DNA of 64,000 nt from Candidatus Rokuibacteriota bacterium (GTDB taxonomy: Bacteria > Methylomirabilota > Methylomirabilia > Rokubacteriales > CSP1-6), in the NCBI GenBank assembly GCA_016866775.1, contig VGLJ01000001.1, forward strand, positions 1 through 64,000, in the 5' to 3' direction. Below the pieces are notes generated by a model that searched no databases, was not told the origin of the DNA, and saw only the letters and a list, made by a program, of their open reading frames with translations. Made by a program: the position numbers and the translations under genes. The first letter of the stretch is position 1. Each line of letters starts with the position of its first letter. Below are positions 1 to 64,000 of this stretch, in pieces.

Positions 1-142
1 ATTGCTCTCGCGATGTTTGGCGCGCGGCGCTGGGCGATGATAAACGCGGTTCTCGCGCCCGACCACGTCCTTCTGCGCGAGTCGCGCGCTCATTCGGCGC
101 TGGCGATGGCATGACGGCACGCGACGTCTTCACCACGAACTG
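1..142. other. No identifiable gene at left edge
   Basis: I see no recognisable gene here. Plus frame 1 is open from the window edge to a TGA at 112-114 and could be the last 37 codons of a gene that begins outside the window, but its translation resembles nothing I know. No RNA gene or repeat is apparent. Confidence 0.3.
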
Positions 143-905
143 TTAGAGCGCGTGAGCTGGCGCGACATACTCCGGGAACCCGGCCTCGATGAGAGCACCA
201 TACGTCGGATCCAGCTCGGACGCTGACGGGACGAAGACGAGGACCCCGTCGCGGCCGCGTGTCAGGAGAACGCGATAGGAATTCAGGCGTAGACGCCGAG
301 GATCGCGGATCCGTCGACTTCGCCGAGGCGCTACGTCCCATCCGGAGCCGGCCCACTTGAGGTCGGGGCCCCAGCACACGAGCGGCATGTCAAGCTCCAG
401 GCCCTGGCAACCAAATTCCGAAATGACGAGTTCCAATTGGCACCCGGAGCGGGGATGATCCGCAGGCGCCTCGAACCATTCGCCGTAGTACCAGTACGGA
501 TGTCGCACGCCTTTCAGACCGACTTCCTCGAGACGACGGAACTTCGACGATGCCAGCAAGCCGAAACGCTTGTCGAGGTCGTTGCGATACCGCTCGCGTA
601 AGTACTCCGGAACACTTCGAGATTGCGTGCAATACGATGATCGTTCCGTTCTCGAGCACGATCAAATCCGGACGCCGGCCCCCACTACGGGGCAATTCAA
701 ACTCAAGAATCAGGCCAAAGTTGCGGGCGCGTGGGAGACAACCCTCCAATTCGTTTCGCATGACATTCAGCGTCCGATCCCAAGCGAAGAGCTGCGGCGC
801 GCCGGTCTCTCGTGCGTAGCGCGTCAACTCGCGGAGCATTTCGTCCTGAGGAGTGCCAAGGAACGATTCGACCGTTCCCAGCCACGCGTACGGATGTTCG
901 GGCAT
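143..905 (-). pseudogene. DUF2075-type DNA/RNA helicase remnant with internal deletion
   Basis: Two pieces of one gene lie in different frames. The piece starting at 905 reads as the N-terminus of a DUF2075 / Schlafen-group-3-like helicase (PDLIVLENGTIIVL at about residues 78-91). The piece that ends at 143 reads as the C-terminus (EYLRERYRNDLDKRFGLLAS, SEFGCQGLELDM, NSYRVLLTRGRDG). The C-terminal frame is open upstream of its ATG at 559 to about 620-630, so the two meet near 620-640. The whole P-loop NTPase core that normally separates them is missing and the join is out of frame. Families of this type are usually about 600 residues; about 240 codons remain. No product with ATPase function is expected. 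The piece assignment rests on family resemblance that I recognise, not on a search. Confidence 0.75.
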
Positions 906-926
906 ACCGTCAGCGAGGTCGGTGGC

Positions 927-1262
927 TCAACGATGAGGCCATTCGCGCATCGGTCCGGTCGACGACCAATCGGTCTGCACGAAAGACTCGAGGAACGCGG
1001 TGACGAACCGGCGCTCCGGCTGTTGCGGAATGACGACGAGGACGACACTCACGGGCGCCGGGTCGACGAGACTCCCGACCCGCGAAGCGAATTCACGGTC
1101 CTTCGTGAAGAAAAGGTCGTACCGAGCGGCGACTTCCCGATACAGACGTCCGTTCTCCAAGCCTTTGAGGCTGAGAGAACCGATTGAGTCGACGCGATGT
1201 CCGAGGGTTCGAAGCGGCTCGATCAGGCCTTCCGGGATGTTCTCATCGAGAAGGATCGTCAC
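927..1262 (-). CDS. DUF5615 / PIN-like toxin-type protein
   Basis: A 111-residue protein. It has an N-terminal LLDENIP acidic motif (residues 4-10) and a second acidic segment, FFTKDREFA, near residue 51. This is the usual arrangement of DUF5615 (Mut7-C/PIN-like) proteins, which are predicted to be metal-dependent RNases. The start ATG at 1262 overlaps the stop of the upstream DUF433 gene by four bases, so the two are probably translationally coupled. In many genomes DUF433 and DUF5615 form a toxin-antitoxin-like pair; toxicity here is inference. The tail after about residue 90 is not diagnostic. Confidence 0.8.
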   Translation of the reverse strand: MTILLDENIPEGLIEPLRTLGHRVDSIGSLSLKGLENGRLYREVAARYDLFFTKDREFASRVGSLVDPAPVSVVLVVIPQQPERRFVTAFLESFVQTDWSSTGPMREWPHR

Positions 1263-1465
1263 GGAGCGCTGAGCTGTTTGGACTGTGCGAGCTCTTCGAG
1301 TGCGCCACGGACTGCCTCCTCCGTCAGCGTGGGATACGCGCGTACGATTTCACCGATCGACATGCCCGCGGCGAGCGACTCCAGGAGAAAGGCGACCGAG
1401 ATCCGCGTCCCAACGACACGCGGCTTTCCGCCCAGATGCTCTGGATCGGCGACGATCCACGCCAT
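1259..1465 (-). CDS. DUF433 antitoxin-like DNA-binding protein
   Basis: A 68-residue DUF433 protein. GGKPRVVGTRISVAFLLESL (residues 12-31) is the family signature. It is followed by a helix-turn-helix-like segment (IGEIVRAYPTLTEEAVRGAL) expected to bind DNA. It is the first gene of a two-gene unit with the DUF5615 gene. By analogy with other DUF433/DUF5615 pairs it would neutralise its partner and autoregulate the promoter. The start at 1465 is the only ATG that keeps the complete family N-terminus. Confidence 0.85.
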   Translation of the reverse strand: MAWIVADPEHLGGKPRVVGTRISVAFLLESLAAGMSIGEIVRAYPTLTEEAVRGALEELAQSKQLSAP

Positions 1466-1560
1466 CGCTGCCGCCCTCCCGTCTCATTCTAGCTGTGCTC
1501 GGTCGGATACGTCACGGGCCGGCCCGCCGGCTTCGTCTGTCATGGCAGGAGGAGCCAGCC

Positions 1561-2496
1561 ATGATGGACATCGAGCGGCGGTTCGAGCAGGACATGGTCG
1601 AGAAGGTCTACCGGGCGGCGGGGCGCGAGACGGGCTACTGGGCCGGGTACTTCCTCCGATCCGTCAAGCAGTACGGCGGCGTGGGCGCCGCGCGGCGCCT
1701 GCTGGAGCGCGGCGGCGTCTCGAAAGGGCTCGCCAAGCTCGCGAGCCTCAACCGGCTCGATCTCGCCCTGGAGACGCTCGTGCTGGATCCCGCGTACGCG
1801 GTGCTCTTCACCGACGGGGAGCGCCGGGTCGCCGCCCGGAGGCTCGAGGAGGCGCGCGCCGCGATGGCGCGCGCCCCCGGCCCCTGCGAGGCCGTCTGGT
1901 TGCGCTTGACCGGTTCCCTCGACGTGCCGATATATAGGTGGCTGCGTCCGCGAAGCGACCGGAGGGTGCCGAGTGGCCAAAGAGCTGATCATCGTCACGC
2001 GCGACAACCCGGACCTCCTGGAATCGCTGCGCCAGGAGTTCAGCGGGCAGCCGGACGTGCAGGTGCTCGTCGACCGGCGCACCGGCGACCGGCGCCCGCC
2101 GAACGGCGCGACCGCGCCCGAGCGCCGCCGCGCCGAGCAGCGGACGCTGCAAGAAGCGGAGCTGCTGCAGACGATGGCCTTCTTCCGTGTCGCCGCCGCC
2201 GCGGCCGGCGACGCGTTCATCGAGGTCAAGCGGATGGGCCCGCCCACGCCGCAGCAGGTGTCCGGCCGCGTGTTCACGTGGACCGCGGCGCTGAATCAGT
2301 ATCCGCCGAAGCCATGGCGCGAGCTCTTCGGCGACACGAAGGACCGGTCGATCGACCACAGCCCAGACAAGGTCCGCTTCTACCAGACGGTGCTGATCTT
2401 CGACAGCGACGAGGACAAGGTCCCGAACTGGGTCCACTTCATCGACGGCTGGATCCGCTCGGCGAACGAGCGCTACATGAAGCGGCTGGACACTGA
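1561..2496 (+). CDS. Conserved hypothetical protein; only first ~105 codons look coding
   Basis: ATG at 1561 follows a good ribosome-binding site (ggcaggagga). The first ~103 residues match a widespread small hypothetical family that I recognise by pattern: an N-terminal acidic/aromatic helix, RFLxxVxxxGGxxAARRLL-like spacing, then LDLALETLVLDPAYAVLF and a final RRLEEAR. Such proteins are normally about 110-120 residues. Here the frame stays open to 2496, deep inside the next gene, which reads in another frame. A TGA lies in plus frame 2 at 1907-1909, so one small frameshift near 1870-1905 would restore a normal-length protein. I treat codons beyond about 1870 as unlikely to be real. Function unknown. 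Confidence 0.5.
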   Translation: MMDIERRFEQDMVEKVYRAAGRETGYWAGYFLRSVKQYGGVGAARRLLERGGVSKGLAKLASLNRLDLALETLVLDPAYAVLFTDGERRVAARRLEEARAAMARAPGPCEAVWLRLTGSLDVPIYRWLRPRSDRRVPSGQRADHRHARQPGPPGIAAPGVQRAAGRAGARRPAHRRPAPAERRDRARAPPRRAADAARSGAAADDGLLPCRRRRGRRRVHRGQADGPAHAAAGVRPRVHVDRGAESVSAEAMARALRRHEGPVDRPQPRQGPLLPDGADLRQRRGQGPELGPLHRRLDPLGERALHEAAGH

Positions 2497-2584
2497 GCGG
2501 CGCCTGCGCGAAGAGGAAGAGGCGCTGAGCCGCGACCCGAAAGGCCGGCTCAAGGCCGCCGCGGACCGCTTCAAGAACCTCTGA
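1973..2584 (+). CDS. Hypothetical protein with response-regulator-like N-terminus
   Basis: A 203-residue soluble protein starting at GTG 1973. The N-terminus (ELIIVTRDNPDLLESL) looks like the first strand and helix of a receiver-like fold. It is followed by an Arg-rich VLVDRRTGDRR / APERRRAEQR linker of a type often seen attached to signalling domains. The C-terminal half (residues about 90-165) is rich in W and aromatic residues, with no motif I recognise, and ends in a charged helix (RLREEEEALSRD). No membrane segment is seen. Its end overlaps the convergent aminotransferase gene by 14 bases. Function unknown. Confidence 0.7.
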   Translation: MAKELIIVTRDNPDLLESLRQEFSGQPDVQVLVDRRTGDRRPPNGATAPERRRAEQRTLQEAELLQTMAFFRVAAAAAGDAFIEVKRMGPPTPQQVSGRVFTWTAALNQYPPKPWRELFGDTKDRSIDHSPDKVRFYQTVLIFDSDEDKVPNWVHFIDGWIRSANERYMKRLDTERRLREEEEALSRDPKGRLKAAADRFKNL

Positions 2585-3773
2585 CGGGCGCCTGCTCGTC
2601 GCCCAGCTCCTTGCGGAGCGCGTCGGCGAGCCGCACGTACTGCGCCGGGTCGTTGTAGAGCTGCGCCGAGATCCGGACGAGGCGCCGCGGCGGCGCGGGC
2701 CAGCTCATGATCGGCACCTCGATCCCCCAGTGCTGGAACAGGCGGGGATGGAGCGGATCCGGGTTGCGCCAGTAGATATCGGTCGTCGGCCCATCGGGCA
2801 GGACGACACTCGCGAGCGATCCGATCATCTGGTCCGGGCACGGCAGTGCGGTGCCGACGGTCTCCGCGAGCAGACGACGCGCGTCGAGCGCCAGCGTGTG
2901 ATTGCGCGCCATGATCGCCGGCCAGCCGCCGGGCACGAGGCCCGCGACGTACTCGATGGCCTTCGGCACCGTGAGCCACGCCGTCGGATCGCTCGTCCCC
3001 GTCCAGTCGAACTCCAGACGAAAGCGCTCGCGGCCCGGCCGGCGCGCGGTCGCGCCGTGGCTGATCGTCAGCGGACGCACGTCGGCGTGACGATCGCGCC
3101 GCACCCAGAGGAACGCGGAGCCCTTCGGCGCGCACAGCCACTTGTGGCAGTTGCCGCTGTAGTACGTGGCCCCGAGCGCATCGAGATTCAGCGGCACCAT
3201 GCCCGGCGCGTGCGCGCCGTCGACCAGCGTGTCGATCCCGCGGCGCCCGAGCTCGGCGATCAGCCGCTCGATCGGAAGGATCAGCGCCGTCGGGCTCGTG
3301 ACGTGATCGAGCAGCGCCAGCCGCGTCCGCGGCGTGACGCGCGCCATGACGGCGTCGACGACGGCGTCGGGCGACGCGACGGGAAACGGCACCGGCGCGA
3401 TGACGACGCGCGCGCCGCTCCGCCGCGCCGCGTACTCCAGCGCGTTCTTGCACGCGGTGTACGCGTGATCGGTGGTGAGCACCTCGTCGCCGCCGGCGAG
3501 CTCGCGCGAGCGGAGCACGGCGTTGACGCCGCTCGTCGCGTTGGTGACGAACGCGAGGTCGTCCGGATCGGCGCCGAGAAACGCGCCGAGCTGGCCACGC
3601 GCGACGTCGAGACGGTCGTCGAGCTCGCGCGACAGGAAGCGCACCGGCTCGCGCTCCATCTCCTGGCGGAGCGCCGTTTGATACCGGAGCACCTCGGTCG
3701 GACACGCGCCGAACGACCCGTGGTTGAGGAAGATCACGGCGGGATCGAGGGACCACTGCGTCGCGAGGTTCAT
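2571..3773 (-). CDS. PLP-dependent class V aminotransferase, isopenicillin-N epimerase (CefD)-like
   Basis: A 400-residue fold-type I PLP enzyme. Visible features are the FLNHGSFGACP N-terminal motif, VTNATSGVNAV (cofactor phosphate loop), LVDGAHAPGMV (Asp that binds the pyridine nitrogen) and GNCHKWLCAPKGSAFLWV, whose HKW lysine forms the Schiff base. This set is typical of CefD-like and related aminotransferase-V proteins. Many members are annotated as isopenicillin-N epimerase without having that activity, and there is no beta-lactam pathway here, so the substrate is unknown. Length is normal and no signal peptide is seen. Confidence 0.88.
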   Translation of the reverse strand: MNLATQWSLDPAVIFLNHGSFGACPTEVLRYQTALRQEMEREPVRFLSRELDDRLDVARGQLGAFLGADPDDLAFVTNATSGVNAVLRSRELAGGDEVLTTDHAYTACKNALEYAARRSGARVVIAPVPFPVASPDAVVDAVMARVTPRTRLALLDHVTSPTALILPIERLIAELGRRGIDTLVDGAHAPGMVPLNLDALGATYYSGNCHKWLCAPKGSAFLWVRRDRHADVRPLTISHGATARRPGRERFRLEFDWTGTSDPTAWLTVPKAIEYVAGLVPGGWPAIMARNHTLALDARRLLAETVGTALPCPDQMIGSLASVVLPDGPTTDIYWRNPDPLHPRLFQHWGIEVPIMSWPAPPRRLVRISAQLYNDPAQYVRLADALRKELGDEQAPVRGS

Positions 3774-3795
3774 GGGCCCATATAATCACGCCGAG

Positions 3796-3873
3796 GGGGC
3801 TTGGGGGTCCTGAGCTGTCGGGCCCCATGTTCAAGGGGTTTGGGGTCCTATGATGCGGGGCCCCATCTTTCAA
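3796..3873. repeat. Tandem imperfect ~39-bp hairpin repeat
   Basis: Two head-to-tail imperfect copies (about 3796-3834 and 3835-3873) share GGGGNTTNGGGGTCCT, GGGCCCCAT and TTCAA blocks. In the second copy, TGGGGTCC can pair with GGGCCCCA (one G-U) around a short loop; the first copy has the same hairpin with a one-base bulge. The pair sits in the short region between the divergent aminotransferase and LLM genes, directly upstream of the LLM ribosome-binding site. Confidence 0.55.
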
Positions 3874-3886
3874 GGAGGGCCAGCCC

Positions 3887-4717
3887 ATGCACTACGGCGT
3901 CGTCATGTTCCCCACCGATTACGCGATCCGCCCCGACGACCTCGGGCGCGCGGCCGAGCAGCGCGGCTTCGAGTCGCTGTGGGTGCCGGAGCACACGCAC
4001 ATTCCCGCGAGCCGCAAGAGCCCGTGGCCCGGCGGGCCGAACCTGCCGAAGGAGTACTGGCACAGCTACGATCCGTTCGTCGGGCTCGCGATGGCGGCCG
4101 CCGTCACCACGAAGCTCAAGCTCGGCACCGGGATCTGTCTCGTCATCGAGCGCGATCCGATCCTCCTCGCGAAGGAGGTCGCGAGCCTCGATCACCTCTC
4201 GAAAGGACGGTTTCTGTTCGGCATCGGCGGCGGATGGAACGCCGAGGAGATGGAGCACCACGGCACGCCGTTCAAGAGCCGCTGGAAGATCCTCCGCGAG
4301 CGCATCCTCGCGATGAAGGAGCTCTGGACGAAGGAAGAGGCGGAGTACCACGGCCAGTACGTGAGCTTCGACAAGAGCTGGGCGCATCCGAAGCCCGTGC
4401 AGAAGCCTCACCCGCCGATCCTCATGGGCGGCGACGGCCCGACGACGTTCGACCGCGTGATCGAGTTCTGCGACGGCTGGATGCCGATCGCCGGGCGCAT
4501 GGGCAACCCGATCGACAAGATCGGCGAGCTGCAGCGGCGCGCGAAGGACGCCGGGCGCAAGCCGATCCCGGTGACCGCGTTCATGCCGAAGCCGGAGCGC
4601 GGTGTGCTCGACGGCCTCGAAGCGGCGGGCGTCGAGCGCGTCGTGCTCGGTCTTCCGTCGGACACGCCGGAGAAGGTGCTGCCGATCCTCGACGGCTACG
4701 CCAAGCTGATGCGTTAA
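3887..4717 (+). CDS. LLM-class F420/flavin-dependent oxidoreductase
   Basis: A 276-residue luciferase-like monooxygenase (TIM barrel). Diagnostic pieces are FESLWVPEHTHIP (residues about 30-42), KLGTGICLV, ASLDHLSKGRFLFGIGGGW, KPVQKPHPPILMGGDGPTTF and a C-terminal glycine-rich barrel end. The order matches the probable F420-dependent TIGR03619-type subgroup. The cofactor (F420H2 or FMNH2) cannot be decided from sequence alone. The start follows a strong aaggaggg ribosome-binding site. Its stop overlaps the stop of the convergent amidase. Confidence 0.88.
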   Translation: MHYGVVMFPTDYAIRPDDLGRAAEQRGFESLWVPEHTHIPASRKSPWPGGPNLPKEYWHSYDPFVGLAMAAAVTTKLKLGTGICLVIERDPILLAKEVASLDHLSKGRFLFGIGGGWNAEEMEHHGTPFKSRWKILRERILAMKELWTKEEAEYHGQYVSFDKSWAHPKPVQKPHPPILMGGDGPTTFDRVIEFCDGWMPIAGRMGNPIDKIGELQRRAKDAGRKPIPVTAFMPKPERGVLDGLEAAGVERVVLGLPSDTPEKVLPILDGYAKLMR

Positions 4718-6135
4718 GCGCGCACGAGCGGCGGCACGCGCTTCGCCCACGGCTGCGCGGCCTCGAACGCGGCGGCCGCGCGGAGCACGGCCGCCTCGCC
4801 GCGCCGCTTGCCGACGATCTGCAGCCCCACCGGCAGCCCGTCGCGCGTGAAGCCGCACGGGATCGAGATCGCCGGCAGCCCGAGTACCGACCACGCGTAC
4901 GTGAGATACGAGCGCTGCATCCCCTTGCCCAGCGGCTGGCCGTTCACCATGAGGACGTACGGCTGGTCGAGCGGGAACGCCGGCGTCGCCATCGTCGGCA
5001 TGGCGAGGAGATCGCGCGTCTCGAAGAACGCGCGCACGCGCTCCCACTGGCGCGTCCGGATCAGCTCGCCCTGCGCGATCTCGCGTGACGTGAGCCGGAG
5101 GCCCTGCTCGGTGTTCTCGACCAGGCCTTCCTGCAGGATCGCGCGATGCTCGGGCAGCTTGTCGGCGTGGCGCGCGACCATCAGCAACCCGCGCGACGTG
5201 CGGACGATCTCCGGCACGTCCGTCATGTCCGGGCACGCGCGCTCCACGCGCGCCGCGAGCGACCGGAAGACCGCGGCCGCGCGCTCGACGATCGCGCGCA
5301 CCTCGTCGTCGACGGGCACGAGCCCGTCGAGGTCCGGCGTCCACGCGATGCGCCAGCCTTTCACCGACGGCGCCTTGACGCTGGCGAGGAACTCGCGCGT
5401 GTCGACGTCGTAGGAAATCGGCGACCGGTCGTCGGGACCGGCCATCACCGACAGCATCAGCGCGGTGTCCGCGACGGTGCGCGCCATCGGCCCTTCCACC
5501 GAGTAGGTGTCCCACGCGAGCGCCGACGGAGCGCGCGGAATGAGCCCGGGGGTCGTTCGGAAACCGACGACGCCGCAGAAGGCCGCCGGGCCGCGCAGCG
5601 ACCCGCCGAGGTCGGTGCCTTCGGCCAGCGGGAACATGCCGGTCGCGAGCCCGGCCGCCGATCCGCCGCTCGATCCGCCCGACGTCCGCGTGAGGTCGTA
5701 CGGGTTGCGCGTGGCGCCGAACACCGCGTTGACCGTGTTGGGGCCGTATGCGAACTCGGGCGTGTTCGTCTTGCCGATGACGATGGCACCCGCGGCGCGC
5801 AGCCGCTGCACGACGAGCGCGTCTTCCTCGGGGACGTGGTTCTCGAAAAGCTTCGAGCCGTGGGTCGTGCGGATGCCCTTCGTGAGCGTCACGTCCTTGA
5901 CCCCGATGGGGAGGCCGAACAGCGGCGGCAGCGGCGCCCCGCGCTTGAGCGACGCCGTCGCGCGGCGCGCGTCCCACAGCGCGGAGTCGCGCGCGAGCGT
6001 CACGATCGCGTTGACCTGCGGGTTGACCCTGTCGATGCGCTCGAGCACGCCCTCCATGACCTCGAGCGGCGAGACCTTCCGCGCCCGGTACAGCTTCAGC
6101 AGCTCCACCGCCGGCGTGAATGTGAGGTCTCTCAT
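4714..6135 (-). CDS. Amidase (amidase-signature family)
   Basis: A 473-residue amidase-signature enzyme with the Ser-cisSer-Lys triad visible: Lys80 in PIGVKD, Ser155 in TSGGSSGG and Ser179 in GTDLGGSLRGPAAF. The C-terminal SIPCGFTRDGLPVGLQIVG is also typical. It probably hydrolyses a small amide; family members range from aryl amidases to GatA, and no gatB/gatC is nearby. An in-frame ATG at 6177 would add 14 residues; I prefer 6135 because homology begins there. It is divergent from the PQQ dehydrogenase and convergent with the LLM gene. Confidence 0.88.
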   Translation of the reverse strand: MRDLTFTPAVELLKLYRARKVSPLEVMEGVLERIDRVNPQVNAIVTLARDSALWDARRATASLKRGAPLPPLFGLPIGVKDVTLTKGIRTTHGSKLFENHVPEEDALVVQRLRAAGAIVIGKTNTPEFAYGPNTVNAVFGATRNPYDLTRTSGGSSGGSAAGLATGMFPLAEGTDLGGSLRGPAAFCGVVGFRTTPGLIPRAPSALAWDTYSVEGPMARTVADTALMLSVMAGPDDRSPISYDVDTREFLASVKAPSVKGWRIAWTPDLDGLVPVDDEVRAIVERAAAVFRSLAARVERACPDMTDVPEIVRTSRGLLMVARHADKLPEHRAILQEGLVENTEQGLRLTSREIAQGELIRTRQWERVRAFFETRDLLAMPTMATPAFPLDQPYVLMVNGQPLGKGMQRSYLTYAWSVLGLPAISIPCGFTRDGLPVGLQIVGKRRGEAAVLRAAAAFEAAQPWAKRVPPLVRA

Positions 6136-6189
6136 GGGCCCAGTCTCCGCTTGCGCTGCGGCAAAGGCAAGCGTCATGCTTCTCCTCGC

Positions 6190-8181
6190 ATGGGCTCGAG
6201 GGCCCTTCTGCTCGCGGCCGCGTCCGCCGCGCTCCTCGCCGGCGGCTCTCTCACGTTCGCCCAGCCGCTCCCCGGCACGTCGGCGGCATCGATGGCCGCG
6301 CTCGCGCGCGGCGAGTGGCCCGCCTACGCGGGGACCTACGCGAGCGCGAAGTACTCGCCGCTCGATCAGATCACGCGCGCGAACGTCGGTTCGCTCCGCG
6401 TCGTGTGGCGCTGGGCGTCGCCCGATCAGGGCGTGCGGCGAGCGAACCCCGGCATCGACCCGAGCTTCCTCCACGAGGCCACGCCCATCATGGTCGGCGG
6501 TGTGCTCTACACGGTCACGTCGCTGTCCCAGGTCGCGGCCGTCGACGCGGCGACCGGGACGACGAAGTGGGTCTTCGATCCGGGCGTGTACAAGCACGGC
6601 ATGCCGGCGAACCTCGGGTGGGTGCACCGCGGCGTCGCGTACTGGCGCGACGGCGAGGACGAGCGAATCATCGTGCTCGCCGCGCACGCGTTCATGTTCG
6701 CGCTCGACGCGAAGACCGCCCACCCCGTGCCGGCGTTCGGGGAGAACGGCGTCGTCGACCTGAGCCTGGGCCTCGGGCGGACCGTGCGCGATCGCACGCA
6801 TTACAGCGTCACCTCGCCGCCCGTCATCGTGCGCGACGTCGTCGTCGTGGTCGGCTCGTCGATCACGGACTTCCCGCTGCACCGCGACATGCCGCCCGGC
6901 GACGTGCGTGGCTTCGACGTTCGGACCGGGAAGAAGCTGTGGACGTTCCGCGCGGTGCCCGGCCCCGGCGAGGTCGGCCACGAGACGTGGGAGAACGAAT
7001 CGTGGAAGGTCACCGGCGGCGTCAACGTGTGGGCGTTGATGTCGGGCGACGAAGATCTCGGCTACGTCTCCCTGCCATTCAGCACGCCCGCGAACGACTA
7101 CTACGGCGGACATCGCCACGGCGACAACCTCTTCGCCGAGTCGCTGGTGTGCGTCGACGCGCGCACGGGCCGGCGGATCTGGCACTACCAGATCGTGCGT
7201 CACGGCCTCTGGGACTACGACCTGCCCGCCGCGCCGGTGCTCTTCGACGTCGTACGCGACGGCAAGACGATCAAGGCCGTCGCGCAGCCGACGAAGCAGG
7301 GCTTCCTGTTCGCGTTCGATCGTGTCTCCGGCGCGCCGTTGTGGCCGATCGAGGATCGCCCCGTACCGCAGTCCGCCGTGCCCGGCGAGAAGAGCGCGGC
7401 GACGCAGCCGTTTCCGACGAAGCCCGCGGCGTTCGAGATCCAGGGCGTGCGTGAAGAGGACCTGGTCGACTTCACGCCGGTGCTGAGGGAGGCGGCGATC
7501 GCGATCGTGCAGCGATACGATCGCGGGCCGCTCTACACGCCGCCGACGGAGCGCGGCACGATCACGATGCCGAGCATCGCCGGCGGCGCGAGCTGGTCAG
7601 GGAGCGCCTGGGATCCGGACAGCGCGACCCTCTACGTCACGACGATCCGCATGCCGAGCGTGCTCGCGCTCCGCAAACCGTTCGCCGGGGAGAGTGGGGA
7701 CACGCACGTCGGAAGCCCGCGGCCGTTCCTCTTCGGCCCGGGCATGCCGCTCTTCAAGCCGCCGTGGGGCAGCGTGGTGGCGATCGACATGACGACGGGC
7801 GAGCATCGCTGGCGCGCCGCCGTCGGCAGCGGCGCGTTTCGCGCGCTCGACGGGCTCGGCATCTCCGGGCCGCTCGGCTGGCCCTCGCGCAGCTTCCCGC
7901 TCGTGACGCGCTCGCTCCTGCTGGTCGGGCAGGCCGGATTCCACACGAGCGCGCAGCCTGCGCTCACCAACCCGTTCCGCCGCACGTTCACGCTCAGCAA
8001 CCGCGAGCCGAGGCTGTCGGCGTACGACAAGGCGACGGGCGCGCTCATCGCCGAGGTCCCCGTGCCGGGCAACGCCAACGGCGCGCCGATGACCTATATG
8101 GTGCGCGGCACGCAGTACATCGTATTCCCCGTGGGCGGCTCGAACATTCCCGAGGAGCTGATCGCGCTCACGCTGCCCTGA
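6190..8181 (+). CDS. Secreted PQQ-dependent dehydrogenase (quinoprotein)
   Basis: A 663-residue quinoprotein with an N-terminal signal peptide (MGSRALLLAAASAALLAGGS, cleavage near AQP). The eight-bladed propeller is suggested by the repeated pattern of a beta strand followed by AVDAATGTTKW, GFDVRTGKKLW, CVDARTGRRIW and AIDMTTGEHRW. WPAYAGTYASAKYSPLDQI is the usual start of soluble and membrane quinoprotein glucose/alcohol dehydrogenases, and HGLWDYDLPAAPVLFDV is a conserved PQQ-site segment. It would oxidise an alcohol or sugar in the periplasm and pass electrons to the respiratory chain; the substrate is unknown. No cytochrome c CXXCH motif or adjacent cytochrome gene is seen. Confidence 0.85.
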   Translation: MGSRALLLAAASAALLAGGSLTFAQPLPGTSAASMAALARGEWPAYAGTYASAKYSPLDQITRANVGSLRVVWRWASPDQGVRRANPGIDPSFLHEATPIMVGGVLYTVTSLSQVAAVDAATGTTKWVFDPGVYKHGMPANLGWVHRGVAYWRDGEDERIIVLAAHAFMFALDAKTAHPVPAFGENGVVDLSLGLGRTVRDRTHYSVTSPPVIVRDVVVVVGSSITDFPLHRDMPPGDVRGFDVRTGKKLWTFRAVPGPGEVGHETWENESWKVTGGVNVWALMSGDEDLGYVSLPFSTPANDYYGGHRHGDNLFAESLVCVDARTGRRIWHYQIVRHGLWDYDLPAAPVLFDVVRDGKTIKAVAQPTKQGFLFAFDRVSGAPLWPIEDRPVPQSAVPGEKSAATQPFPTKPAAFEIQGVREEDLVDFTPVLREAAIAIVQRYDRGPLYTPPTERGTITMPSIAGGASWSGSAWDPDSATLYVTTIRMPSVLALRKPFAGESGDTHVGSPRPFLFGPGMPLFKPPWGSVVAIDMTTGEHRWRAAVGSGAFRALDGLGISGPLGWPSRSFPLVTRSLLLVGQAGFHTSAQPALTNPFRRTFTLSNREPRLSAYDKATGALIAEVPVPGNANGAPMTYMVRGTQYIVFPVGGSNIPEELIALTLP

Positions 8182-8211
8182 ACGCTCACGCTCCTGAAGT
8201 AGAATGCTGGA

Positions 8212-9429
8212 ATGGCACACAAGGGAATGACGTTCGGCATCTTCCTCGCGCCCTTCCACCGGATCGGTGAGAACCCCACGCTCGCGATGAGCCGGGACAT
8301 GGAGCTCATCGAGTGGATGGACTTCCTCGGCTACGACGAGGTGTGGGTCGGCGAGCACCACTCGGCAGGCTGGGAGCTCATCGCGTCGCCCGAAGTCTTC
8401 ATCGCGGCGGTCGCCGAGCGCACGAAGCACATCCGCCTCGGCTCCGGGGTGACGAGCCTACCGTATCACCATCCGTTCCTCGTGGCGCAGCGCTTCGTGC
8501 AGCTCGACCACATGACGCGCGGCCGGACGATGCTCGGCTGCGGCCCGGGCGCGCTCGTGTCCGACGCGTACATGATGGGCATCGAGCCCGTGCAGACGCG
8601 CCCGCGGATGGACGAGGCGCTCGACGCGATCATGGAGCTCCTCAAGTGCGAGGAGCCCGTGACGATGAAGACCGACTGGTTCGAGCTCCGCCAGGCGCGG
8701 CTCCACCTGGCGCCCTACACCGATCCGCACTTCGAGATCGCGGTGGCCAGCGTCATGACGCCGTCGGGCGTCGTGGCCGCCGGCCGGCACGGGCTCGGCG
8801 TGCTGTCGCTGGGCGCCGGCATTCCCGGCGGTCCCGACGCGCTGGCCGGTCAGTGGAAGATCGCGGAGGAGACCGCCGCGAAACACGGCAAGACCATGGA
8901 CCGCAAGAAGTGGAAGCTCGTCGTCAACGTGCACGTGGCCGAGGACGACGAGGAAGCGCTCCGGCAGGTGCGGAAGGGCGAGCGTCACGAGACCATCACG
9001 TACTTCGAGGAGACGCTGAGCCGCCCGCCCGGTCGCTCGGACGATCCGCTCAGCGACGGCGTCAGGATGGGCACGACGCTCGTCGGCTCACCGGACCTCG
9101 TGATCCGCGGCATCAAGAAGCTGTGGGATCTGAGCGACGGCGGATTCGGCGGCGTGCTCTTCCGCGCGCACAACTGGGCGACGCGGGAGCAGACGCTGAA
9201 GAGCTACGAGCTGTTCGCGCGCTACGTGATGCCGGTCTTCCAGGGCTCGGCCGACGGGCCGCGCAGCTCGAACGAGTGGGCGCGCAGCCACCGCAAGACG
9301 ATCTTCAGCCCCAACGTCGAGGCGATCCAGCGCGCGTACACGGAGCGGGGCCGCGAGGCGCCGAAGGACTTCCGCCAGCGCACGTCGGGCGCGCGCGACG
9401 CGGACGCGATCCCGGGGACGAGTCCTTAG
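8212..9429 (+). CDS. LLM-class flavin monooxygenase, limonene 1,2-monooxygenase-like
   Basis: A 405-residue luciferase-like monooxygenase. GIFLAPFHRIGENPTLA at the N-terminus, DEVWVGEHHSAGWELIASPEVF and SLPYHHPFLVAQRFVQLDHMTRGR resemble the LimB-type flavin monooxygenases that epoxidise monoterpenes with a separate flavin reductase. It is longer than the usual 300-350-residue LLM protein because of a C-terminal extension after about residue 350. An epoxide-hydrolase-like gene follows 72 bases downstream, which would suit a monooxygenase/epoxide hydrolase pair; this link is inference. A strong palindromic hairpin begins at the stop codon. Confidence 0.82.
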   Translation: MAHKGMTFGIFLAPFHRIGENPTLAMSRDMELIEWMDFLGYDEVWVGEHHSAGWELIASPEVFIAAVAERTKHIRLGSGVTSLPYHHPFLVAQRFVQLDHMTRGRTMLGCGPGALVSDAYMMGIEPVQTRPRMDEALDAIMELLKCEEPVTMKTDWFELRQARLHLAPYTDPHFEIAVASVMTPSGVVAAGRHGLGVLSLGAGIPGGPDALAGQWKIAEETAAKHGKTMDRKKWKLVVNVHVAEDDEEALRQVRKGERHETITYFEETLSRPPGRSDDPLSDGVRMGTTLVGSPDLVIRGIKKLWDLSDGGFGGVLFRAHNWATREQTLKSYELFARYVMPVFQGSADGPRSSNEWARSHRKTIFSPNVEAIQRAYTERGREAPKDFRQRTSGARDADAIPGTSP

Positions 9430-9494
9430 TTTGGGGGGCGCCGGGCGCCCCCCAAAGCCCCCCAACGCTCCGGGCGCGGAGTGGATCCGCGCCC
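9430..9494. repeat. Double-hairpin repeat element, copy 1
   Basis: A 13-bp perfect inverted repeat (TTTGGGGGGCGCC / GGCGCCCCCCAAA, 9430-9456) is followed by a C-rich spacer and a second hairpin, GGGCGCGGA-gtgga-TCCGCGCCC (9472-9494). The same architecture recurs at 22524-22586. It may terminate the LLM transcript, though there is no T-tract. Confidence 0.7.
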
Positions 9495-9501
9495 TCCGCG
9501 A

Positions 9502-10365
9502 ATGCCTGAAATGATCGCGACACCGGCCGGTCGCTTCACCGCCGACGTCGCGGGCCCGCCCGACGGCGCGCTCGTCGTACTTCTTCACGGGTTCCCGCAG
9601 AGCCGGCACACGTGGCGCGAGCAAGTCCCGGCGCTCGGCGCCGCCCGATATCGCGCGGTCGCGCCCGATCAGCGCGGCTATTCGCCCGGCGTCCGACCCG
9701 ATCCCGGCACGCTCGACGCGTACGGGATCGATCGACTCGTGGGCGATGTGCTCGACATTGCCGACGCGGTCGGTGGCACGGAGGCGCGCTTTCATCTCGT
9801 CGGTCACGACTGGGGAGGCCAGGTCGCGTGGTGCACGGCCGCGCGCCACCCGGAGCGCGTCCGATCTCTCGCCGTGCTTTCGCGTCCGCATCCGGCGGCG
9901 TTCCGGCGCGCCTTCAAGGACGACATCGACAACCAGCGACATCGCTCGCGTCACCACCAGGCGTTCCACGACCCGCGCACGGCGGCGTTCTTGCTCAACA
10001 ACGATGCCGAACGGTTGCGTCGCGTGCTCGCTGACGGGCGCGTGCCGCCGCCCTCGATCGCGGAGTACCTCTCGGTGCTCGGCACCGCCGACGCGCTCGA
10101 AGCCGCCCTCGCGTGGTACCGCGCGGCCGGCGTGCTCGCGAACATGGAAGTCGGCCCGGTCGACGTGCCGACGCTGTACCTCTGGGGCGACGACGACTAC
10201 TCGGTCGGCCGCAGCGCCGCCGAATGGACCGCGCAGTACGTGGGTGCGCCGTACCGCTTCGTGCCGATCGCCGGCCGCGGCCACTTCCTCACCGACGAAG
10301 TTCCCGACGTCGTCACGCGACTGCTGCTCGAGCACCTCGCCACGGCCCGGGTCACAACTCCTTGA
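9502..10365 (+). CDS. Alpha/beta hydrolase, epoxide-hydrolase-like
   Basis: An alpha/beta-hydrolase fold of about 287 residues. LHGFPQS supplies the oxyanion hole, VGHDWGGQ has Asp as nucleophile (the epoxide hydrolase/dehalogenase pattern, not a Ser esterase), and AGRGHFLTDE near the C-terminus supplies the catalytic His. A cap domain with conserved Tyr candidates lies between. It probably opens an epoxide to a diol. The track start at GTG 9481 falls in the loop of the repeat hairpin, so I prefer ATG 9502 (or 9511). The gene follows a LimB-like monooxygenase, consistent with epoxide turnover. Its end overlaps the convergent Gfo/Idh gene. Confidence 0.83.
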   Translation: MPEMIATPAGRFTADVAGPPDGALVVLLHGFPQSRHTWREQVPALGAARYRAVAPDQRGYSPGVRPDPGTLDAYGIDRLVGDVLDIADAVGGTEARFHLVGHDWGGQVAWCTAARHPERVRSLAVLSRPHPAAFRRAFKDDIDNQRHRSRHHQAFHDPRTAAFLLNNDAERLRRVLADGRVPPPSIAEYLSVLGTADALEAALAWYRAAGVLANMEVGPVDVPTLYLWGDDDYSVGRSAAEWTAQYVGAPYRFVPIAGRGHFLTDEVPDVVTRLLLEHLATARVTTP

Positions 10366-11398
10366 CGGTTTCCGCCCGGCCCGACGCCGCGCTCTTCGCC
10401 ACCGCGTCGGTGAACTCCATGTAGCGCACGCCGTCCTCGAACGTCGTGAGCCCGATCTTCTCGCGGCCGCGGATCGCGTTCACGAACTCCTCTTCCACCC
10501 GCCAGCCGATCCGCTGCGCCTTCGGGACCTCGATCTCCTTCAGCTCCTTGTCGCCGCGGCGGCCGCCGCTGAGCCGCTTCGTCTGCGCCTCGATGCGCAG
10601 CGTGCCCTCGGTGCCGTAGATCCACGCTTCGGGCGCCGGCGCGAGCGCCGTGAGCGCGCTGAAGCGCAGGTGCGCGACGGCGCCGTTGCCGAGCCTGCCG
10701 AGGATGTCGACGTGATCCGGCACCTTCACCTCGTGCATCGCGCCCGTGCTGTCCTTGCGGCGCGGCACCGCGATGCGCGTCATCGACATCACGGTCTTCG
10801 CGGGGCCCACCCAGCGCACCATCGTCTCGTACCAGATGCCCATGTTGAGGACGTTGTTGCCGCTGAGCCGCGCGTCCTGCCGCCAGTGGAGGCCTTCGCC
10901 GACGTCGGCGAAGCGCGCCTGCTGCGTGGCGTGGATCTCCACCGTCTGGATCTCGCCGACATAGCCCTCGCGAACGAGCTTCGCGATCGTCGGGTCGAGC
11001 TCGAGCGTCGGCGGGCCGGGCACGAGCTGGGTGACGAGGTTCGGGCGCTTGCGCGCGGTCTCGAGCATGCGCCGGCCTTCGGCGGCGTTCATCGCCATGC
11101 GCGCCTCGCACAAAACGTGCTTGCCCGCGTCGAGCGCGGCCAGCACCATCTCGCAATGCGTGTACGGCCAGGTGCCGATGCAGATCGCGTCGACGTCGCG
11201 CGCCGTCATGACCGCGCGCCAGTCGGTCTCGACGCGCCCGATGCCGAACTCCTTGGCGACGCGCTCGCCGGACTCCGTCGACCGGTTGGCGACGGCCACC
11301 AGCTCGACGCCGGGCTGGGCCTTCAGCTTCGGGATGTGATGGAGACGACTGTTGCCGCCGGCGCCCACGAACCCCACGCGGATCGGTGTGTCAGCCAT
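10352..11398 (-). CDS. Gfo/Idh/MocA-family oxidoreductase
   Basis: A 348-residue NAD(P)-dependent oxidoreductase. The Rossmann start RVGFVGAGGNSRLHHIP (residues 6-22) and the GTWPYTHCEMVLAALDAGKHVLCEA segment are typical of the N-terminal domain; the C-terminal alpha/beta domain follows. The usual catalytic EKP motif after GKHVLCE reads EARM, so the canonical Lys is absent and a classical sugar-dehydrogenase mechanism is doubtful. An alternative start three codons upstream (11407) is possible. It is divergent from the amidase. Confidence 0.82.
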   Translation of the reverse strand: MADTPIRVGFVGAGGNSRLHHIPKLKAQPGVELVAVANRSTESGERVAKEFGIGRVETDWRAVMTARDVDAICIGTWPYTHCEMVLAALDAGKHVLCEARMAMNAAEGRRMLETARKRPNLVTQLVPGPPTLELDPTIAKLVREGYVGEIQTVEIHATQQARFADVGEGLHWRQDARLSGNNVLNMGIWYETMVRWVGPAKTVMSMTRIAVPRRKDSTGAMHEVKVPDHVDILGRLGNGAVAHLRFSALTALAPAPEAWIYGTEGTLRIEAQTKRLSGGRRGDKELKEIEVPKAQRIGWRVEEEFVNAIRGREKIGLTTFEDGVRYMEFTDAVAKSAASGRAETVKEL

Positions 11399-11456
11399 GG
11401 CGCGCATGGTAGCACCGACGCGCGTGGGCTAGAATCCGGAGCGTCAAGGAGGACGG

Positions 11457-12896
11457 ATGGCGGGGTCGAGCGACCTCGACAAATACGACGGGCTCGGGCT
11501 CGCCGAATTGGTGCGGGACAAGGAGATCAGCGCCGCCGAGCTGCTCGAGGCGACGATCGCGCGCGCCGAGACGCTCAACCCAGCGCTCAACGCGATCGTC
11601 ACGCGGCTCTACGACGAGGCGCGCGCCACGATCGCCGCCGGGCTGCCATCCGGGCCGTTCACCGGTGTGCCCTATCTGCTGAAGGATCTCGGCACCCTCT
11701 ACAAGGGCGCGCCCAACAGCTTCGGCAGCACGTTCTTCGACGGCTTCGTCGCCGATCACGACAGCGAGCTCACGGTGCGGCTGAAGCGCGCCGGGCTCGT
11801 GATCTTCGGCAAGACGAACACGCCGGAGATGGGGCTCGCGCCCTCGACCGAGCCTCGGCGCTGGGGCGCCACGAAGAATCCGTGGAACCTCGCGCACAGC
11901 GCGGGCGGGTCGAGCGGTGGCGCCGCGGCCGCGGTCGCCGCGGGGATCCTGCCGATGGCGCACGCGACCGACGGCGGCGGGTCGATCAGGATCCCGGCCT
12001 CGTGCTGCGGCCTCGTCGGTCTCAAGCCCACGCGCGCGCGCAATCCGATGGGCCCGGACGCGAGCGAAGGCTGGGGTGGCGCCGCGGTCGGACATGCGGT
12101 GACGCGCTCGGTGCGCGACAGCGCGGCGCTGCTCGACGCGACGTCCGGTCCCGACGTCGGCGATCCGTACTGGGCGCCGCCGCCGGCACGCCCGTTCCTC
12201 GCCGAGGTCGGCCGCGATCCCGGACGCCTGCGTATCGCGCTCACGACCTCGTCGTTCAACGGTCACGCCGTGCATCCGGAGTGCGCGGAAGCGGCGCGGG
12301 CCGCCGCGAAGCTCTGCGAAACGCTCGGCCATGCCGTCGAAGAGGCGTCGCCGGCATTCAACGCAGAGGGGCTCGGCAACGCCTCGCGCGTGATCATCGC
12401 CGCGAACGTGCGCGCCGCGCTCGAAGCACGAGCCCGCGCCCTCGGCCGCGCGGTCGCCGAGGGGGACGTCGAGCGCGTCACCTGGCGCTGGGCGGTCGCC
12501 GCGGACGAGTTCAGGTCGTGGGACTACGCGCGATCGATGGGCGTCGTGCACGGGGTCGGCCGCCAGGTCGCCAGGTTCTTCACGACGTACGACGTGCTGC
12601 TGAGTCCCACGATGGGCCAGCCGCCCTACCCGCTCGGCATCCTCGACATGAGCTCCACCGACGACGCCGCGTACCTCGACGCGGTGCTCGCGAGCATCGG
12701 CTTCACGTCGGTGTTCAACTCCACCGGCAATCCGGCGATCTCGCTGCCGCTCGCGTGGTCGAGTGGCGGGCTGCCGCTCGGGGTGCAGTTCGCCGGCCGC
12801 TTCGGCGACGAGGCGACGCTGTTCCGCCTCGGCGCGCAGCTCGAATCCACGCAGCCCTGGGCGCATCGCCGCCCGAGCCTTGCCCTGTCCGCTTAG
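11457..12896 (+). CDS. Amidase (amidase-signature family)
   Basis: A 479-residue amidase-signature enzyme with Lys76 (PYLLKDL), Ser152 (GGSSGG) and Ser176 ([10 protein letters not shown]). It has a GatA-like overall order and ends in the common PWAHRRPSL. No gatB or gatC is nearby, so a catabolic amidase is more likely than a transamidosome subunit. It is preceded by a ribosome-binding site (aaggaggacg). A cyclase-family gene follows after 10 bases on the same strand, so the two are probably cotranscribed. Confidence 0.87.
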
Positions 12897-12906
12897 GGAG
12901 ACATCG

Positions 12907-13839
12907 ATGCCGCCACGCCCGCTACCAACCGCCGACGAAGTGAAGAAGTGGCTGCGCGAGCGCCGGAACTGGGGGCGCTGGGGCAAGGACGATCAGAAGG
13001 GCGCGATGAATCTCGTCACTCCCGCGAAGCGCGCCGCCGCGGCACGGCTCGTGAAGAGCGGCCGCAGCGTGTCGATGAGCCGGCCGTTCCCGACCACGCC
13101 GGGCCTGAACAACGCGCTGCCCGCGCACCACTACATGAAGACGCTGCCGCGCGGGAGCGGCGGCTACGCGGCCGATTACTACGGCATCTTCTATCACGGC
13201 GTCGCGTCCACGCACCTCGACGCGCTCTGCCACACGTGGGACGACGACGCGATGTGGAACGGCCGCGATCCGAAGAAGGAGATCACCTTCGACGGCGCCA
13301 CGTTCGGCTCGGTCGAGCACTGGGCCGAAGGCATCATCACGCGCGGCGTGATGCTCGACGTTCCGCGTCACCGGGGCACGAAGTGCGTCACGCAGGACGC
13401 GCCCGTCCACGGCTGGGAGCTCGAGGACATCCTCGCCAAGCGCAACCTCAAGCTCGAGCCCGGCGACGCGATCTGTGTCAACTGCGGCCGCGAGCAGTGG
13501 CAGGCGCAGAACCCGAACCGCGCGTACAGCACGCCGTTCGGCCCGGGCCCGCTCGATCGCCCGGGGCTTCACATCTCGTGTCTCGAGTTCCTCCGCGACC
13601 ACGACGTGAGCCTGCTCGTGTGGGACATGCTCGACCACCTGCCGATCGGCTACGACGTGCCGTGGGCCGTCCACGCGTGTCTCTTCGCGTACGGCGTGGC
13701 GCTGCTCGACAACGCGCTGCTGGAGCCGCTGGCGGAGGCGTGCAAGGAAGAGGGGCGCGACGAGTTCATGCTCGTCATCGCGCCCCTCCGCGTGATCGGG
13801 GGAACGGGCTCGCCGGCGAACCCGCTCGCGGTCTTCTAA
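12907..13839 (+). CDS. Cyclase-family metal-dependent hydrolase
   Basis: A 310-residue protein of the cyclase/kynurenine-formamidase-like superfamily (PF04199 type). FYHGVASTHLDALCHTW (about residues 97-113) is the metal-binding HxxxSTHxDALxH motif, a variant of HxGTHxDxPxH. GVMLDVPRHRG and GDAICVNCGRE follow in family order. It is likely a Zn/Mn-dependent amide or lactone hydrolase; the substrate is unknown. A ggagaca ribosome-binding site precedes the ATG. It is downstream of an amidase in the same unit, suggesting serial hydrolysis of a ring or amide compound (inference). Confidence 0.83.
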   Translation: MPPRPLPTADEVKKWLRERRNWGRWGKDDQKGAMNLVTPAKRAAAARLVKSGRSVSMSRPFPTTPGLNNALPAHHYMKTLPRGSGGYAADYYGIFYHGVASTHLDALCHTWDDDAMWNGRDPKKEITFDGATFGSVEHWAEGIITRGVMLDVPRHRGTKCVTQDAPVHGWELEDILAKRNLKLEPGDAICVNCGREQWQAQNPNRAYSTPFGPGPLDRPGLHISCLEFLRDHDVSLLVWDMLDHLPIGYDVPWAVHACLFAYGVALLDNALLEPLAEACKEEGRDEFMLVIAPLRVIGGTGSPANPLAVF

Positions 13840-13842
13840 TCG

Positions 13843-15395
13843 CTACCTGGCGGCCTTCACGAGATGGAAGTGCGTGGACCTTCCGGCCGCGATCCCCGGA
13901 TAGACCCAGTCACTCACCACCTTGGGGCTGGCGACGACCTCGTTGGCGAACCAGAAGAGCGGGATGTCGGCGAATTCCTCGAACAGGTGATCGCCGATGG
14001 CGCGCGCCAGCCGCTGACGGTCCTGGGGGGTTCACGGTCTTGATCAGGGTCTCGTGGGTCTTGTCGATGAGCTCGTTCTCGTAGTGGTGGGCGTTCCCCT
14101 TGCTGTGGTAGCTCGTCCGGACCCACTCCTCCGACGGCCGCCAGGAGATGATTGTTGGGCCAGATGCAGCAGTGGATCGCCTTCCTGCGGAACATGTCAC
14201 GCACCTTGGCCCAGTCGAGCACCTCGATCTCGGACTCGCTGCCGACCTCCTTGTAGGAGATTCCGAGAGCCTCGGCGACCTGCGGCCCTTCCGATTCACC
14301 GGGCTCGGTGAACGCGACGATCTTGAGCTTGAGGCCCGGGCCGTAGCCGGCTTCCTTCAGGAGCTCCTTGGCCCGCGCCGGGTTGTAGCCGTACATCCGG
14401 TCGAAACGGCTCTTCCACTCCGGGTTGTAGCCCTCCGACTGCTCGGACCAGCCGGTCACGTACGTCATCGTGCCCTTGCCGGCGAAGACGCTGTTCAGGG
14501 CACGTCGGGCTTGAACGCCGGGTCGCCGGGCAGGTAGTACTGGCCGCCCAGGTACACCGTCATCCAGTCGACGGGGAACGACGACGAGACGATCTTCATG
14601 CCCTTGATGAGGGCGTCCTTCTGCAGCTCGCGGGGCAGGTCCGCGATGTGGGCCTCGCCGGCGATCAGCATCGCGAGTCGCGTCGCTTCTTCGCGGACGA
14701 TCCGGAACGTGAGCTCCTTGAACGCCGGCTTCTCGCCCGCCCAGTGGTTGTCCACGCGCTCGAAGCTGATCGACAGGCCGCGTTCGCGTCCCACGTACCT
14801 ATAGGAGCCCGTCCCCCGACGGCCGTTTCTCGAAACCCTCCAGCCCTTCCTTGTCCCACTGGGCCTTGCTGACGATCCGCAACTCGCCGGCGCGGGAGGC
14901 CGAGTACAGCATCGTCGTCCAGGGGCGTTTCATGCGGAACACGACCTGGTGGTCGTTGACGATCTTGATCTCCTCGACCTGCCGCCAGACCCCCACCTGT
15001 GGTGCCGTCCCCTCCGGCCGCACGAGGAGGGCGTGGCTGTGGACCACGTCCCTCGCGGTGAACGGGCCGAACCCGTAGTGGAACTGAACCCCCTTGCGCA
15101 GGTGGAAGGTCCATTCCCTGAAGTCGGGGGTGGCCGACCACTTCTCGGCCAGGCGCGGGACGTACTCACCGGTTTTCGGATCCACGTCGAGCAGAGTCTC
15201 GAGGAACGGGTCGTACTGGAGATGATCGGGCCGCGCGACCCTCCAGAATCGGTTGGTGTCCTCGAACCCGGCGGACGCGAAGACGAGCCGCTGGACCTTC
15301 GCGTCCTGGGCCGAGCCCGGTGTCGGCGTGGCCCCCGGGATCGATGCCAGGACGACCAGCAGTCCCACCAGCAGGGGAACGAGCCTCGGTCTCAT
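13843..15395 (-). pseudogene. Family-5 ABC solute-binding protein with multiple frameshifts
   Basis: The gene reads from ATG 15395 (ribosome-binding site gaggaggtg) with a signal peptide and then a peptide/nickel-type binding protein. It needs about four single-base frame changes to reach its TAG at 13843-13845. From the start the frames break near 14805 (an extra G in a G5 run turns PSGTGSYRYV into PSGDGLL-stop), near 14490 (PDV to ALNSVFAG), near 14145 (before SWRPSEEWV) and near 14030 (an extra C in a C6 run before QDRQRLARAIGDH). The translated pieces join into one continuous SBP of normal length (about 515 residues). Neighbouring genes are intact, so this is either real decay or a local sequence-quality problem. 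Confidence 0.85.
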
Positions 15396-15580
15396 CGCGC
15401 ACCTCCTCGGCATGAGTGTTCGGGACACGTGCCTGGGATCGGGATCGCGATCAGGAACGCAAGGGTCGGACGCGGACGAACAGGTACGTCGCGGCGCGGG
15501 CCGTGTCAAGGGCCACTCCCGTCCACTCGCGACGGCGCGGGCCTCGGTGTTCCGCTAGTTCCGAGGCCCTTTTCCCGACA

Positions 15581-16060
15581 CTAGGCGCCGACGGTCTTCT
15601 TGATGCTGCCGAAGTGGTCGTTGATGTGGTTGATCAGGATGGTGGTCACGATCTGCTCGGCCGTCATCGGCGGCATGCCCGTCAGCACGGTACCGCTCTT
15701 CCCGAGCAGATCGTCGCTCAGGCCGCGCACGCAGCCGGCCGCCGCGGCCGCGCCCTTCTTGTGGAGCGCGATCGTCTCGGCCTTGCCCACGTTCGCGAAG
15801 TCCTTGGCGTGCTTGGCGTTCATCTCGTGCAGCATGTCCATCGAGAAGTTGCCCATCGACTGGCCGCCGACCACCGCCTTGATGATGTTGGCGATGCCCT
15901 CGTGGCTCTGCGCCACGTGATGGGCGGTGACGCCGACCGACCACTTCTCGGCCTCGGTCACCTTCTTCCAGTCCGCGTCACTGAGCTTCTCGAGCACCGC
16001 CGTCGCTTCCTGAGCCTTGGTCTCGAACTGCTTCGCGAGCGCTTCAGCTTTCGCTCCCAT
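15581..16060 (-). CDS. DinB-like four-helix protein
   Basis: A 159-residue alpha-helical protein of the DinB/YfiT-like fold. WSVGVTAHHVAQSHEGI (residues about 40-56) and the C-terminal NHINDHFGSIKKT carry the His residues expected for the triad that binds a divalent metal. Family members include thiol-dependent S-transferases, but the substrate cannot be told. A G/A-rich ribosome-binding site precedes the ATG at 16060. It lies between the broken binding-protein gene and an LLM oxidoreductase, all on the minus strand, with 33 bases to the LLM gene upstream. Confidence 0.75.
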   Translation of the reverse strand: MGAKAEALAKQFETKAQEATAVLEKLSDADWKKVTEAEKWSVGVTAHHVAQSHEGIANIIKAVVGGQSMGNFSMDMLHEMNAKHAKDFANVGKAETIALHKKGAAAAAGCVRGLSDDLLGKSGTVLTGMPPMTAEQIVTTILINHINDHFGSIKKTVGA

Positions 16061-16093
16061 GGGGTCCTCCTTTGTGCCCGGACGGGCTGCCGA

Positions 16094-17143
16094 CTAGTCC
16101 CAGGTGGTTGGATGCCCGGTGAAGGGGCTGGGGATTCTCTTGAGGTCCTGGATCAGGTCCGCGGGCAGGTCCTGGTGGACGCCGTAGCCGCCTGACGGCG
16201 CCACCGCGTCGCAGACCCCGCCGAAGCGCGCCTCGATCGCCCGCGCGAGCTCCTTGTGGGTGCCGACGGCGGCGAAGAGCCGGACCACGTCGTCGGAGAT
16301 CTCAGCCGACATCCTGTCCCACTGCCCCGCCTTCGACATGACGTTGAGCTTGCGCCCCAGCTCGTGGAGCCCGTGCACCTCGAGCACCGGCCAGTACGCC
16401 GGCGTCGAGCCGTAGAAGGCGACGCGGTAGCGCACCCACTCCACCATCTTCGCGACCGCGGCCTCGTCCGGCCCCGTCGCGATGAATCCGCCGCCGGAGA
16501 TCGCGAACCGATCGCGCGTGCGGTTCGCCTTCGCCATCCCCGTGCGCAGCTCCTTCATCACGATCTCGTCGATGTACTTGCGCGTGCAGAAGCCGTGGAG
16601 GCGCACGCCGTCGCACGTCTCGCCCGCCACGCGCAGCATCGCCGGACCGACGGCCGCGATCGTGACGGCGATCGGAGGCTGGTGCGTCGACACCGGCGTG
16701 AAGTTCGGCGTCATCAGCGTGAACGTGTAATGCGCGCCGCGGAAGTCCAGCTTCTCGCCTTTCTCCCAGTTGCGCCAGATCGCGCGCAGCGCCAGCACGT
16801 ACTCGCGCATGCGCGGCGCCGGCGCGGTCCACGGCACGCTGAACCGGTTCTCGTTGTGCGCGCGGACCTGCGAGCCGAGGCCGAGCACGAAGCGTCCGCG
16901 CGAGGCGCTCTGCAGATCCCAGCTCACGTTCGCCACCGCCATCGGGCTGCGCGAGAACGAGATCGCGATGCTGGTCTCGAGCGACACACGCGTGGTCGCG
17001 ACGCCGGCGAGCGCGTGGGCGAGGAACGGGTCGTTCTTGTTCTCCGACGTGGTCACGCCGTCGTAGCCCGCGGCCTCGGCGGCCTTCGCGGCGGCAGCCA
17101 CCTGGGCCAGATCGTGCTGCGGAAGCTGGGTCAGGATGCGCAT
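16094..17143 (-). CDS. LLM-class F420-dependent oxidoreductase (TIGR03617-like)
   Basis: A 349-residue luciferase-like TIM barrel. The features are an MRILTQLPQHDLAQV start, GYDGVTTSENKNDPF in the position of the substrate/flavin loop, and NVSWDLQSASRGRFVLGLGSQVRAHNENRF, which is characteristic of the TIGR03617 group of F420-dependent enzymes. The C-terminal half has the PPIAVTIAAVGPAMLRVAGE strand. F420 use is a family expectation, not shown by the sequence. It is divergent from the HpaB operon with only 27 bases between the starts. Confidence 0.85.
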   Translation of the reverse strand: MRILTQLPQHDLAQVAAAAKAAEAAGYDGVTTSENKNDPFLAHALAGVATTRVSLETSIAISFSRSPMAVANVSWDLQSASRGRFVLGLGSQVRAHNENRFSVPWTAPAPRMREYVLALRAIWRNWEKGEKLDFRGAHYTFTLMTPNFTPVSTHQPPIAVTIAAVGPAMLRVAGETCDGVRLHGFCTRKYIDEIVMKELRTGMAKANRTRDRFAISGGGFIATGPDEAAVAKMVEWVRYRVAFYGSTPAYWPVLEVHGLHELGRKLNVMSKAGQWDRMSAEISDDVVRLFAAVGTHKELARAIEARFGGVCDAVAPSGGYGVHQDLPADLIQDLKRIPSPFTGHPTTWD

Positions 17144-17170
17144 GGTTCATGATGATACGATCCCCGCACG

Positions 17171-18715
17171 ATGGACGTCCGTCCCTTTACGGGCGACGAG
17201 TTCCTCGAGAGCCTCCGCGGGCCGCGCGAGGTGTGGATCTACGGGGAGCGCGTGAAGGACGTCACCGCGCATCCGGCCTTTCGCAACCCCGCGCGCATGA
17301 TCGCGCGGCTCTACGACGCGCTCCACGATCCGACGACGCGCGACGTCCTCACCTGCCCCACCGACACCGGCTCCGGCGGCGTCACGCACCGCTACTTCCG
17401 CGCGCCGGCGAACGGGGAGGATCTCGTGGCCGCGCGCGACGCCATCGCCGCGTGGGCGCGCATCACCTACGGCTGGATGGGACGCTCGCCCGACTACAAG
17501 GCCGCGTTCCTCGCGACGCTCGGGGCGAACGCCGAGTACTACGCGCCCTACCAGGCCAACGCGCGCCGCTGGTACCGCGAGGCGCAGGAGCGCGTGCTCT
17601 TCATGAACCACGCGCTCCTCCATCCGCCGGTCGACCGGCATCGGCCGCCGGACGACGTCAGCGACGTCTACGTGCACGTCGAGCGCGAGACCGACGCCGG
17701 CCTGATCGTCAGCGGCGCGAAGGTCGTCGCCACGGGCTCCGCGCTCACGCACTACAACTTCGTGGCGCACCCGAGCACGGCCGGGGTCACGAGCAAGGCG
17801 CTCGCCGCCACGTTCCTCGTCGCGATGGACACGCCCGGCGTGAAGCTGATCTGCCGGCCGTCGTACGCGATGACCGCCGAGGTCATGGGCAGCCCGTTCG
17901 ATTACCCGCTCTCGAGCCGCATGGACGAGAACGACGCGATCCTCGTGCTCGATCACGCGCTGGTGCCGTGGGAGAACGTGTTCATCTACGAGGACGTCGA
18001 GAAGGCGAACGCGTTCTTCCCGCGCTCGGGCTTCTTCCCGCGCGCGATGTTCCAGGGCTGTACGCGCCTGGCGGTAAAGCTCGACTTCGTCGCCGGCCTG
18101 CTCCTGAAGGCGGTGGAGCTGGTCGGATCGAACGAGATGCGCCACGTGCAGTCGTCGATCGGCGAAGCGCTCGCGTGGCGCAACCTCTTCTGGGGCCTGA
18201 GCGATGCGATGGCGCGCACGCCCGTGCCGTGGGCCGGCAGCTCCGTCCTGCCGAATCCGGACTACGGGCAGGCCTACCGGCTCTTCTCGACGATCGCCTA
18301 TCCGCGCGTGAAGGAGATCACCGAGAGCATCCTCGGCTCCGGGCTCATCTACCAGAACTCGCACGCGGCCGACTTCAAGTCGCCCGAGCTCCGCCCGTAC
18401 CTCGACAAGTACCTCCGCGGATCGAACGGCCGCGACGCGGTAGACCGGATCAAGGTCATGAAGCTCCTGTGGGACGCGATGGGCACCGAGTTCGGCGGCC
18501 GCCACGAGCTGTACGAGCGCAACTACGCCGGCGCCCCGGAGACGATCCGCTTCCTCACGTGGCAGATGGCGCACGGGAGCGGCCAGGCCGACCGCTTCAA
18601 GGCGTTCGCCGAGCAATGCATGGCCGAGTACGACCTCGAGGGCTGGACGGCGCCGGACCTCGTCACGCCGCACGACGTGAACCTGTTTCTGAAGAAAGGC
18701 ACCCGCGATGGCTGA
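17171..18715 (+). CDS. 4-hydroxyphenylacetate 3-hydroxylase (HpaB)-family monooxygenase
   Basis: A 514-residue FADH2-dependent monooxygenase of the HpaB/HsaA-related acyl-CoA-dehydrogenase fold. The N-terminal [21 protein letters not shown], the GSALTHYNF flavin-contacting loop (about residue 190) and [12 protein letters not shown] (about 255-266) are HpaB signatures. It probably ortho-hydroxylates a phenolic or related substrate and needs a separate flavin reductase, which is not obvious in this operon. It is the first gene of four; its stop overlaps the selenoprotein start by 8 bases, so translation is coupled. Confidence 0.88.
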
Positions 18716-20351
18716 GAAGCTCACGGTCCTCAACCCGCTCGGCTACCCGCCGAAGATCACGCGGAAGGCGCTGGCGCCGCGGCTGTCGACGCTCGAAGGC
18801 AAGACGGTGTATCTCGTCGACTGCCGCTTCGACGACTCCGACCTGTTCTTGAAGCAGATGCAGGCGTGGCTCGCCGAGCACATGCCCGGCGTGAAGACCG
18901 TCTTCAAACCGATCTCGAGCGTCTACCTGCAGGACGATCCGACCACGTGGGAGGAGATCAAGGCGCGCGGCCACGCCGCGATCCTCGGCGTCGGCCACTG
19001 AAGCACCTGCGCGCCGGCGGTCGCCGCGCACGCGATGACGATCGAAGCGAAGTACGGCGTCCCCACCATCGCCATGCACACCGACAAGTTCGACAAGGTG
19101 GCGCGCTCGGTGGCGACGGTCAACGGGATGCCCGGCCTGCGGCAGGTCTTCGTGCCGCAGCCGATCATGGGCAAGACGGCGCAGCAGCTCCGCGCGTACG
19201 TCGACGGGGTCGATCCGATCACCGGGCGGCCGGTGATGCAGGAAGTGATCGAGGGTCTCACACAGCCGATCGACGAGCGCGAGCTCGGGGCGATCGCGTT
19301 CGATCGCTCGACGCCGCGCTCGGTGCCGGCAGACACCGCCGAGAACCTCGAGCAGGTCTTCCTCGAGAACCGCTGGACCGACATGCTCCCGATCGTGCTG
19401 CCGACGGAGGAGCGCGTCGCGAAGATGCTCGCCGCGACGAAGCGCAAGCCCGAGGAGGTCGTCGGCCGCATGCGATCGACGCACTTCCGCGAGTACTGGG
19501 AGTACACCGTCGAAAAAGTAGCGGTGAACGCGGTGATGGCGGGGGCGAGGCCCGCGTACTTTCCCGTGATCCTCGCGCTGGCGGCGACCGGCGTGACCGC
19601 GCGCGGCAGCAGCTCGAGCGCGGTGGCGGGGATGGCGGTCGTGAACGGGCCGATCCGCAACGAGATCGGGATGAGCGCCGGCCTCGGCGCGATGGGACCG
19701 TACAACCACGCCAACGCCACCATCGGCCGCGCGTACGGCCTGCTCTCGCAGAACGGCCAGGGCGGCTCCGTGCCCGGTCTGAGCTACATGGGCAATCAGG
19801 GCAACAGCTACGGCTACAACAGCGCGACGTTCGCGGAGAACGAGGAGCGCAGCCCGTGGACGCCGTTCCACACTCAGCACGGCCGCGCCGCGCAGGAGAG
19901 CGCCGTGAGCGTCTTTTCGAGCGTCCGCTCGACCGCGTTCACGCTCGGCCTGCCCGAGAAGCACTGGCGCGAGCACGTCGAGCACATGCTGCGCGGCATG
20001 GATCCGCACGGACCACCGACGTTGCTGCTCGACCCGATCGCGGCGCGGCAGTTCGTCGACCGCGGCGCGTTCACGACGAAAGAGCTCCTGATCGACTGGC
20101 TCTACGACACCGCGCGGATGCGCGCGAGCGAGTACTGGAACTACCAGCTCATCCAGAACTACATCTACCCGCGCGCCACGTTCGGCGAGGAGCCGTGGGC
20201 CTCGAAGCTCAAGGCGGAGCCCGACGAGATGATCCCGATGTTCCGGCGCGAGGACATCCACGTGGTCGTCGTGGGCGGCGAGTCGAACGGCTACTGGCGG
20301 ATGATGGGCTGCAACTACCAGAAGACGGTCTCGGTCGACGACTGGCGCTGA
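18708..20351 (+). CDS. Selenoprotein with U-S-T-C motif (UGSC-like family), UGA readthrough
   Basis: The track lists 18708-19001 and 19035-20351 separately. Both are in the same frame and only one stop codon, TGA at 18999-19001, divides them. The bases after it read in frame as [11 protein letters not shown] before the second ATG. Read as Sec, this gives a 547-residue protein with Sec98 in GVGH-U-STC, a UxxC redox motif at the end of a strand after a Rossmann-like first domain ([19 protein letters not shown], then [13 protein letters not shown]). This resembles the UGSC family of bacterial (seleno)proteins. A large C-terminal domain (residues about 200-547) rich in Gly/Asn/Ser has no function I can name. 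It sits between HpaB and a hydrolase in one operon, suggesting a redox role with an aromatic or thio substrate (inference). Confidence 0.87.
19008..19030 (+). promoter_or_regulatory. Candidate bacterial SECIS hairpin
   Basis: Directly after the in-frame UGA, TGCGCG (19008-19013) can pair with CGCGCA (19025-19030). Two further inner pairs leave a GCGGT apical loop; an alternative fold pairs CGGC with GCCG around GGTC. In both folds a G is the first loop base and the loop lies 15-17 nt after the UGA, about where bacterial SECIS elements place it. The fold was worked out by hand, and this GC-rich sequence forms hairpins easily. Confidence 0.6.
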
Positions 20352-20352
20352 G

Positions 20353-21567
20353 ATGAGCACGAGGAGATTCAGGGAGCAGCGCTGGCTCATCGACAACACG
20401 ATCCGCGCGGTCGGGATGGACTGGGACCAGCCGCGCTCGATCTACCTGTCCTCGCCGTGCGGGCCGGAAGCCAACGCCGACTTCGCGCTGATCCGGCAGC
20501 GGATCACGAAGCTCGCCGACGCCTCGCCGGTGTTCGAAGCCGTCGCGCGGCGGCGGGAAGGCAAGGCGCAGGCAGCCGAGAAGGACGGCGCGACGACGAC
20601 CGCGCGCGAGAACTACTTCATCGCCGCGGTGTGCTGGGGCGCCGCGCAGTGGCCCATCGACGAGAACGACGACCAGAATCGCTTCTACAACCCGCGCAAG
20701 CGCGAGTGCTACGCGAAGTACGCGTCGCTCGCCGACCACCGCGTGGAGCCGGCGTGGATTCCGCTGCCGACGGGTCAGTCGCTGCCGGCGTGGTTCCACG
20801 TGCCGCCGGGCTATACGGGCGGACGCATTCCGGCCGTGATCTCGCTGCCGGGCATGGACAGCTTCAAGGAGATCGGCGTCGCGATGTACGGCGACCGCTG
20901 GCTCTCGCGCGGCATCGCCGTGCTCGCGCTCGACGGCCCGGGTCAGTACGAGAGCCCGGTGCTCGACATCTACTTCAGCATGGCGGCCTGGACGCAGACG
21001 GCCACGGCCGCCGTGAACTGGCTGGCGGCGCGTCCTGAAGTCGATCCCGCGAGGATCGGGCTCAGCGGCAACAGCTTCGGCTCGTTCTTCGGCACGATCG
21101 CCGCCGCGCACGAGCCGCGCATCCGCGCGCTGTCCGTCTCCGCCGTCTGTCACGAGCCCGGCTTCCACACGATCTTCGAAGAGGCGTCGCCGACCTTCAA
21201 GGTGCGCTTCATGTACATGTCTGGGATCACCGACGAAGCCGAGTTCGACGCGCTTCGAAAGGCCATGACGTGGGAGGGTCACGCGGAACGGATCACCGCG
21301 CCGTACCTCTGCGTGGCCGGCGAGTTCCACGAGCTCTCGCCGCTCGTCCACACCGAGGCGCTGATGCGGGCGCTGCCCGGGCCGAAGCGGCTCGTCGTCT
21401 ATCAGGACTCGCGACACTCCGTCGGCAACGTGCCGGCCGCAAACCTCGGTCCCTTCCCGCCGATCCTCATGGCCGACTGGATGGCCGCCACGCTGAACGG
21501 GATACCGTTCCCGAGCGAGCGATGGCTCGTCGAGAGCACCGGCCGCATCGCCAAGACGCCGCTGTGA
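20353..21567 (+). CDS. Alpha/beta hydrolase (FrsA / DUF1100-like)
   Basis: A 404-residue serine hydrolase with an N-terminal helical cap (about 150 residues) before the core. PAVISLPGMDSFKE is the oxyanion strand, GLSGNSFGSFFG is the nucleophile elbow with Ser (GNSFG), and the C-terminal YQDSRHSVGN provides the catalytic His. The layout resembles FrsA/DUF1100 and 2,6-dihydroxypseudooxynicotine-hydrolase-type C-C or ester hydrolases. It starts one base after the selenoprotein stop and ends in a GTGA overlap with the next LLM gene, so it belongs to the same translational chain. The substrate is unknown. Confidence 0.83.
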   Translation: MSTRRFREQRWLIDNTIRAVGMDWDQPRSIYLSSPCGPEANADFALIRQRITKLADASPVFEAVARRREGKAQAAEKDGATTTARENYFIAAVCWGAAQWPIDENDDQNRFYNPRKRECYAKYASLADHRVEPAWIPLPTGQSLPAWFHVPPGYTGGRIPAVISLPGMDSFKEIGVAMYGDRWLSRGIAVLALDGPGQYESPVLDIYFSMAAWTQTATAAVNWLAARPEVDPARIGLSGNSFGSFFGTIAAAHEPRIRALSVSAVCHEPGFHTIFEEASPTFKVRFMYMSGITDEAEFDALRKAMTWEGHAERITAPYLCVAGEFHELSPLVHTEALMRALPGPKRLVVYQDSRHSVGNVPAANLGPFPPILMADWMAATLNGIPFPSERWLVESTGRIAKTPL

Positions 21568-22577
21568 CCCCGCGGTTCGGCCTCAGCCTGCCGAATCGCG
21601 GCGTGCTCTTCGGCGCGACGAGCGTCGACGAGCTGCTCGCGCTTTCCGAGCAGGCGGAAGCGTCCGGCGCGTTCGAGTCGATCTGGGCCGGCGACAGTCT
21701 GTTCGCGAAGCCGCGGCTCGAGTCGCTGGTGCTGCTCGGGGCGATCGCCGCGCGCACGCGCCGCGTGCGTCTCGGCACCTGCTGCCTCTCGACGTTTCCC
21801 CTGCGCGACCCGATCTTCCTCGCCGCGCAATGGGCCGCGCTCGATCAGGTCTCGCACGGCCGCATGGTCCTCGGCGCCTGCATCGGCGGCAGCCAGCCGC
21901 GCGAGAAGGCCGAGGCGGAGTTCGCGCCGTTCCGCGTGAAGCTGAGCGAGCGCGCGCCCCGCCTCGAAGAGGGCATGACGATCCTTCGCCGGCTCTGGAG
22001 CGAGGACCACGTCACGCACGAGGGCCGCTTCTGGCAGTTCCGCGATCTCACGCTCGAGCCGAAGCCCGTCCAGCAGCCGTGCCCGATCTGGATCGCGACG
22101 AACCCGAAGCCCGGGCTCGCCGCGCCGCACATTGCCGACCGCGCCGTTCGGAGAGTCGGCCTGATGGGCGACGGGTGGATGACGGACAACACCCCCGTCG
22201 CGACGTTCCGGCTGCGGTGGGATCTCATCCGCCAGGTCGCGCGCGAGGCCGGCCGCGCGACCGAGGGCATGGAGTCCGCCCTTCACCTGATGGTGAACCT
22301 CAACGACGATCGGCAGGCGGCGTTCGAAGAGTCGGTGAAGTTCCTCCACACGTACTACAGCCCCGCGATGACCCGCGAGTACATCGAGAGCTGGCTCGCG
22401 TACGGACCGCCGTCCGCGGTGATCGAGAAGATCCGGGCGTACGTCGAGGCCGGGTGCACGACGCCGATCCTGCGCTTCGCGTCGTGGGACCAGAAAGGGC
22501 AGATGGCGCGCGCGATCGACATGTTGGGGGGTGCGAGACGCACCCCCCAAGCCCCCCTCGCCTCCGAGCGGACGTGA
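21564..22577 (+). CDS. LLM-class flavin-dependent oxidoreductase
   Basis: A 337-residue luciferase-like protein starting at GTG 21564, four-base overlapped with the upstream hydrolase stop. FESIWAGDSLFAKPRLESLVLLG, LSTFPLRDPIFLAAQWAALD and GRMVLGACIGG follow the family order; KPVQQPCPIWIATNP is the family PxPIxxG-type strand. The last 16 or so codons (GGARRTPQAPLASERT) are encoded by the repeat element at 22524-22586, and the TGA falls in the loop of that element's second hairpin, so the original C-terminus may have been replaced. It is the last gene of the HpaB-selenoprotein operon. Confidence 0.85.
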   Translation: MTPRFGLSLPNRGVLFGATSVDELLALSEQAEASGAFESIWAGDSLFAKPRLESLVLLGAIAARTRRVRLGTCCLSTFPLRDPIFLAAQWAALDQVSHGRMVLGACIGGSQPREKAEAEFAPFRVKLSERAPRLEEGMTILRRLWSEDHVTHEGRFWQFRDLTLEPKPVQQPCPIWIATNPKPGLAAPHIADRAVRRVGLMGDGWMTDNTPVATFRLRWDLIRQVAREAGRATEGMESALHLMVNLNDDRQAAFEESVKFLHTYYSPAMTREYIESWLAYGPPSAVIEKIRAYVEAGCTTPILRFASWDQKGQMARAIDMLGGARRTPQAPLASERT

Positions 22578-22586
22578 AGTCCGCTC
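22524..22586. repeat. Double-hairpin repeat element, copy 2
   Basis: TTGGGGGGTGCG (22524-22535) pairs perfectly with CGCACCCCCCAA (22539-22550). A C-rich spacer and a second hairpin, GAGCGGAC-gtgaa-GTCCGCTC (22566-22586), follow. The order, the G6/C6 core, the spacer and the GCGGA...GTGNA...TCCGC hairpin match copy 1 at 9430-9494, while the stem bases covary. It overlaps the 3' end of an LLM gene and also lies at the 3' end of a convergent LLM gene, so it could act as a bidirectional terminator. Confidence 0.7.
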
Positions 22587-22601
22587 TCCGGCGGCTGCCC
22601 C

Positions 22602-23666
22602 TTAACGGAAGTTCGGCGCCACGTGCTCGCCGAAGCGGCGCAGCGAGGCGACGACCTTCTCGTGCGCCAGGCCGCCCCAGCTCGCCTGGCACATCACGTG
22701 GCCGAGGCCGGCGTCACGAAGGGCCGCGATCTGCTCGGCGACACGCTTGGGCGTCCCGTACAGCGCGCCGGTCTCGAGCACGAAGCGCACGCCGTCCGGA
22801 TGCGAGACCGCTGGATCCATCCACGGGTTGATCGCCGCCGTGTTCACGCGGAAGTCGGCGGGGTTGTACGCCTCGCGCACGTGATGCATGTGCTGCCGGT
22901 ACGCCAGCGTCGCGGTCTGGACGTCGTCCTCGGCCTGCGCCTCGCTCTCGGCGACGTAGAGGAAGCGCCACACGGACGCCTCGCCGAGCAGACGCCGCTG
23001 CGTCGCCGCGTCGTGGCCCCCGGCCTCGAGGCCCTCGCGATAGCGCGCGAGCCGCTCCGGGATCCGCGCGTTCGGCACGCGCGACATCATCACGGGGATG
23101 CCGTCGCGCCCGCATTCCACGAGTGACTCGACGGCGATCACGCTGCGCCAGATCGGCGGATGCGGGCGCTGGACGGGTCGCGGGCGAATCGAAGGCAATC
23201 GCACCGAGAAGAACTTGCCGTCGTGGACGAACGGCTCCTCGGTCCAGGCGCGCGTGAGCACCTCGACCGCTTCTTCCATCCGCTCGCGGCTGTCGTCGCT
23301 CCGCAGGCCGAAGCCGACGTACTCGTACTCGTTGTAGCTCGACCCGCGCCCGATGCCGACGTCGAGGCGCCCGCGACTGAGGTTGTCCAGCACGGCAAGC
23401 TGGATCGCGAGGCGCACCGGATGGTGGAGCGCCATCTGGATGACGGCAAAGCCGATCCGTGCCCGCGACGTGCGCGCCGCCAGCGCGCCGGCGAACGGGA
23501 TCGGGTCGGCGTACGCGCACTCGCCGGTGAAGTTGTGCTCGGTGAGCCAGAGGTAGTCGAAGCCCATCGCCTCGGCCAGCACGCCCTGCTCGAGCTGCTG
23601 GTGGACGCAGGCGAGATCGTCTTCGGCCGACGGCGAGAGCGAGAGCGTCATCCATCCGAACTTCAT
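22602..23666 (-). CDS. LLM-class flavin-dependent oxidoreductase
   Basis: A 354-residue luciferase-like monooxygenase of the bacterial luciferase alpha type. MGFDYLWLTEHNFTGECAYADPI, FAVIQMALHHPVRLAIQLAVLDNLSRGRLDVGIGRGSSYNEYEYVGFG and RPHPPIWRSV are in family order. The GRG(S)SYNEYEYxGF loop groups it with FMN-dependent alkanal-type enzymes. It is convergent with the selenoprotein-operon LLM gene across the repeat element; its upstream side faces the truncated BNR gene. Confidence 0.87.
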   Translation of the reverse strand: MKFGWMTLSLSPSAEDDLACVHQQLEQGVLAEAMGFDYLWLTEHNFTGECAYADPIPFAGALAARTSRARIGFAVIQMALHHPVRLAIQLAVLDNLSRGRLDVGIGRGSSYNEYEYVGFGLRSDDSRERMEEAVEVLTRAWTEEPFVHDGKFFSVRLPSIRPRPVQRPHPPIWRSVIAVESLVECGRDGIPVMMSRVPNARIPERLARYREGLEAGGHDAATQRRLLGEASVWRFLYVAESEAQAEDDVQTATLAYRQHMHHVREAYNPADFRVNTAAINPWMDPAVSHPDGVRFVLETGALYGTPKRVAEQIAALRDAGLGHVMCQASWGGLAHEKVVASLRRFGEHVAPNFR

Positions 23667-23884
23667 GGCCCGACACTGTACCGCGTTGGCGGACGCGCCG
23701 CGATGCGCCGTGGCGCGAGACGGACCGCGCGCTGGGCGACCTGCACATCAGCAACCTGGTCGAAGATCCCGAGACCGGCCGCCTGTTCGCCGGGACGCAC
23801 GGCCACGGGATCCACGCCAGCGACGACGGCGGGCGGACGTGGCAGCGCGAGGACCGCGGCGTCGCCTTCGCGAACATCGACGCG

Positions 23885-24688
23885 ATGAGCGCGGTGCGCG
23901 CCGCCGACGGCGTGCGCCTCTACGCGGGGACCGAGCCCGCTCACCTGTTCGTGAGCCGCGACTCCGGCGAGACGTGGGAGGAGCTGCCGTCGCTCCGCGC
24001 CGTGCCGAGCGTCGAGAAGTGGATGTTCCCGGGCCCGCCGCACGTCGCGCACGTCAAGCACATCACGTTCGATCCGCGCACGGCCGACACGATCGATGCG
24101 AGCGTCGAGGTCGGCGCCGGCCTGAAGAGCACGGACGGCGGCAAGAGCTGGACGCAGATGAGCGGCTTCTTCGAGGACGTGCACCGGATGGTCCTGACCG
24201 CGTCACGCCCCGACGACGTGTTCATGGGCAACGGGATCGGGATCTATCACAGCGCGGATGCCGGCGCGACGTGGGAGCAGCTCACCGATCGCTCCGCGCG
24301 CATCGCCTATCCGGATCAGGTCATCGTGCATCCGCAGAAGCCCGACACGGTCTTCATCGCCGGCGCGATCTGCGGACCGGGCGACTGGCGGAAGACCAAG
24401 ACCGCCGACGCGCGGATCGCGCGCAGCCGCGATGCGGGCAAGCACTGGCAGTACCTCGAAGGCGGGCTCCCGTCGCACATCCACGGGAACATCGAAGGCT
24501 TCGCGCTGAACACGTGGCCGGGCGGCTCGGCCCTTTTCGCCGGCACCACGGACGGCGACGTCTTTCTGAGCCAGAACGAAGGCGAGACCTGGTCGACGAT
24601 CGCGCGGCGCATCGGCGCGATCTCCAAGGGTGGCCATCACCTCGCGCTGCCGATCGACGAGGCCGCCCTCGAGACCGCGGCCGGCTAG
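23885..24688 (+). CDS. BNR/sialidase-like repeat protein, apparently 5'-truncated
   Basis: A beta-propeller of the WD40/YVTN/BNR-repeat type. Asp-box repeats are visible: SRDSGETWEEL, STDGGKSWTQM, SADAGATWEQL, SRDAGKHWQYL and SQNEGETWSTI. The first usable start is ATG 23885 (267 residues), but coding character and another Asp-box (SDDGGRTWQRE) continue upstream in frame to about 23711 without any ATG, GTG or TTG. So the gene appears to have lost roughly its first 40-60 codons and start. No signal peptide is visible. Function unknown; the family is often called a glycosyl hydrolase without evidence. It ends just before a large inverted repeat with a terminator. Confidence 0.65.
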   Translation: MSAVRAADGVRLYAGTEPAHLFVSRDSGETWEELPSLRAVPSVEKWMFPGPPHVAHVKHITFDPRTADTIDASVEVGAGLKSTDGGKSWTQMSGFFEDVHRMVLTASRPDDVFMGNGIGIYHSADAGATWEQLTDRSARIAYPDQVIVHPQKPDTVFIAGAICGPGDWRKTKTADARIARSRDAGKHWQYLEGGLPSHIHGNIEGFALNTWPGGSALFAGTTDGDVFLSQNEGETWSTIARRIGAISKGGHHLALPIDEAALETAAG

Positions 24689-24694
24689 CGACCC

Positions 24695-24824
24695 GGAGCG
24701 GGTCGGCGGCGGGTGGACGCGGGGGCCCGCCGCCTTGGTGCTCAAAAAGGCGAGCCTGACGGCTCGCCTTTTCTGCGCAATCGGCTGGACGGGCCCCCGC
24801 GTCCACCCGCCGCCGACCGGCTCC
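24695..24824. repeat. 35-nt-arm inverted repeat enclosing a terminator
   Basis: The arm 24695-24729 and the arm 24790-24824 are reverse complements, with 29 consecutive perfect pairs (24701-24729 with 24790-24818) and then one mismatch and five more pairs. The 60-base interior holds a terminator hairpin. It is placed between convergent genes. No ORF or flanking direct repeat is evident. Confidence 0.8.
24744..24772. terminator. Bidirectional rho-independent terminator
   Basis: AAAAAGGCGAGCC (24744-24756) and GGCTCGCCTTTT (24761-24772) form a perfect stem with a TGAC loop, with A5 on one side and T4 on the other. It works in both directions for the convergent BNR gene and the Mo-hydroxylase gene. 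Confidence 0.85.
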
Positions 24825-24847
24825 TACCCCCGGGGCCAGAGCCCCGA

Positions 24848-27166
24848 TCAGCGGAGCCGAGCGGATTCGATCAATGCGCGGACGCGCTGCGGTGTCAGCA
24901 CGGGGTCGCGGATGTCCAGGCGGCCTTCGAACGCGTCGTCCACCGCGTTCGCGATGACCGCGACCGGGGAGCACGTCGGGCCCTCGCCCGCGCCGCGCAC
25001 GCCGAGCGGGTTGTGATCGGTCGCGAAGACCAGGTGCTCGGTCACGACGTCCGGGACGTCGTCGGCGCGCGGGATCGGATAGTCCATCAACGTTCCGGTG
25101 AGCAGTTGCCCTGTGTCGTCGTAGACGACGTGCTCGCCGAGCGACACACCGAGCCCCTGCAGGAATCCGCCCATCACCTGGCCGTCCACGATCGCCGGGT
25201 GAAGCTGACGCCCGCAGTCGTGGACCATGACGTACTTCACCACCGACACCACGCCGGTTTCCGGATCGACCTCGACGACCGCGACGTGCACGCCGCTCGC
25301 CCACGTCACCGTCGGCAGCGCGTAGAAGGACGTCTCCCACAGCCCGGGGCCGCCGAGATCCACGAGCGACCGATCCCGTAACGCCGCGCGCGCGACGCGC
25401 GCGAGCGGTACCGCGCGCATCGGCGCGCCCGTCACGAACGCCTGGCCGTGCTCGATGCGCACGTCCTGCTCGTCGCACTCGAGCAATCGCGCGGCCACGC
25501 GACACGCTTTGCGCTTCACCGCGCCGGCGGCGAGCGCGACCGCGTTGCCCGTGTTCACCGCCACGCGGCTCGCGCCCGTGCCGTAGCCGTACGGCACGAG
25601 CGTGGTGTCGCCGCCGCGCACGCGGATGTCGTCGAAGCGCGCGCCGAGATACTCCGCGCACACCTGCGCGAACACCGTCTCGTGCCCCTGCCCCGACGCC
25701 GACACGCCGATCGACACCGCGACCTGGCCCTGAGCGTCGACCTTCACCGACGCCCACTCGCCCGGGCTCGGACTTCCGCCCGCCTCGACGTACGCGGCGA
25801 TGCCGACGCCGACGTGACGCCCCTGGCGACGAAGCTCCGCCTGCCGCTTGCGCCAGCCGTCGTAGTCCGCCAGCTCGAGCGCGCGGCGAAGCTCGAGCGG
25901 ATAGTCGCCGCCGTCGTAGCGAATGGGCACGCCGTCGCGATAGACGAGGTGCGGCGCGTACGGCATCTCGTCGGGCGACACGAGGTTCTTGAAGCGGACC
26001 TCAGCAGGATCCATCCCGATACGGCGCGCGAGACGATCGAGCAGCCGCTCGATGACGAAGACCGCCTCCGGCCGGCCCGCGCCGCGATACGGAGAGCTCG
26101 CCACCTTGTTCGTCATCACCGACACCGCTTCGGCGCGGAGCGCGGGGACCCGGTACTGCGACGGCAGGTGGTTGATCGTGTTGCTCGGCTCGCTGATCGA
26201 GAAGTAGTGATACGCCCCGACGTCCTTCACCATCCGCACGTCGAGCCCGAGCACGCGGCCGTCGCGCGTGGCGGCAAGCCGCGCCTCGTGCCGCTGCTCG
26301 CGCGCGTGGTGCGAGCTCTGCATGAACTCCGTGCGCGTCTGGATCCACTTCACGGGACGACGGACGTGATACGCGAGCACCGGGACGAGGACGTCTTCCG
26401 GATACACCGCGATCTTCGGGCCGAAGCCTCCGCCGGTGTCCGGAACGAGCACTCGCACGCGCTCGACGGACCAGCCGAGAGACGCCGCCACCGCGTCGCG
26501 AAGGTTGAACGGGTTCTGGTGCCCCGCCCACACGGTGAGGATCTCTGTCTCGGCGTCGAACGCCGCGCACACCGCCCGCGGCTCGATGGGCATCGACGTC
26601 ACGCGCACGTGCGCGAGCCGCTCCTCCACCACCACGTCGGCCTCGGCGAACGCCTTGTCGACGTCGCCGAACGCCGCCCGCACGCGCCCGACGACGTTGC
26701 TGTGTCCGTCGTGCACGCGCGGACCGTCGTCGCGCATCCCGACCTCCGCGTCGACGACCGCGGGCCACGGCTCGTACTCCACGGTGGCCGCCGACGCCGC
26801 GTCGACTGCGCGGGCCCGGTCCGGCGCGAGCACCGCGGCGATCGCTTCGCCGACGTGCCGCACTTCACCACGCGCGAGGACGTGCTGGGGCCGCGGGGAA
26901 TCGAGGACGACGTACGGGTTCGTCGTCTCCGCGCCACGGACGGGCAACGGCATCGCGAGCTCGGGGAGATCGCCCGCCACGAAGGCCATCACGCCGGGCA
27001 GCGCGCGGGCCGCGCTCAGGTCGACCCGGTGCACGCGCGCGCGTGCGTGAGTCGACCGCACGAGCGTGAGATGCAGGGGGTCCGGAAGCCGGATGTCGTC
27101 GACGAACCGTCCGCGCCCGACGAGGAGCCGCTCGTCCTCCTTGCGCCGCGGCGACTGGCCGATCAC
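24848..27166 (-). CDS. Xanthine dehydrogenase/CoxL-family molybdopterin-binding subunit (solitary)
   Basis: A 772-residue large subunit of the molybdenum-hydroxylase family. GRGRFVDDIRLPDPLHLTLVRSTHARARV opens domain 1. DTGGGFGPKIAVYPEDVL and SPYRGAGRPEAVFVIERLLDRLA are Mo-cofactor contacts, the latter like the AYRGAGR of form-II CoxL rather than the AYRCSFR of true CO dehydrogenase. GVRGAGEGPTCSPVAVIANAV carries the catalytic Glu. The start is GTG 27166. No FAD or 2Fe-2S subunit is adjacent, so those must be encoded elsewhere. It is cotranscribed behind a nitroreductase and a multi-rhodanese protein. A CGGGGC/GCCCCG hairpin follows the stop. Confidence 0.85.
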   Translation of the reverse strand: MIGQSPRRKEDERLLVGRGRFVDDIRLPDPLHLTLVRSTHARARVHRVDLSAARALPGVMAFVAGDLPELAMPLPVRGAETTNPYVVLDSPRPQHVLARGEVRHVGEAIAAVLAPDRARAVDAASAATVEYEPWPAVVDAEVGMRDDGPRVHDGHSNVVGRVRAAFGDVDKAFAEADVVVEERLAHVRVTSMPIEPRAVCAAFDAETEILTVWAGHQNPFNLRDAVAASLGWSVERVRVLVPDTGGGFGPKIAVYPEDVLVPVLAYHVRRPVKWIQTRTEFMQSSHHAREQRHEARLAATRDGRVLGLDVRMVKDVGAYHYFSISEPSNTINHLPSQYRVPALRAEAVSVMTNKVASSPYRGAGRPEAVFVIERLLDRLARRIGMDPAEVRFKNLVSPDEMPYAPHLVYRDGVPIRYDGGDYPLELRRALELADYDGWRKRQAELRRQGRHVGVGIAAYVEAGGSPSPGEWASVKVDAQGQVAVSIGVSASGQGHETVFAQVCAEYLGARFDDIRVRGGDTTLVPYGYGTGASRVAVNTGNAVALAAGAVKRKACRVAARLLECDEQDVRIEHGQAFVTGAPMRAVPLARVARAALRDRSLVDLGGPGLWETSFYALPTVTWASGVHVAVVEVDPETGVVSVVKYVMVHDCGRQLHPAIVDGQVMGGFLQGLGVSLGEHVVYDDTGQLLTGTLMDYPIPRADDVPDVVTEHLVFATDHNPLGVRGAGEGPTCSPVAVIANAVDDAFEGRLDIRDPVLTPQRVRALIESARLR

Positions 27167-27167
27167 G

Positions 27168-27809
27168 TCAGACGCCGCGGTACGGATTGCCCCAGCGGTC
27201 CTGGTAGACGACCTCGCTCAGCGGCCCGCGGCCGACCGGCCCGAACTTCCCCATCGGGTACCCGATCGGAAGGATCGCGTACGAGTGGACGCCCGGCGGC
27301 AGGCCGAGCGCGGCTTCGCTGTCTTTCTCGTAGAGCAGGTGCCGCGTCGTGAGCGTGGCCCCGAGACCGAGAGCGCGCGCCGCGAGCAGCATGTTCTGCA
27401 CGGCGGGATAAATGGATGCGCCGGACATGCGCGTCGGCGGCGCCGTCTCTTCCAGACACGCGACGATCCACACGGGCGCTTCGTGGAAGTGGTCGGTCAG
27501 GTATTCGACCGCCGCGTGCTGCCGCAGGTACTTCTCCTTCGTGACGCCGGGCGGCGGCGCGCTGTTGAGGTACCGCGGGCCGACGACTTCGTCGAACGCG
27601 CGCTTGTAGATCACCTGCACGCGCTTCTTGATCTCCTGGTCCTTGATCACGAGGAACCGCCAGCGCTGCGTGTTCGCGCCGTTCGGCGCGCTCGTGCCCG
27701 CGCGGAGGATCTTCGCGATCAGCGCGTCCGGGACCGGGTCCGGCTTGAGCCGGCGCATGGCGCGCATCGTGCCCATGATGTCGAACACGTCCGTGCTGTC
27801 GACGACCAT
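27168..27809 (-). CDS. Nitroreductase-family protein
   Basis: A 213-residue FMN-dependent nitroreductase-fold protein. The start MRAMRRLKPDPVPDALIAKILRAGTSAPNGANTQRWRFLVI is the family phosphate/FMN contact region, and AVQNMLLAARALGLGATLTT is the central helix. It may reduce nitro, quinone or other unsaturated substrates with NAD(P)H. Its stop is separated by one base from the Mo-hydroxylase start and it lies 10 bases after the rhodanese gene, so it is the middle gene of a three-gene unit. Confidence 0.87.
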   Translation of the reverse strand: MVVDSTDVFDIMGTMRAMRRLKPDPVPDALIAKILRAGTSAPNGANTQRWRFLVIKDQEIKKRVQVIYKRAFDEVVGPRYLNSAPPPGVTKEKYLRQHAAVEYLTDHFHEAPVWIVACLEETAPPTRMSGASIYPAVQNMLLAARALGLGATLTTRHLLYEKDSEAALGLPPGVHSYAILPIGYPMGKFGPVGRGPLSEVVYQDRWGNPYRGV

Positions 27810-27819
27810 ACCGGGCCTC

Positions 27820-29394
27820 CTAGCGCGCGTACTTGTGGCCGAGCGCTTCTTCCCAGCGGAGGTAGTTCTGCATGTCGGCGAAGTTGCGATCCGGCCCGGC
27901 GAGCAACACGTCCGTCGGCGCCGCCATCACGCCGGCGAGCCCGCGCTCCACCGGCAAGCCGGCCGCGCGCCACGCGTCCATCCCGCCGTCGAGCACCGAC
28001 ACGCGCTGATAGCCGAGCTCCTTCAGCGTCGCCGCCGCGAGCGCGGACGCGCGGCCGTCGGTGCACGTGACCGCCATCGGCGTGTCCTTGGCCGGCACCA
28101 TCTCGGTGATCCAGATCTCCATCCACCCGCGCGGCACCCACCGCGCGCCCGGCCCGTGACCGCGCGCGAAGTCCTGGCTCGTGTCGACGAAGATCACCGC
28201 GGGCGGCGGCGACGCCTGCAGCGCTTTGGGCGCGATCAGCGTCGCGGCGCTGCGCGCGGCATCGTACCCCGCGGGCACCTCGTGCGGCGCGCCCCGCTCG
28301 AGCGCATGGCCCGCCGCCGTCCACGCGGTCGTGCCGCCGGCGAACGCGTAGACCTCGTCGACGCCCATCTGCCGGTACCACGACGCGATCAGCGTCGCGC
28401 GCGCCATGCGATCGCACGCGAAGACGAGCGGCGCGTGCTTCACGACGGCGAGCTCGTCGGAGCGCTGCACGGCCTGACCGCCGGGGAACCAGCGGAAGCC
28501 GGGAAGGTGGCCCGCCGTGTACTCCTCGCGCGTGCGCACGTCGATCAGATAGACGCTCTCGTGCCGGCCGCGCTCGATCATCTTCTGCATGCCGGCCACG
28601 TCGAGCGTGCGCACGCCGTCCTCCGCGCCGACCTTCGCGGCGTACGCTTCCGCTGCCACCACGCCGGCGGGCGACGGCTCCGGCAGCGCCACGCGATCGG
28701 CGCCGCTCTCGAGCTGATGCCCGGCCAGCATCCAGCCGGCCGTCCCGTTCTTCAGGCCGAGCGCCGGAATGCCCATGCGCTGGAGCACGCGCGTGCCGAT
28801 GATGCTGCGCGTGCGGCCCGCGCAGTTGACGATGATCGTCGCGTCCTTGTCGGCGTCCTTCACGATGTCCGTGATACGCAGCGCCAGCTCGCCGCCCGGC
28901 ACGCTGCGCCCCCCGGGGATGCAGAAGCGCCGGAACTCCTCGGGCGTCCGCGTGTCGAGGATGACGAACTTCTCGCCGCGCGCCATGCGCTCCGCGAGCT
29001 CCTTCGCCTCGATCTCCGGCACGTGGTGGACGACCTCGACCTTCTCGCCGAAGTCCTTGCTGGGCACGTTCGTGCCCCACTCGGTGGCGAAGCCGTCGGT
29101 CACCCAGCGATTGATGCCGCCGTCGAGCACCGACACGTCGCGGTAGCCCATGCGCTCGAGGGTGGCCGCCGCGAGCCGCGCGCGCCGGCCGTCGTCGTCA
29201 CACACCACGACGGGCGTTCCGAGATACGGCACCGCATGCGGCATGGCGGACTCGAGCTGACGGCGGGGCATCGGCGAGGCCCCGGGGATGTGACTGCTGT
29301 TGTACTCGCCGGCTTCGCGGACGTCGATCAGCGCGAACGGCGCGCGGCCCGCGAGCCGCGTGCGAAGGGTGTCGGGCACGACCGTGGCAGCCAT
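27820..29394 (-). CDS. Four-domain rhodanese-like protein
   Basis: About 524 residues from ATG 29394 (the track start at 29442 adds 16 implausible residues). Four tandem rhodanese domains are recognisable, each with ALIDVRExxEYxxSHIPGA-like and loop motifs. All four keep a Cys at the active-loop position (VVCDDDGRRAR, VNCAGRTRSI, ACDRMARAT, TCTDGRASA). It is cytoplasmic, with no signal peptide. It could move sulfane sulfur, for example to the molybdenum site of the adjacent hydroxylase, but this is only suggested by the neighbourhood. The third and fourth loops depart from the CRxGx[R/T] consensus and may be less active. Confidence 0.85.
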   Translation of the reverse strand: MAATVVPDTLRTRLAGRAPFALIDVREAGEYNSSHIPGASPMPRRQLESAMPHAVPYLGTPVVVCDDDGRRARLAAATLERMGYRDVSVLDGGINRWVTDGFATEWGTNVPSKDFGEKVEVVHHVPEIEAKELAERMARGEKFVILDTRTPEEFRRFCIPGGRSVPGGELALRITDIVKDADKDATIIVNCAGRTRSIIGTRVLQRMGIPALGLKNGTAGWMLAGHQLESGADRVALPEPSPAGVVAAEAYAAKVGAEDGVRTLDVAGMQKMIERGRHESVYLIDVRTREEYTAGHLPGFRWFPGGQAVQRSDELAVVKHAPLVFACDRMARATLIASWYRQMGVDEVYAFAGGTTAWTAAGHALERGAPHEVPAGYDAARSAATLIAPKALQASPPPAVIFVDTSQDFARGHGPGARWVPRGWMEIWITEMVPAKDTPMAVTCTDGRASALAAATLKELGYQRVSVLDGGMDAWRAAGLPVERGLAGVMAAPTDVLLAGPDRNFADMQNYLRWEEALGHKYAR

Positions 29395-29516
29395 GGCGCC
29401 TCCTGTGCGGCGCATCATCGGCCCCGGCCGACGAGCCGTCAAGCGTGCGGCTTGCCGCTTGCGTTCCCATCAGCCGGGTGGTCTGCTATCCGCCGCGCGA
29501 TCCCCAGGAGGACGTC

Positions 29517-30509
29517 ATGGCCGACACGATGAAGGCGTGGTTCACGGTGCCCGGGCCCGACGGAGCGAAGTTCGAGCTGCGCGAGATCCCCGTGCCCGAG
29601 CCCGGAGCGGGCCAGGTCCTGATTCGCGTGCGCGCCGCGGGAACGAATCGCGGAGAGCTGATCCGCGGCGCGGCGCTCAAGTCGGGCGACCCCGCGGCGA
29701 AACCCACGCGCTCCGGCGGCGAGTTCGCCGGCGAGATCGCCGCAGCCGGCGAGGGCGTCAGCGGATACCGCCAGGGCGATCGCGTGATGGGCCGCACGCC
29801 CGGAAGCTACGCGGAGCACGTGGTCGCATCCCAGCGTGCGCTGATGCGCGTGCCCGACGGGATGACGTGGCCCGAAGCGGCGGCGATTCCGAACGTGTTC
29901 GTCACCGCGCACGACGCGATCGTCACCAATGCGGAGACCGCGGCCGGCGAGTCCGTGCTGGTCACCGCCGCGCCGTCGGGTGTCGGCACGGCGGCGATCC
30001 AGATCGCGCGCCACATCGGCGCCAACCCCGTCCTCGCCACCACCCGCACACCGGCCAAGGCCGCGGCCTTGCGCAAGCTGGGCGCCCACGAGGTCGTCGA
30101 CACGCGCGACGCCTCGTGGGTCGACGCCGTGCTGCGCGCGACGAACGGCCGCGGCGTCGACGTCATCATCGACCACGTCGGCGGCCCGATGCTCGCCGAC
30201 AACATCCGGGTGCTCGCGCTGAAGGGGCGCCTGGTCAGCGTCGGCCGCAACGCGGCGCGCGTGGGCGACTGCGATCTCGACGAGATCGCGCGCAAGCGCG
30301 CGAAGATCATCGGCGTGACGTTCCGCACCCGCACGCCGGAGGAGACGCTCGCGTGCAGCGAGCGCTTCGCCTCGCAGCTGCTCGGCGCGGTCGCGAGCGG
30401 CGCGCTCCAGCCCGTGCTCGACCGCACGTTCCCCATGGAGCGCCTCGCCGATGCCCACGCGTACATGCTGAGCGACGCGCAGACCGGAAAGATCGTCCTC
30501 ACGATGTAG
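29517..30509 (+). CDS. Zinc-free MDR quinone oxidoreductase
   Basis: A 330-residue medium-chain dehydrogenase/reductase. The N-terminal GroES-like domain is ELREIPVPEPGAGQVLIRVRAAGTNRGELIRG; the Rossmann domain starts at VLVTAAPSGVGTAAIQIARHIGA. It lacks the Cys/His cluster and so is zinc-free, like QOR/zeta-crystallin. It is probably an NADPH-dependent reductase of quinones or enals. The ribosome-binding site is caggagg at ATG 29517; the longer track start at 29445 is not supported. The divergent rhodanese gene is 122 bases away, so the region between may carry two promoters. It starts a plus-strand catabolic run. Confidence 0.87.
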   Translation: MADTMKAWFTVPGPDGAKFELREIPVPEPGAGQVLIRVRAAGTNRGELIRGAALKSGDPAAKPTRSGGEFAGEIAAAGEGVSGYRQGDRVMGRTPGSYAEHVVASQRALMRVPDGMTWPEAAAIPNVFVTAHDAIVTNAETAAGESVLVTAAPSGVGTAAIQIARHIGANPVLATTRTPAKAAALRKLGAHEVVDTRDASWVDAVLRATNGRGVDVIIDHVGGPMLADNIRVLALKGRLVSVGRNAARVGDCDLDEIARKRAKIIGVTFRTRTPEETLACSERFASQLLGAVASGALQPVLDRTFPMERLADAHAYMLSDAQTGKIVLTM

Positions 30510-30521
30510 GAGGGCCCAGAC

Positions 30522-31637
30522 ATGACGACGGGCCACAAGCTCATCTCCGCGGATTCCCACGTCAGCGAGCCGACGGACCTGTGGCTCGAGCGCGTCGACA
30601 CGCGGTACCGCGACCGCGCGCCGCGGCTCGTCGAGAACCCGCGCGACCCGAAGGGCGCGTACTTCTACTACGAGGGCTACGCGCCCCATCCGATCGGCAT
30701 CGGGCTCGGCGCCGGCAAGACGCCCGAGGAGCTCGCGCAGTTCCTCACGCGGGGCACGTACGCGGACGCGCGGCCCGGCGGCTGGGATCCGGCCGAGCGC
30801 CTGAAGGACAACGAGCTCGACGGCGTCGAGGCCGACGTGCTCTCCACGACGCTCGGCTTCCGCATCTTCTGGCTGAAGGACGCCGGGCTCCAGGAAGACT
30901 GCTTCCGCGTCTACAACGACTGGCTCGCCGACTATTGCAGCTACGCGCCGAAGCGCATGGCGGGCCTCGCGATGATCTCGCTCTACGACCCGAAGGCGGG
31001 GGTGCAGGAGCTCGAGCGGTGCGCGAAGCGCGGCCTCAAGGGCGCGATGATCTGGTGCTCGCCGCCCCCCGAGCAGCCGTACAGCTCCGAGCACTACGAT
31101 CCGTTCTGGGCGGCGGCGCAGGAGCTGCGCATGCCGATCAGCCTGCACTCGATCACCGGCATGGGCCACGAGAGCCAGTGGGACTTCGGCGACCGCTACA
31201 TGCGGGCGACCGTGCTGTCGCACGAGGTCGAGCGCTCGTTCAGCGCGCTGATCTTCTCGGGCGTGCTCGACCGCTTCCCGGAGCTGCAGATCGTCTCCGC
31301 GGAGAACAACTGCGGCTGGCTGCCGTACTACCTGCAGCGCATGGACCGCACGTTCGAGCGCGGACGCTACGCCGCGAAGTTCACCATCAGGCTGAAGCCG
31401 AGCGAGTACTTCCGCCGCCAGATGCACTGCACGTACATCGACGACTACGTGGGCGTCGCCAACCGCCACTTCGTCGGCGTGGACCGGATCATGTGGTCCT
31501 CGGACTACCCGCACCAGGCGTCGTCGTGGCCGCACTCCCAGGACGTGGTCGCGCGCGACTTCAAGGACGCGAGCCCGGAGGATCGCTTCCAGATCACCCG
31601 GGGCAACGTCGCGAAGCTGTACCGCTTCGAGCTCTGA
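30522..31637 (+). CDS. Amidohydrolase-family protein (ACMSD-like)
   Basis: A 371-residue TIM-barrel amidohydrolase (amidohydro_2). LISADSHVSEPTDLW carries the N-terminal metal motif in the DxH form, PISLHSITG the barrel His, and WSSDYPHQASSWPHSQ the C-terminal Asp. The HFVGVDRIMWSSDYPH segment is typical of the 2-amino-3-carboxymuconate-semialdehyde decarboxylase/o-pyrocatechuate decarboxylase group. It is likely a decarboxylase or hydrolase of a ring-cleavage or aromatic acid. It is 12 bases after the quinone reductase and followed at 2 bases by a cupin gene. Confidence 0.85.
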   Translation: MTTGHKLISADSHVSEPTDLWLERVDTRYRDRAPRLVENPRDPKGAYFYYEGYAPHPIGIGLGAGKTPEELAQFLTRGTYADARPGGWDPAERLKDNELDGVEADVLSTTLGFRIFWLKDAGLQEDCFRVYNDWLADYCSYAPKRMAGLAMISLYDPKAGVQELERCAKRGLKGAMIWCSPPPEQPYSSEHYDPFWAAAQELRMPISLHSITGMGHESQWDFGDRYMRATVLSHEVERSFSALIFSGVLDRFPELQIVSAENNCGWLPYYLQRMDRTFERGRYAAKFTIRLKPSEYFRRQMHCTYIDDYVGVANRHFVGVDRIMWSSDYPHQASSWPHSQDVVARDFKDASPEDRFQITRGNVAKLYRFEL

Positions 31638-31639
31638 CC

Positions 31640-32170
31640 ATGAGAAAAGTGCGTCGCATCGTCACGGGCGTGAACGCCGCCGGACGCTCCTGCATCCTTT
31701 CGGATACGCAACTCCCCGCGGGCGACGTCGCGGCCGACCAGCCCGTGCGCGTCGGCTTGTGGATGACCGACCGTTCGCCCGCCTCGAACCAGGGAACGCA
31801 CGATCCCGTCCCCGACGGCGTGATCATGCGCACGCCGCCGCCCCACCGCGGCGGGAGCGTCATCCGCATCACGGACATCCCGCCCGAGCGGACGCAGCGC
31901 TACGATCCGGAAGAGCTGAGGCGTCGGGGCTGCAAGACCACGCCGGATCGTTCCGCGAAGCATCCGGGCTTCCACGCGACCGACACGATCGACTACGCCA
32001 TCTGTCTCGAAGGCGAAGTGTGGGCCGTGCTGGACGACGACGAGACATTGATGAAGCCGGGCGACGTGCTGATCCAGCGCGGGACGTACCACGCCTGGGC
32101 GAATCGGAGCGACACGATCGCCCGGATGGCGTTCATCCTCATCGATGCCGAGCCCCTCGACAACCACTAA
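31640..32170 (+). CDS. Cupin-domain protein
   Basis: A 176-residue protein. The C-terminal half has the cupin motifs: TIDYAICLEGEVWAVLDDDETLMKPGDVLIQRGTYHAW, with the usual Glu and His of the metal site but no HxH in motif 1 (the position reads DYA). An N-terminal stretch of about 90 residues contains strands and MRTPPPHRGGSV. It starts at ATG 31640, two bases after the amidohydrolase stop, in the catabolic operon. Probably a metal-binding small-molecule enzyme; the substrate is not evident. Confidence 0.78.
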   Translation: MRKVRRIVTGVNAAGRSCILSDTQLPAGDVAADQPVRVGLWMTDRSPASNQGTHDPVPDGVIMRTPPPHRGGSVIRITDIPPERTQRYDPEELRRRGCKTTPDRSAKHPGFHATDTIDYAICLEGEVWAVLDDDETLMKPGDVLIQRGTYHAWANRSDTIARMAFILIDAEPLDNH

Positions 32171-32186
32171 CGACGAGACGAGGCCC

Positions 32187-33044
32187 ATGGACCGACGGAT
32201 CATCGACCTCTACGACGACTTCACGCACTGCCACCTCGACCGGCGGCTGTTCATCGAACGGCTCGCGCGGCTGGTCGGCTCCACCGCCGCGGCGCTCGCG
32301 CTGCTGCCTCAGCTCGAGTCGAACCTCGCCATCGCGCAGACGATTCCCGAAACCGACGCGCGGCTTCGCGCCCAGGACGTGACGTACGAGGGCTCGAGCG
32401 GCGTCATGACGGGCTATCTCGCCCGTCCCGCCGGCGACACGAAGGCGCCGGCCGTGCTCGTGATCCACGAGAACCGCGGGCCCCAGCCGCACATCCGCGA
32501 CGTCGCGCGGCGTGTCGCCGTCGCCGGCTTCGTCGCGCTCGCGCCCGACTTCATGTCGCCGATCGGCGGCACGCCGGCGACCGAGGACGAAGCGCGGACG
32601 AAGTTCTCCGGCGTCCGGGTCCCGGTCGCGCTCGCGGACGCGCTCAAGTCCACGGCGTTTCTGCGAAGCCGGCCCGAAGCGACCGGCAAGGTCGGGGTCG
32701 TCGGCTTCTGCTGGGGCGGCGCGATGACCGGTCACGTCGCCGCCGCCGGCGACGACGTCCAGGGCGCCGTGGTCTTCTACGGCACCGCGCCGGCCCTCGA
32801 CAAGGTGCCGGCGATCAAGGCGCCGCTGCTCCTCCACTACGCCGGCATCGACGAGCGCGTGAACGCCACCGTGCCCGGGTTCGAGGCCGCGCTGAAGCAG
32901 GCGGCCAAGACGTACACGCTCCACATGTACGAAGGCGTGAACCACGCGTTCCACAACGACACGGCGGGCACCCGCTACAACGCGGACGCCGCGCGCCTCG
33001 CGTGGACACGCACGGTCGACTTCTTCAACCGGACGCTCCGCTGA
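32187..33044 (+). CDS. Dienelactone-hydrolase-family protein with membrane-anchor-like N-terminus
   Basis: A 285-residue alpha/beta hydrolase. The catalytic Cys lies in GFCWGG, the Asp in the AGIDERVN segment and the His in NHAFHND, the dienelactone hydrolase triad. An N-terminal segment (RRLFIERLARLVGSTAAALALL) looks like a TAT- or anchor-type leader, seen in several bacterial DLH-like proteins. It may open a lactone ring or act on a chlorinated or dienelactone-like ring-cleavage product. The start is ATG 32187; the track start at 32145 overlaps the cupin gene. It is cotranscribed with the LLM gene, which starts after one base. Confidence 0.85.
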   Translation: MDRRIIDLYDDFTHCHLDRRLFIERLARLVGSTAAALALLPQLESNLAIAQTIPETDARLRAQDVTYEGSSGVMTGYLARPAGDTKAPAVLVIHENRGPQPHIRDVARRVAVAGFVALAPDFMSPIGGTPATEDEARTKFSGVRVPVALADALKSTAFLRSRPEATGKVGVVGFCWGGAMTGHVAAAGDDVQGAVVFYGTAPALDKVPAIKAPLLLHYAGIDERVNATVPGFEAALKQAAKTYTLHMYEGVNHAFHNDTAGTRYNADAARLAWTRTVDFFNRTLR

Positions 33045-33045
33045 C

Positions 33046-33969
33046 ATGGCGCTGAAAGATCGGATCCCGTTCGGGCTGTCGCTGCCGCATCGCTCCCCCG
33101 ACCCGATCGACGTCGAGGCGGTGCGCGCGGTCGCGCAGCGCGCGGATGCGCTCGGCTTCCGCGACGTGTGGGTCACGCACAACGCGCTCGATCCGGTGTT
33201 CAGCTTCGACTCCGTGGTCGTCCTCACCTACGCCGCGGCGGTGACGACGAAGATCCGCGTCGGCGTGTCCGTGATCGTCCTGCCCGTGCAGCACCCCGTC
33301 CAGGTGGCGCACCAGTTCGCGTCGCTGGATCGTCTCAGCAACGGCCGCGCGATCCTCGGCGCCGGGATCGGCCGGGAGCATCACTACAAGGAGTTCCAGG
33401 TGCCGATGGAGCACCGCGTGCGGCGCTTCCGCGAGCAGATCGAGGTGATCAAGGCGCTGTGGACCGAGTCGAAGGTGACCTACCACGGCGGCATCTTCCA
33501 TCTCGACGGCGAGACGATGACGATCAAGCCCGTGCAGAAGCCGCATCCGCCGATCTGGTTCGGCGGCGATCATCCGGACGCCGTCCGTCGCGCGGCGTCG
33601 CTGGCGGACGCGTGGATGGGATCGGGCGGGTCGAGCAAGGCGGTGTTCGGGCGCAGCGTGCCGATCCTGAAGGCGGAGCTGGAGAAGCTCGGGCGCGATC
33701 CGAAGACGTTCCCGGTCTCGAAGCGCGTGTTCATGTCGGTGCACGAGCGCGCCGACGTCGCGCGCGCCGAGGTGAACCGCTGGTACACGGAGGTCTATCA
33801 CAACCCGGCGGGGACGGACGCATCCGGCGTCCACGGCACGCCGGAGCAGGTGCGCGAACAGCTCGAAGAGCTGATCGCCGCGGGGGCGACTCATCTCCTT
33901 CTCAACCCGGTCGCGCGCTACACCGAGCAGGCCGACGCGCTCGCGGAGGTCGTGGGCCTCTCGCAATGA
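33046..33969 (+). CDS. LLM-class F420-dependent oxidoreductase (TIGR03619-like)
   Basis: A 307-residue luciferase-like TIM barrel. The typical segments are PFGLSLPHRSPDPI, FRDVWVTHNALDPVFSFDSVVVLTYAAAVT, RVGVSVIVLPVQHPVQVAHQFASLDRLSNGRAILGAGIGRE and KPVQKPHPPIWFGGDHP. F420H2 dependence is a family inference. It begins one base after the dienelactone hydrolase and overlaps the CMD-like gene by 4 bases (ATGA). Confidence 0.88.
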   Translation: MALKDRIPFGLSLPHRSPDPIDVEAVRAVAQRADALGFRDVWVTHNALDPVFSFDSVVVLTYAAAVTTKIRVGVSVIVLPVQHPVQVAHQFASLDRLSNGRAILGAGIGREHHYKEFQVPMEHRVRRFREQIEVIKALWTESKVTYHGGIFHLDGETMTIKPVQKPHPPIWFGGDHPDAVRRAASLADAWMGSGGSSKAVFGRSVPILKAELEKLGRDPKTFPVSKRVFMSVHERADVARAEVNRWYTEVYHNPAGTDASGVHGTPEQVREQLEELIAAGATHLLLNPVARYTEQADALAEVVGLSQ

Positions 33970-34553
33970 CGCTGCCCGGCGACGTTCATCCCGAATCGCT
34001 TTCGCGGCTTCCCCGGCTCGCCCGCGAGCAGATGGACGAGCGAGGCCAGGCGTTCTACGACGCCGTCACCGGCCCGCAGAGCCGCACGCTGGTCGGCTTG
34101 CAGGGGCCGAGCGGCATCTGGCTCCACAGCCCGGAGCTCGGCGAGCGCGTGCGGGCCGTCAACCAGTACCTGCGTTACGACACCACGCTGGATCGACGCC
34201 TGACCGAGCTCGCGATCCTCGTGACGGCGCGCGAGCTCGATCAGCAGTTCGAGTGGACCGCGCACGAGCCGGCCGCGCTGAAGGAAGGGCTCGAGCCCGA
34301 GATCATCGACGTGGTGAAGCATGGAAAGCCGGTCGACGGCCTCGGGCCGAAAGAAGCGCTGATCGTCAGCTTCGGGCGCGAGGCCTTCCGCGAGCGCAAG
34401 GTCCGCTCCGAGACGTTCGCGCGCGCGGTCGAGGCCTTCGGCACGCGCGGCGTCGTGGACCTCGCGGCGCTGATGGGCAACTACGCGATGACCGCGGTCA
34501 TCCTCAACGCGGTCGATCAGCAGCTGCGTCCCGGGCAGAAGTCCCTGCTCTGA
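33966..34553 (+). CDS. Carboxymuconolactone-decarboxylase-like protein
   Basis: A 195-residue all-helical protein of the CMD/AhpD superfamily, with TELAILVTARELDQQFEWTAHEPAALKEGL (about residues 77-106) as core. The CxxC pair of AhpD-like peroxidase members is absent, and EW-x2-H takes its place. This fits decarboxylase or unassigned CMD-like proteins. The ATGA overlap with the LLM gene and a 10-base gap to the quinone reductase place it in the same catabolic transcript. Confidence 0.85.
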   Translation: MTLPGDVHPESLSRLPRLAREQMDERGQAFYDAVTGPQSRTLVGLQGPSGIWLHSPELGERVRAVNQYLRYDTTLDRRLTELAILVTARELDQQFEWTAHEPAALKEGLEPEIIDVVKHGKPVDGLGPKEALIVSFGREAFRERKVRSETFARAVEAFGTRGVVDLAALMGNYAMTAVILNAVDQQLRPGQKSLL

Positions 34554-34563
34554 CGAGCACTCC

Positions 34564-35571
34564 ATGAAGGCGATCGTGATGCGCGCGTTCGGCCCGCCGA
34601 AGGTCCTGCGCCTCGAAGAGATCGCAACCCCGGTGCCCGGAGCCGGCGAGGTGCTGATCCGCGTGCACGCGGTCTCCGTCAACCGCACGCTCGACCTCGC
34701 CGTCCGCGCGGGAACCTATCCGGCGCGCGTGGCGCTGCCTCACGTCCTCGGCGTGGATCCGTCCGGGGTGATCGCCGCCGTCGGCGACGGCGTGACCGCG
34801 CGCAAGGTCGGCGATCGCGTCGCCACGCGGCAGATCGTCCGTCCGGCCACGACGACATCGGGGCCGATGCTCCTCGGCGTGCACACGTGGGGAGGCTACG
34901 CGGAGTACGTGAAGGTCCCCGTCGACATGACGCACGCGGTCCCCGCAGGTCTGGACTTCGTCACCGCCACGGTGGTCGCGCGTCACGGCCCGACGGCGCT
35001 CAGCATGCTGCGCGACGCCGCGAACTTGACGCGCGACGAGTGGGTGCTGGTGATGGGCGCCGCCGGCGGGCTCGGCAGCGCGGGCATCCAGGTGGCGAAA
35101 GAATTCGGCGCGAAGGTCATCGCGGCGGCCGGCGCCGACGAGCGCGTGCGAGCAGCCGTCGAGCTCGGCGCCGACGCCGGCGTGAACTACCGCGCGAAGG
35201 ATCTGACGGAAGAAGTGCGCAGAATCACCGACGGGCGCGGCGTCGACGTGGTGTTCGAGAACATCGCCGATCCCGCGCTGTTCCCGAAGGCCTTCGCCAC
35301 GCTCGCGCGCAACGGACGGCTCGTCACCGCGGGCGCGCACGGCGGCGGCACCGTGCCGCTCGACGTCCAGCGGCTCTACCTGAACGGGATCTCGGTCATC
35401 GGGTCGGTGGGCCGGATCACCGCCGACGATCTCGCGCACTGCTTGCGCGCGGCGGCCGAAGGCCGGCACCGCGTGCTGCTCGACCGCGTGATGCCGCTCG
35501 CGGACGCGGCGCTCGCGCACCGGATCGTGGCCGAGCGATCCGGCACGGGCAAGGTCGTGCTCCAGCCCTGA
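34564..35571 (+). CDS. Zinc-free MDR quinone oxidoreductase
   Basis: A 335-residue MDR protein. VLRLEEIATPVPGAGEVLIRVHAVSVNRTLDLAVRAG is the N-terminal domain and VLVMGAAGGLGSAGIQVAKEFGAKVIAAAG the NADPH-binding Rossmann turn. No zinc ligands are seen. It is the last gene of the plus-strand run from 29517. Its TGA is immediately followed by the stop of the convergent SDR gene, with no room for a terminator. Confidence 0.87.
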   Translation: MKAIVMRAFGPPKVLRLEEIATPVPGAGEVLIRVHAVSVNRTLDLAVRAGTYPARVALPHVLGVDPSGVIAAVGDGVTARKVGDRVATRQIVRPATTTSGPMLLGVHTWGGYAEYVKVPVDMTHAVPAGLDFVTATVVARHGPTALSMLRDAANLTRDEWVLVMGAAGGLGSAGIQVAKEFGAKVIAAAGADERVRAAVELGADAGVNYRAKDLTEEVRRITDGRGVDVVFENIADPALFPKAFATLARNGRLVTAGAHGGGTVPLDVQRLYLNGISVIGSVGRITADDLAHCLRAAAEGRHRVLLDRVMPLADAALAHRIVAERSGTGKVVLQP

Positions 35572-36321
35572 TCAGTAGTACGCGGCGCCGCCGTTGACGT
35601 GAATCGTCTGGCCGGTGACGAAGCCGCCGTCGTCGGTGACGAGGAAGAGACACGTCGCGGCGATCTCGTCGACGTGCCCCTGCCGTCCGAGCGGGATTCC
35701 TGCCGCGCTCGGCGGCCGCCCGTGGTACCACTCCGGATTCGCGCGCGACGTGTCGATGCTACCGGGCGAGACGACGTTGACGCGGATGTTGTGCTCGGCG
35801 AATTCGGACGCGAGCCCGCGCGCGAGACCGACCAGCCCCATCTTCGCCGCCGAGACGTGCGCACGCCCCTTGCCGCCCACGAACGCGCCCTCACCGGTGA
35901 GGAACACGATGCGGCCGTATCTGTTCGCGACCATCGACTCGATCACGGCGCGCGCGCAATGGATCCCGCCGTCGAGCACCACGCCGCGCACGGCCTCCCA
36001 GTCCTCCCCCTTCAGCTCGGTGAACGGCTTGTGCGGGCGGATGGCGGCGTTGCTGATGAGGATGTCGATGCGGCCGAACTCCGACATCGCGCGCGCGACC
36101 ATCCGCTCGATGTCGTCGCGCTTCGCCACGTCGGCGACCACGGAGAGCGCCTTGACGCCGCGGGCGCGCGCCTCGCCCGCGACGGCGTCGGCCTCCGCCT
36201 GGTTGCTGCGCGCGTTGACGACGACGTGCGCGCCGTCCGCCGCGAGCTTCAGCACCGTGGCACGGCCGATGTTCCGTCCGGAGCCGGTCACCAGCGCCAC
36301 TTTGCCGTCGAGCTTGCCCAC
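35572..36321 (-). CDS. SDR-family protein lacking the catalytic Tyr
   Basis: A 249-residue short-chain dehydrogenase/reductase fold with start GTG 36321 (ribosome-binding site ggaggtgctctc). KVALVTGSGRNIGRAT is the cofactor loop, NAAIRP the conserved Asn segment and GGFVTGQTIHVNGGAAYY the normal C-terminus. At the YxxxK site the sequence is HVSAAK, so the catalytic Tyr is replaced by Val while Lys is kept; the upstream Ser is also not obvious (FLTGEGAF). It may be non-catalytic or use a different mechanism. The longer track start at 36417 lacks support. Confidence 0.82.
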   Translation of the reverse strand: MGKLDGKVALVTGSGRNIGRATVLKLAADGAHVVVNARSNQAEADAVAGEARARGVKALSVVADVAKRDDIERMVARAMSEFGRIDILISNAAIRPHKPFTELKGEDWEAVRGVVLDGGIHCARAVIESMVANRYGRIVFLTGEGAFVGGKGRAHVSAAKMGLVGLARGLASEFAEHNIRVNVVSPGSIDTSRANPEWYHGRPPSAAGIPLGRQGHVDEIAATCLFLVTDDGGFVTGQTIHVNGGAAYY

Positions 36322-36415
36322 GAGAGCACCTCCGTGTTCCAGCCTGCGAGCCGGCGGCGATTGTACTATCCTCGCCTCGACGTCACCCGAACCGCCCTCC
36401 CCCGGGAGGTCAGCC

Positions 36416-36788
36416 ATGGCGCGGATCCAGCAGATCCATCAACGGTGAGATTCACTTCACGGAGACCCCGCATCCGGCCCCCGTGCCGTCGAGCCACTTC
36501 GCGCTCGAGGTGACCGACTGGGACGCGATGCTCGCCCACCTGGACGTGCTCGGCATCGCGCACGTGCGGACGTCGGCCGCCGGCACCATGCGGACCATCG
36601 GCGGCACCGATCCGTACCAAGGGCGCCGCGAGGACACGGGCGAGCACGACACGTACATCCATGACCCCGACGGCAACATGATCGAGCTCGTCTACCATCC
36701 GCTCGGCATCCAGGCATCGGAGCACGGCCCGCGCTGGACCCAGCGTCCGGGCTTCGTCGACGCGGCGTACCAGGAGAGGGAGCGATGA
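36416..36788 (+). pseudogene. VOC-family protein remnant with internal deletion
   Basis: ATG 36416 begins MARIQQIHQR and hits TGA at 36446-36448. One frame over, from about 36440, the sequence reads as the second half of a VOC (glyoxalase/bleomycin-resistance) protein: GEIHFTETPHP, SSHFALEVTDWDAMLAHLD, IHDPDGNMIELVYHP. The first repeat between the RIQQIH start and the second half (about 35-40 codons by comparison with family members) is missing and the join is out of frame. A downstream GTG at 36483 could still give a 101-residue half-protein, with the second His and the Glu kept but the N-terminal His lost. Its stop overlaps the next, intact VOC gene. Confidence 0.72.
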
Positions 36789-37123
36789 CCAAACCGAGGA
36801 TCCGGCACATCGCGCTCAACGTGAAAGACCGCGATGCGGTCGCCGACTACTACAAGAAGATCTTCGGGCTGGAGGAAAAGTACCGCGGACCGAACGGCAC
36901 CGTCTACCTCTCCGACGGCTTCGTGGGCGTCGCGTTGATCTCGCGGCCGGATCGGCCGTGGGGGATCAACCACTTCGGCTTCCAGGTCGGGGACGTCCAG
37001 GCCATCGTGGACGCGGCCGAGACGACGGCGGAGTCGAACACGTTCGGCGCGGTGGCGGAGAGCTGGATCCACGACCCCGAGGGCAACCGGGTCGACGTCA
37101 CCGAACACGGCTGGCCGATTTGA
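36785..37123 (+). CDS. VOC-family protein (extradiol dioxygenase/glyoxalase-like)
   Basis: A 112-residue VOC protein with a complete two-repeat fold. Metal ligands are predicted at His8 (RHIALNV), a His in INHFGFQV (about residue 60) and a Glu in VDVTEH near the C-terminus, the 2-His-1-Glu pattern of type I extradiol dioxygenases and glyoxalases. The ATGA overlap with the remnant upstream and the TTGA overlap with the HsaA-like monooxygenase place it in an aromatic or steroid-type degradation operon. Whether it cleaves a ring cannot be told. Confidence 0.82.
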   Translation: MTKPRIRHIALNVKDRDAVADYYKKIFGLEEKYRGPNGTVYLSDGFVGVALISRPDRPWGINHFGFQVGDVQAIVDAAETTAESNTFGAVAESWIHDPEGNRVDVTEHGWPI

Positions 37124-38289
37124 CGTCTGACGAGTATCTCGCCCGCGTTCGCGCGCTGCTGCCCGCGCTGCGCGAGCGCACGGCACGGGCCGAACAGCTC
37201 CGGCGGCTGCCCGACGAGACCTACAAGGACTTTCAGGCGGCCGGGCTCTTTCGGTGCCTCCAGCCCAAGCGTTACGAAGGGTACGAGCTCGATCCCGGCA
37301 CGTTCTATCAGGCGATCATGGACGTGGCCGCGGTCTGCGGGTCGAGCGGGTGGATCCTCGCGGTGATCGGCGTCCACAACTGGCACCTCGCCCTTTTTCC
37401 ACCACAGGCCCAGGAAGACGTCTGGGGCGAGGACACGAGCGTTCAGGTCTCGACGGGCCTGTCGCCGACGGGCATCGTGGACCGCGCCGACGGCGGCTTC
37501 CGTCTCCGTGGGCGCTGGTCGTTCTCGAGCGGCTGCGACTTCTGCTCGTGGGCGGTGGTCGGCGGCGTCGTGCCACCGACCAATGCGAGCGCCCCGCCCG
37601 ACGTGCGGACCTTTCTCGTCCCGCGCGGCGACTACACGATCGAAGACAACTGGCACGTGATGGGCCTGTGCGGCACCGGCAGCAAGAACGTCGTCGTCGC
37701 GGACGCCTTCGTGCCGGAGTACCGCACGCACTCGTATCTCGACGCGTTCCGTCTCACGAACCCTGGCGCCGCCGTCAACGATGGGCCGCTCTACCGCCTG
37801 CCCCTGGGGCTGGTCTTCCCCAACGCGCTCGCGTCCTCGGCCGTCGGTGTGGCGCTCGGGGCCATCGAGACGTTTCGGGAACAATCGAAAGTGCGCGTCA
37901 ACGTGCGCGACCGGACGCGCGTGGCCGAGGATCCTTTCATCCAGCTTCGCCTGGCGGACGCGTCTTCCGAAGTGGACGGCGCCCGTGAACGGATGCTCGC
38001 GAACTTCGCCGGGATGATGCGCCTGGTCTCGGCCGGCAACGAGATCCCGCTGACCCAACGCGCCCGCTATCGCTGGGACGCGGCGAAGGCGATCGACTGG
38101 AGTGTGAGGGCCGTGGACCGCTTGTTCGAGGCCAGCGGCGGCCGCGGCATCTTCCTCGACAACCCGATCCAGCGCGCGTGGCGCGACGTGCACGCGATGC
38201 GGGCGCACGTGGCGAACAATCCGGAGAAGGTCGCCCCGGTGTTCGGTCGCTCGGAGTTCGGCCTCGCACCACTCGACATCAGATTCTGA
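37120..38289 (+). CDS. HsaA-like flavin-dependent monooxygenase
   Basis: A 389-residue protein with the acyl-CoA-dehydrogenase fold and class D flavin-monooxygenase features. FQAAGLFRCLQPKRYEGYELDP, CGSSGWILAVIGVHNWHLALFP, RWSFSSGCDFCSWAVVGG and FVPEYRTHSYLDAF match HsaA/DszC-type oxygenases, which hydroxylate phenols using FADH2 from a reductase. The start TTG 37120 gives a TTGA overlap and a full N-terminus; the track's 36958 start sits inside the VOC gene. No reductase gene is adjacent. It leads the operon with the Mo-hydroxylase subunits. Confidence 0.85.
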   Translation: MTSDEYLARVRALLPALRERTARAEQLRRLPDETYKDFQAAGLFRCLQPKRYEGYELDPGTFYQAIMDVAAVCGSSGWILAVIGVHNWHLALFPPQAQEDVWGEDTSVQVSTGLSPTGIVDRADGGFRLRGRWSFSSGCDFCSWAVVGGVVPPTNASAPPDVRTFLVPRGDYTIEDNWHVMGLCGTGSKNVVVADAFVPEYRTHSYLDAFRLTNPGAAVNDGPLYRLPLGLVFPNALASSAVGVALGAIETFREQSKVRVNVRDRTRVAEDPFIQLRLADASSEVDGARERMLANFAGMMRLVSAGNEIPLTQRARYRWDAAKAIDWSVRAVDRLFEASGGRGIFLDNPIQRAWRDVHAMRAHVANNPEKVAPVFGRSEFGLAPLDIRF

Positions 38290-38318
38290 GGGGTTGGAGT
38301 ACAAAGGAAGGTCCTCGC

Positions 38319-40502
38319 ATGGCGCATCGGATCGTCGGACAACGTTTCGGACGGCTCGACGGTGCGGACAAGGTCACGGGCGCGGCGCGGTACTCCGCGG
38401 ACGTGACGCTGCCCGGGATGGTCTGGGGCAAAGCGCTGCGCAGCCCGCTCCCGCACGCGCGCATCGTGCGCGTCGACGCGAGCCGGGCGCGCGCGCTGCC
38501 CGGCGTGCTCGCGGTCCTCACGGCCGCGGATGTGCCGGACCTCCTGGTCGGGCGGCGCATGTTCGACATGCCGCTGCTCGCCCGCGATCGCGTGCGATTC
38601 GTCGGCGAGAAGGTCGCGGTGGTGGCCGCGCTCGATCCGGACGTCGCGGAAGAGGCGCTGGCGTTCATCGAGGTCGAGTACGACGAGCTGCCCGCCGTGT
38701 TCGATCCGGCCGACGCGATCCAGCCCGGTGCTCCGCTCGTCCACGAGAACCCGGGCGCGTATCACGGCGCCCCGGCCGAGCGGCCGCACGCGAACGTCCA
38801 GTCGGTCCTCCGCTTCAAGCTCGGCGACGTGGACGCGGGGTTCCGCGAAGCGGACCGCGTCTTCGAGCACACCTTCCGGACGCAGCTCGCGCATCACGGG
38901 TACATCGAGCCGCACGCGGGTGTGATCGCGCTCGACGAGGACGAGCGCGTGCAGGTCTGGGCGTCGAACAAGATGCCGTACCGCCTGAAGGAGCTCCTGT
39001 CGCACGCGCTCGAGCTGCCGCCCGCGCGGATCCGCGTGAACCTCACGCCCATCGGCGGCGACTTCGGCGGCAAGGGCTCGCTGATGGATCTGCCGCTCGC
39101 CTATCACCTCGCGCGCGTGACCCGGCGGCCGGTGAAGATGGTCATGCGCTACACCGAGGAGCTGATGGCGGGCAACCCGCGCCATCCGTCCGTCGTGACG
39201 ATGCGCACCGGCGTGACGAAGGACGGACGCATCGTGGCCCGGCGCGCGACGGCGCTCTACAACAGCGGCGCCTACGCGGCGTTCAAGCCCGCGCCCAGCG
39301 TGAACCTCGGCGGCACGAGCATGGGCGCCGGCGTCTACCGGATCCCGCACCTCCTGCTCGAAGGCTTCTGCGTCTACACGAACACCATCCCGTGCGGTCA
39401 CGCGCGATCGCCCGGCGAGCCGCAGATGCTGTTCGCCGAAGAGTCGCACATGGACATGATCGCGAAGGAGCTCGGGCTCGATCCGGTCGAGCTCCGCCGG
39501 CGCAACCTGCTCCGCGACGGCGATGCCCTCGCCAACGGCCACCACCTCGAGCACGTGCGCGCGACCGAGACGCTCGACGCCGCGCTGGCGGCGAGCGACT
39601 GGGCGAAGCCGAAGCCGCGCGGGGTGGGCCGCGGCGTCGCGATGGGCCATCGCCACATCGGCGTCGGCTTCACCAACGCGCAGGTGCGGCTCGAGACGAA
39701 GGGCACGGTGACGCTGACGATCGGGCTGCCGGACACGGGCACGGGCGCGCACCTCGTGCTCCGCCAGGTCGTCGCCGAGGTGCTCGGCCTCTCGATCGAC
39801 GAGGTCCAGATCGAGCTCGCCACGACGGACCTGTTCGAGACCGATTCGGGCGTGGGCGGCAGCCGCGTCACGCACACGGGCGGCCGCGCGGCGTTTCACG
39901 CGGCGGAGAAGCTCAAGGAGCAGATTCACGCCGAGGCGACGAAGCTCGGCACGCCGGACGCCTCGTTCGCCACGATCGCCCAGGCGGCGGCGCGCGAGGG
40001 CCGCACGCTCGAAGCCGTGCACTTCTACGACGCGAAGTCGCATGCCGCGGTGACGTCGTTCACCGCGCAAGTCGCGGAAGTCGCCGTCGACCCCGCAACG
40101 GGTCAGGTCACGGTGCTCCGCTTCACGACCGCGCACGACGTCGGTACGATCATCAATCCGCTCGGCCACCAGGGGCAGATCGAGGGCGGGCTGATCCAGG
40201 GTCTCGGCTTCGCGTTGATGGAAGAGCTGCAGACGGCGGAGGGCCGTATCAGCACGCTCAGTCTCGGCGACTTCAAGCTGCCGACGATCCGCGACATCCC
40301 GCCGCTCACCACCGTGATCGTCGAAGACGCGGTCGGCCCGGGGCCGTTCCGCGCCAAGGCGATCGGCGAAGGCAGCATCAGCCCGGTCGCGCCGGCGATC
40401 GCCAATGCGGTCGCCGACGCGTGCGGCGTCCGCATCGTGGACCTGCCGATCACGGCGGAGAAGGTCTACTTCGCGCTGCAGGACAGAAAGGGCCGGTCGT
40501 GA
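38319..40502 (+). CDS. Xanthine dehydrogenase/CoxL-family molybdopterin-binding subunit
   Basis: A 727-residue molybdenum-hydroxylase large subunit. RFGRLDGADKVTGAARYSADVTLPGMVWGKALRSPLPHARI opens domain 1, PIGGDFGGKGSL is a cofactor contact, IPCGHARSPGEPQMLFAEES is the third signature and KAIGEGSISPVAPAIANAV carries the catalytic Glu. The start is ATG 38319 after gaaggtcctcgc. It is followed by its 2Fe-2S and FAD subunits with four-base overlaps, so the whole enzyme is encoded here. Its substrate is unknown; the neighbours suggest hydroxylation of an aromatic or N-heterocyclic acid. Confidence 0.88.
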   Translation: MAHRIVGQRFGRLDGADKVTGAARYSADVTLPGMVWGKALRSPLPHARIVRVDASRARALPGVLAVLTAADVPDLLVGRRMFDMPLLARDRVRFVGEKVAVVAALDPDVAEEALAFIEVEYDELPAVFDPADAIQPGAPLVHENPGAYHGAPAERPHANVQSVLRFKLGDVDAGFREADRVFEHTFRTQLAHHGYIEPHAGVIALDEDERVQVWASNKMPYRLKELLSHALELPPARIRVNLTPIGGDFGGKGSLMDLPLAYHLARVTRRPVKMVMRYTEELMAGNPRHPSVVTMRTGVTKDGRIVARRATALYNSGAYAAFKPAPSVNLGGTSMGAGVYRIPHLLLEGFCVYTNTIPCGHARSPGEPQMLFAEESHMDMIAKELGLDPVELRRRNLLRDGDALANGHHLEHVRATETLDAALAASDWAKPKPRGVGRGVAMGHRHIGVGFTNAQVRLETKGTVTLTIGLPDTGTGAHLVLRQVVAEVLGLSIDEVQIELATTDLFETDSGVGGSRVTHTGGRAAFHAAEKLKEQIHAEATKLGTPDASFATIAQAAAREGRTLEAVHFYDAKSHAAVTSFTAQVAEVAVDPATGQVTVLRFTTAHDVGTIINPLGHQGQIEGGLIQGLGFALMEELQTAEGRISTLSLGDFKLPTIRDIPPLTTVIVEDAVGPGPFRAKAIGEGSISPVAPAIANAVADACGVRIVDLPITAEKVYFALQDRKGRS

Positions 40503-40960
40503 TCCGCCTCACGGTGAACGGCCAGGCGCACGAGCTGGACGTGCCGAGCTACCGCACGCTCCTCGACTGCCTCCGCTACGACCTCGGGCTGACGGGCTCG
40601 AAGGAAGGCTGCGGCGTCGGCGTCTGCGGCGCGTGCACGGTGCTGCTCGACGGCAAGATGATCAGCTCGTGCATCGCGCTGGCGGTCTTCGCTGACGGCC
40701 GCGAGGTGACGACCGTCGAAGGTCTCGCCGAGGACGAGCGGCTCCATCCGGTCCAGCAAGCGTTCATGGACGCCGGCGGCTTCCAGTGCGGGATCTGCAC
40801 GCCGGGTCAGGTCGTGGCCGCCAAGGCGCTGCTCGACGCGATCCCCCACCCGAGTGAGGCGGAGATCAAGGAGTGGATGCTCGGCAATCTCTGCCGGTGC
40901 ACGGGCTACTACAAGATCGTCGAGTCGATCCAGGCCGCGGCCGGGCAGGCGCGGGCATGA
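40499..40960 (+). CDS. (2Fe-2S)-binding subunit of the molybdenum hydroxylase
   Basis: A 153-residue small subunit with the two [2Fe-2S] clusters visible: GCGVGVCGACTVLLDGK (plant-type ferredoxin cluster, CX4CX2C with a further Cys in ISSC) and GFQCGICTPGQV ... GNLCRCTGYYKI (the four-helix cluster). It is near the typical length. GTG 40499 overlaps the large-subunit stop (GTGA). It passes electrons from the Mo site to FAD. Confidence 0.93.
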   Translation: MIRLTVNGQAHELDVPSYRTLLDCLRYDLGLTGSKEGCGVGVCGACTVLLDGKMISSCIALAVFADGREVTTVEGLAEDERLHPVQQAFMDAGGFQCGICTPGQVVAAKALLDAIPHPSEAEIKEWMLGNLCRCTGYYKIVESIQAAAGQARA

Positions 40961-41844
40961 TCGCCTTCGACTATCGCGCGCCGCGGTCGCTCGACGAAAC
41001 GCTCGCGATCCTCCAGGAGTACGGCGACGAGGCGCGTGTCATCGCCGGCGGCACCGCGCTCGTGACCATGATGCGACAGCGCCTGGCGCAGCCGGCCTGC
41101 GTGGTGAGCGTGCGCGGCGTCGCCGGGCTCGGACGGATCGAGGCGACCAACGGCTCCATCCGGATCGGCGCGCTCGTCACGCATCGCGAAGCGGAGTGCT
41201 CGCCGCTGATTCAGGAACGGCTGCCCGTCCTCGCGGAGACGTTTCGCCGCGTGGGAACGATCCGGATCCGCCACATGGCCACGGTCGGTGGCGCGCTGGC
41301 TCACGCCGATCCGAATCAGGATCCGCCCGTGACGCTCATGGCCCTCGACGCGGGCGTGGAGGTGCAACGTGCGGGGGGCGGGCGCGAGCTGCCGGTCGCC
41401 GAGTTCTTCCGTGACTACTACGAATCAGCGCTCGAGCCCGGCGAGCTGGTCACGGCGGTCACCGTGCCGCTGCTTCCGGCGGCGACGGGCGCGAGCTACG
41501 TGAAGTTCCTCCCGCGCACCGCCGACGACTACGCCACCGTGGCGGTGGCCGCGACCGTGACGCTGGAGCCGGACGGCGAGCACTGTCGCGAGGCGCGGAT
41601 CGCGCTCGGCTCGGTGGCGACCACGCCGCTGCGCGAGCGCGCGGCGGAAGCGCTGCTCTCCGGCGCACGGCTCGGCGAGCGTCTCCTGAAGGCCGCAGGC
41701 TCGGCGGCGAAGACGGCGGTGGATCCGCTGGACGACCACCGAGGCTCGGCGGCGTACAAGCGCGAGATGACCGCGGTCATGGTGGAGCGCGCGCTCACCC
41801 AGGCATGGGCGGAAGCCCGTCGCGCCGCGCGAGCTTCCGGGTGA
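40957..41844 (+). CDS. FAD-binding subunit of the molybdenum hydroxylase
   Basis: A 295-residue middle subunit (FAD_binding_5 plus C-terminal CO_deh_flav_C). ARVIAGGTALVTMMRQRL is the first FAD loop, and TIRIRHMATVGGALAHADPNQDPPVTLMAL is the pyrophosphate loop (ATVGGxxxxADP). It has ATGA and GTGA junctions on both sides, consistent with fixed stoichiometry. It receives electrons from the iron-sulfur subunit and passes them to NAD or another acceptor. Confidence 0.92.
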   Translation: MIAFDYRAPRSLDETLAILQEYGDEARVIAGGTALVTMMRQRLAQPACVVSVRGVAGLGRIEATNGSIRIGALVTHREAECSPLIQERLPVLAETFRRVGTIRIRHMATVGGALAHADPNQDPPVTLMALDAGVEVQRAGGGRELPVAEFFRDYYESALEPGELVTAVTVPLLPAATGASYVKFLPRTADDYATVAVAATVTLEPDGEHCREARIALGSVATTPLRERAAEALLSGARLGERLLKAAGSAAKTAVDPLDDHRGSAAYKREMTAVMVERALTQAWAEARRAARASG

Positions 41845-42296
41845 CCTTCACGCAGGAGTGCGTCATCCCCGTGGAGCACGAGCGGCTGTGGAACTTCCTG
41901 ATGGATGTGCCGGCGGTCGGCCGCTGCGTCCCCGGCGTCCAGACCATCGAGGCCGTGAACGGCAGCGTCTACGAAGGTGAACTGAAGGTTCACGTGGGGC
42001 CGATCCGTCTCGCGCTCGAAGGCACGATCACCGTCGAGGAAGCCGACGCCCCGGCCGGCCGCGCGCGCATGCGCGCCGAAGCGAATGACCGGCGGCTGGG
42101 CGGAGGGATCCGCGCCCGCATGAGCCTCACCCTGTCACCCGCCGACGCCGGCACGCGCGTGCAGATCGACACCGACCTCGCCGTCCTGGGCAAGATCGGA
42201 GAGTTCGGTCAACCGGTCATCAAGAAGAAGGCGGACGCGATCCTCGACGAGTTCGTTCGCAACGTCCGATCTCATCTCGCGGCGGTGACACCATGA
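41841..42296 (+). CDS. CoxG/SRPBCC-family protein
   Basis: A 151-residue SRPBCC-fold protein starting at GTG 41841 inside the FAD subunit's stop. VTFTQECVIPVEHERLWNFLMDVPAVGRCVPGVQTIE and the C-terminal LAVLGKIGEFGQPVIKKKADAILDEFVRNV are typical of CoxG-like (carbon monoxide dehydrogenase subunit G) proteins. CoxG-type proteins are found beside molybdenum hydroxylases and may act in membrane anchoring or maturation. It overlaps the next gene by four bases. Confidence 0.87.
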   Translation: MTFTQECVIPVEHERLWNFLMDVPAVGRCVPGVQTIEAVNGSVYEGELKVHVGPIRLALEGTITVEEADAPAGRARMRAEANDRRLGGGIRARMSLTLSPADAGTRVQIDTDLAVLGKIGEFGQPVIKKKADAILDEFVRNVRSHLAAVTP

Positions 42297-43030
42297 GCGC
42301 CAGGATCATCGACGACATCCATGCGATCCGGGAGCGGTGGCACACGAAGAATCATCCGTTCTTCGCGGCCCTCGGCGAGGGCACGCTGCCGCTGCGCGCG
42401 CTCGGTGTCTACCTGGCGATGCACTACCAGTTCGTGCAGCGCGCGCTCGCGAGCTTCGGCATCCTCTACACGCGGCTCTACGCGTACGAGGACGTGCGCA
42501 AGGCGATCATCGAGAACCTGGCGGAAGAGGAAGGGTTGAAGGCGATCCCGCGCGAGGGGCACGTGCCCCACGACCACAACGAGCTCATCGTGCGGTTCTG
42601 CAAGGCCGCGGGCCTCGCGGAGCACGACGTGCACGCGACGAAGATGACGCCCGCGTGGTGGGCCCGGTCACTGCACTACTACCACACGGCACTGCACGAG
42701 CCGATCGGCGTGATCCTCGCGATGCAGACCACGCAGGAGGGCCAGCAGCCCGCGCTCAACAGCGAGGTCGTGCTCCCGGCGCTCGCGCGCCACTACGGCT
42801 TTGCGCCCGGCGCGCGCGAGATCGAGTTCTTCACCGAGCACGCGGAGGCGGACATCGAGCACAGCCGCCGCCAGGCCGAGCTGTGCGCGCGCTATCTCGA
42901 CACCGATGCCGCGAAGGCGCGCGCGCTCGAGGTGGCGGCGCAGGCGTGCCGTCTGAGGTGGGCGTCGATCACCGATCTCTATCGGCGCGACTACCTCGGC
43001 GAGAAGGAGATCCTCCCGGCCGGCGTCTAG
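42293..43030 (+). CDS. TenA/PqqC-like heme-oxygenase-fold diiron protein
   Basis: A 245-residue all-helical protein of the TENA/THI-4/PqqC superfamily. The HDO-type metal pattern is visible in order: NLAEEEGLKAIPREGHVPHDHNEL (Glu/His), HYYHTALHEPIGVILAM, and FFTEHAEADIEHSRRQ (acid and His pairs). This fits iron-containing redox enzymes that oxygenate or decarboxylate small acids, rather than thiaminase TenA. It is the last gene of the Mo-hydroxylase operon and ends 4 bases into the convergent aminotransferase gene. The substrate is unknown. Confidence 0.78.
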   Translation: MSARIIDDIHAIRERWHTKNHPFFAALGEGTLPLRALGVYLAMHYQFVQRALASFGILYTRLYAYEDVRKAIIENLAEEEGLKAIPREGHVPHDHNELIVRFCKAAGLAEHDVHATKMTPAWWARSLHYYHTALHEPIGVILAMQTTQEGQQPALNSEVVLPALARHYGFAPGAREIEFFTEHAEADIEHSRRQAELCARYLDTDAAKARALEVAAQACRLRWASITDLYRRDYLGEKEILPAGV

Positions 43031-44211
43031 GGCCGAACCTCGCGGCCGAGATACTCCACGGCCGCCTGCACGCCGCCGCGGCCGTGCGGGATGCCGAGCG
43101 CGGCGAGCGCCATCTCGATCGCGCCGAGGACGCCGAGGGCCACGGGCGCGTTGACGTGGCCCATGTGCGCGATGCGGAACGCACGGCCCTGGAGCTCACC
43201 GATCCCCCGCCCGAGGACCACCCCGCACTTCTCGCGGCAGTAGTCGCTGAGCGGCGCGGGATCGCGGCCCTGCGTCAAGACGGTCGTGACGGAGTTCGCG
43301 CGCTCTTCCGGACGCGTGACGTTGAACGCGACCACGTCGCCTTCCGCCCATCGCGCCACGGCCTGGCGCGTCGCCTCGGCGAGCAGCGCGTGACGGCGCG
43401 CCGCCGCGTCGAGCCCTTCTTCCAGCAGCAGGTCGAGCGCCTTGCGCAAGCCGAACAGCAGATGCTCGGGCGGCGTGCCGCCGTACTTCTGGTAGTGCGC
43501 CTCGCCGTTCCGGAACGTCCAGTCCCAGTACCGCGTGCGAAGGTCGGCCTTCTGGTGCGCGGCGTGGGCACGCTCGTTGGCGGCGACGAACGCGAGGCCG
43601 GGCGGCGTCATCAAGCCCTTCTGCGAGCCCGCCATCGCCACGTCGATGCCCCACGCGTCCATCTCGAACGGCATGCAGCCGAGCGACGCCACGCAGTCCA
43701 CCATCAGCAGCGCCGGGTGGCCGACGCTCTCGATCGCGCGGTGGATCGCCGGAAGGTCGTTGACGACGCCGGACGCGGTGTCGATCTGGACGACGAGGAC
43801 GGCCTTGATCTCGTGCGCCGTGTCGGCCGCCAGGCGCTGCGCGACCGCCGCGGGATCGACCGCGCGCCGCGCGTCGCCCTTCAGCACGTCGACCTTCACG
43901 CCCATGATCCGCGCCATCTCGCCCCACCCGAGCGCGAACAGTCCGCTCTCGAGCACCAGCACGGTCTCGCCGCGCGAGAGCACGTTGGTGAGCGCGGCCT
44001 CCCAGCCCCCGTGGCCGTTCGCGGCATAGACGTACGTCTGCCCGCTGGTCCGGAAGATCTTCGGCAGATCCTCGAGCAGCGTGCGCGTGATGTCGATCAT
44101 GTCGCCCGCGTAGATGTCGATGGCCGGCCGGTGCATCGCGGCGAGCACGGCGTCGGGGATGTTGGTCGGCCCGGGAATGCTGAGGAACTGTCGACCTCTG
44201 GAGACTGTCAT
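43027..44211 (-). CDS. Alanine/serine-glyoxylate aminotransferase-like class V enzyme
   Basis: A 394-residue PLP enzyme. FLSIPGPTNIPDAVLAAM starts the serine- and alanine-glyoxylate aminotransferase family. YAANGHGGWEAALTNVL is the phosphate loop, LLMVDCVASLGCMPFEMDAWGIDV has the PLP-nitrogen Asp, and AGSQKGLMTPPGLAFV has the Schiff-base Lys. It is likely involved in glyoxylate/serine or similar transamination, or in pyruvate-linked catabolism. Its start is separated from the divergent NMT1-like gene by 17 bases. Confidence 0.88.
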   Translation of the reverse strand: MTVSRGRQFLSIPGPTNIPDAVLAAMHRPAIDIYAGDMIDITRTLLEDLPKIFRTSGQTYVYAANGHGGWEAALTNVLSRGETVLVLESGLFALGWGEMARIMGVKVDVLKGDARRAVDPAAVAQRLAADTAHEIKAVLVVQIDTASGVVNDLPAIHRAIESVGHPALLMVDCVASLGCMPFEMDAWGIDVAMAGSQKGLMTPPGLAFVAANERAHAAHQKADLRTRYWDWTFRNGEAHYQKYGGTPPEHLLFGLRKALDLLLEEGLDAAARRHALLAEATRQAVARWAEGDVVAFNVTRPEERANSVTTVLTQGRDPAPLSDYCREKCGVVLGRGIGELQGRAFRIAHMGHVNAPVALGVLGAIEMALAALGIPHGRGGVQAAVEYLGREVRP

Positions 44212-44228
44212 TGTGCCATTGTAAGCCG

Positions 44229-45155
44229 ATGCGAATCGCGACGCCGGATCTGGTGACCAACTCGTACTTCCCCGCCCTCGCCGCCGAGGAGCTCGGCCTC
44301 TTCCGTGAAGAAGGGCTCGACGCGCATGTCGAGCTGCTGCCGTCGCTCGACGCGGTCAACGCGCTGCGCGACGGCGCCGTCGATTTCGTGGCCGGCGGCG
44401 CGCACACGATGCTCCTCGCGTTTCCCCGGTGGAAGGGCGCGAAGCTCGTCGTCACGCTGTCGCAAGGAACGCCGTGGCTGCTGGTCTTGCGCTCCGACAT
44501 TCCGGCCCGGCGCGGCGAGATCGCCGCCGTGAAGGGACTGAAGATCGGCGCCGCGCCCGGACCCGACCGCGCGTTCCTCCGTCTGCTCGCCGAGGTGGGC
44601 ATCGATCCCAAGCGGGACGGCATCACGATCGGTCCCGTGCCCGGCGCGCTCGAGCCCGGCGCGTCGTTCGGCGTCGTCGCGGCCGACGCGCTCGAGCGGC
44701 GCTTCGTCGACGGCTTCTGGGCGAACGCGCTCGGCAGCGAGACCGCCGTGCGGCGGGGCGTGGGCAGGATCGTCGCCGACGTCCGCCGCGGCGACGGCCC
44801 GCCCGGCGCCGGCCAGTACACGTTCGCCGCGCTCGCGACGACGGACGCGCTGATCGCGCGCGAGCCCGACCGCGTGGCGGGAGCGGTGCGCGCGATCGTG
44901 CGCGCGCAGCGTGTGCTGCGGAGCGATCCCGCGCGCGCCACCGACGTCGGCCGCCTGCGCTTCCCGCCGGCGAGCGCCGAGATCATCGCGGCCATCGTGG
45001 AGCGCGACCTGCCGTTCTACGACCCTGCCGTCGCCGAGCCCGCCGTGACGGCGATGCATCGCTTCGCGCAGGCGATCGGCATGCTGGCGGCGCCCGTCGC
45101 CTACAATGACGTCGTCGCGACGCGATTTCGCAGCCTCTGGGAGGCCCGCGCATGA
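44229..45155 (+). CDS. NMT1/NrtA-like ABC substrate-binding protein without signal peptide
   Basis: A 308-residue periplasmic-binding-protein-like (type II) fold. MRIATPDLVTNSYFPALAAEELGLFREEGLDAHVELLPS is the usual first lobe and GAVDFVAGGAHTMLLAFP the ligand cleft. No signal peptide or lipobox is present at ATG 44229, nor with the upstream ATG 44211, which adds 6 residues. This is unusual for a transporter component. No permease or ATPase is adjacent. It may be a cytoplasmic binding or THI5-like enzyme, or its leader was lost. It overlaps the next gene by four bases. Confidence 0.78.
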   Translation: MRIATPDLVTNSYFPALAAEELGLFREEGLDAHVELLPSLDAVNALRDGAVDFVAGGAHTMLLAFPRWKGAKLVVTLSQGTPWLLVLRSDIPARRGEIAAVKGLKIGAAPGPDRAFLRLLAEVGIDPKRDGITIGPVPGALEPGASFGVVAADALERRFVDGFWANALGSETAVRRGVGRIVADVRRGDGPPGAGQYTFAALATTDALIAREPDRVAGAVRAIVRAQRVLRSDPARATDVGRLRFPPASAEIIAAIVERDLPFYDPAVAEPAVTAMHRFAQAIGMLAAPVAYNDVVATRFRSLWEARA

Positions 45156-46684
45156 CCCGTCCCCGCGCTGTGTCGACGGCGGTGGTCGTTCTGCTCCTTC
45201 TTGCCGCGGCCGCGCCCGCGGTGGCCGCGCCCGAAGGCCAGGTGACGTGGGGCATTCACATCTCGCTCGCGCCCACGTGGTTCGATCCCGCGGAGACCAC
45301 GGGGATCGTCACGCCGTTCATGCTGCTGTACGCGATCCACGACGCGATGGTGAAGCCGCTGCCGGGCAACCCGCTGTCGCCGAGCCTCGCCGAATCGTGG
45401 ACGGTCGCGCCCGACGGGCTCACGTACGACTTCGTCCTGCGCAAGGGCCCGCGCTTCCACACCGGCGATCCGGTGACGTCCGACGACGTGAAGTTCTCGT
45501 TCGAGCGCTACCGGGGCGCGGCGAGCAAGCAGTTCAAGGAGCGCGTCACGGCGGTCGAGACGCCGGATCCGGGGCGCGTCCGCTTCCGCCTCAAGCAGCC
45601 GTGGCCGGACTTCCTCACGTTCTATTCGAGCGCGACGGGCGCCGGCTGGATTGTGCCGAAGAAGTACGTGGAGAAGGTCGGCGACGAAGGATTCAAGAAG
45701 CATCCGATGGGCGCCGGCCCGTACAGGTTCGTCTCGTACACGCCGGGCGTGGAGCTCGTGCTCGAGGCCGTCGACCGGTACTGGCGGAAAACGCCGCACG
45801 TGAAGCGGCTCGTGTTCAAGGCGATCCCCGACCCGTCCACGCGCTTCGCCGCGCTCAAGCGTGGAGAGATCGACGTGAGCTACTGGATGACGGCGTCGCT
45901 CGGTGAAGAGCTGCGCCGCACGCAGGGCCTCACGCTCAAGCCCGCCACCGCGAACAACACGTACTGGGTCTACTTCGTCGACCAGTGGGACCCGAAATCG
46001 CCGTGGCACGACCGGCGCGTCCGGCTCGCCGCCAACCACGCCATCGACCGCGCGGGCATCAACCAGGCCGAGACGCTCGGCGCGTCGCGGATGACATACA
46101 GCCTGATCCCCGGGCACTTCGAGTTCTTCTGGCAGCCGCCGGTCATCGCCCACGATCGCGCCCGGGCGAAGCAGCTCCTCGCCGAAGCCGGGTATCCCAA
46201 CGGCTTCGACGCCGGCGATTTCACCTGCGACGCCGTGCACGCAGGCATCGCGGAGCCGATCGCCAACGACCTCCAGGCGGCCGGCATCCGCGTGAAGCTC
46301 CGCCCGCTCGAGCGCGCGGCCTACAACAAGGGCCAGGTCGAGAAGAAGTTCAAGAACCTCGTGCTGAGCGCGAGCGCGGCGTTCGGCAACGCGGCGACCC
46401 GGACCGAGGCCTTCGTGGCCGCCGGCGGCACGTACGTGTACGGCAGCTATCCCGACATCGACGGGCTCTTCCGCGAGCAGGCGGCCGAGCTCGATCGCAA
46501 GAAGCGCGAGGCGACGCTCCATCGGATCCAGCAGCTCGTCCACGAGAAGGCGATGTTCGCGCCGATCTTCAACCTCGCGGCGATGGGCGGCTACGGGCCG
46601 AAGCTGGAGGAGTCCGGGCTCGGGCTCATCACCGGCTTTCCCTTCTCGGGTCCCTACGAGGACGTGAAGCTCAAAGACCGGTGA
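45152..46684 (+). CDS. Family-5 (peptide/nickel-type) ABC substrate-binding protein
   Basis: A 510-residue secreted solute-binding protein. The signal peptide is AVVVLLLLAAAAPAVAA (cleavage near residue 29). VTWGIHISLAPTWFDPAETTG, LAESWTVAPDGLTYDFVLRKGPRFHTGDPVTSDDVKFSFERY and GAGPYRFVSYTPG are standard SBP_bac_5 landmarks. It would bind a peptide-, opine- or similar-sized ligand outside the membrane. It has ATGA overlap with the NMT1-like gene. No permease gene follows, so it is an orphan SBP here. Its end overlaps the convergent cysteine desulfurase by 31 bases. Confidence 0.88.
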   Translation: MTRPRAVSTAVVVLLLLAAAAPAVAAPEGQVTWGIHISLAPTWFDPAETTGIVTPFMLLYAIHDAMVKPLPGNPLSPSLAESWTVAPDGLTYDFVLRKGPRFHTGDPVTSDDVKFSFERYRGAASKQFKERVTAVETPDPGRVRFRLKQPWPDFLTFYSSATGAGWIVPKKYVEKVGDEGFKKHPMGAGPYRFVSYTPGVELVLEAVDRYWRKTPHVKRLVFKAIPDPSTRFAALKRGEIDVSYWMTASLGEELRRTQGLTLKPATANNTYWVYFVDQWDPKSPWHDRRVRLAANHAIDRAGINQAETLGASRMTYSLIPGHFEFFWQPPVIAHDRARAKQLLAEAGYPNGFDAGDFTCDAVHAGIAEPIANDLQAAGIRVKLRPLERAAYNKGQVEKKFKNLVLSASAAFGNAATRTEAFVAAGGTYVYGSYPDIDGLFREQAAELDRKKREATLHRIQQLVHEKAMFAPIFNLAAMGGYGPKLEESGLGLITGFPFSGPYEDVKLKDR

Positions 46685-47832
46685 TCCCGACGCAGGCGAT
46701 CGACGACCGAGGGCAGGAGCTCGAGGACATGGTCGACCTCGGCTCGAGTCGTCGGCGCCCCGAGGCTCAGACGGACCGCGGTGTGGGCGATCTCGGGACT
46801 CCGGCCGATCGCCAGAAGCACGTGGGACGGATCCTGGGAGCCGGCGTGACAGGCTGATCCGCTCGACGCGTAGACGTCTTCTCGTTCCAGCTCGAGCAGG
46901 ATGGTCTCGCCTTGCACGTCGCGGAAGCAAAAGTTGGCGTTGGTTGGCAGGCGACGCTCCCGGTCGCCGTTGAGGAGCGCGCCGGGCACCGTCGCCTCGA
47001 TGCCTTCGACCAGACGATCACGCAGCACGGCCAGGCGCGCGCAGGTCTCGGGGCGGTGCGCCTCGACCAGCTCGAGCGCGGCGCCACAGGCGACGATGCC
47101 GGCCACGTTCTCGGTGCCCGCCCGTCGCTGCCGTTCCTGATCTCCCCCGTGAATCAAGGGCGCGAGCGCAGTGCCGCGCCGGACATAGAGGATGCCGACG
47201 CCCTTCGGGGCGTAGAACTTGTGGGCGGAGAGCGAGAGCAGATCGACGCCGAGGCGGTCGACGTCGAGATCGAGAAACCCGGCCGCCTGCACGGCATCGG
47301 TGTGCATCAAGGCCCCACGGTCCCTGACGAGCCGCGCGATGTCGGCGATGGGCTGGAGGGTCCCGATCTCGTTGTTCGCGAGCATGACGCTCACGAGGAA
47401 CGTGTCGGGCCGGAGGGCCGCCCCGACGGCGGCAGGGTCGACGATCCCCTGCTCGCCGACGGGCACATAGGTCACGTCCACGCCGAAGTGTTCCTGAAGA
47501 TCGCGGGCCGCGCCCAGGATGGCGCTGTGCTCGATCGTCGTGGTGACGAGGTGTCGCTTGCCCCGCCGGGCCAGCGCCGCGCCCTTGAGCGCGAGGTTAT
47601 CGCTTTCGGAGCCCCCGCTGGTGAAAACGACCTCGTCGTCGTGGCAGCCGAGCGCTCCGGCCGCCTGAGCCCGTGCCCGCTCGACCGCCGCGGCGGCGCG
47701 CCGGCCGGGCGGAGAGAGGCTCGAGGGATTGCCGAACTCGAGCTGCAGGTACGGCTCCATGGCCCGGCGCACGAGCGGATGCACCGGAGTGGTCGACGCG
47801 TAGTCGAGGTAGATCGGCCGGTGCGGAGTCAT
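46654..47832 (-). CDS. Cysteine desulfurase (NifS/IscS-like)
   Basis: A 392-residue PLP enzyme. IYLDYASTTPVHPLV at the start, VVFTSGGSESDNLALKG, the IEHSAI His, LLSLSAHKFYAPKGVGILYVRRG (Schiff-base Lys) and ASSGSACHAGSQDPSHVL (persulfide Cys) are all present. It lies 13 bases downstream of nadC on the same strand. Cysteine desulfurases supply sulfur for the [4Fe-4S] cluster of NadA, so its place in an NAD operon is reasonable and known in some bacteria. No IscU/SufU scaffold is next to it. Confidence 0.9.
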   Translation of the reverse strand: MTPHRPIYLDYASTTPVHPLVRRAMEPYLQLEFGNPSSLSPPGRRAAAAVERARAQAAGALGCHDDEVVFTSGGSESDNLALKGAALARRGKRHLVTTTIEHSAILGAARDLQEHFGVDVTYVPVGEQGIVDPAAVGAALRPDTFLVSVMLANNEIGTLQPIADIARLVRDRGALMHTDAVQAAGFLDLDVDRLGVDLLSLSAHKFYAPKGVGILYVRRGTALAPLIHGGDQERQRRAGTENVAGIVACGAALELVEAHRPETCARLAVLRDRLVEGIEATVPGALLNGDRERRLPTNANFCFRDVQGETILLELEREDVYASSGSACHAGSQDPSHVLLAIGRSPEIAHTAVRLSLGAPTTRAEVDHVLELLPSVVDRLRRDHRSLSFTSS

Positions 47833-47845
47833 CGCGTGAGCGTCC

Positions 47846-48730
47846 TCACTCGACGTCGATCTCGAGACTGAGGTCGAGGGCTTTCGCCGAGTGTGTCAGC
47901 GCGCCGGACGAGATCAGATCCACGCCGGTCTCGGCCCGCTCGCGCACCGTCTCGAGGCTGACCGTCCCCGAGCACTCGGTGAGCGCTCGCCCGCCGATCC
48001 GCCGGACGGCTTCGCGCATGTCCGCGTTGGACATGTTGTCGAGGAGGACGACGTCCGCGCCGCCGGCGAGCGCGGCGTCGATCTGGTCGAGCGTGGTCAC
48101 CTCCACCTCGACCGTCATCGTGTGCGGGATGCGCTGCTTCATCGAGCGGATGGCGGCGGCGAGATCGAGGCCCCGCGCGCGCAGCGCCGCGAGGTGGTTG
48201 TCCTTGAGGAGCACGCCGTCGGACAGATTGAAGCGATGGTTGTATCCGCCGCCGACTCGCACCGCGTACTTCTCCAGCAGCCGCAACCCCGGCGACGTCT
48301 TCCGTGTGTCGATCAGCTTGGTCGGGAGCCCCTGGAGACGAGCGACGAACGCGGCGGTCATGGTGGCGATCCCGCTCAGGCGCTGCACGAAGTTCAAGGC
48401 CGTGCGCTCGGCGGTGAGCAGCGCGCGCGTCGGTCCCTCGAGACGCGCGGCGACGGCGCCGCGCTTGATCGTCGCGCCGTCCGGCAGCAGGAGGTCGACG
48501 GTGGTGGCCGCGCTCACCAGCGCGAACGTCTCCGCGAACACGCGGCCGCCGCAGAGGACCCCCTCCGTCTTCGCGAGCAGCACGCCGCGCGACCACTGAT
48601 CGGCCGGCACGCTGTTGTCGGTCGTCACGTCGCCCCAGCTCACGTCTTCGTCGAGCGCCCGCTGGATGATCGTGTGCACGTGCCGGAGCGGCGGGTGGAC
48701 GTGCTCCCGCTCGGTCATGAGCCCGTTCAT
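47846..48730 (-). CDS. nadC: Nicotinate-nucleotide pyrophosphorylase (carboxylating)
   Basis: A 294-residue quinolinate phosphoribosyltransferase: quinolinate + PRPP to nicotinate mononucleotide + CO2 + PPi. Canonical motifs are EDVSWGDVTTD, TAERTALNFVQRLSGIAT, IDTRKTSPGLRLLEKYAV (PRPP and quinolinate contacts), GGGYNHRFNLSDGVLLKDNH and VEVEVTTLDQ. ATG 48730 overlaps the nadA stop by four bases; ATG 48718 is an alternative. The longer track ORF (to 49189) reads through the nadA gene and is not real. Confidence 0.95.
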   Translation of the reverse strand: MNGLMTEREHVHPPLRHVHTIIQRALDEDVSWGDVTTDNSVPADQWSRGVLLAKTEGVLCGGRVFAETFALVSAATTVDLLLPDGATIKRGAVAARLEGPTRALLTAERTALNFVQRLSGIATMTAAFVARLQGLPTKLIDTRKTSPGLRLLEKYAVRVGGGYNHRFNLSDGVLLKDNHLAALRARGLDLAAAIRSMKQRIPHTMTVEVEVTTLDQIDAALAGGADVVLLDNMSNADMREAVRRIGGRALTECSGTVSLETVRERAETGVDLISSGALTHSAKALDLSLEIDVE

Positions 48731-50022
48731 GAAGCCACCTCCGTTGCGATACGAGGCTGCGTGGCGTGGCCGGGAAGCGAAAGCATGCGGTCGAGCGCGA
48801 CTTTCGCCGCCGCCTTCACCCGATCGGAGACGATGATCTCGTTCAGCACGTGGCCTTCGACGAGCGCCTCCAGCACCCATGCGAGATACGCCGGGTGGAT
48901 GCGGTACATGGTCGAGCAGGGACAGATCACCGGATCGAGGCAGAAGATCAGCTTGTCCGGGTGATCGGCGGCGAGCCGGTTCACCATGTTGATCTCGGTG
49001 CCGACCGCCCACCGGCTCCCGGGCGGCGCCGACGAGATCGTCTCGAGGATCAACTCCGTGGACCCGTCGATATCCGCCGCCGCGACGACCTCGCGCCGGC
49101 ACTCCGGGTGGACGATGACGCGGATCCCGGGATGATTGCGCCGCGCCTCGGCGACCTGCGCCACCGTGAAGCGCGCGTGCACCGAGCACCAGCCGCGCCA
49201 GAGGATCAGGCGGGCCCGGCGCAGCGCATCGGCGGAGTTGCCGCCCAGCGGCCGGCGGGGATCCCAGACGACCATCGCGTCGTCCGGGATGCCGAGCTTC
49301 ACGCCGGTGTTGCGCCCCAGGTGCTCGTCAGGGAAGAAGAGCACGCGCTCGCCGCGGGCGAAGGCCCACTGCACCACTCGCGTCGCGTTGGACGAGGTGC
49401 AGACCACGCCGCCCCGCTCGCCACAGAACGCCTTGAGCGCCGCCGAGGAGTTCATGTACGTGACGGGAATGACGTCGGACACGAGCGCCTCGGCGAGCTG
49501 CGTCCAGCACAACGCGACCTGCGCCGCGTCGGCCATGTCGGCCATCGAGCAGCCGGCAGCGAGGTTCGGCAGGATCACGCGCTGGCGATCGGCCGCGAGG
49601 ATATCGGCGCTCTCGGCCATGAAGTGCACGCCGCAGAACACGATGGAGTCCGCTTCCGTGCGCGCCGCGGCCTGCTGCGAGAGCTTGAAGGAGTCTCCGC
49701 GGAAGTCGGCCCAGCGGATGATCTCGTCACGCTGGTAGTGGTGGCCGAGGATCACCAGCCGCGAGCCGAGCGTTGCCTTCGCGGCGCCGATGCGGTCCGC
49801 GAGCTCCGCCTCCGACATCTGACGGTAGCGTTCGGGGATCTCCGTTTGCACCGGAGCCGCCGGAGGGATCGCGTCCCACTGACTGGCTCCCGCCCCGTAG
49901 CGCGGTGCCCGCGACTCTCCCGATCGAGCGTCGTACGCCCAGGGATCCCACGTCAGCTCGCTCGTGCACAAGTCGCGAGCCGGTGTCGCCTTGATTCGTG
50001 CCACGACTGAACGCTCGCTCAT
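48727..50022 (-). CDS. nadA: Quinolinate synthase A
   Basis: A 431-residue NadA: iminoaspartate + dihydroxyacetone phosphate to quinolinate. LVILGHHYQRDEI is the first domain signature. The three expected [4Fe-4S] cysteines are present in AAGCSMADMA, GGVVCTSSNA and LDPVICPCSTMYRIHP; further repeats are NSSAALKAFCG and PGIRVIVHPECRREV. It has a long N-terminal extension (about 70 residues), as in long-form NadA. It is first in the nadA-nadC-cysteine desulfurase unit, 80 bases after the NrtR-like gene on the same strand. No nadB is in the window. Confidence 0.95.
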   Translation of the reverse strand: MSERSVVARIKATPARDLCTSELTWDPWAYDARSGESRAPRYGAGASQWDAIPPAAPVQTEIPERYRQMSEAELADRIGAAKATLGSRLVILGHHYQRDEIIRWADFRGDSFKLSQQAAARTEADSIVFCGVHFMAESADILAADRQRVILPNLAAGCSMADMADAAQVALCWTQLAEALVSDVIPVTYMNSSAALKAFCGERGGVVCTSSNATRVVQWAFARGERVLFFPDEHLGRNTGVKLGIPDDAMVVWDPRRPLGGNSADALRRARLILWRGWCSVHARFTVAQVAEARRNHPGIRVIVHPECRREVVAAADIDGSTELILETISSAPPGSRWAVGTEINMVNRLAADHPDKLIFCLDPVICPCSTMYRIHPAYLAWVLEALVEGHVLNEIIVSDRVKAAAKVALDRMLSLPGHATQPRIATEVAS

Positions 50023-50048
50023 CGGACGTTCCTCCGCCTGCAGTTAGG

Positions 50049-50056
50049 GTCTAGAC
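50049..50056. promoter_or_regulatory. Candidate operator palindrome upstream of nadA
   Basis: The palindrome GTCTAGAC sits in an AT-richer stretch (50040-50065) of the 80-base gap between the NrtR-like gene and nadA, about 27 bases before the nadA start. Its location would suit an operator or an internal promoter. The match to any known NrtR box is not established. Confidence 0.3.
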
Positions 50057-50102
50057 AACCTTTACTCGGCCGCGACATGTTGCTCGCATCCTCAGCCGGT
50101 CC

Positions 50103-50882
50103 TCAGCGCGCGTGAGAGGGGTGGGAGATCAGGCCCGCGGTGGCCCTGAGCGGCCTCCGCGGCCGCACGGTCTTGATGAAGGTCGTCGGATTCTTGGCAC
50201 AGCGATAGAGCGCCGGCGGGCGGTGCCGCCCGCCGACGACAACCTCTCCGGTCGGCACGATCGTCCCCGTCGCCTCGACGCGGCGACGGAAGTTCGTCGG
50301 GTCGATGCGGCGCCCCCGGATGACCTGGTAGACGGCGCGCAGCTGCGCCATCGTGAACGACGGCGGCAGGAACTGGAACGCCACGTGGGCGTACTCGACT
50401 TTGGCGCGCAACCGCTGCAGGCCGTAGTGCAGGATCTCGTCGTTGTCGAAGGCGAGCTCGGCCGGCACGGCGTCGACGGGGAACCACGCGGCTTCCATCG
50501 TCTTGCGTCCCGCGGAGATCTCGGCGTCGTCGGTGCGGACAAGCGCGTAGTACGCGACGACCGCGGCCTCGAGCTGGCGTGAGGCATCGCAGAGCTCGAA
50601 GGTGTAGAGCTGCTCGAGATAGGAAGCGCGCAGTGCGGTCTTCTCGGCGAGCTGTCGCCACGCCGCCTCGTCGAGCGCCTCGTGCCCCCAGAGCTTGCCG
50701 CCCGGGAGCGACCAGTGCCCCGCGAACGGCGGGACGCCACGCCGGACCAGGAGCACTTGCAGGCGCGGCCGGCCCGCGCCGTCGGGGCGGATGCTGAAGA
50801 TCACGACGGCGACGACCACCGACGCCTCGACGCCGGAGGGCCGAGAGACCTTCAGCGAAAGCCGGTCGCCTTCAGTCTTCAT
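50103..50882 (-). CDS. nrtR: NrtR-like Nudix-related transcriptional regulator
   Basis: A 259-residue protein with an N-terminal Nudix fold (SVVVAVVIFSI, LQVLLVRRGVPPFAGHWSLPGGKLW) and a C-terminal winged-helix-like part (PPSFTMAQLRAVYQVIRGRRIDPTNFRRRVEATGTIVPTGE) typical of NrtR. The Nudix box is degenerate: the expected REUxEExGU reads RQLAEKTAL, so hydrolysis is unlikely and ADP-ribose sensing is expected. Position immediately upstream of nadA supports control of NAD synthesis. It is possibly cotranscribed with nadA-nadC, giving feedback; whether the palindrome before nadA is its site is unproven. Confidence 0.85.
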   Translation of the reverse strand: MKTEGDRLSLKVSRPSGVEASVVVAVVIFSIRPDGAGRPRLQVLLVRRGVPPFAGHWSLPGGKLWGHEALDEAAWRQLAEKTALRASYLEQLYTFELCDASRQLEAAVVAYYALVRTDDAEISAGRKTMEAAWFPVDAVPAELAFDNDEILHYGLQRLRAKVEYAHVAFQFLPPSFTMAQLRAVYQVIRGRRIDPTNFRRRVEATGTIVPTGEVVVGGRHRPPALYRCAKNPTTFIKTVRPRRPLRATAGLISHPSHAR

Positions 50883-50955
50883 CGTTCTTGCTTAAGGTCG
50901 ATGGAACCATAACAAGGCCCGGGCGACTCCGCAAGCCCCTCCCTGCGGGTCGTCC

Positions 50956-51801
50956 TCACGTCTGCCGGCGCAGGCGCGGGTCGAGCAGGTCGCGGAGGCC
51001 GTCGCCGAGCAGGTTGATGCCGAGCACCGTGACGAGAATCGCGAGGCCCGGGAAGACCGCGATCCACCCGGCGACGGTCAGGTAGTCGCGGCCTTCGGCG
51101 AGCATGCGGCCCCACGTCGGCGTCGGCGGCGGCACGCCGAGGCCCAGGAACGACAGCGCGGACTCCATGAGGATCACGCGCGCGACCTCGAGCGTCCAGA
51201 TCACGAGAATCGGCGGCAGCACGTTCGGCAGCACGTGGCGGGCGACGATCCGGATGTCGTGCGCACCGAGCGCGCGCACGGCCTGCACGAACTCCCGCTC
51301 GCGCAGCGCGAGGCTCAGCCCGCGCAGCACGCGCGCGTAGATCATCCACGTGGTGATCGACATCACGATGACGAGGTTGCGCAGGCTCGGGCCGAGGATC
51401 GCCACCACCGCGAGCGCGAGCAGGATCAGCGGGAACGCGAGGTTCAGGTCCACGACCCGCATGATGATCGCGTCCACGCGCCCGCCGAGGTAGCCGGCGA
51501 CGAGTCCGGCCACCACGCCGACCATCGCGCCGAGCAGCGCGGCGAGCACGCTGATCGTCAGCGAGATCTGGGCGCCGTACACGAGACGCGAGTAGACGTC
51601 GCGCCCCAGGTGGTCGGTGCCGAGCGGGTGGCGCAGCGAGCCCTCGTCCCACCAGAACGGCGGTTTGAGGACGACGGTGAGGTCCTGATCGATCGGATCG
51701 GACGTCGCGAGCAACGGGGCGCCGAGCGCGGCCACGCAGACGAGCCCCACGATCACCGCACCGACCGTGACGAGCGGACTCTTGCCGGCGAGCGCGCGCA
51801 C
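50956..51801 (-). CDS. DppC-type ABC transporter permease
   Basis: A 281-residue inner-membrane permease starting at GTG 51801. An N-terminal membrane segment (LVTVGAVIVGLVCVAALGAPLL) is followed by HPLGTDHLGRDVYSRLVYGAQISL, the standard DppC/OppC start. REREFVQAVRALGAHDIRIVARHVLPNVLPPILV is the EAA loop that contacts the ATPase. Five to six membrane helices are expected. Its start overlaps the DppB-type stop by one base. No ATPase gene (DppD/DppF) follows. Confidence 0.92.
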   Translation of the reverse strand: MRALAGKSPLVTVGAVIVGLVCVAALGAPLLATSDPIDQDLTVVLKPPFWWDEGSLRHPLGTDHLGRDVYSRLVYGAQISLTISVLAALLGAMVGVVAGLVAGYLGGRVDAIIMRVVDLNLAFPLILLALAVVAILGPSLRNLVIVMSITTWMIYARVLRGLSLALREREFVQAVRALGAHDIRIVARHVLPNVLPPILVIWTLEVARVILMESALSFLGLGVPPPTPTWGRMLAEGRDYLTVAGWIAVFPGLAILVTVLGINLLGDGLRDLLDPRLRRQT

Positions 51802-52718
51802 TACGCGAGGCGGATGCGGGGGTCGAGCCAGACGTAGAGCAGATCGACCACCAGGTTGATGAGGACGACCGCCGTCGCGAGGATGAACACGGAGGCCTGC
51901 ACCACCGGATAGTCGCGGTTCAGGATCGCCTGGATCGTGAACAGGCCCACGCCCGGCCACGTGAAGATGGTCTCGATCACGACCGCGCCGCCGAGGATGT
52001 AGCCGAACTGCAGCCCCACCACCGTGACGAGCGGGATCAGCGCGTTCGGCACGGCGTGGCGCATGACGACGAGGAGCTCGCGCAGCCCCTTGCCGCGCGC
52101 CGTCCGCACGTAATCCTCGGAGAGGACTTCGATCACCGCGGTGCGCACGAGGCGCGTCAGCAACGCCATCAGGTTGATCGCGATCGCGGTGGCCGGCATC
52201 ACCACGTGCGTCCACTCCCCGCGTCCCGACGTCGGCAGCACGCCCCACGACACGGCGAAGAGCAGGATCATCATGATCGCCAGCCAGAAGTTCGGCACCG
52301 ACTGGCCGAGCAGCGCCACGCCCATCGCGACGAGGTCCATGGCGCGACCGCGATGCGTCGCGGCCACCACGCCCAGCGGCACCGCGAGCACGATCGCGAG
52401 GAGCATCGCGGTCACGGTGAGCTGCAGCGTCGCCGGCAGGCGCGCAGCGATCAGCGGAAGCGACGACTGGCCGTGACGCAGCGAGACGCCGAAGTCACCC
52501 TGCACCGCGCGGCGCAGGAAGCGCCAGTACTGCACGGTGAGCGGGTCGTCGAAGCCCCACTCGGCGCGGAACTGCGCGATCTGTACCGCGGTGGCGCCCG
52601 GCGGCAACATGATCTCCGCCGGGTCGCCGGTGAGGAACGTCAGGAGAAACGAGACGACGGACACGGCGAACACGACGAGGACCGCCGTGACGATCCTCGT
52701 CGCGATGTAGCGCCGCAT
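51801..52718 (-). CDS. DppB-type ABC transporter permease
   Basis: A 305-residue permease with six predicted helices. MRRYIATRIVTAVLVVFAVSVVSFLL is the first; FLTGDPAEIMLP and WGFDDPLTVQYWRFLRRAVQGDFGVSL are the usual periplasmic loop. VRTARGKGLRELLVVMRHAVPNALIPLVTVVG is the EAA loop. It pairs with the DppC-type gene. The SBP gene ends 13 bases upstream, in the same operon with a cupin. Confidence 0.93.
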   Translation of the reverse strand: MRRYIATRIVTAVLVVFAVSVVSFLLTFLTGDPAEIMLPPGATAVQIAQFRAEWGFDDPLTVQYWRFLRRAVQGDFGVSLRHGQSSLPLIAARLPATLQLTVTAMLLAIVLAVPLGVVAATHRGRAMDLVAMGVALLGQSVPNFWLAIMMILLFAVSWGVLPTSGRGEWTHVVMPATAIAINLMALLTRLVRTAVIEVLSEDYVRTARGKGLRELLVVMRHAVPNALIPLVTVVGLQFGYILGGAVVIETIFTWPGVGLFTIQAILNRDYPVVQASVFILATAVVLINLVVDLLYVWLDPRIRLA

Positions 52719-52731
52719 GACCGCCGGGCGA

Positions 52732-54234
52732 TCACCCCTTGATGCCGAGCGGATAGAGCCACTGCGTCTCGTCCGGCCGCGGCGCGTAGTCGATGCGCGT
52801 GCTCATCCCGAACGCCGCGTCGGCCTGGAAGAGGAAGATGAACGGCGCCTCGTCCTTGATGAGCCGCTGCACGTCGCCGTAGAGCTGCGCGCGCCGCGCG
52901 CGGTCGTCGGTCGCCTCGATGCGCGTCAGCATCTCGTCGAGCTTCGGGTTCTTGTAGTGCATGCCGAGGCCGCCCTGCGTCAGCCAGCGGATGACCCACG
53001 ACGGCTCGAGGTACGAGTTGCCGATGCTGTAGATGAACAGCGGCGCCGTCGTGTTGGAGACCCGGCGCGGCCCGAAGGCGGAGAACTCGAAGACGTTCTG
53101 CTTGACCCGGAGGCCGACCTTCTGCAGATAGCCGACGATCGCCTCGGCGGGCTTCGCGTGATCCGCGATGCTGCCGGTGAAGCTGTCGAACTCGACGTCG
53201 AGGCCGTTCGGGAAGCCGGCTTCGGCGAGCAGCGCCTTCGCGCGGTTCGGATCGTACGCGTAGGGCGGCACGCCCGCGTCGTAGCCGAGCGCGTTCTTGT
53301 CGACGACGGTGGCGAGCCGCGTGCCGTGGCCGAAATAGAGGCTGCGGAGGATCGCGTTGACGTCCACCGCGTGGTTCAACGCCTGACGGACCTTCACGTT
53401 GTCGAAGGGCGGCTTCCGCACGTCGATCGTCACGTGGAAGATGCGCGGCGCGGGGATCGTCTTGATCGCGAGCTTCGCGTTGCGCTTGAGCTCCTCGATC
53501 CGCACGTGCGGGATCGGCGCGATCATGTCGACCTCGCCGGCCTGCAGCGCGGCGATGCGCGCCGCGTCCTCGAGGATCGGCCGGACGACGATCGTCTTCA
53601 CCTTCGGGGCGCCGCGCCAGTACTGCTCGTTCGCCTCGAGCACCAGCCGCTCGTTCTTCGCCCAGGACACGAGCTTGAACGGGCCCGTTCCGTTCGGCTT
53701 CGTCGCGATGCCTTCCTTGCCGACGGCGTTGGTGTGCTTCGGCGAGAGCATCAACCCGAAGAGCTCGCCGAGGCGCACCGGGAGGAGGAAGTCCGGCGCC
53801 TTGGTCACGACGTTCACCGTGTACGGGTCGACGATCTCGGTCCGCGCGATGGTGCTGAGCTCGGAGATGATGGTCGCTTTCGTCTCCGGGTTGATCCCCC
53901 GGTCGAGCGTGAACTTCACGCACTCGGCGTTGAAGTCGTCCCCGTTGTGGAACTTGACGCCCTTGCGCAGCGCGAACTGCCACGTGGTCGGGTTGACCCT
54001 CTTCCACGACTCCGCGAGCGCCGGCACGAGGTTGCCCTGCGCATCGCGCGCCGTCAGCCCGTCGAAGACGTTGACGATGAAGATCTGGCTGTTGCGGCCG
54101 ACCGTGAGGTGCGGATCGAACGTGTTCGGCTCGGCCGCGAGCCCGATCTTCACCTCGCCCTGCGGCTTGGCGGCGACCGGCCCGGCCGCGACCGCGACGA
54201 CGACAGCAACACTGAGTGCCACGACGCGGATCAT
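52732..54234 (-). CDS. Family-5 ABC substrate-binding protein of the Dpp-type importer
   Basis: About 500 residues from ATG 54234, with a signal peptide (MIRVVALSVAVVVAVAAGPVAA) and the SBP_bac_5 landmarks GEVKIGLAAEPNTFDPHLTV, LAESWKRVNPTTWQFALRKGVKFHNGDDFNAECVKF and GTGPFKLVSWAKNERLVLEAN. It probably captures a peptide or other medium-sized ligand for the downstream DppB/DppC-type permeases. The ATG overlaps the stop of the upstream cupin gene by four bases. The longer track ORF (to 54477) is a run into the cupin gene. Confidence 0.9.
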   Translation of the reverse strand: MIRVVALSVAVVVAVAAGPVAAKPQGEVKIGLAAEPNTFDPHLTVGRNSQIFIVNVFDGLTARDAQGNLVPALAESWKRVNPTTWQFALRKGVKFHNGDDFNAECVKFTLDRGINPETKATIISELSTIARTEIVDPYTVNVVTKAPDFLLPVRLGELFGLMLSPKHTNAVGKEGIATKPNGTGPFKLVSWAKNERLVLEANEQYWRGAPKVKTIVVRPILEDAARIAALQAGEVDMIAPIPHVRIEELKRNAKLAIKTIPAPRIFHVTIDVRKPPFDNVKVRQALNHAVDVNAILRSLYFGHGTRLATVVDKNALGYDAGVPPYAYDPNRAKALLAEAGFPNGLDVEFDSFTGSIADHAKPAEAIVGYLQKVGLRVKQNVFEFSAFGPRRVSNTTAPLFIYSIGNSYLEPSWVIRWLTQGGLGMHYKNPKLDEMLTRIEATDDRARRAQLYGDVQRLIKDEAPFIFLFQADAAFGMSTRIDYAPRPDETQWLYPLGIKG

Positions 54235-54758
54235 CGTCGGACCTCCACGATCTTCCCCTGCTCGTCCAGGTCGAACCCCTTGTCGCGCACGGCTTGCATC
54301 ACGTCGCTGGCCCACGCGACGCGGCCCGGATCGTCGCCGCCGACGATCGCCAGCAGATGCGCCTCGTCCGCGCTGTCGTTCCGGAATCCGCGCATGATCC
54401 CGGTCGGGATCGAGATCACGTCCCACGGCCCGAGCGTGAGCTCGTTCTCGCCGTCGTCGCCCCACTGCACCGACCACGTGCCCGTCAGCACCACGAAGAC
54501 CTCGACGGTCTTGTGATTGTGCAGCCCGGTCCCCTTCTTCGGGCCGGCCTTGACGATCGACAGGTGGAAGCCCTCGACGGCCGTGATCGGCGCCCGGATC
54601 GACGCGTCCTCGGTGACGCCGCCGCCGATGATCTGAAAGATCTCGCGCTGGAACTGCGGCAGCACCGCGTCGACGAGCGGCCGGGCGCTCGGCGTCAGGT
54701 CCTTGAACCGCGCCACGCGCTTCACCATCTCGTCCTTCGTCACGACTTTCGAACCCAT
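54231..54758 (-). CDS. Cupin-domain protein
   Basis: A 175-residue protein. The cupin core has motif 1, KGTGLHNHKTVEVFVVLTGTWSVQWG, with HxH and Glu metal ligands. Motif 2 is NELTLGPWDVISIPTGIMRGFRN, where the usual His is not obvious. An N-terminal region of about 60 residues precedes it. It is first in the ABC importer operon and divergent by 60 bases from the asparaginase-like gene. The small-molecule enzyme or binder may act on the transported ligand (inference). Confidence 0.82.
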   Translation of the reverse strand: MGSKVVTKDEMVKRVARFKDLTPSARPLVDAVLPQFQREIFQIIGGGVTEDASIRAPITAVEGFHLSIVKAGPKKGTGLHNHKTVEVFVVLTGTWSVQWGDDGENELTLGPWDVISIPTGIMRGFRNDSADEAHLLAIVGGDDPGRVAWASDVMQAVRDKGFDLDEQGKIVEVRR

Positions 54759-54818
54759 GGCTTACCCTCTCGACGTTGGAATCGCAGGCGCCGACACTGT
54801 ACCGCAGGAGGAACCGCC

Positions 54819-56507
54819 ATGGCCGGAAAGCCGCGCATCGCGCACCTCGCCGGACCGAACGCCACCATCCAGAACAGTCCGCCGCTGGTCACCAGCAACA
54901 AGGCCCGCGCGAAGCACGGGCTGCCGCCGCTGACCGACGACGACGGTGGCGCGCTCCGCTTCGACGTCCTGCGCGCCCAGCGCCTGGCGGCACCGGCGAC
55001 CGTCTACGTCGAGCAGTTCAGCGCGCATCCGCTCGAGCGCGACGCCGCCGAGCTCTACGGCCCGCCCGACGGCTATCTCGACGCGAGCGGCACGTTCCAC
55101 AAGGAGCGCCGCGGCGCCGACGACACGCCGGTCTACGAAATCACGCTCCAGCCGGAGGACGGCGTGTATCCGTTGCCGTACATGGCGCGCCAGCTCGACG
55201 GGCGCCCGTGGGAGGAAGACTGCGCGCATCCGATGGCGCCGGAAGCGCGGGCGCGGCAGCCGTTCTATCCCGACGGCTCGCGCCTGTTCGAGGAGATCGA
55301 CCGCCTCGGCATCGGCGAGAAGGGCATCGGCAACCTGATCGGCTCGCGCGCGGAGGTCGACTTCTACCGCGTGGTGCCGTCATCCGGATACACGAAGGGC
55401 CTCGCGGCCAAGCTGCGGACCGACGCCGGTGACGGCGACATCGAGGCCGAAGTACGCGGGCGTGACTTCTTTCCGTATCGCCCGTACCACCTCGGCCCCG
55501 CGCCCCCGCGGCCGGCGCTGGCGCGCATCGCGAACGCGGTGCAGCGGGTGCTCGCGAGCGGACGCTACGCGGGCGCGGTGTGGACACAGGGCAGCCCGCG
55601 GATCGAGGAGACCGTCTACTGGCTGAATCTCCTCGTCGACACCACGCTGCCGATCTGCGGCAACGCCGCGCAGCGCCCGCACGGGCAGGTCAGCAACGAC
55701 GGCGACAAGAACATCGTCGACTCCGTCGACTACATCGTCTCGCGCGTGTGGGCGGACGAGGCCGGGCGCGACCGCGCGGGCGTGGTGCTCGTGCAGGACC
55801 AGCAGGTGTTCGCGGCGCGCGACGTGCAGAAAGCGGACGCGCGTCCCGGCGGCTACGTCGCCACCGGCGGGCACGGCGGGATCATCGGCGCCGCGGGATG
55901 GGACGGGCCGGCGGTCCTCACCTACATTCCGGCGACGCGCCACACGTATCAGTCACTCGTCAACCTCACGCGCCTGCCGAACGAAGTCGCCGGGCGCCTC
56001 GCGAGCGGCCCCACGCGCGTGGCGATCAAGGACGCGCACGGCGAGCTGCTCGACTCGGCCATTCCGAAAGTCACCATCGTGAAGGACGGCAACTACAACA
56101 TCGACGACTACGACGACGATCCCTCGCGCGAGGTCGACCTGCTCGCGCAGATCGATCGCAATCTGGCCGCGCATCCGCTCGCGGGGTTCGTCGTGGAAGG
56201 GCTCTCACCGTACGGCCGGCTCACGTCGGCGGTGAGAACGCGTGTCATGCGCCGCGCCGCCTATGCCGGGATGCCGGTCGTCTTGACGGGGCGCGGGAAT
56301 GCGGAGGGCTTCGTGCCGCCGCCGGCGGCGCCGTTCATCGGCGGACGGAATCTGACCGCGACGAAGGCGCGCCTGCTCCTGATGGCGTGTCTGATGAAGC
56401 TCGGCAGCCTGCCCGCGGCGGCCGATCCCGATCGCCCGACGGCGACCGAGATCGGCGCGGCGCGGCAGGCGATCGCGGCGTACCAGGAGGTGTTCGACAC
56501 TCACTGA
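54819..56507 (+). CDS. Asparaginase-fold protein lacking the canonical catalytic residues
   Basis: A 562-residue protein; ribosome-binding site caggagg before ATG 54819. The central part aligns by eye with type I/II L-asparaginase: TQGSPRIEETVYWLNLLVDTTLPICGNAAQRP, VSNDGDKNIVDSVDYIVSRVW and FAARDVQKADARPGGYVATGGHGGIIG. The usual HGTDTMEE reads QGSPRIEE (Thr to Ser, Asp to Pro), the TGGTI start reads LAGPNATIQ, and the catalytic Lys is not visible, so the normal Thr-Asp-Lys site is lost. An N-terminal stretch of about 200 residues exceeds typical asparaginases of 330-350. It may bind ligand or use a new chemistry. It ends 7 bases into the convergent amidohydrolase gene. Confidence 0.75.
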   Translation: MAGKPRIAHLAGPNATIQNSPPLVTSNKARAKHGLPPLTDDDGGALRFDVLRAQRLAAPATVYVEQFSAHPLERDAAELYGPPDGYLDASGTFHKERRGADDTPVYEITLQPEDGVYPLPYMARQLDGRPWEEDCAHPMAPEARARQPFYPDGSRLFEEIDRLGIGEKGIGNLIGSRAEVDFYRVVPSSGYTKGLAAKLRTDAGDGDIEAEVRGRDFFPYRPYHLGPAPPRPALARIANAVQRVLASGRYAGAVWTQGSPRIEETVYWLNLLVDTTLPICGNAAQRPHGQVSNDGDKNIVDSVDYIVSRVWADEAGRDRAGVVLVQDQQVFAARDVQKADARPGGYVATGGHGGIIGAAGWDGPAVLTYIPATRHTYQSLVNLTRLPNEVAGRLASGPTRVAIKDAHGELLDSAIPKVTIVKDGNYNIDDYDDDPSREVDLLAQIDRNLAAHPLAGFVVEGLSPYGRLTSAVRTRVMRRAAYAGMPVVLTGRGNAEGFVPPPAAPFIGGRNLTATKARLLLMACLMKLGSLPAAADPDRPTATEIGAARQAIAAYQEVFDTH

Positions 56508-57949
56508 GCGGCGAGCACCTCCGCCGCCTGCTTCTCGACGACCGTGCCCTTGAAGAAGTCGGGGTTCACCTCGCCCCAGAAGCGCACGGCGTTGGCGAAC
56601 ATGAAGTCGCGGAAGTCGTCGTCCGTGAGCAGGCCGTGCTCGACGAGCTCGTACGCCTCGGGCACCACCTCGCTCATGTCCGGGACGTCGAAGTGGCCGA
56701 TGTCCGAGCTGAACAGCGCGTTCAGCCGCGCGCGCATCGGATTCGCCTTCGTGTTGAAGGCCCACGCGTTGAGCGGGTCGTCGGCCTCGCACCCGAAGTA
56801 GAAGCGCTTCACGTAGAGGTCGACGAAGTCCTTCTTGCCGGTGATCTTGCACCGCGAGTAGTCGTCGAGGTCGTCGACGTTGCCGGTGCCGTCCCCGTTG
56901 TCGTCGAGGCCTTCGCCGCGGCGCACCGCGGCGGCCACCTCGGGCTTGCCGTACTGCTCCGCGAGCGAGAGCAGGAGCGCGCGGTCGAGATTCGCCGGGT
57001 TCGTGTTCTCGAGGGCGTCGCGGTGGCGCTTCTCCCAGTGCCCGATGAGATCGGCGTAGAGCGAGCACGCCCAGCCGGCGCCGCCTTCGAGGAAGGCGAA
57101 GTTCAGCTCGGGGAAGCGGCGCGTGACGCCGCCGAAGAAGATCGCCTTGGCCATCGCCTCGCCCGCGGAGGCGAAGTGGCCGATGTGGTTGTAGCAGAAG
57201 TTGGACGGCGAGTTGCGGAGCAGGATCGAGCGCGCGCCGTTGTGGAAGCTCGGCGCGATCCTGAGCTCGCGGCACTTCGCCCAGACCGGGTCGTAGTCGT
57301 GGTCGCTGTCGATGCCGATCACGTCGTACCACTCGACGAACTTCGACGCCTCGGGGTGCTCCTGCACGAGCGCGGGAATCCGGCGGCGGATCAGGCCGCC
57401 CATCATGATGACGCGCAGGCCGAGCTGCTTCGAGGCGAACTCCAGCTCCTCGATCGCTTCCTCGGGCGTGTACATCGGGATGATCGCCGCGGGGATGATC
57501 CGGTCGTTGTACGGCCGGAACTGGTCCGCCGTGAACGTGTTGTAGGCGCGGCACAGCGCGCGGCGCAGCGTGTCGTCCGGCAGCCGGTAGTAGCCGAGTC
57601 CCGCCGTCGGATACACGACGCAGAAGTCGAGGCCGAGGTCGTCGAGGCGCTCGTAGAGCAGGCGCGGCAGCATCGCGGTCGCCCGGTCGTACGTGTTCTT
57701 CGTCGGCAGGAACCAGAACGCTTCCTGGCCGATCTTGCGGTGCCGGCGCTCGGCGAGCGACATCGAGAGCGAGCGCGGGATGCGCGCGCTCGCCATGTCG
57801 TACGCCTGGACCGCGGCGTCGCCGCCGATCCGCCGGAACTCGTCGCGCATGTGCGGCGCGTACTCGGCCCAGTGGCCGTCGGCGTCGATGACGGGATGCT
57901 TCAGGCGATCGTGCAGCGTGCGCGCCCCGGTGTGTCCGTTGGTCGACAT
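56501..57949 (-). CDS. Amidohydrolase-family protein
   Basis: A 482-residue TIM-barrel amidohydrolase (amidohydro_2 type), longer than ACMSD-like relatives. HPVIDADGHWAEY carries the D-x-H metal motif, GLDFCVVYPTAGLGYYRL and MMGGLIRRRIPA follow, and PSNFCYNHIGHFASAGEAM holds a barrel His. FFGGVTRRFPELNFAFLEGGAGWACSLYADLIGHWEKRH and FSSDIGHFDVPDMSEV are the C-terminal landmarks. ATG 57949 with an ggaggctg ribosome-binding site fits better than the 57991 start. It is divergent from the third Mo-hydroxylase large subunit. Confidence 0.86.
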   Translation of the reverse strand: MSTNGHTGARTLHDRLKHPVIDADGHWAEYAPHMRDEFRRIGGDAAVQAYDMASARIPRSLSMSLAERRHRKIGQEAFWFLPTKNTYDRATAMLPRLLYERLDDLGLDFCVVYPTAGLGYYRLPDDTLRRALCRAYNTFTADQFRPYNDRIIPAAIIPMYTPEEAIEELEFASKQLGLRVIMMGGLIRRRIPALVQEHPEASKFVEWYDVIGIDSDHDYDPVWAKCRELRIAPSFHNGARSILLRNSPSNFCYNHIGHFASAGEAMAKAIFFGGVTRRFPELNFAFLEGGAGWACSLYADLIGHWEKRHRDALENTNPANLDRALLLSLAEQYGKPEVAAAVRRGEGLDDNGDGTGNVDDLDDYSRCKITGKKDFVDLYVKRFYFGCEADDPLNAWAFNTKANPMRARLNALFSSDIGHFDVPDMSEVVPEAYELVEHGLLTDDDFRDFMFANAVRFWGEVNPDFFKGTVVEKQAAEVLAAQ

Positions 57950-57973
57950 GGCCAGCCTCCGCAACAGAGCGTG

Positions 57974-57997
57974 TGCGGGATAATACCGCATCCCGCA
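57974..57997. promoter_or_regulatory. Inverted repeat between divergent genes
   Basis: TGCGGGAT and ATCCCGCA form a perfect 8-bp inverted repeat with an 8-base spacer. It is 25 bases upstream of the amidohydrolase start and 18 bases before the Mo-hydroxylase start. Such spacing suits an operator for both divergent genes, but a simple hairpin is also possible. Confidence 0.4.
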
Positions 57998-58014
57998 AAG
58001 GGGGTTGGGGTCAG

Positions 58015-60336
58015 ATGGCGTACGTCGGCGCGGCGCTGAGCCCGCGCGAGACGAAGAAGCTGGTCCTCGGGCACGGGCGCTACATCGGCGACCTCACGAT
58101 GCCCGGCGTGCTGCACGCCGCGTTCGTCCGCAGCCCGCACGCTCACGCGCGCCTCGGGCGCATCGACACCGGCGCCGCGCGGCGCGCGCCCGGCATCGTC
58201 GCGGTGCTGACCGGCGAGGATCTCGCGCGCATGACCGCGTCGCTTCGCATCGCGCCGCCGATCGAGGGGCTGCGGCCGATGGAGATGGCGACGCTCCCCA
58301 CCGACACGGTGCGCTTCGTCGGCGATCCGGTCGCGTGTGTGGTCGGCGACGATCGTTACCAGGTCGAGGACGCGTGCGCGCTCGTCGCCGTCGACTACGA
58401 GCCGCTTTCCGCGGTCATCGATCCCGAGCGGGCCGACGCGACGGACGTGGCGCTGGTCGACGATCGGATTCCGGCGAACCGTCCGTACCGTGGCGTGTTC
58501 GCGCACGGTGACGTCGACGCGGCGCTGCGCGCGGCCGACCGCGTGGTCGAGGCGCGCTTCCACCAGGGCCGTCAGACGCACGCGCCCCTCGAGCCGCGGG
58601 GCTGTCTCGCGAGCTGGGTCCCCGGCGACGACACGCTCACGTTCTGGCACTCCACGCAGATCCCCCACCCGATGCGTTCCGCGCTGGCCGCGCGGCTCGG
58701 GATTCCGGAGAGCGCGGTGCGCGTGATCACGCCGGACGTCGGGGGCGGCTTCGGTCAGAAGATTCCGCTCTACCGCGAGGAGCTGACGACGGCGGCGGCC
58801 TCGCGCCTGCTCCGACGCCCCGTGCGCTGGATCGAGACGCGCCGCGAAAACCTGCTCGCGTCGCTCCATGCGCGCGAGGACATCGTCGACGTGCGGGCGG
58901 CCGTGACGTCGGACGGCACGCTCCTCGGGCTCGACGTGAAGATCCTGGCCGACTTCGGCGCCTACGCGTACTTCCCCGCGAACTACATGGCGCGCGTGGT
59001 CGGGATGATGATCCCGGGTGCGTACCGGCTGCGAGACTACCGCTACGCGATCACGACTGTGCTCACCAGCAAGTGCCCGTCGGGCCCGTACCGCGCCCCG
59101 ATGCTGATCTGCAGCTGGGTCACGGAAGGCACGATCGACGCGATCGCCCGCGCGCTCGGGCTCGATCCGCTGGAGGTGCGGCGGCGAAACATGATCGCCG
59201 ACGACGACCTGCCGTACGCGACGGCGACGGCACTCAGCTATCGGTCGGTTCACCCGCGCGAGACGCTCGAGCGCGCGCTCACCTCGTTCGACTACGCGGA
59301 GGCGCGGCGGCGCCAGGCGAAGGCGCGCGCCGAAGGACGCGTGGTGGGCATCGGTGTCGCGACGTACATCGAGCCGAACACGTACGGCTCGGAGTTCTAC
59401 AAGGCGGCCGGGATTCCAGGCTCCGGCCACGACGCGGCGATCGTCCGCGTCGAGCCGAGCGGCGCGGTGTCGGCGCAGATCGGCATCGTCAGCCAGGGCC
59501 AGGGGCATCTCACCACGGTCGCGCAGGCGCTGGCCGACGCATTCACGGTGCCCGTGGAAACGGTGCGCGTCCACTCCGGCGACACGGCGGCCGCGCCGTA
59601 CGGCATGGGCACGCGCGGCAGCCGTGGCGGCGTCGTCAGCGCGGGCGCCGCGCTCGGGGCGGCGCAGGTCGTGAAACAGAAGCTGCTGCGGATCGCCGCG
59701 CATGTGCTCGAGGCGCCGCTCGACGATCTGGAGCTCGCGGCGGGCCGCGTCACCGTGCGCGGCGCGCCGGCCTCGAGCTTGACGATCGCGCAGGTCGCGC
59801 AGAAGGCGTACCTCGCGCCCCTCGAGCTGCCGCCCGGAATCGAGCCGGGGCTCGAAGCGACGCACGCCTTCGATCCGCCGGCGCTCACGTTCTCGAGCGG
59901 CACCCACGCGTGCGAGATCGAGATCGATCCCGAAACCGGCCGCGTGACGATTCCTCGCTACACGATCGTCGAAGACTGCGGGCGGGTCCTGAACCCCCGC
60001 GTCGTCGACGGACAGCTCCACGGCGCGACCGCGCAGGGCCTGGGCGGCGCGCTCTTCGAGGAGGTCGTGTACGACGCTGCCGGACAGAATCTGAGCGCGA
60101 CGTTCATGGACTACGCGATTCCCACGGCGGACCGCCTGCCATCGTTCGGCACCGAGCACGTCGAGCGCCCGGATCCCGGCACGCCGCTCGGCATGAAGGG
60201 CATGGCGGAGGGCGGCACGATGGGTGCGTCGGCCGCGATCTCGAACGCGGTGGCCGACGCGCTGGCGCCGCTCGGCATCGACGCGAGCCGTCAGCCATTC
60301 ACCGCGCGCCGCCTGGGGGAGAGGCTCCTTCGGTGA
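58015..60336 (+). CDS. Xanthine dehydrogenase/CoxL-family molybdopterin-binding subunit (solitary)
   Basis: A 773-residue molybdenum-hydroxylase large subunit starting at ATG 58015. LGHGRYIGDLTMPGVLHAAFVRSPHAHARLGRID opens it, DVGGGFGQKIPLYREEL and GPYRAPMLICSWVTEGTIDAIARALGLDP are cofactor contacts, and KGMAEGGTMGASAAISNAVADAL carries the catalytic Glu. The middle loop (GPYRAPML) departs from the AYRGAGR motif of the copy at 24848. No small or medium subunit is next to it. It is followed by an overlapping amidase gene, suggesting hydrolysis and hydroxylation of the same compound. Confidence 0.87.
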   Translation: MAYVGAALSPRETKKLVLGHGRYIGDLTMPGVLHAAFVRSPHAHARLGRIDTGAARRAPGIVAVLTGEDLARMTASLRIAPPIEGLRPMEMATLPTDTVRFVGDPVACVVGDDRYQVEDACALVAVDYEPLSAVIDPERADATDVALVDDRIPANRPYRGVFAHGDVDAALRAADRVVEARFHQGRQTHAPLEPRGCLASWVPGDDTLTFWHSTQIPHPMRSALAARLGIPESAVRVITPDVGGGFGQKIPLYREELTTAAASRLLRRPVRWIETRRENLLASLHAREDIVDVRAAVTSDGTLLGLDVKILADFGAYAYFPANYMARVVGMMIPGAYRLRDYRYAITTVLTSKCPSGPYRAPMLICSWVTEGTIDAIARALGLDPLEVRRRNMIADDDLPYATATALSYRSVHPRETLERALTSFDYAEARRRQAKARAEGRVVGIGVATYIEPNTYGSEFYKAAGIPGSGHDAAIVRVEPSGAVSAQIGIVSQGQGHLTTVAQALADAFTVPVETVRVHSGDTAAAPYGMGTRGSRGGVVSAGAALGAAQVVKQKLLRIAAHVLEAPLDDLELAAGRVTVRGAPASSLTIAQVAQKAYLAPLELPPGIEPGLEATHAFDPPALTFSSGTHACEIEIDPETGRVTIPRYTIVEDCGRVLNPRVVDGQLHGATAQGLGGALFEEVVYDAAGQNLSATFMDYAIPTADRLPSFGTEHVERPDPGTPLGMKGMAEGGTMGASAAISNAVADALAPLGIDASRQPFTARRLGERLLR

Positions 60337-61751
60337 TGCCCGACGATCTGTGCTTTGCGCCGGCGCTCGAGCTTGCGACGCTGATCCGCGAGCGTGCGCT
60401 GTCGCCGGTCGAGCTCACGCACGCGGTGCTGGATCAGATCCAGCGCCTCAACCCGAAGCTCGGCGCCTACGTGCTCGTCCATGCCGAGCGCGCGCTCGAC
60501 GAAGCCCGACGCGCGGAGCGCGCCGTGATGACGGGCGCGCCACTCGGCGCGCTGCACGGCGTGCCGGTGTCGATCAAGGACAACCTCTGGACGGCGGGCG
60601 AGCGCACGACGTCGGGCTCGCGGTTGCTGGCCGACTTCATCGCGCCTGAAGACACGCCAAGCGTCGCGGGCCTGCGCGCGGCGGGCGCCATCTTCGTCGG
60701 CCGGACGAACCTGCCCGAGTTCGCCTGGCGCGGCTCGACCGACAACCCGTTGTTCGGCGAGTCCCGCAATCCGTGGGACCTCACGCGGACGCCCGGAGGG
60801 TCGACGGGAGGCGGCGCCGCGGCAGTCGCGGCGGGTCTGGCGCCGCTCGCGCTCGGGTCCGACGGCGCGGGCTCGATCCGCATCCCGGCGAGCTTCTCTG
60901 GGCTCGTCGGCTTGAAGCCGACGTTCGGCCGCGTGCCGATGTATCCCGCCCCCGGCGGCCACGAGCTGGTCGCGCACGTGTGTCCGCTCGCGCGCACCGT
61001 GCGCGACGTCGCGCTGATGATGAACGCGACCGCGCGCCACGACGCCCGCGACCCATTCGCGCTCCCCGACGACGCCGTCGACTACGTCGCGTCGTGCGAC
61101 GCGCCCCTGGCGCTCACCGGGCCGCTTCGCGTCGCGTGGTCGCCGGATCTCGGCTTCGCGCCCGTCGAAGCGGAAACACGCGACATCGTCGCGGACGCGG
61201 CACGCCTGTTCACCCATCTCGGGGCCAAGGTCGACGACGCGACGCCCGACATCGGCGATCCGGGCTGGATCCTCCGCACGCTCTACGGCGGCGCGCAGGC
61301 CGGCGCGCATGCCGCGCGGCCGAAAGAGCAGAAGGCGCGGATGGATCCGGAGCTGGTCGCCTATGCGGAAGCGTCGGCGAGCCTGACCGTGGTCGATCAC
61401 GTGAAAGCCGTCGCGGCACGTCAAGCGATGGTCGACACACTCCGCCGGTTCTTCGAGCGCTACGACCTTCTGATCACGCCGACGCTGTGCCTGCCCGCGT
61501 TTCCGTTGGGCGTCGTCGGGCCGCGCGAGGTCGCCGGCCGCGAGGTGACGCATCTCGGATGGACGCTGTGCTACCCGTTCAACTACAGCGGACAGCCCGC
61601 GATCTCGGTGCCCGCGGGGTGGACGAAGAGTGGGCTGCCCGTCGGGATGCAGATCGTCGGCCGGCGTCTCGACGACGCGCTGGTGCTGCGCGCCGCCGCG
61701 GCATTCGAGGCCGCGCGCCCGTGGGCGGCGCGCCGGCCGCCGCTCACTTGA
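60336..61751 (+). CDS. Amidase (amidase-signature family)
   Basis: A 471-residue amidase-signature enzyme. Lys81 (SIKDNLW), Ser156 in GGSTGG (the second Ser of GGSSGG is Thr) and Ser180 in [10 protein letters not shown] make the Ser-cisSer-Lys triad. PWAARRPPLT is the usual C-terminus. ATG 60336 starts one base before the end of the Mo-hydroxylase stop codon; GTG 60333 would add one residue. It probably hydrolyses an amide whose product feeds the upstream hydroxylase or the reverse (inference). It ends 8 bases into the convergent LLM gene. Confidence 0.87.
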   Translation: MPDDLCFAPALELATLIRERALSPVELTHAVLDQIQRLNPKLGAYVLVHAERALDEARRAERAVMTGAPLGALHGVPVSIKDNLWTAGERTTSGSRLLADFIAPEDTPSVAGLRAAGAIFVGRTNLPEFAWRGSTDNPLFGESRNPWDLTRTPGGSTGGGAAAVAAGLAPLALGSDGAGSIRIPASFSGLVGLKPTFGRVPMYPAPGGHELVAHVCPLARTVRDVALMMNATARHDARDPFALPDDAVDYVASCDAPLALTGPLRVAWSPDLGFAPVEAETRDIVADAARLFTHLGAKVDDATPDIGDPGWILRTLYGGAQAGAHAARPKEQKARMDPELVAYAEASASLTVVDHVKAVAARQAMVDTLRRFFERYDLLITPTLCLPAFPLGVVGPREVAGREVTHLGWTLCYPFNYSGQPAISVPAGWTKSGLPVGMQIVGRRLDDALVLRAAAAFEAARPWAARRPPLT

Positions 61752-62778
61752 ACGCGGGCGCGACCTCGTTCAGGAGGATGCGGAGACTCCGCAGCTCCTG
61801 ATCCGGCGTGAGCAGCCCGCCCGGGTTCAGCTCGGCGGCGATGCCGTTGACGCCGAGCTCTTCCTTCAGCCGTCCGAGACGATCGACCAGCCCCGCACCG
61901 GTACCGAACGCGACCTTCGTGGTGAGGATGTCGTCGTACGTCAGGGCGGAGAGCCGCTGCGCTTGCGCGACGCGCCGCGCCGCGGGGCCGGTGCCGGCGC
62001 GGCCGATGGGCGCGCGCGTGAGATCGGCCTGACGCCGGAAGTAGTACGTGATCGTCTCCTTCGGCTCCTTCATCGCCGCCTGCTCGGTGGGCGCCGCGTA
62101 GACGGGAATCCGCAGGCGCGCGTCACCGTCTCCCGGATGTCCGGCCTCGCGCCACGCCGCGCGATAGACCTTCAGGTGTCCCTGGAGCTCGGGAATGCTC
62201 ATGCCGCGCAGGCCGACGAAGATCGGCAAGCCCATCTTCGCGACGCGCGGAAAGGTTTCCGGCGTCGTCGCCGCCATGCGCAAGGGCGGATGCGGCGAGC
62301 GGAACGGCTTCGGCGCGACACCGACGTCGGTGAAGCGATAGAACTTCCCCTCGTAGCTGAACGGCTTGCCCTTCCACGCCTCGAGGATGATCTCCAGCGC
62401 CTCGAAGAAGCGGTCCTGGCTCTCCGCGTACGGCACGCCGAGCGCGTCGTAGGCGCGCGGCCCGCCGCTCCGCCCGATGCCGAAATCGAAGCGGCCCTGG
62501 CTCAGGTGATCGAGCGTCGCGACTTCCCCGGCGATGCGAAGCGGATGATTCAGCGGAAGGAGCTGCACGGCGGTGCCGAAACGCATGCGCTTGGTGCGGC
62601 CCGCGAGCCAGCCCGCCATGACCAGCGGCGCGCCCAGCACCGAGCGCGCGGGGTTGGCGATCATCTCGGCCATCCAGAAGACGTCCAGCCCCGCGGCTTC
62701 GCCCAGGTCGGCGAGCGCGATCATCTCGTGGAAGGCTTCTTCCTGGCTGGCGCCGCGCCGCATCTGCTCCGCGAACAC
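61744..62778 (-). CDS. LLM-class flavin-dependent oxidoreductase
   Basis: A 344-residue luciferase-like monooxygenase. DLGEAAGLDVFWMAEMIANPARSVLGAPLVMAGWLAGRT, RFGTAVQLLPLNHPLRIAGEVATLDHLSQGRFDFGIGRSGGPRAYDALG and APKPFRSPHPPLRMAATT are in family order. The GRSGGPRAYDALG loop corresponds to the flavin-phosphate region. It is divergent from the MmgE/PrpD gene, 80 bases away. The region between has GC-rich short inverted repeats (GCTCCAGCGGAGC) but no clear promoter. Confidence 0.87.
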   Translation of the reverse strand: MFAEQMRRGASQEEAFHEMIALADLGEAAGLDVFWMAEMIANPARSVLGAPLVMAGWLAGRTKRMRFGTAVQLLPLNHPLRIAGEVATLDHLSQGRFDFGIGRSGGPRAYDALGVPYAESQDRFFEALEIILEAWKGKPFSYEGKFYRFTDVGVAPKPFRSPHPPLRMAATTPETFPRVAKMGLPIFVGLRGMSIPELQGHLKVYRAAWREAGHPGDGDARLRIPVYAAPTEQAAMKEPKETITYYFRRQADLTRAPIGRAGTGPAARRVAQAQRLSALTYDDILTTKVAFGTGAGLVDRLGRLKEELGVNGIAAELNPGGLLTPDQELRSLRILLNEVAPAFK

Positions 62779-62858
62779 GCCGAATGGGGCCCTCCGCTCC
62801 AGCGGAGCATCTTCGACCCGCCGCTGCCCGGGGTCAAGCGCGTGGTATCGTCCGGGCC

Positions 62859-64000
62859 GTGGCCTCGCTCAGCCGTCAGCTCGCGCGATGGCTCGTCGGT
62901 CTGCGGTACGAGGACCTGCCGCCCGCCGTCATCGACCGCGCCAAGGGCCTGACACTCCACGGTCTCGCGTCCGTCCTGCTCGGCTCGCGGACGGCCGAAG
63001 GCCGGCAGGCGGTCGCCCTCATCAGCGAGGAAGAAGCCGGCGTGCGCCAGGGCGCCACCATCATGGTGGACGGCACACGCGTGACGAGGGGTGGCGCCGC
63101 GTTCGCCAACGCCGAGATGGCGATGGCCGGCGGCAAGTGGGACACGTTCCGCATGCTCACCCACCCCGGCACGAGCATCCTTCCCGGCGCGTTCGTCGCC
63201 GCGGAGACCGGCGCCGCGTCCGGGCGTGACTTCATCACCGGCCTCGCCGCGGGGTACGAGGTCATGGAGCGGATGGCCGCCGACTTCATCCCGACGGTGA
63301 TGGCGCGCGGGTTCCACGCCGGCGTGGTGTTCGGGATCTTCGGTCCCGCCATCGCCGCGGCGAAGATCCTGAAGCTCACCGAGGACCAGGTGAACAGCAC
63401 GATCGCGCTGTGCGCGAGCCTGGCGGCGAGCAACCTCGAAGGCGCGCGCAGCGGCGGCCGCGCGCTGCGCGAGGGCGCGGCGGTGCGCAACGCGATGCTC
63501 GCCGTCGCGCTCGCGAAGCACGGACACGTCGGCGGCGAGACCGTCCTCGAAGGCGACGCGGGCTTCTATCACGCGTACGCCGGCAACAATCGCGGCCAGC
63601 TCACCTACAGCTTCGTCGGCGACACGCGCACGAGCCTCGACACGATCACCGCGGGCCTCGGCACCGAGTGGCTCTTTCTGGAAACGCTGTACCGCATTTA
63701 TTCCACCGCCGGCTACAACATCGCGCACATCGACGTGACGGCGACGCTCTGCGAGGAGCACGACATCCGGCCCGAGCAGGTCGATCGCGTGGAGGCGGTG
63801 GTGAACTGGCTCGAGACGCAGTATCCGAGCCCCGCGTTCCCCAGCCGTCGCGAGGATCTGGACGTGCGGCCGGGCAGCACGGCGTACTTCTCGGCCTATG
63901 GCGTCGTGAAGCGCGGGCTCCCGCTGCTGTGGCGCGCGCCCGGCCCCGACGATCCGCCGGACGTCCTCGACCTCATGAAGCGCGTCACGCTGATCCCGTC
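62859..64000 (+). CDS. MmgE/PrpD-family protein (partial, runs off the window)
   Basis: This gene is missing from the ORF track because no stop occurs before the window ends. From GTG 62859 it reads ASLSRQLARWLVGLRYEDLP, LTLHGLASVLLGSRTAEG, then GAAFANAEMAMAGGKWDTFRMLTHPGTSILPGAFVAAE, typical of MmgE/PrpD (2-methylcitrate dehydratase-like) proteins. GVVFGIFGPAIAAAKILKLTEDQVNSTIALCASLAASNLEG and a DVRPGSTAYFSAYGV segment continue in family order. About 380 residues are visible of an expected 440-470. Many members of this family lack 2-methylcitrate dehydratase activity, so the substrate is open. Confidence 0.86.
   Translation, partial: MASLSRQLARWLVGLRYEDLPPAVIDRAKGLTLHGLASVLLGSRTAEGRQAVALISEEEAGVRQGATIMVDGTRVTRGGAAFANAEMAMAGGKWDTFRMLTHPGTSILPGAFVAAETGAASGRDFITGLAAGYEVMERMAADFIPTVMARGFHAGVVFGIFGPAIAAAKILKLTEDQVNSTIALCASLAASNLEGARSGGRALREGAAVRNAMLAVALAKHGHVGGETVLEGDAGFYHAYAGNNRGQLTYSFVGDTRTSLDTITAGLGTEWLFLETLYRIYSTAGYNIAHIDVTATLCEEHDIRPEQVDRVEAVVNWLETQYPSPAFPSRREDLDVRPGSTAYFSAYGVVKRGLPLLWRAPGPDDPPDVLDLMKRVTLIP

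Follow-up and report, generated by a model that had tools for sequence, protein, structure and literature searches.

The 130-base inverted repeat at positions 24695-24824 of the window, the whole 64-kb stretch of DNA analyzed here, belongs to a genome-wide class of long-armed hairpins. The original prediction was right that it is not an ordinary terminator. Judging from the sequences, each pair of arms in this class appears to have been formed, or formed anew, where it now lies. As a tentative reading, which we would place a little short of an even chance, the arms may have been written there when DNA synthesis folded back (template switching) at a hairpin-forming core and copied one flank. 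If so, the genome would represent a natural record of fold-back synthesis, with more than 20 independent events whose arm lengths, ages and decay could be measured, and the role proposed for template switching in the creation of long perfect hairpins (PMC8794818) would become directly testable in a bacterium.

The hairpin occupies the 159 bp that separate two convergent genes, with the following arrangement.

23885-24688, forward strand: upstream gene with BNR/sortilin-like beta-propeller repeats, 6 nt separating its stop codon from the left arm
24695-24729, forward strand: 35-nt left outer arm, rich in G and 89% GC
24730-24789, no strand assigned: core, 60 nt between the arms, single copy in the genome
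24745-24772, no strand assigned: inner perfect 12-bp hairpin with a TGAC loop, A5 before it and T4 at its end
24790-24824, forward strand: right outer arm, which repeats the left arm in reverse complement except for a single mismatch
24848-27166, reverse strand: convergent gene of the molybdopterin-binding xanthine/aldehyde dehydrogenase family, 23 nt separating the right arm from its stop codon

The inverted repeat proved correct to the base as first described, with 35-nt arms that are 97% complementary, 29 consecutive perfect pairs and a sole mismatch at the sixth pair counted from the outside. Equally, the inner perfect hairpin with its A5 and T4 flanks is present as stated, its halves at 24745-24756 and 24761-24772 pairing over 12 bp across a 4-nt loop. 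Folded as RNA, the 130 bases reach -126.6 kcal/mol, where 200 shuffled versions give -69.9 +/- 4.1 (z = -13.8), and they form the longest near-perfect inverted repeat in the window; the structure is far beyond chance. An Rfam search of the window returned no family at gathering score, the only match below threshold being a microRNA hairpin model far under its cut-off, and a search for tRNA and tmRNA returned none.

Lying between convergent genes with A and T flanks, the inner hairpin looks most simply like a short bidirectional intrinsic terminator, from which the locus nevertheless differs in its long outer arms and in a T run of only four. The GC-rich stem expected of an intrinsic terminator is present, followed by T4, and the hairpin is absent from the terminator scan list because that scan needs a T run of at least five. 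With only four T, the inner hairpin may be a weak terminator. The finished hairpin would most likely still stop transcripts from both sides and shield their 3' ends, the stable outer stem helping to stop the polymerase or to protect the ends.

Following the suggestion that the 130 bases be searched for further copies, we found them to be single copy by sequence in the 5.13-Mb, 97.5% complete genome, which judging by its relatives is probably that of a Rokubacteriales-type Methylomirabilota: searches against this genome and 60 relatives gave short partial matches only, and the arms have no second occurrence in the sampled sequence. The original prediction had held that a single-copy hairpin conserved at orthologous loci as part of a terminator would speak against a special element; single copy it is, while the conservation was not seen, no long-armed hairpin lying near the homologues of the neighboring gene. 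With 53% identity at best, these homologues are too remote for the intergenic stretch to be aligned, and the genomes compared all come from outside the genus. Similarly, about 0.5 Mb of loci from relatives contained no long-armed hairpin, an absence that is not decisive, as only about three would be expected at the density of this genome. A Dehalococcoidia contig (L046:2584-2655) carries a 72-nt hairpin of 29 perfect pairs with no separate core, probably a long terminator.

The class itself emerged from a systematic scan of 2.4 Mb, just under half of the genome, the remainder being covered by core searches alone. Inverted repeats with a span of up to 400 were scored as length minus 4 per mismatch; 15 near-perfect repeats, including one truncated where a contig ends, scored at least 22 and all others at most 19, while an order-4 Markov simulation of equal size peaked at 20, with none reaching 22. 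Long-armed hairpins are thus a mode separate from the background, at a density of about 6 per Mb as estimated from these 15. Searches with three cores added members to the scan hits, yielding 22 clean elements, a sample that is not unbiased, with spans of 88-193 bp, arms of 30-48 nt and loops of 28-101 nt. Decayed members were also recovered, at C15:68781-68840 and on C100.

Nearly all cores (21 of 22) fall into five multi-copy families, represented in the clean set by three (A), three (B), four (C), two (D) and nine (E) members. Identity within families is about 72-96%, mostly 92-96% for types A to C and about 72-84% for type E, and the alignments have sharp edges, similarity being lost no more than a few to about a dozen bases beyond the core. 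The arms of copies that share a core are as unlike as those of copies with different cores (likeness of 0.61 versus 0.61, 0.55 versus 0.58 and 0.58 versus 0.54, moving outward from the core), yet the two arms of one element are mismatched at only 23 of 873 pairs (2.6%) across the 22 elements; the arms therefore cannot have come down as an old legacy of each core family. No template for them was apparent elsewhere in the 2.4 Mb, the longest exact matches averaging 15.2 nt compared with 14.2 nt for shuffled arms. In composition, the arms are 84% GC, G-rich when read inward and unlike their flanks, with a G content in that direction of 54% versus 34% for native sequence after stop codons, and GGTGGG is found in the inner arm of 10 of the 22 elements.

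Two elements, at ilvD and at a transaldolase gene, were singled out as their arms overlap the end of the gene, by only 3-6 nt. In the ilvD element, the perfect arm begins with six bases that comprise the last glycine codon and the stop codon; the stop is at the same residue in all 18 relatives with a readable end, and the glycine is shared by 16. The perfect stretch of the transaldolase element opens with the three bases of the stop codon, and in 17 of 18 relatives the protein ends at that residue too. Conserved gene ends inside the arms are most simply explained if the gene-side arm is the original sequence and the far arm its inverted copy.

Such an outcome is what fold-back copying would produce. 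DNA synthesis would fold back at the hairpin core, one flank would be copied, or the opposite flank rewritten, as reverse complement by template switching, and the resulting perfect palindrome would then decay through point mutation. At 24695-24824 the seed would be a core that looks like the ordinary bidirectional terminator of two convergent genes. Since this core is single copy, the arms do not require a mobile core, and the lack of copies would be explained because any hairpin can seed fold-back copying. The process would need no transposase, would build perfect arms out of local sequence in a single event, and would permit inversion of the loop. A possible case of the latter is an element with arms of about 43 nt that is found at two contig ends, the end of C88 (L191:1460-1549) and the start of C5 (L192:1-90), with the core reading in the same orientation from both sides, which could mean that the core is inverted in part of the population or that the assembler erred.

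Template switching that creates perfect stems and inverts loops is known from bacteria, and has been proposed to enrich 5'-G pairs in stems (PMC8794818); the G-rich 5' arms of the class match this proposal. The likeness to template-switch hairpins (Monttinen and Loytynoja 2022, PMC8794818) and to quasipalindrome-associated mutation (PMC7202029) would extend to perfect reverse-complement arms arising in a single event, loop inversions and the proposed 5'-G enrichment of stems. The present set differs in comprising more than 20 cases with arms of 30-48 nt in a single genome, most of them enclosing cores that are conserved and dispersed, and in that the switching event is deduced from sequence rather than observed. 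Several features count against fold-back copying: the G-richness would be odd for plain flank copies, the recurrence of GGTGGG hints that the element itself may contribute some of the arm, an E2 acyltransferase linker (below) exceeds those of relatives by nearly the length of a whole element, and switching would have to be very frequent, nearly every core copy being armed. Among the relatives searched, none showed a site that is empty or carries a single arm. The spread of cores A to E and their near-universal arms are left unexplained by fold-back copying.

The main rival is a family of MITE-like elements with diversifying ends, where core and both arms insert together and the terminal repeats diversify fast while staying matched in each copy, which we hold to be rather unlikely. 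Dispersed multi-copy cores with sharp edges speak for it, as do the shared GGTGGG motif of the inner arm and the decayed copies on C15 and C100, which look as old insertions would. So do two long-armed hairpins that lie in frame inside genes, one at L062:11964-12063 in the E2 acyltransferase linker between the lipoyl and binding domains, and one at L120:3999-4132 in the gamma-glutamyltranspeptidase (GGT) linker before the autocleavage threonine. The E2 linker exceeds those of three relatives by 31 amino acids, a net 93 nt that is close to the whole 100-nt element and not to core plus one arm, whereas for the GGT linker, of 51 amino acids against 18, 30 and 33 in relatives, a 93-nt in-frame addition made up of the core and a single arm would fit better than the whole 134 nt, in favor of fold-back copying; neither comparison is firm, as both linkers are of low complexity. 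Against MITE-like insertion, the arms are unrelated even between nearly identical cores, with no shared terminal repeats, the core at 24695-24824 is single copy, and conserved gene ends lie inside arms. Nor was there a consistent target-site duplication across the 22 elements, a sign for which the original prediction had proposed to look: 6-bp direct repeats occur at four of them (control mean 1.0), some being overlaps of the arms themselves, and the exact, nearly palindromic AAGCTC repeat at the transaldolase element stands alone. Of the idea that the hairpin is MITE-like, it is therefore the architecture that holds, recurring genome-wide around cores that are mostly dispersed and multi-copy, while this copy is unique and duplications are inconsistent. 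The other idea, a palindromic recombination site, found no backing at 24695-24824, where nothing points to one.

Rickettsia palindromic elements and other bacterial MITEs (PMC10969869) are likewise palindromic, about 100-190 bp long, dispersed and sometimes in frame inside genes; here the arms differ from copy to copy, target-site duplications are not consistent, and a search limited to the Y1_Tnp family yielded no transposase. REP/BIME repeats mobilized by RAYT transposases are also dispersed extragenic palindromes, REPs being 20-40 bp with conserved stems (PMC2817692, PMC3733652), whereas the 97.5% complete genome studied here has no Y1 (RAYT) transposase gene. Many perfect inverted repeats have been described inside genes of Nematomorpha mitochondria (PMC6649704), in other organisms and, going by the abstract, with no mention of a shared core between the arms.

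An alternative in which the core is mobile and the arms are local would be a class of small mobile DNA that, each time it inserts, becomes bordered by a copy of the target flank in inverted rather than direct orientation, giving each copy its own perfect palindromic arms around a conserved core. We consider this improbable. If the arms are made during insertion, transposition would here leave the target copied in inverted form, which to our knowledge is the case in no described family.

Selection on RNA, producing an unusually long bidirectional terminator or a stabilizer of mRNA 3' ends, is similarly doubtful as the origin of the arms. The location between convergent genes, close to both stop codons, the terminator-like inner hairpin and the very stable fold are congruent with such a role, and several other members of the class also adjoin stop codons. 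However, under such selection G-U pairs should be acceptable on the sense strand, and the arm mismatches on the core-sense strand comprise 10 G-U and 9 A-C; with no such wobble bias across the class, there is no sign of arm upkeep through RNA. The members inside the E2 and GGT reading frames, the short T run and the lack of such a hairpin near homologues in relatives likewise speak against this explanation. Finally, false palindromes made by the assembler, or another sequencing artefact, are very improbable, for although the C88/C5 element at two contig ends would suit them, cores are shared at unrelated loci, in-frame copies lie inside intact genes, arm decay is graded and members occupy the interior of long contigs.

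Returning to the cores, types B and E were not found in the 60 related genomes, one weak match excepted, and core A matched there only through a generic small hairpin. In viral contigs core A gave no match, and core C gave three exact 18-mer matches, none extending into core or arms. The ends of core type E recall what we take to be REP-like motifs. Elements of this type also occur as inverted pairs 0.3-1 kb apart, at C53:5800-6390 (L184), C72:12450-13620 (L183/L185) and C86:5000-5450 (L188), with cores whose closest counterpart, along part of the sequence, is the other member of the pair, and with arms that differ. A type B element lies in an open frame at L112:18721-18853, at the apparent junction of putative livM and livG, genes for a branched-chain amino acid transporter. 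Separately, a 3'-end element recurs after stop codons across the family, consisting of a CGGAGGGGG hairpin, then GCCTCCCCC, AGGAAGGA and a GCGGGCGAAGCCCGC hairpin; it matches nothing in Rfam and is seen at L003 (C89 of this genome) near 1460-1600, and just after the ilvD or transaldolase stops at L231, L241, L252 and L264. Parts of core types A to D resemble the 3' half of this element.
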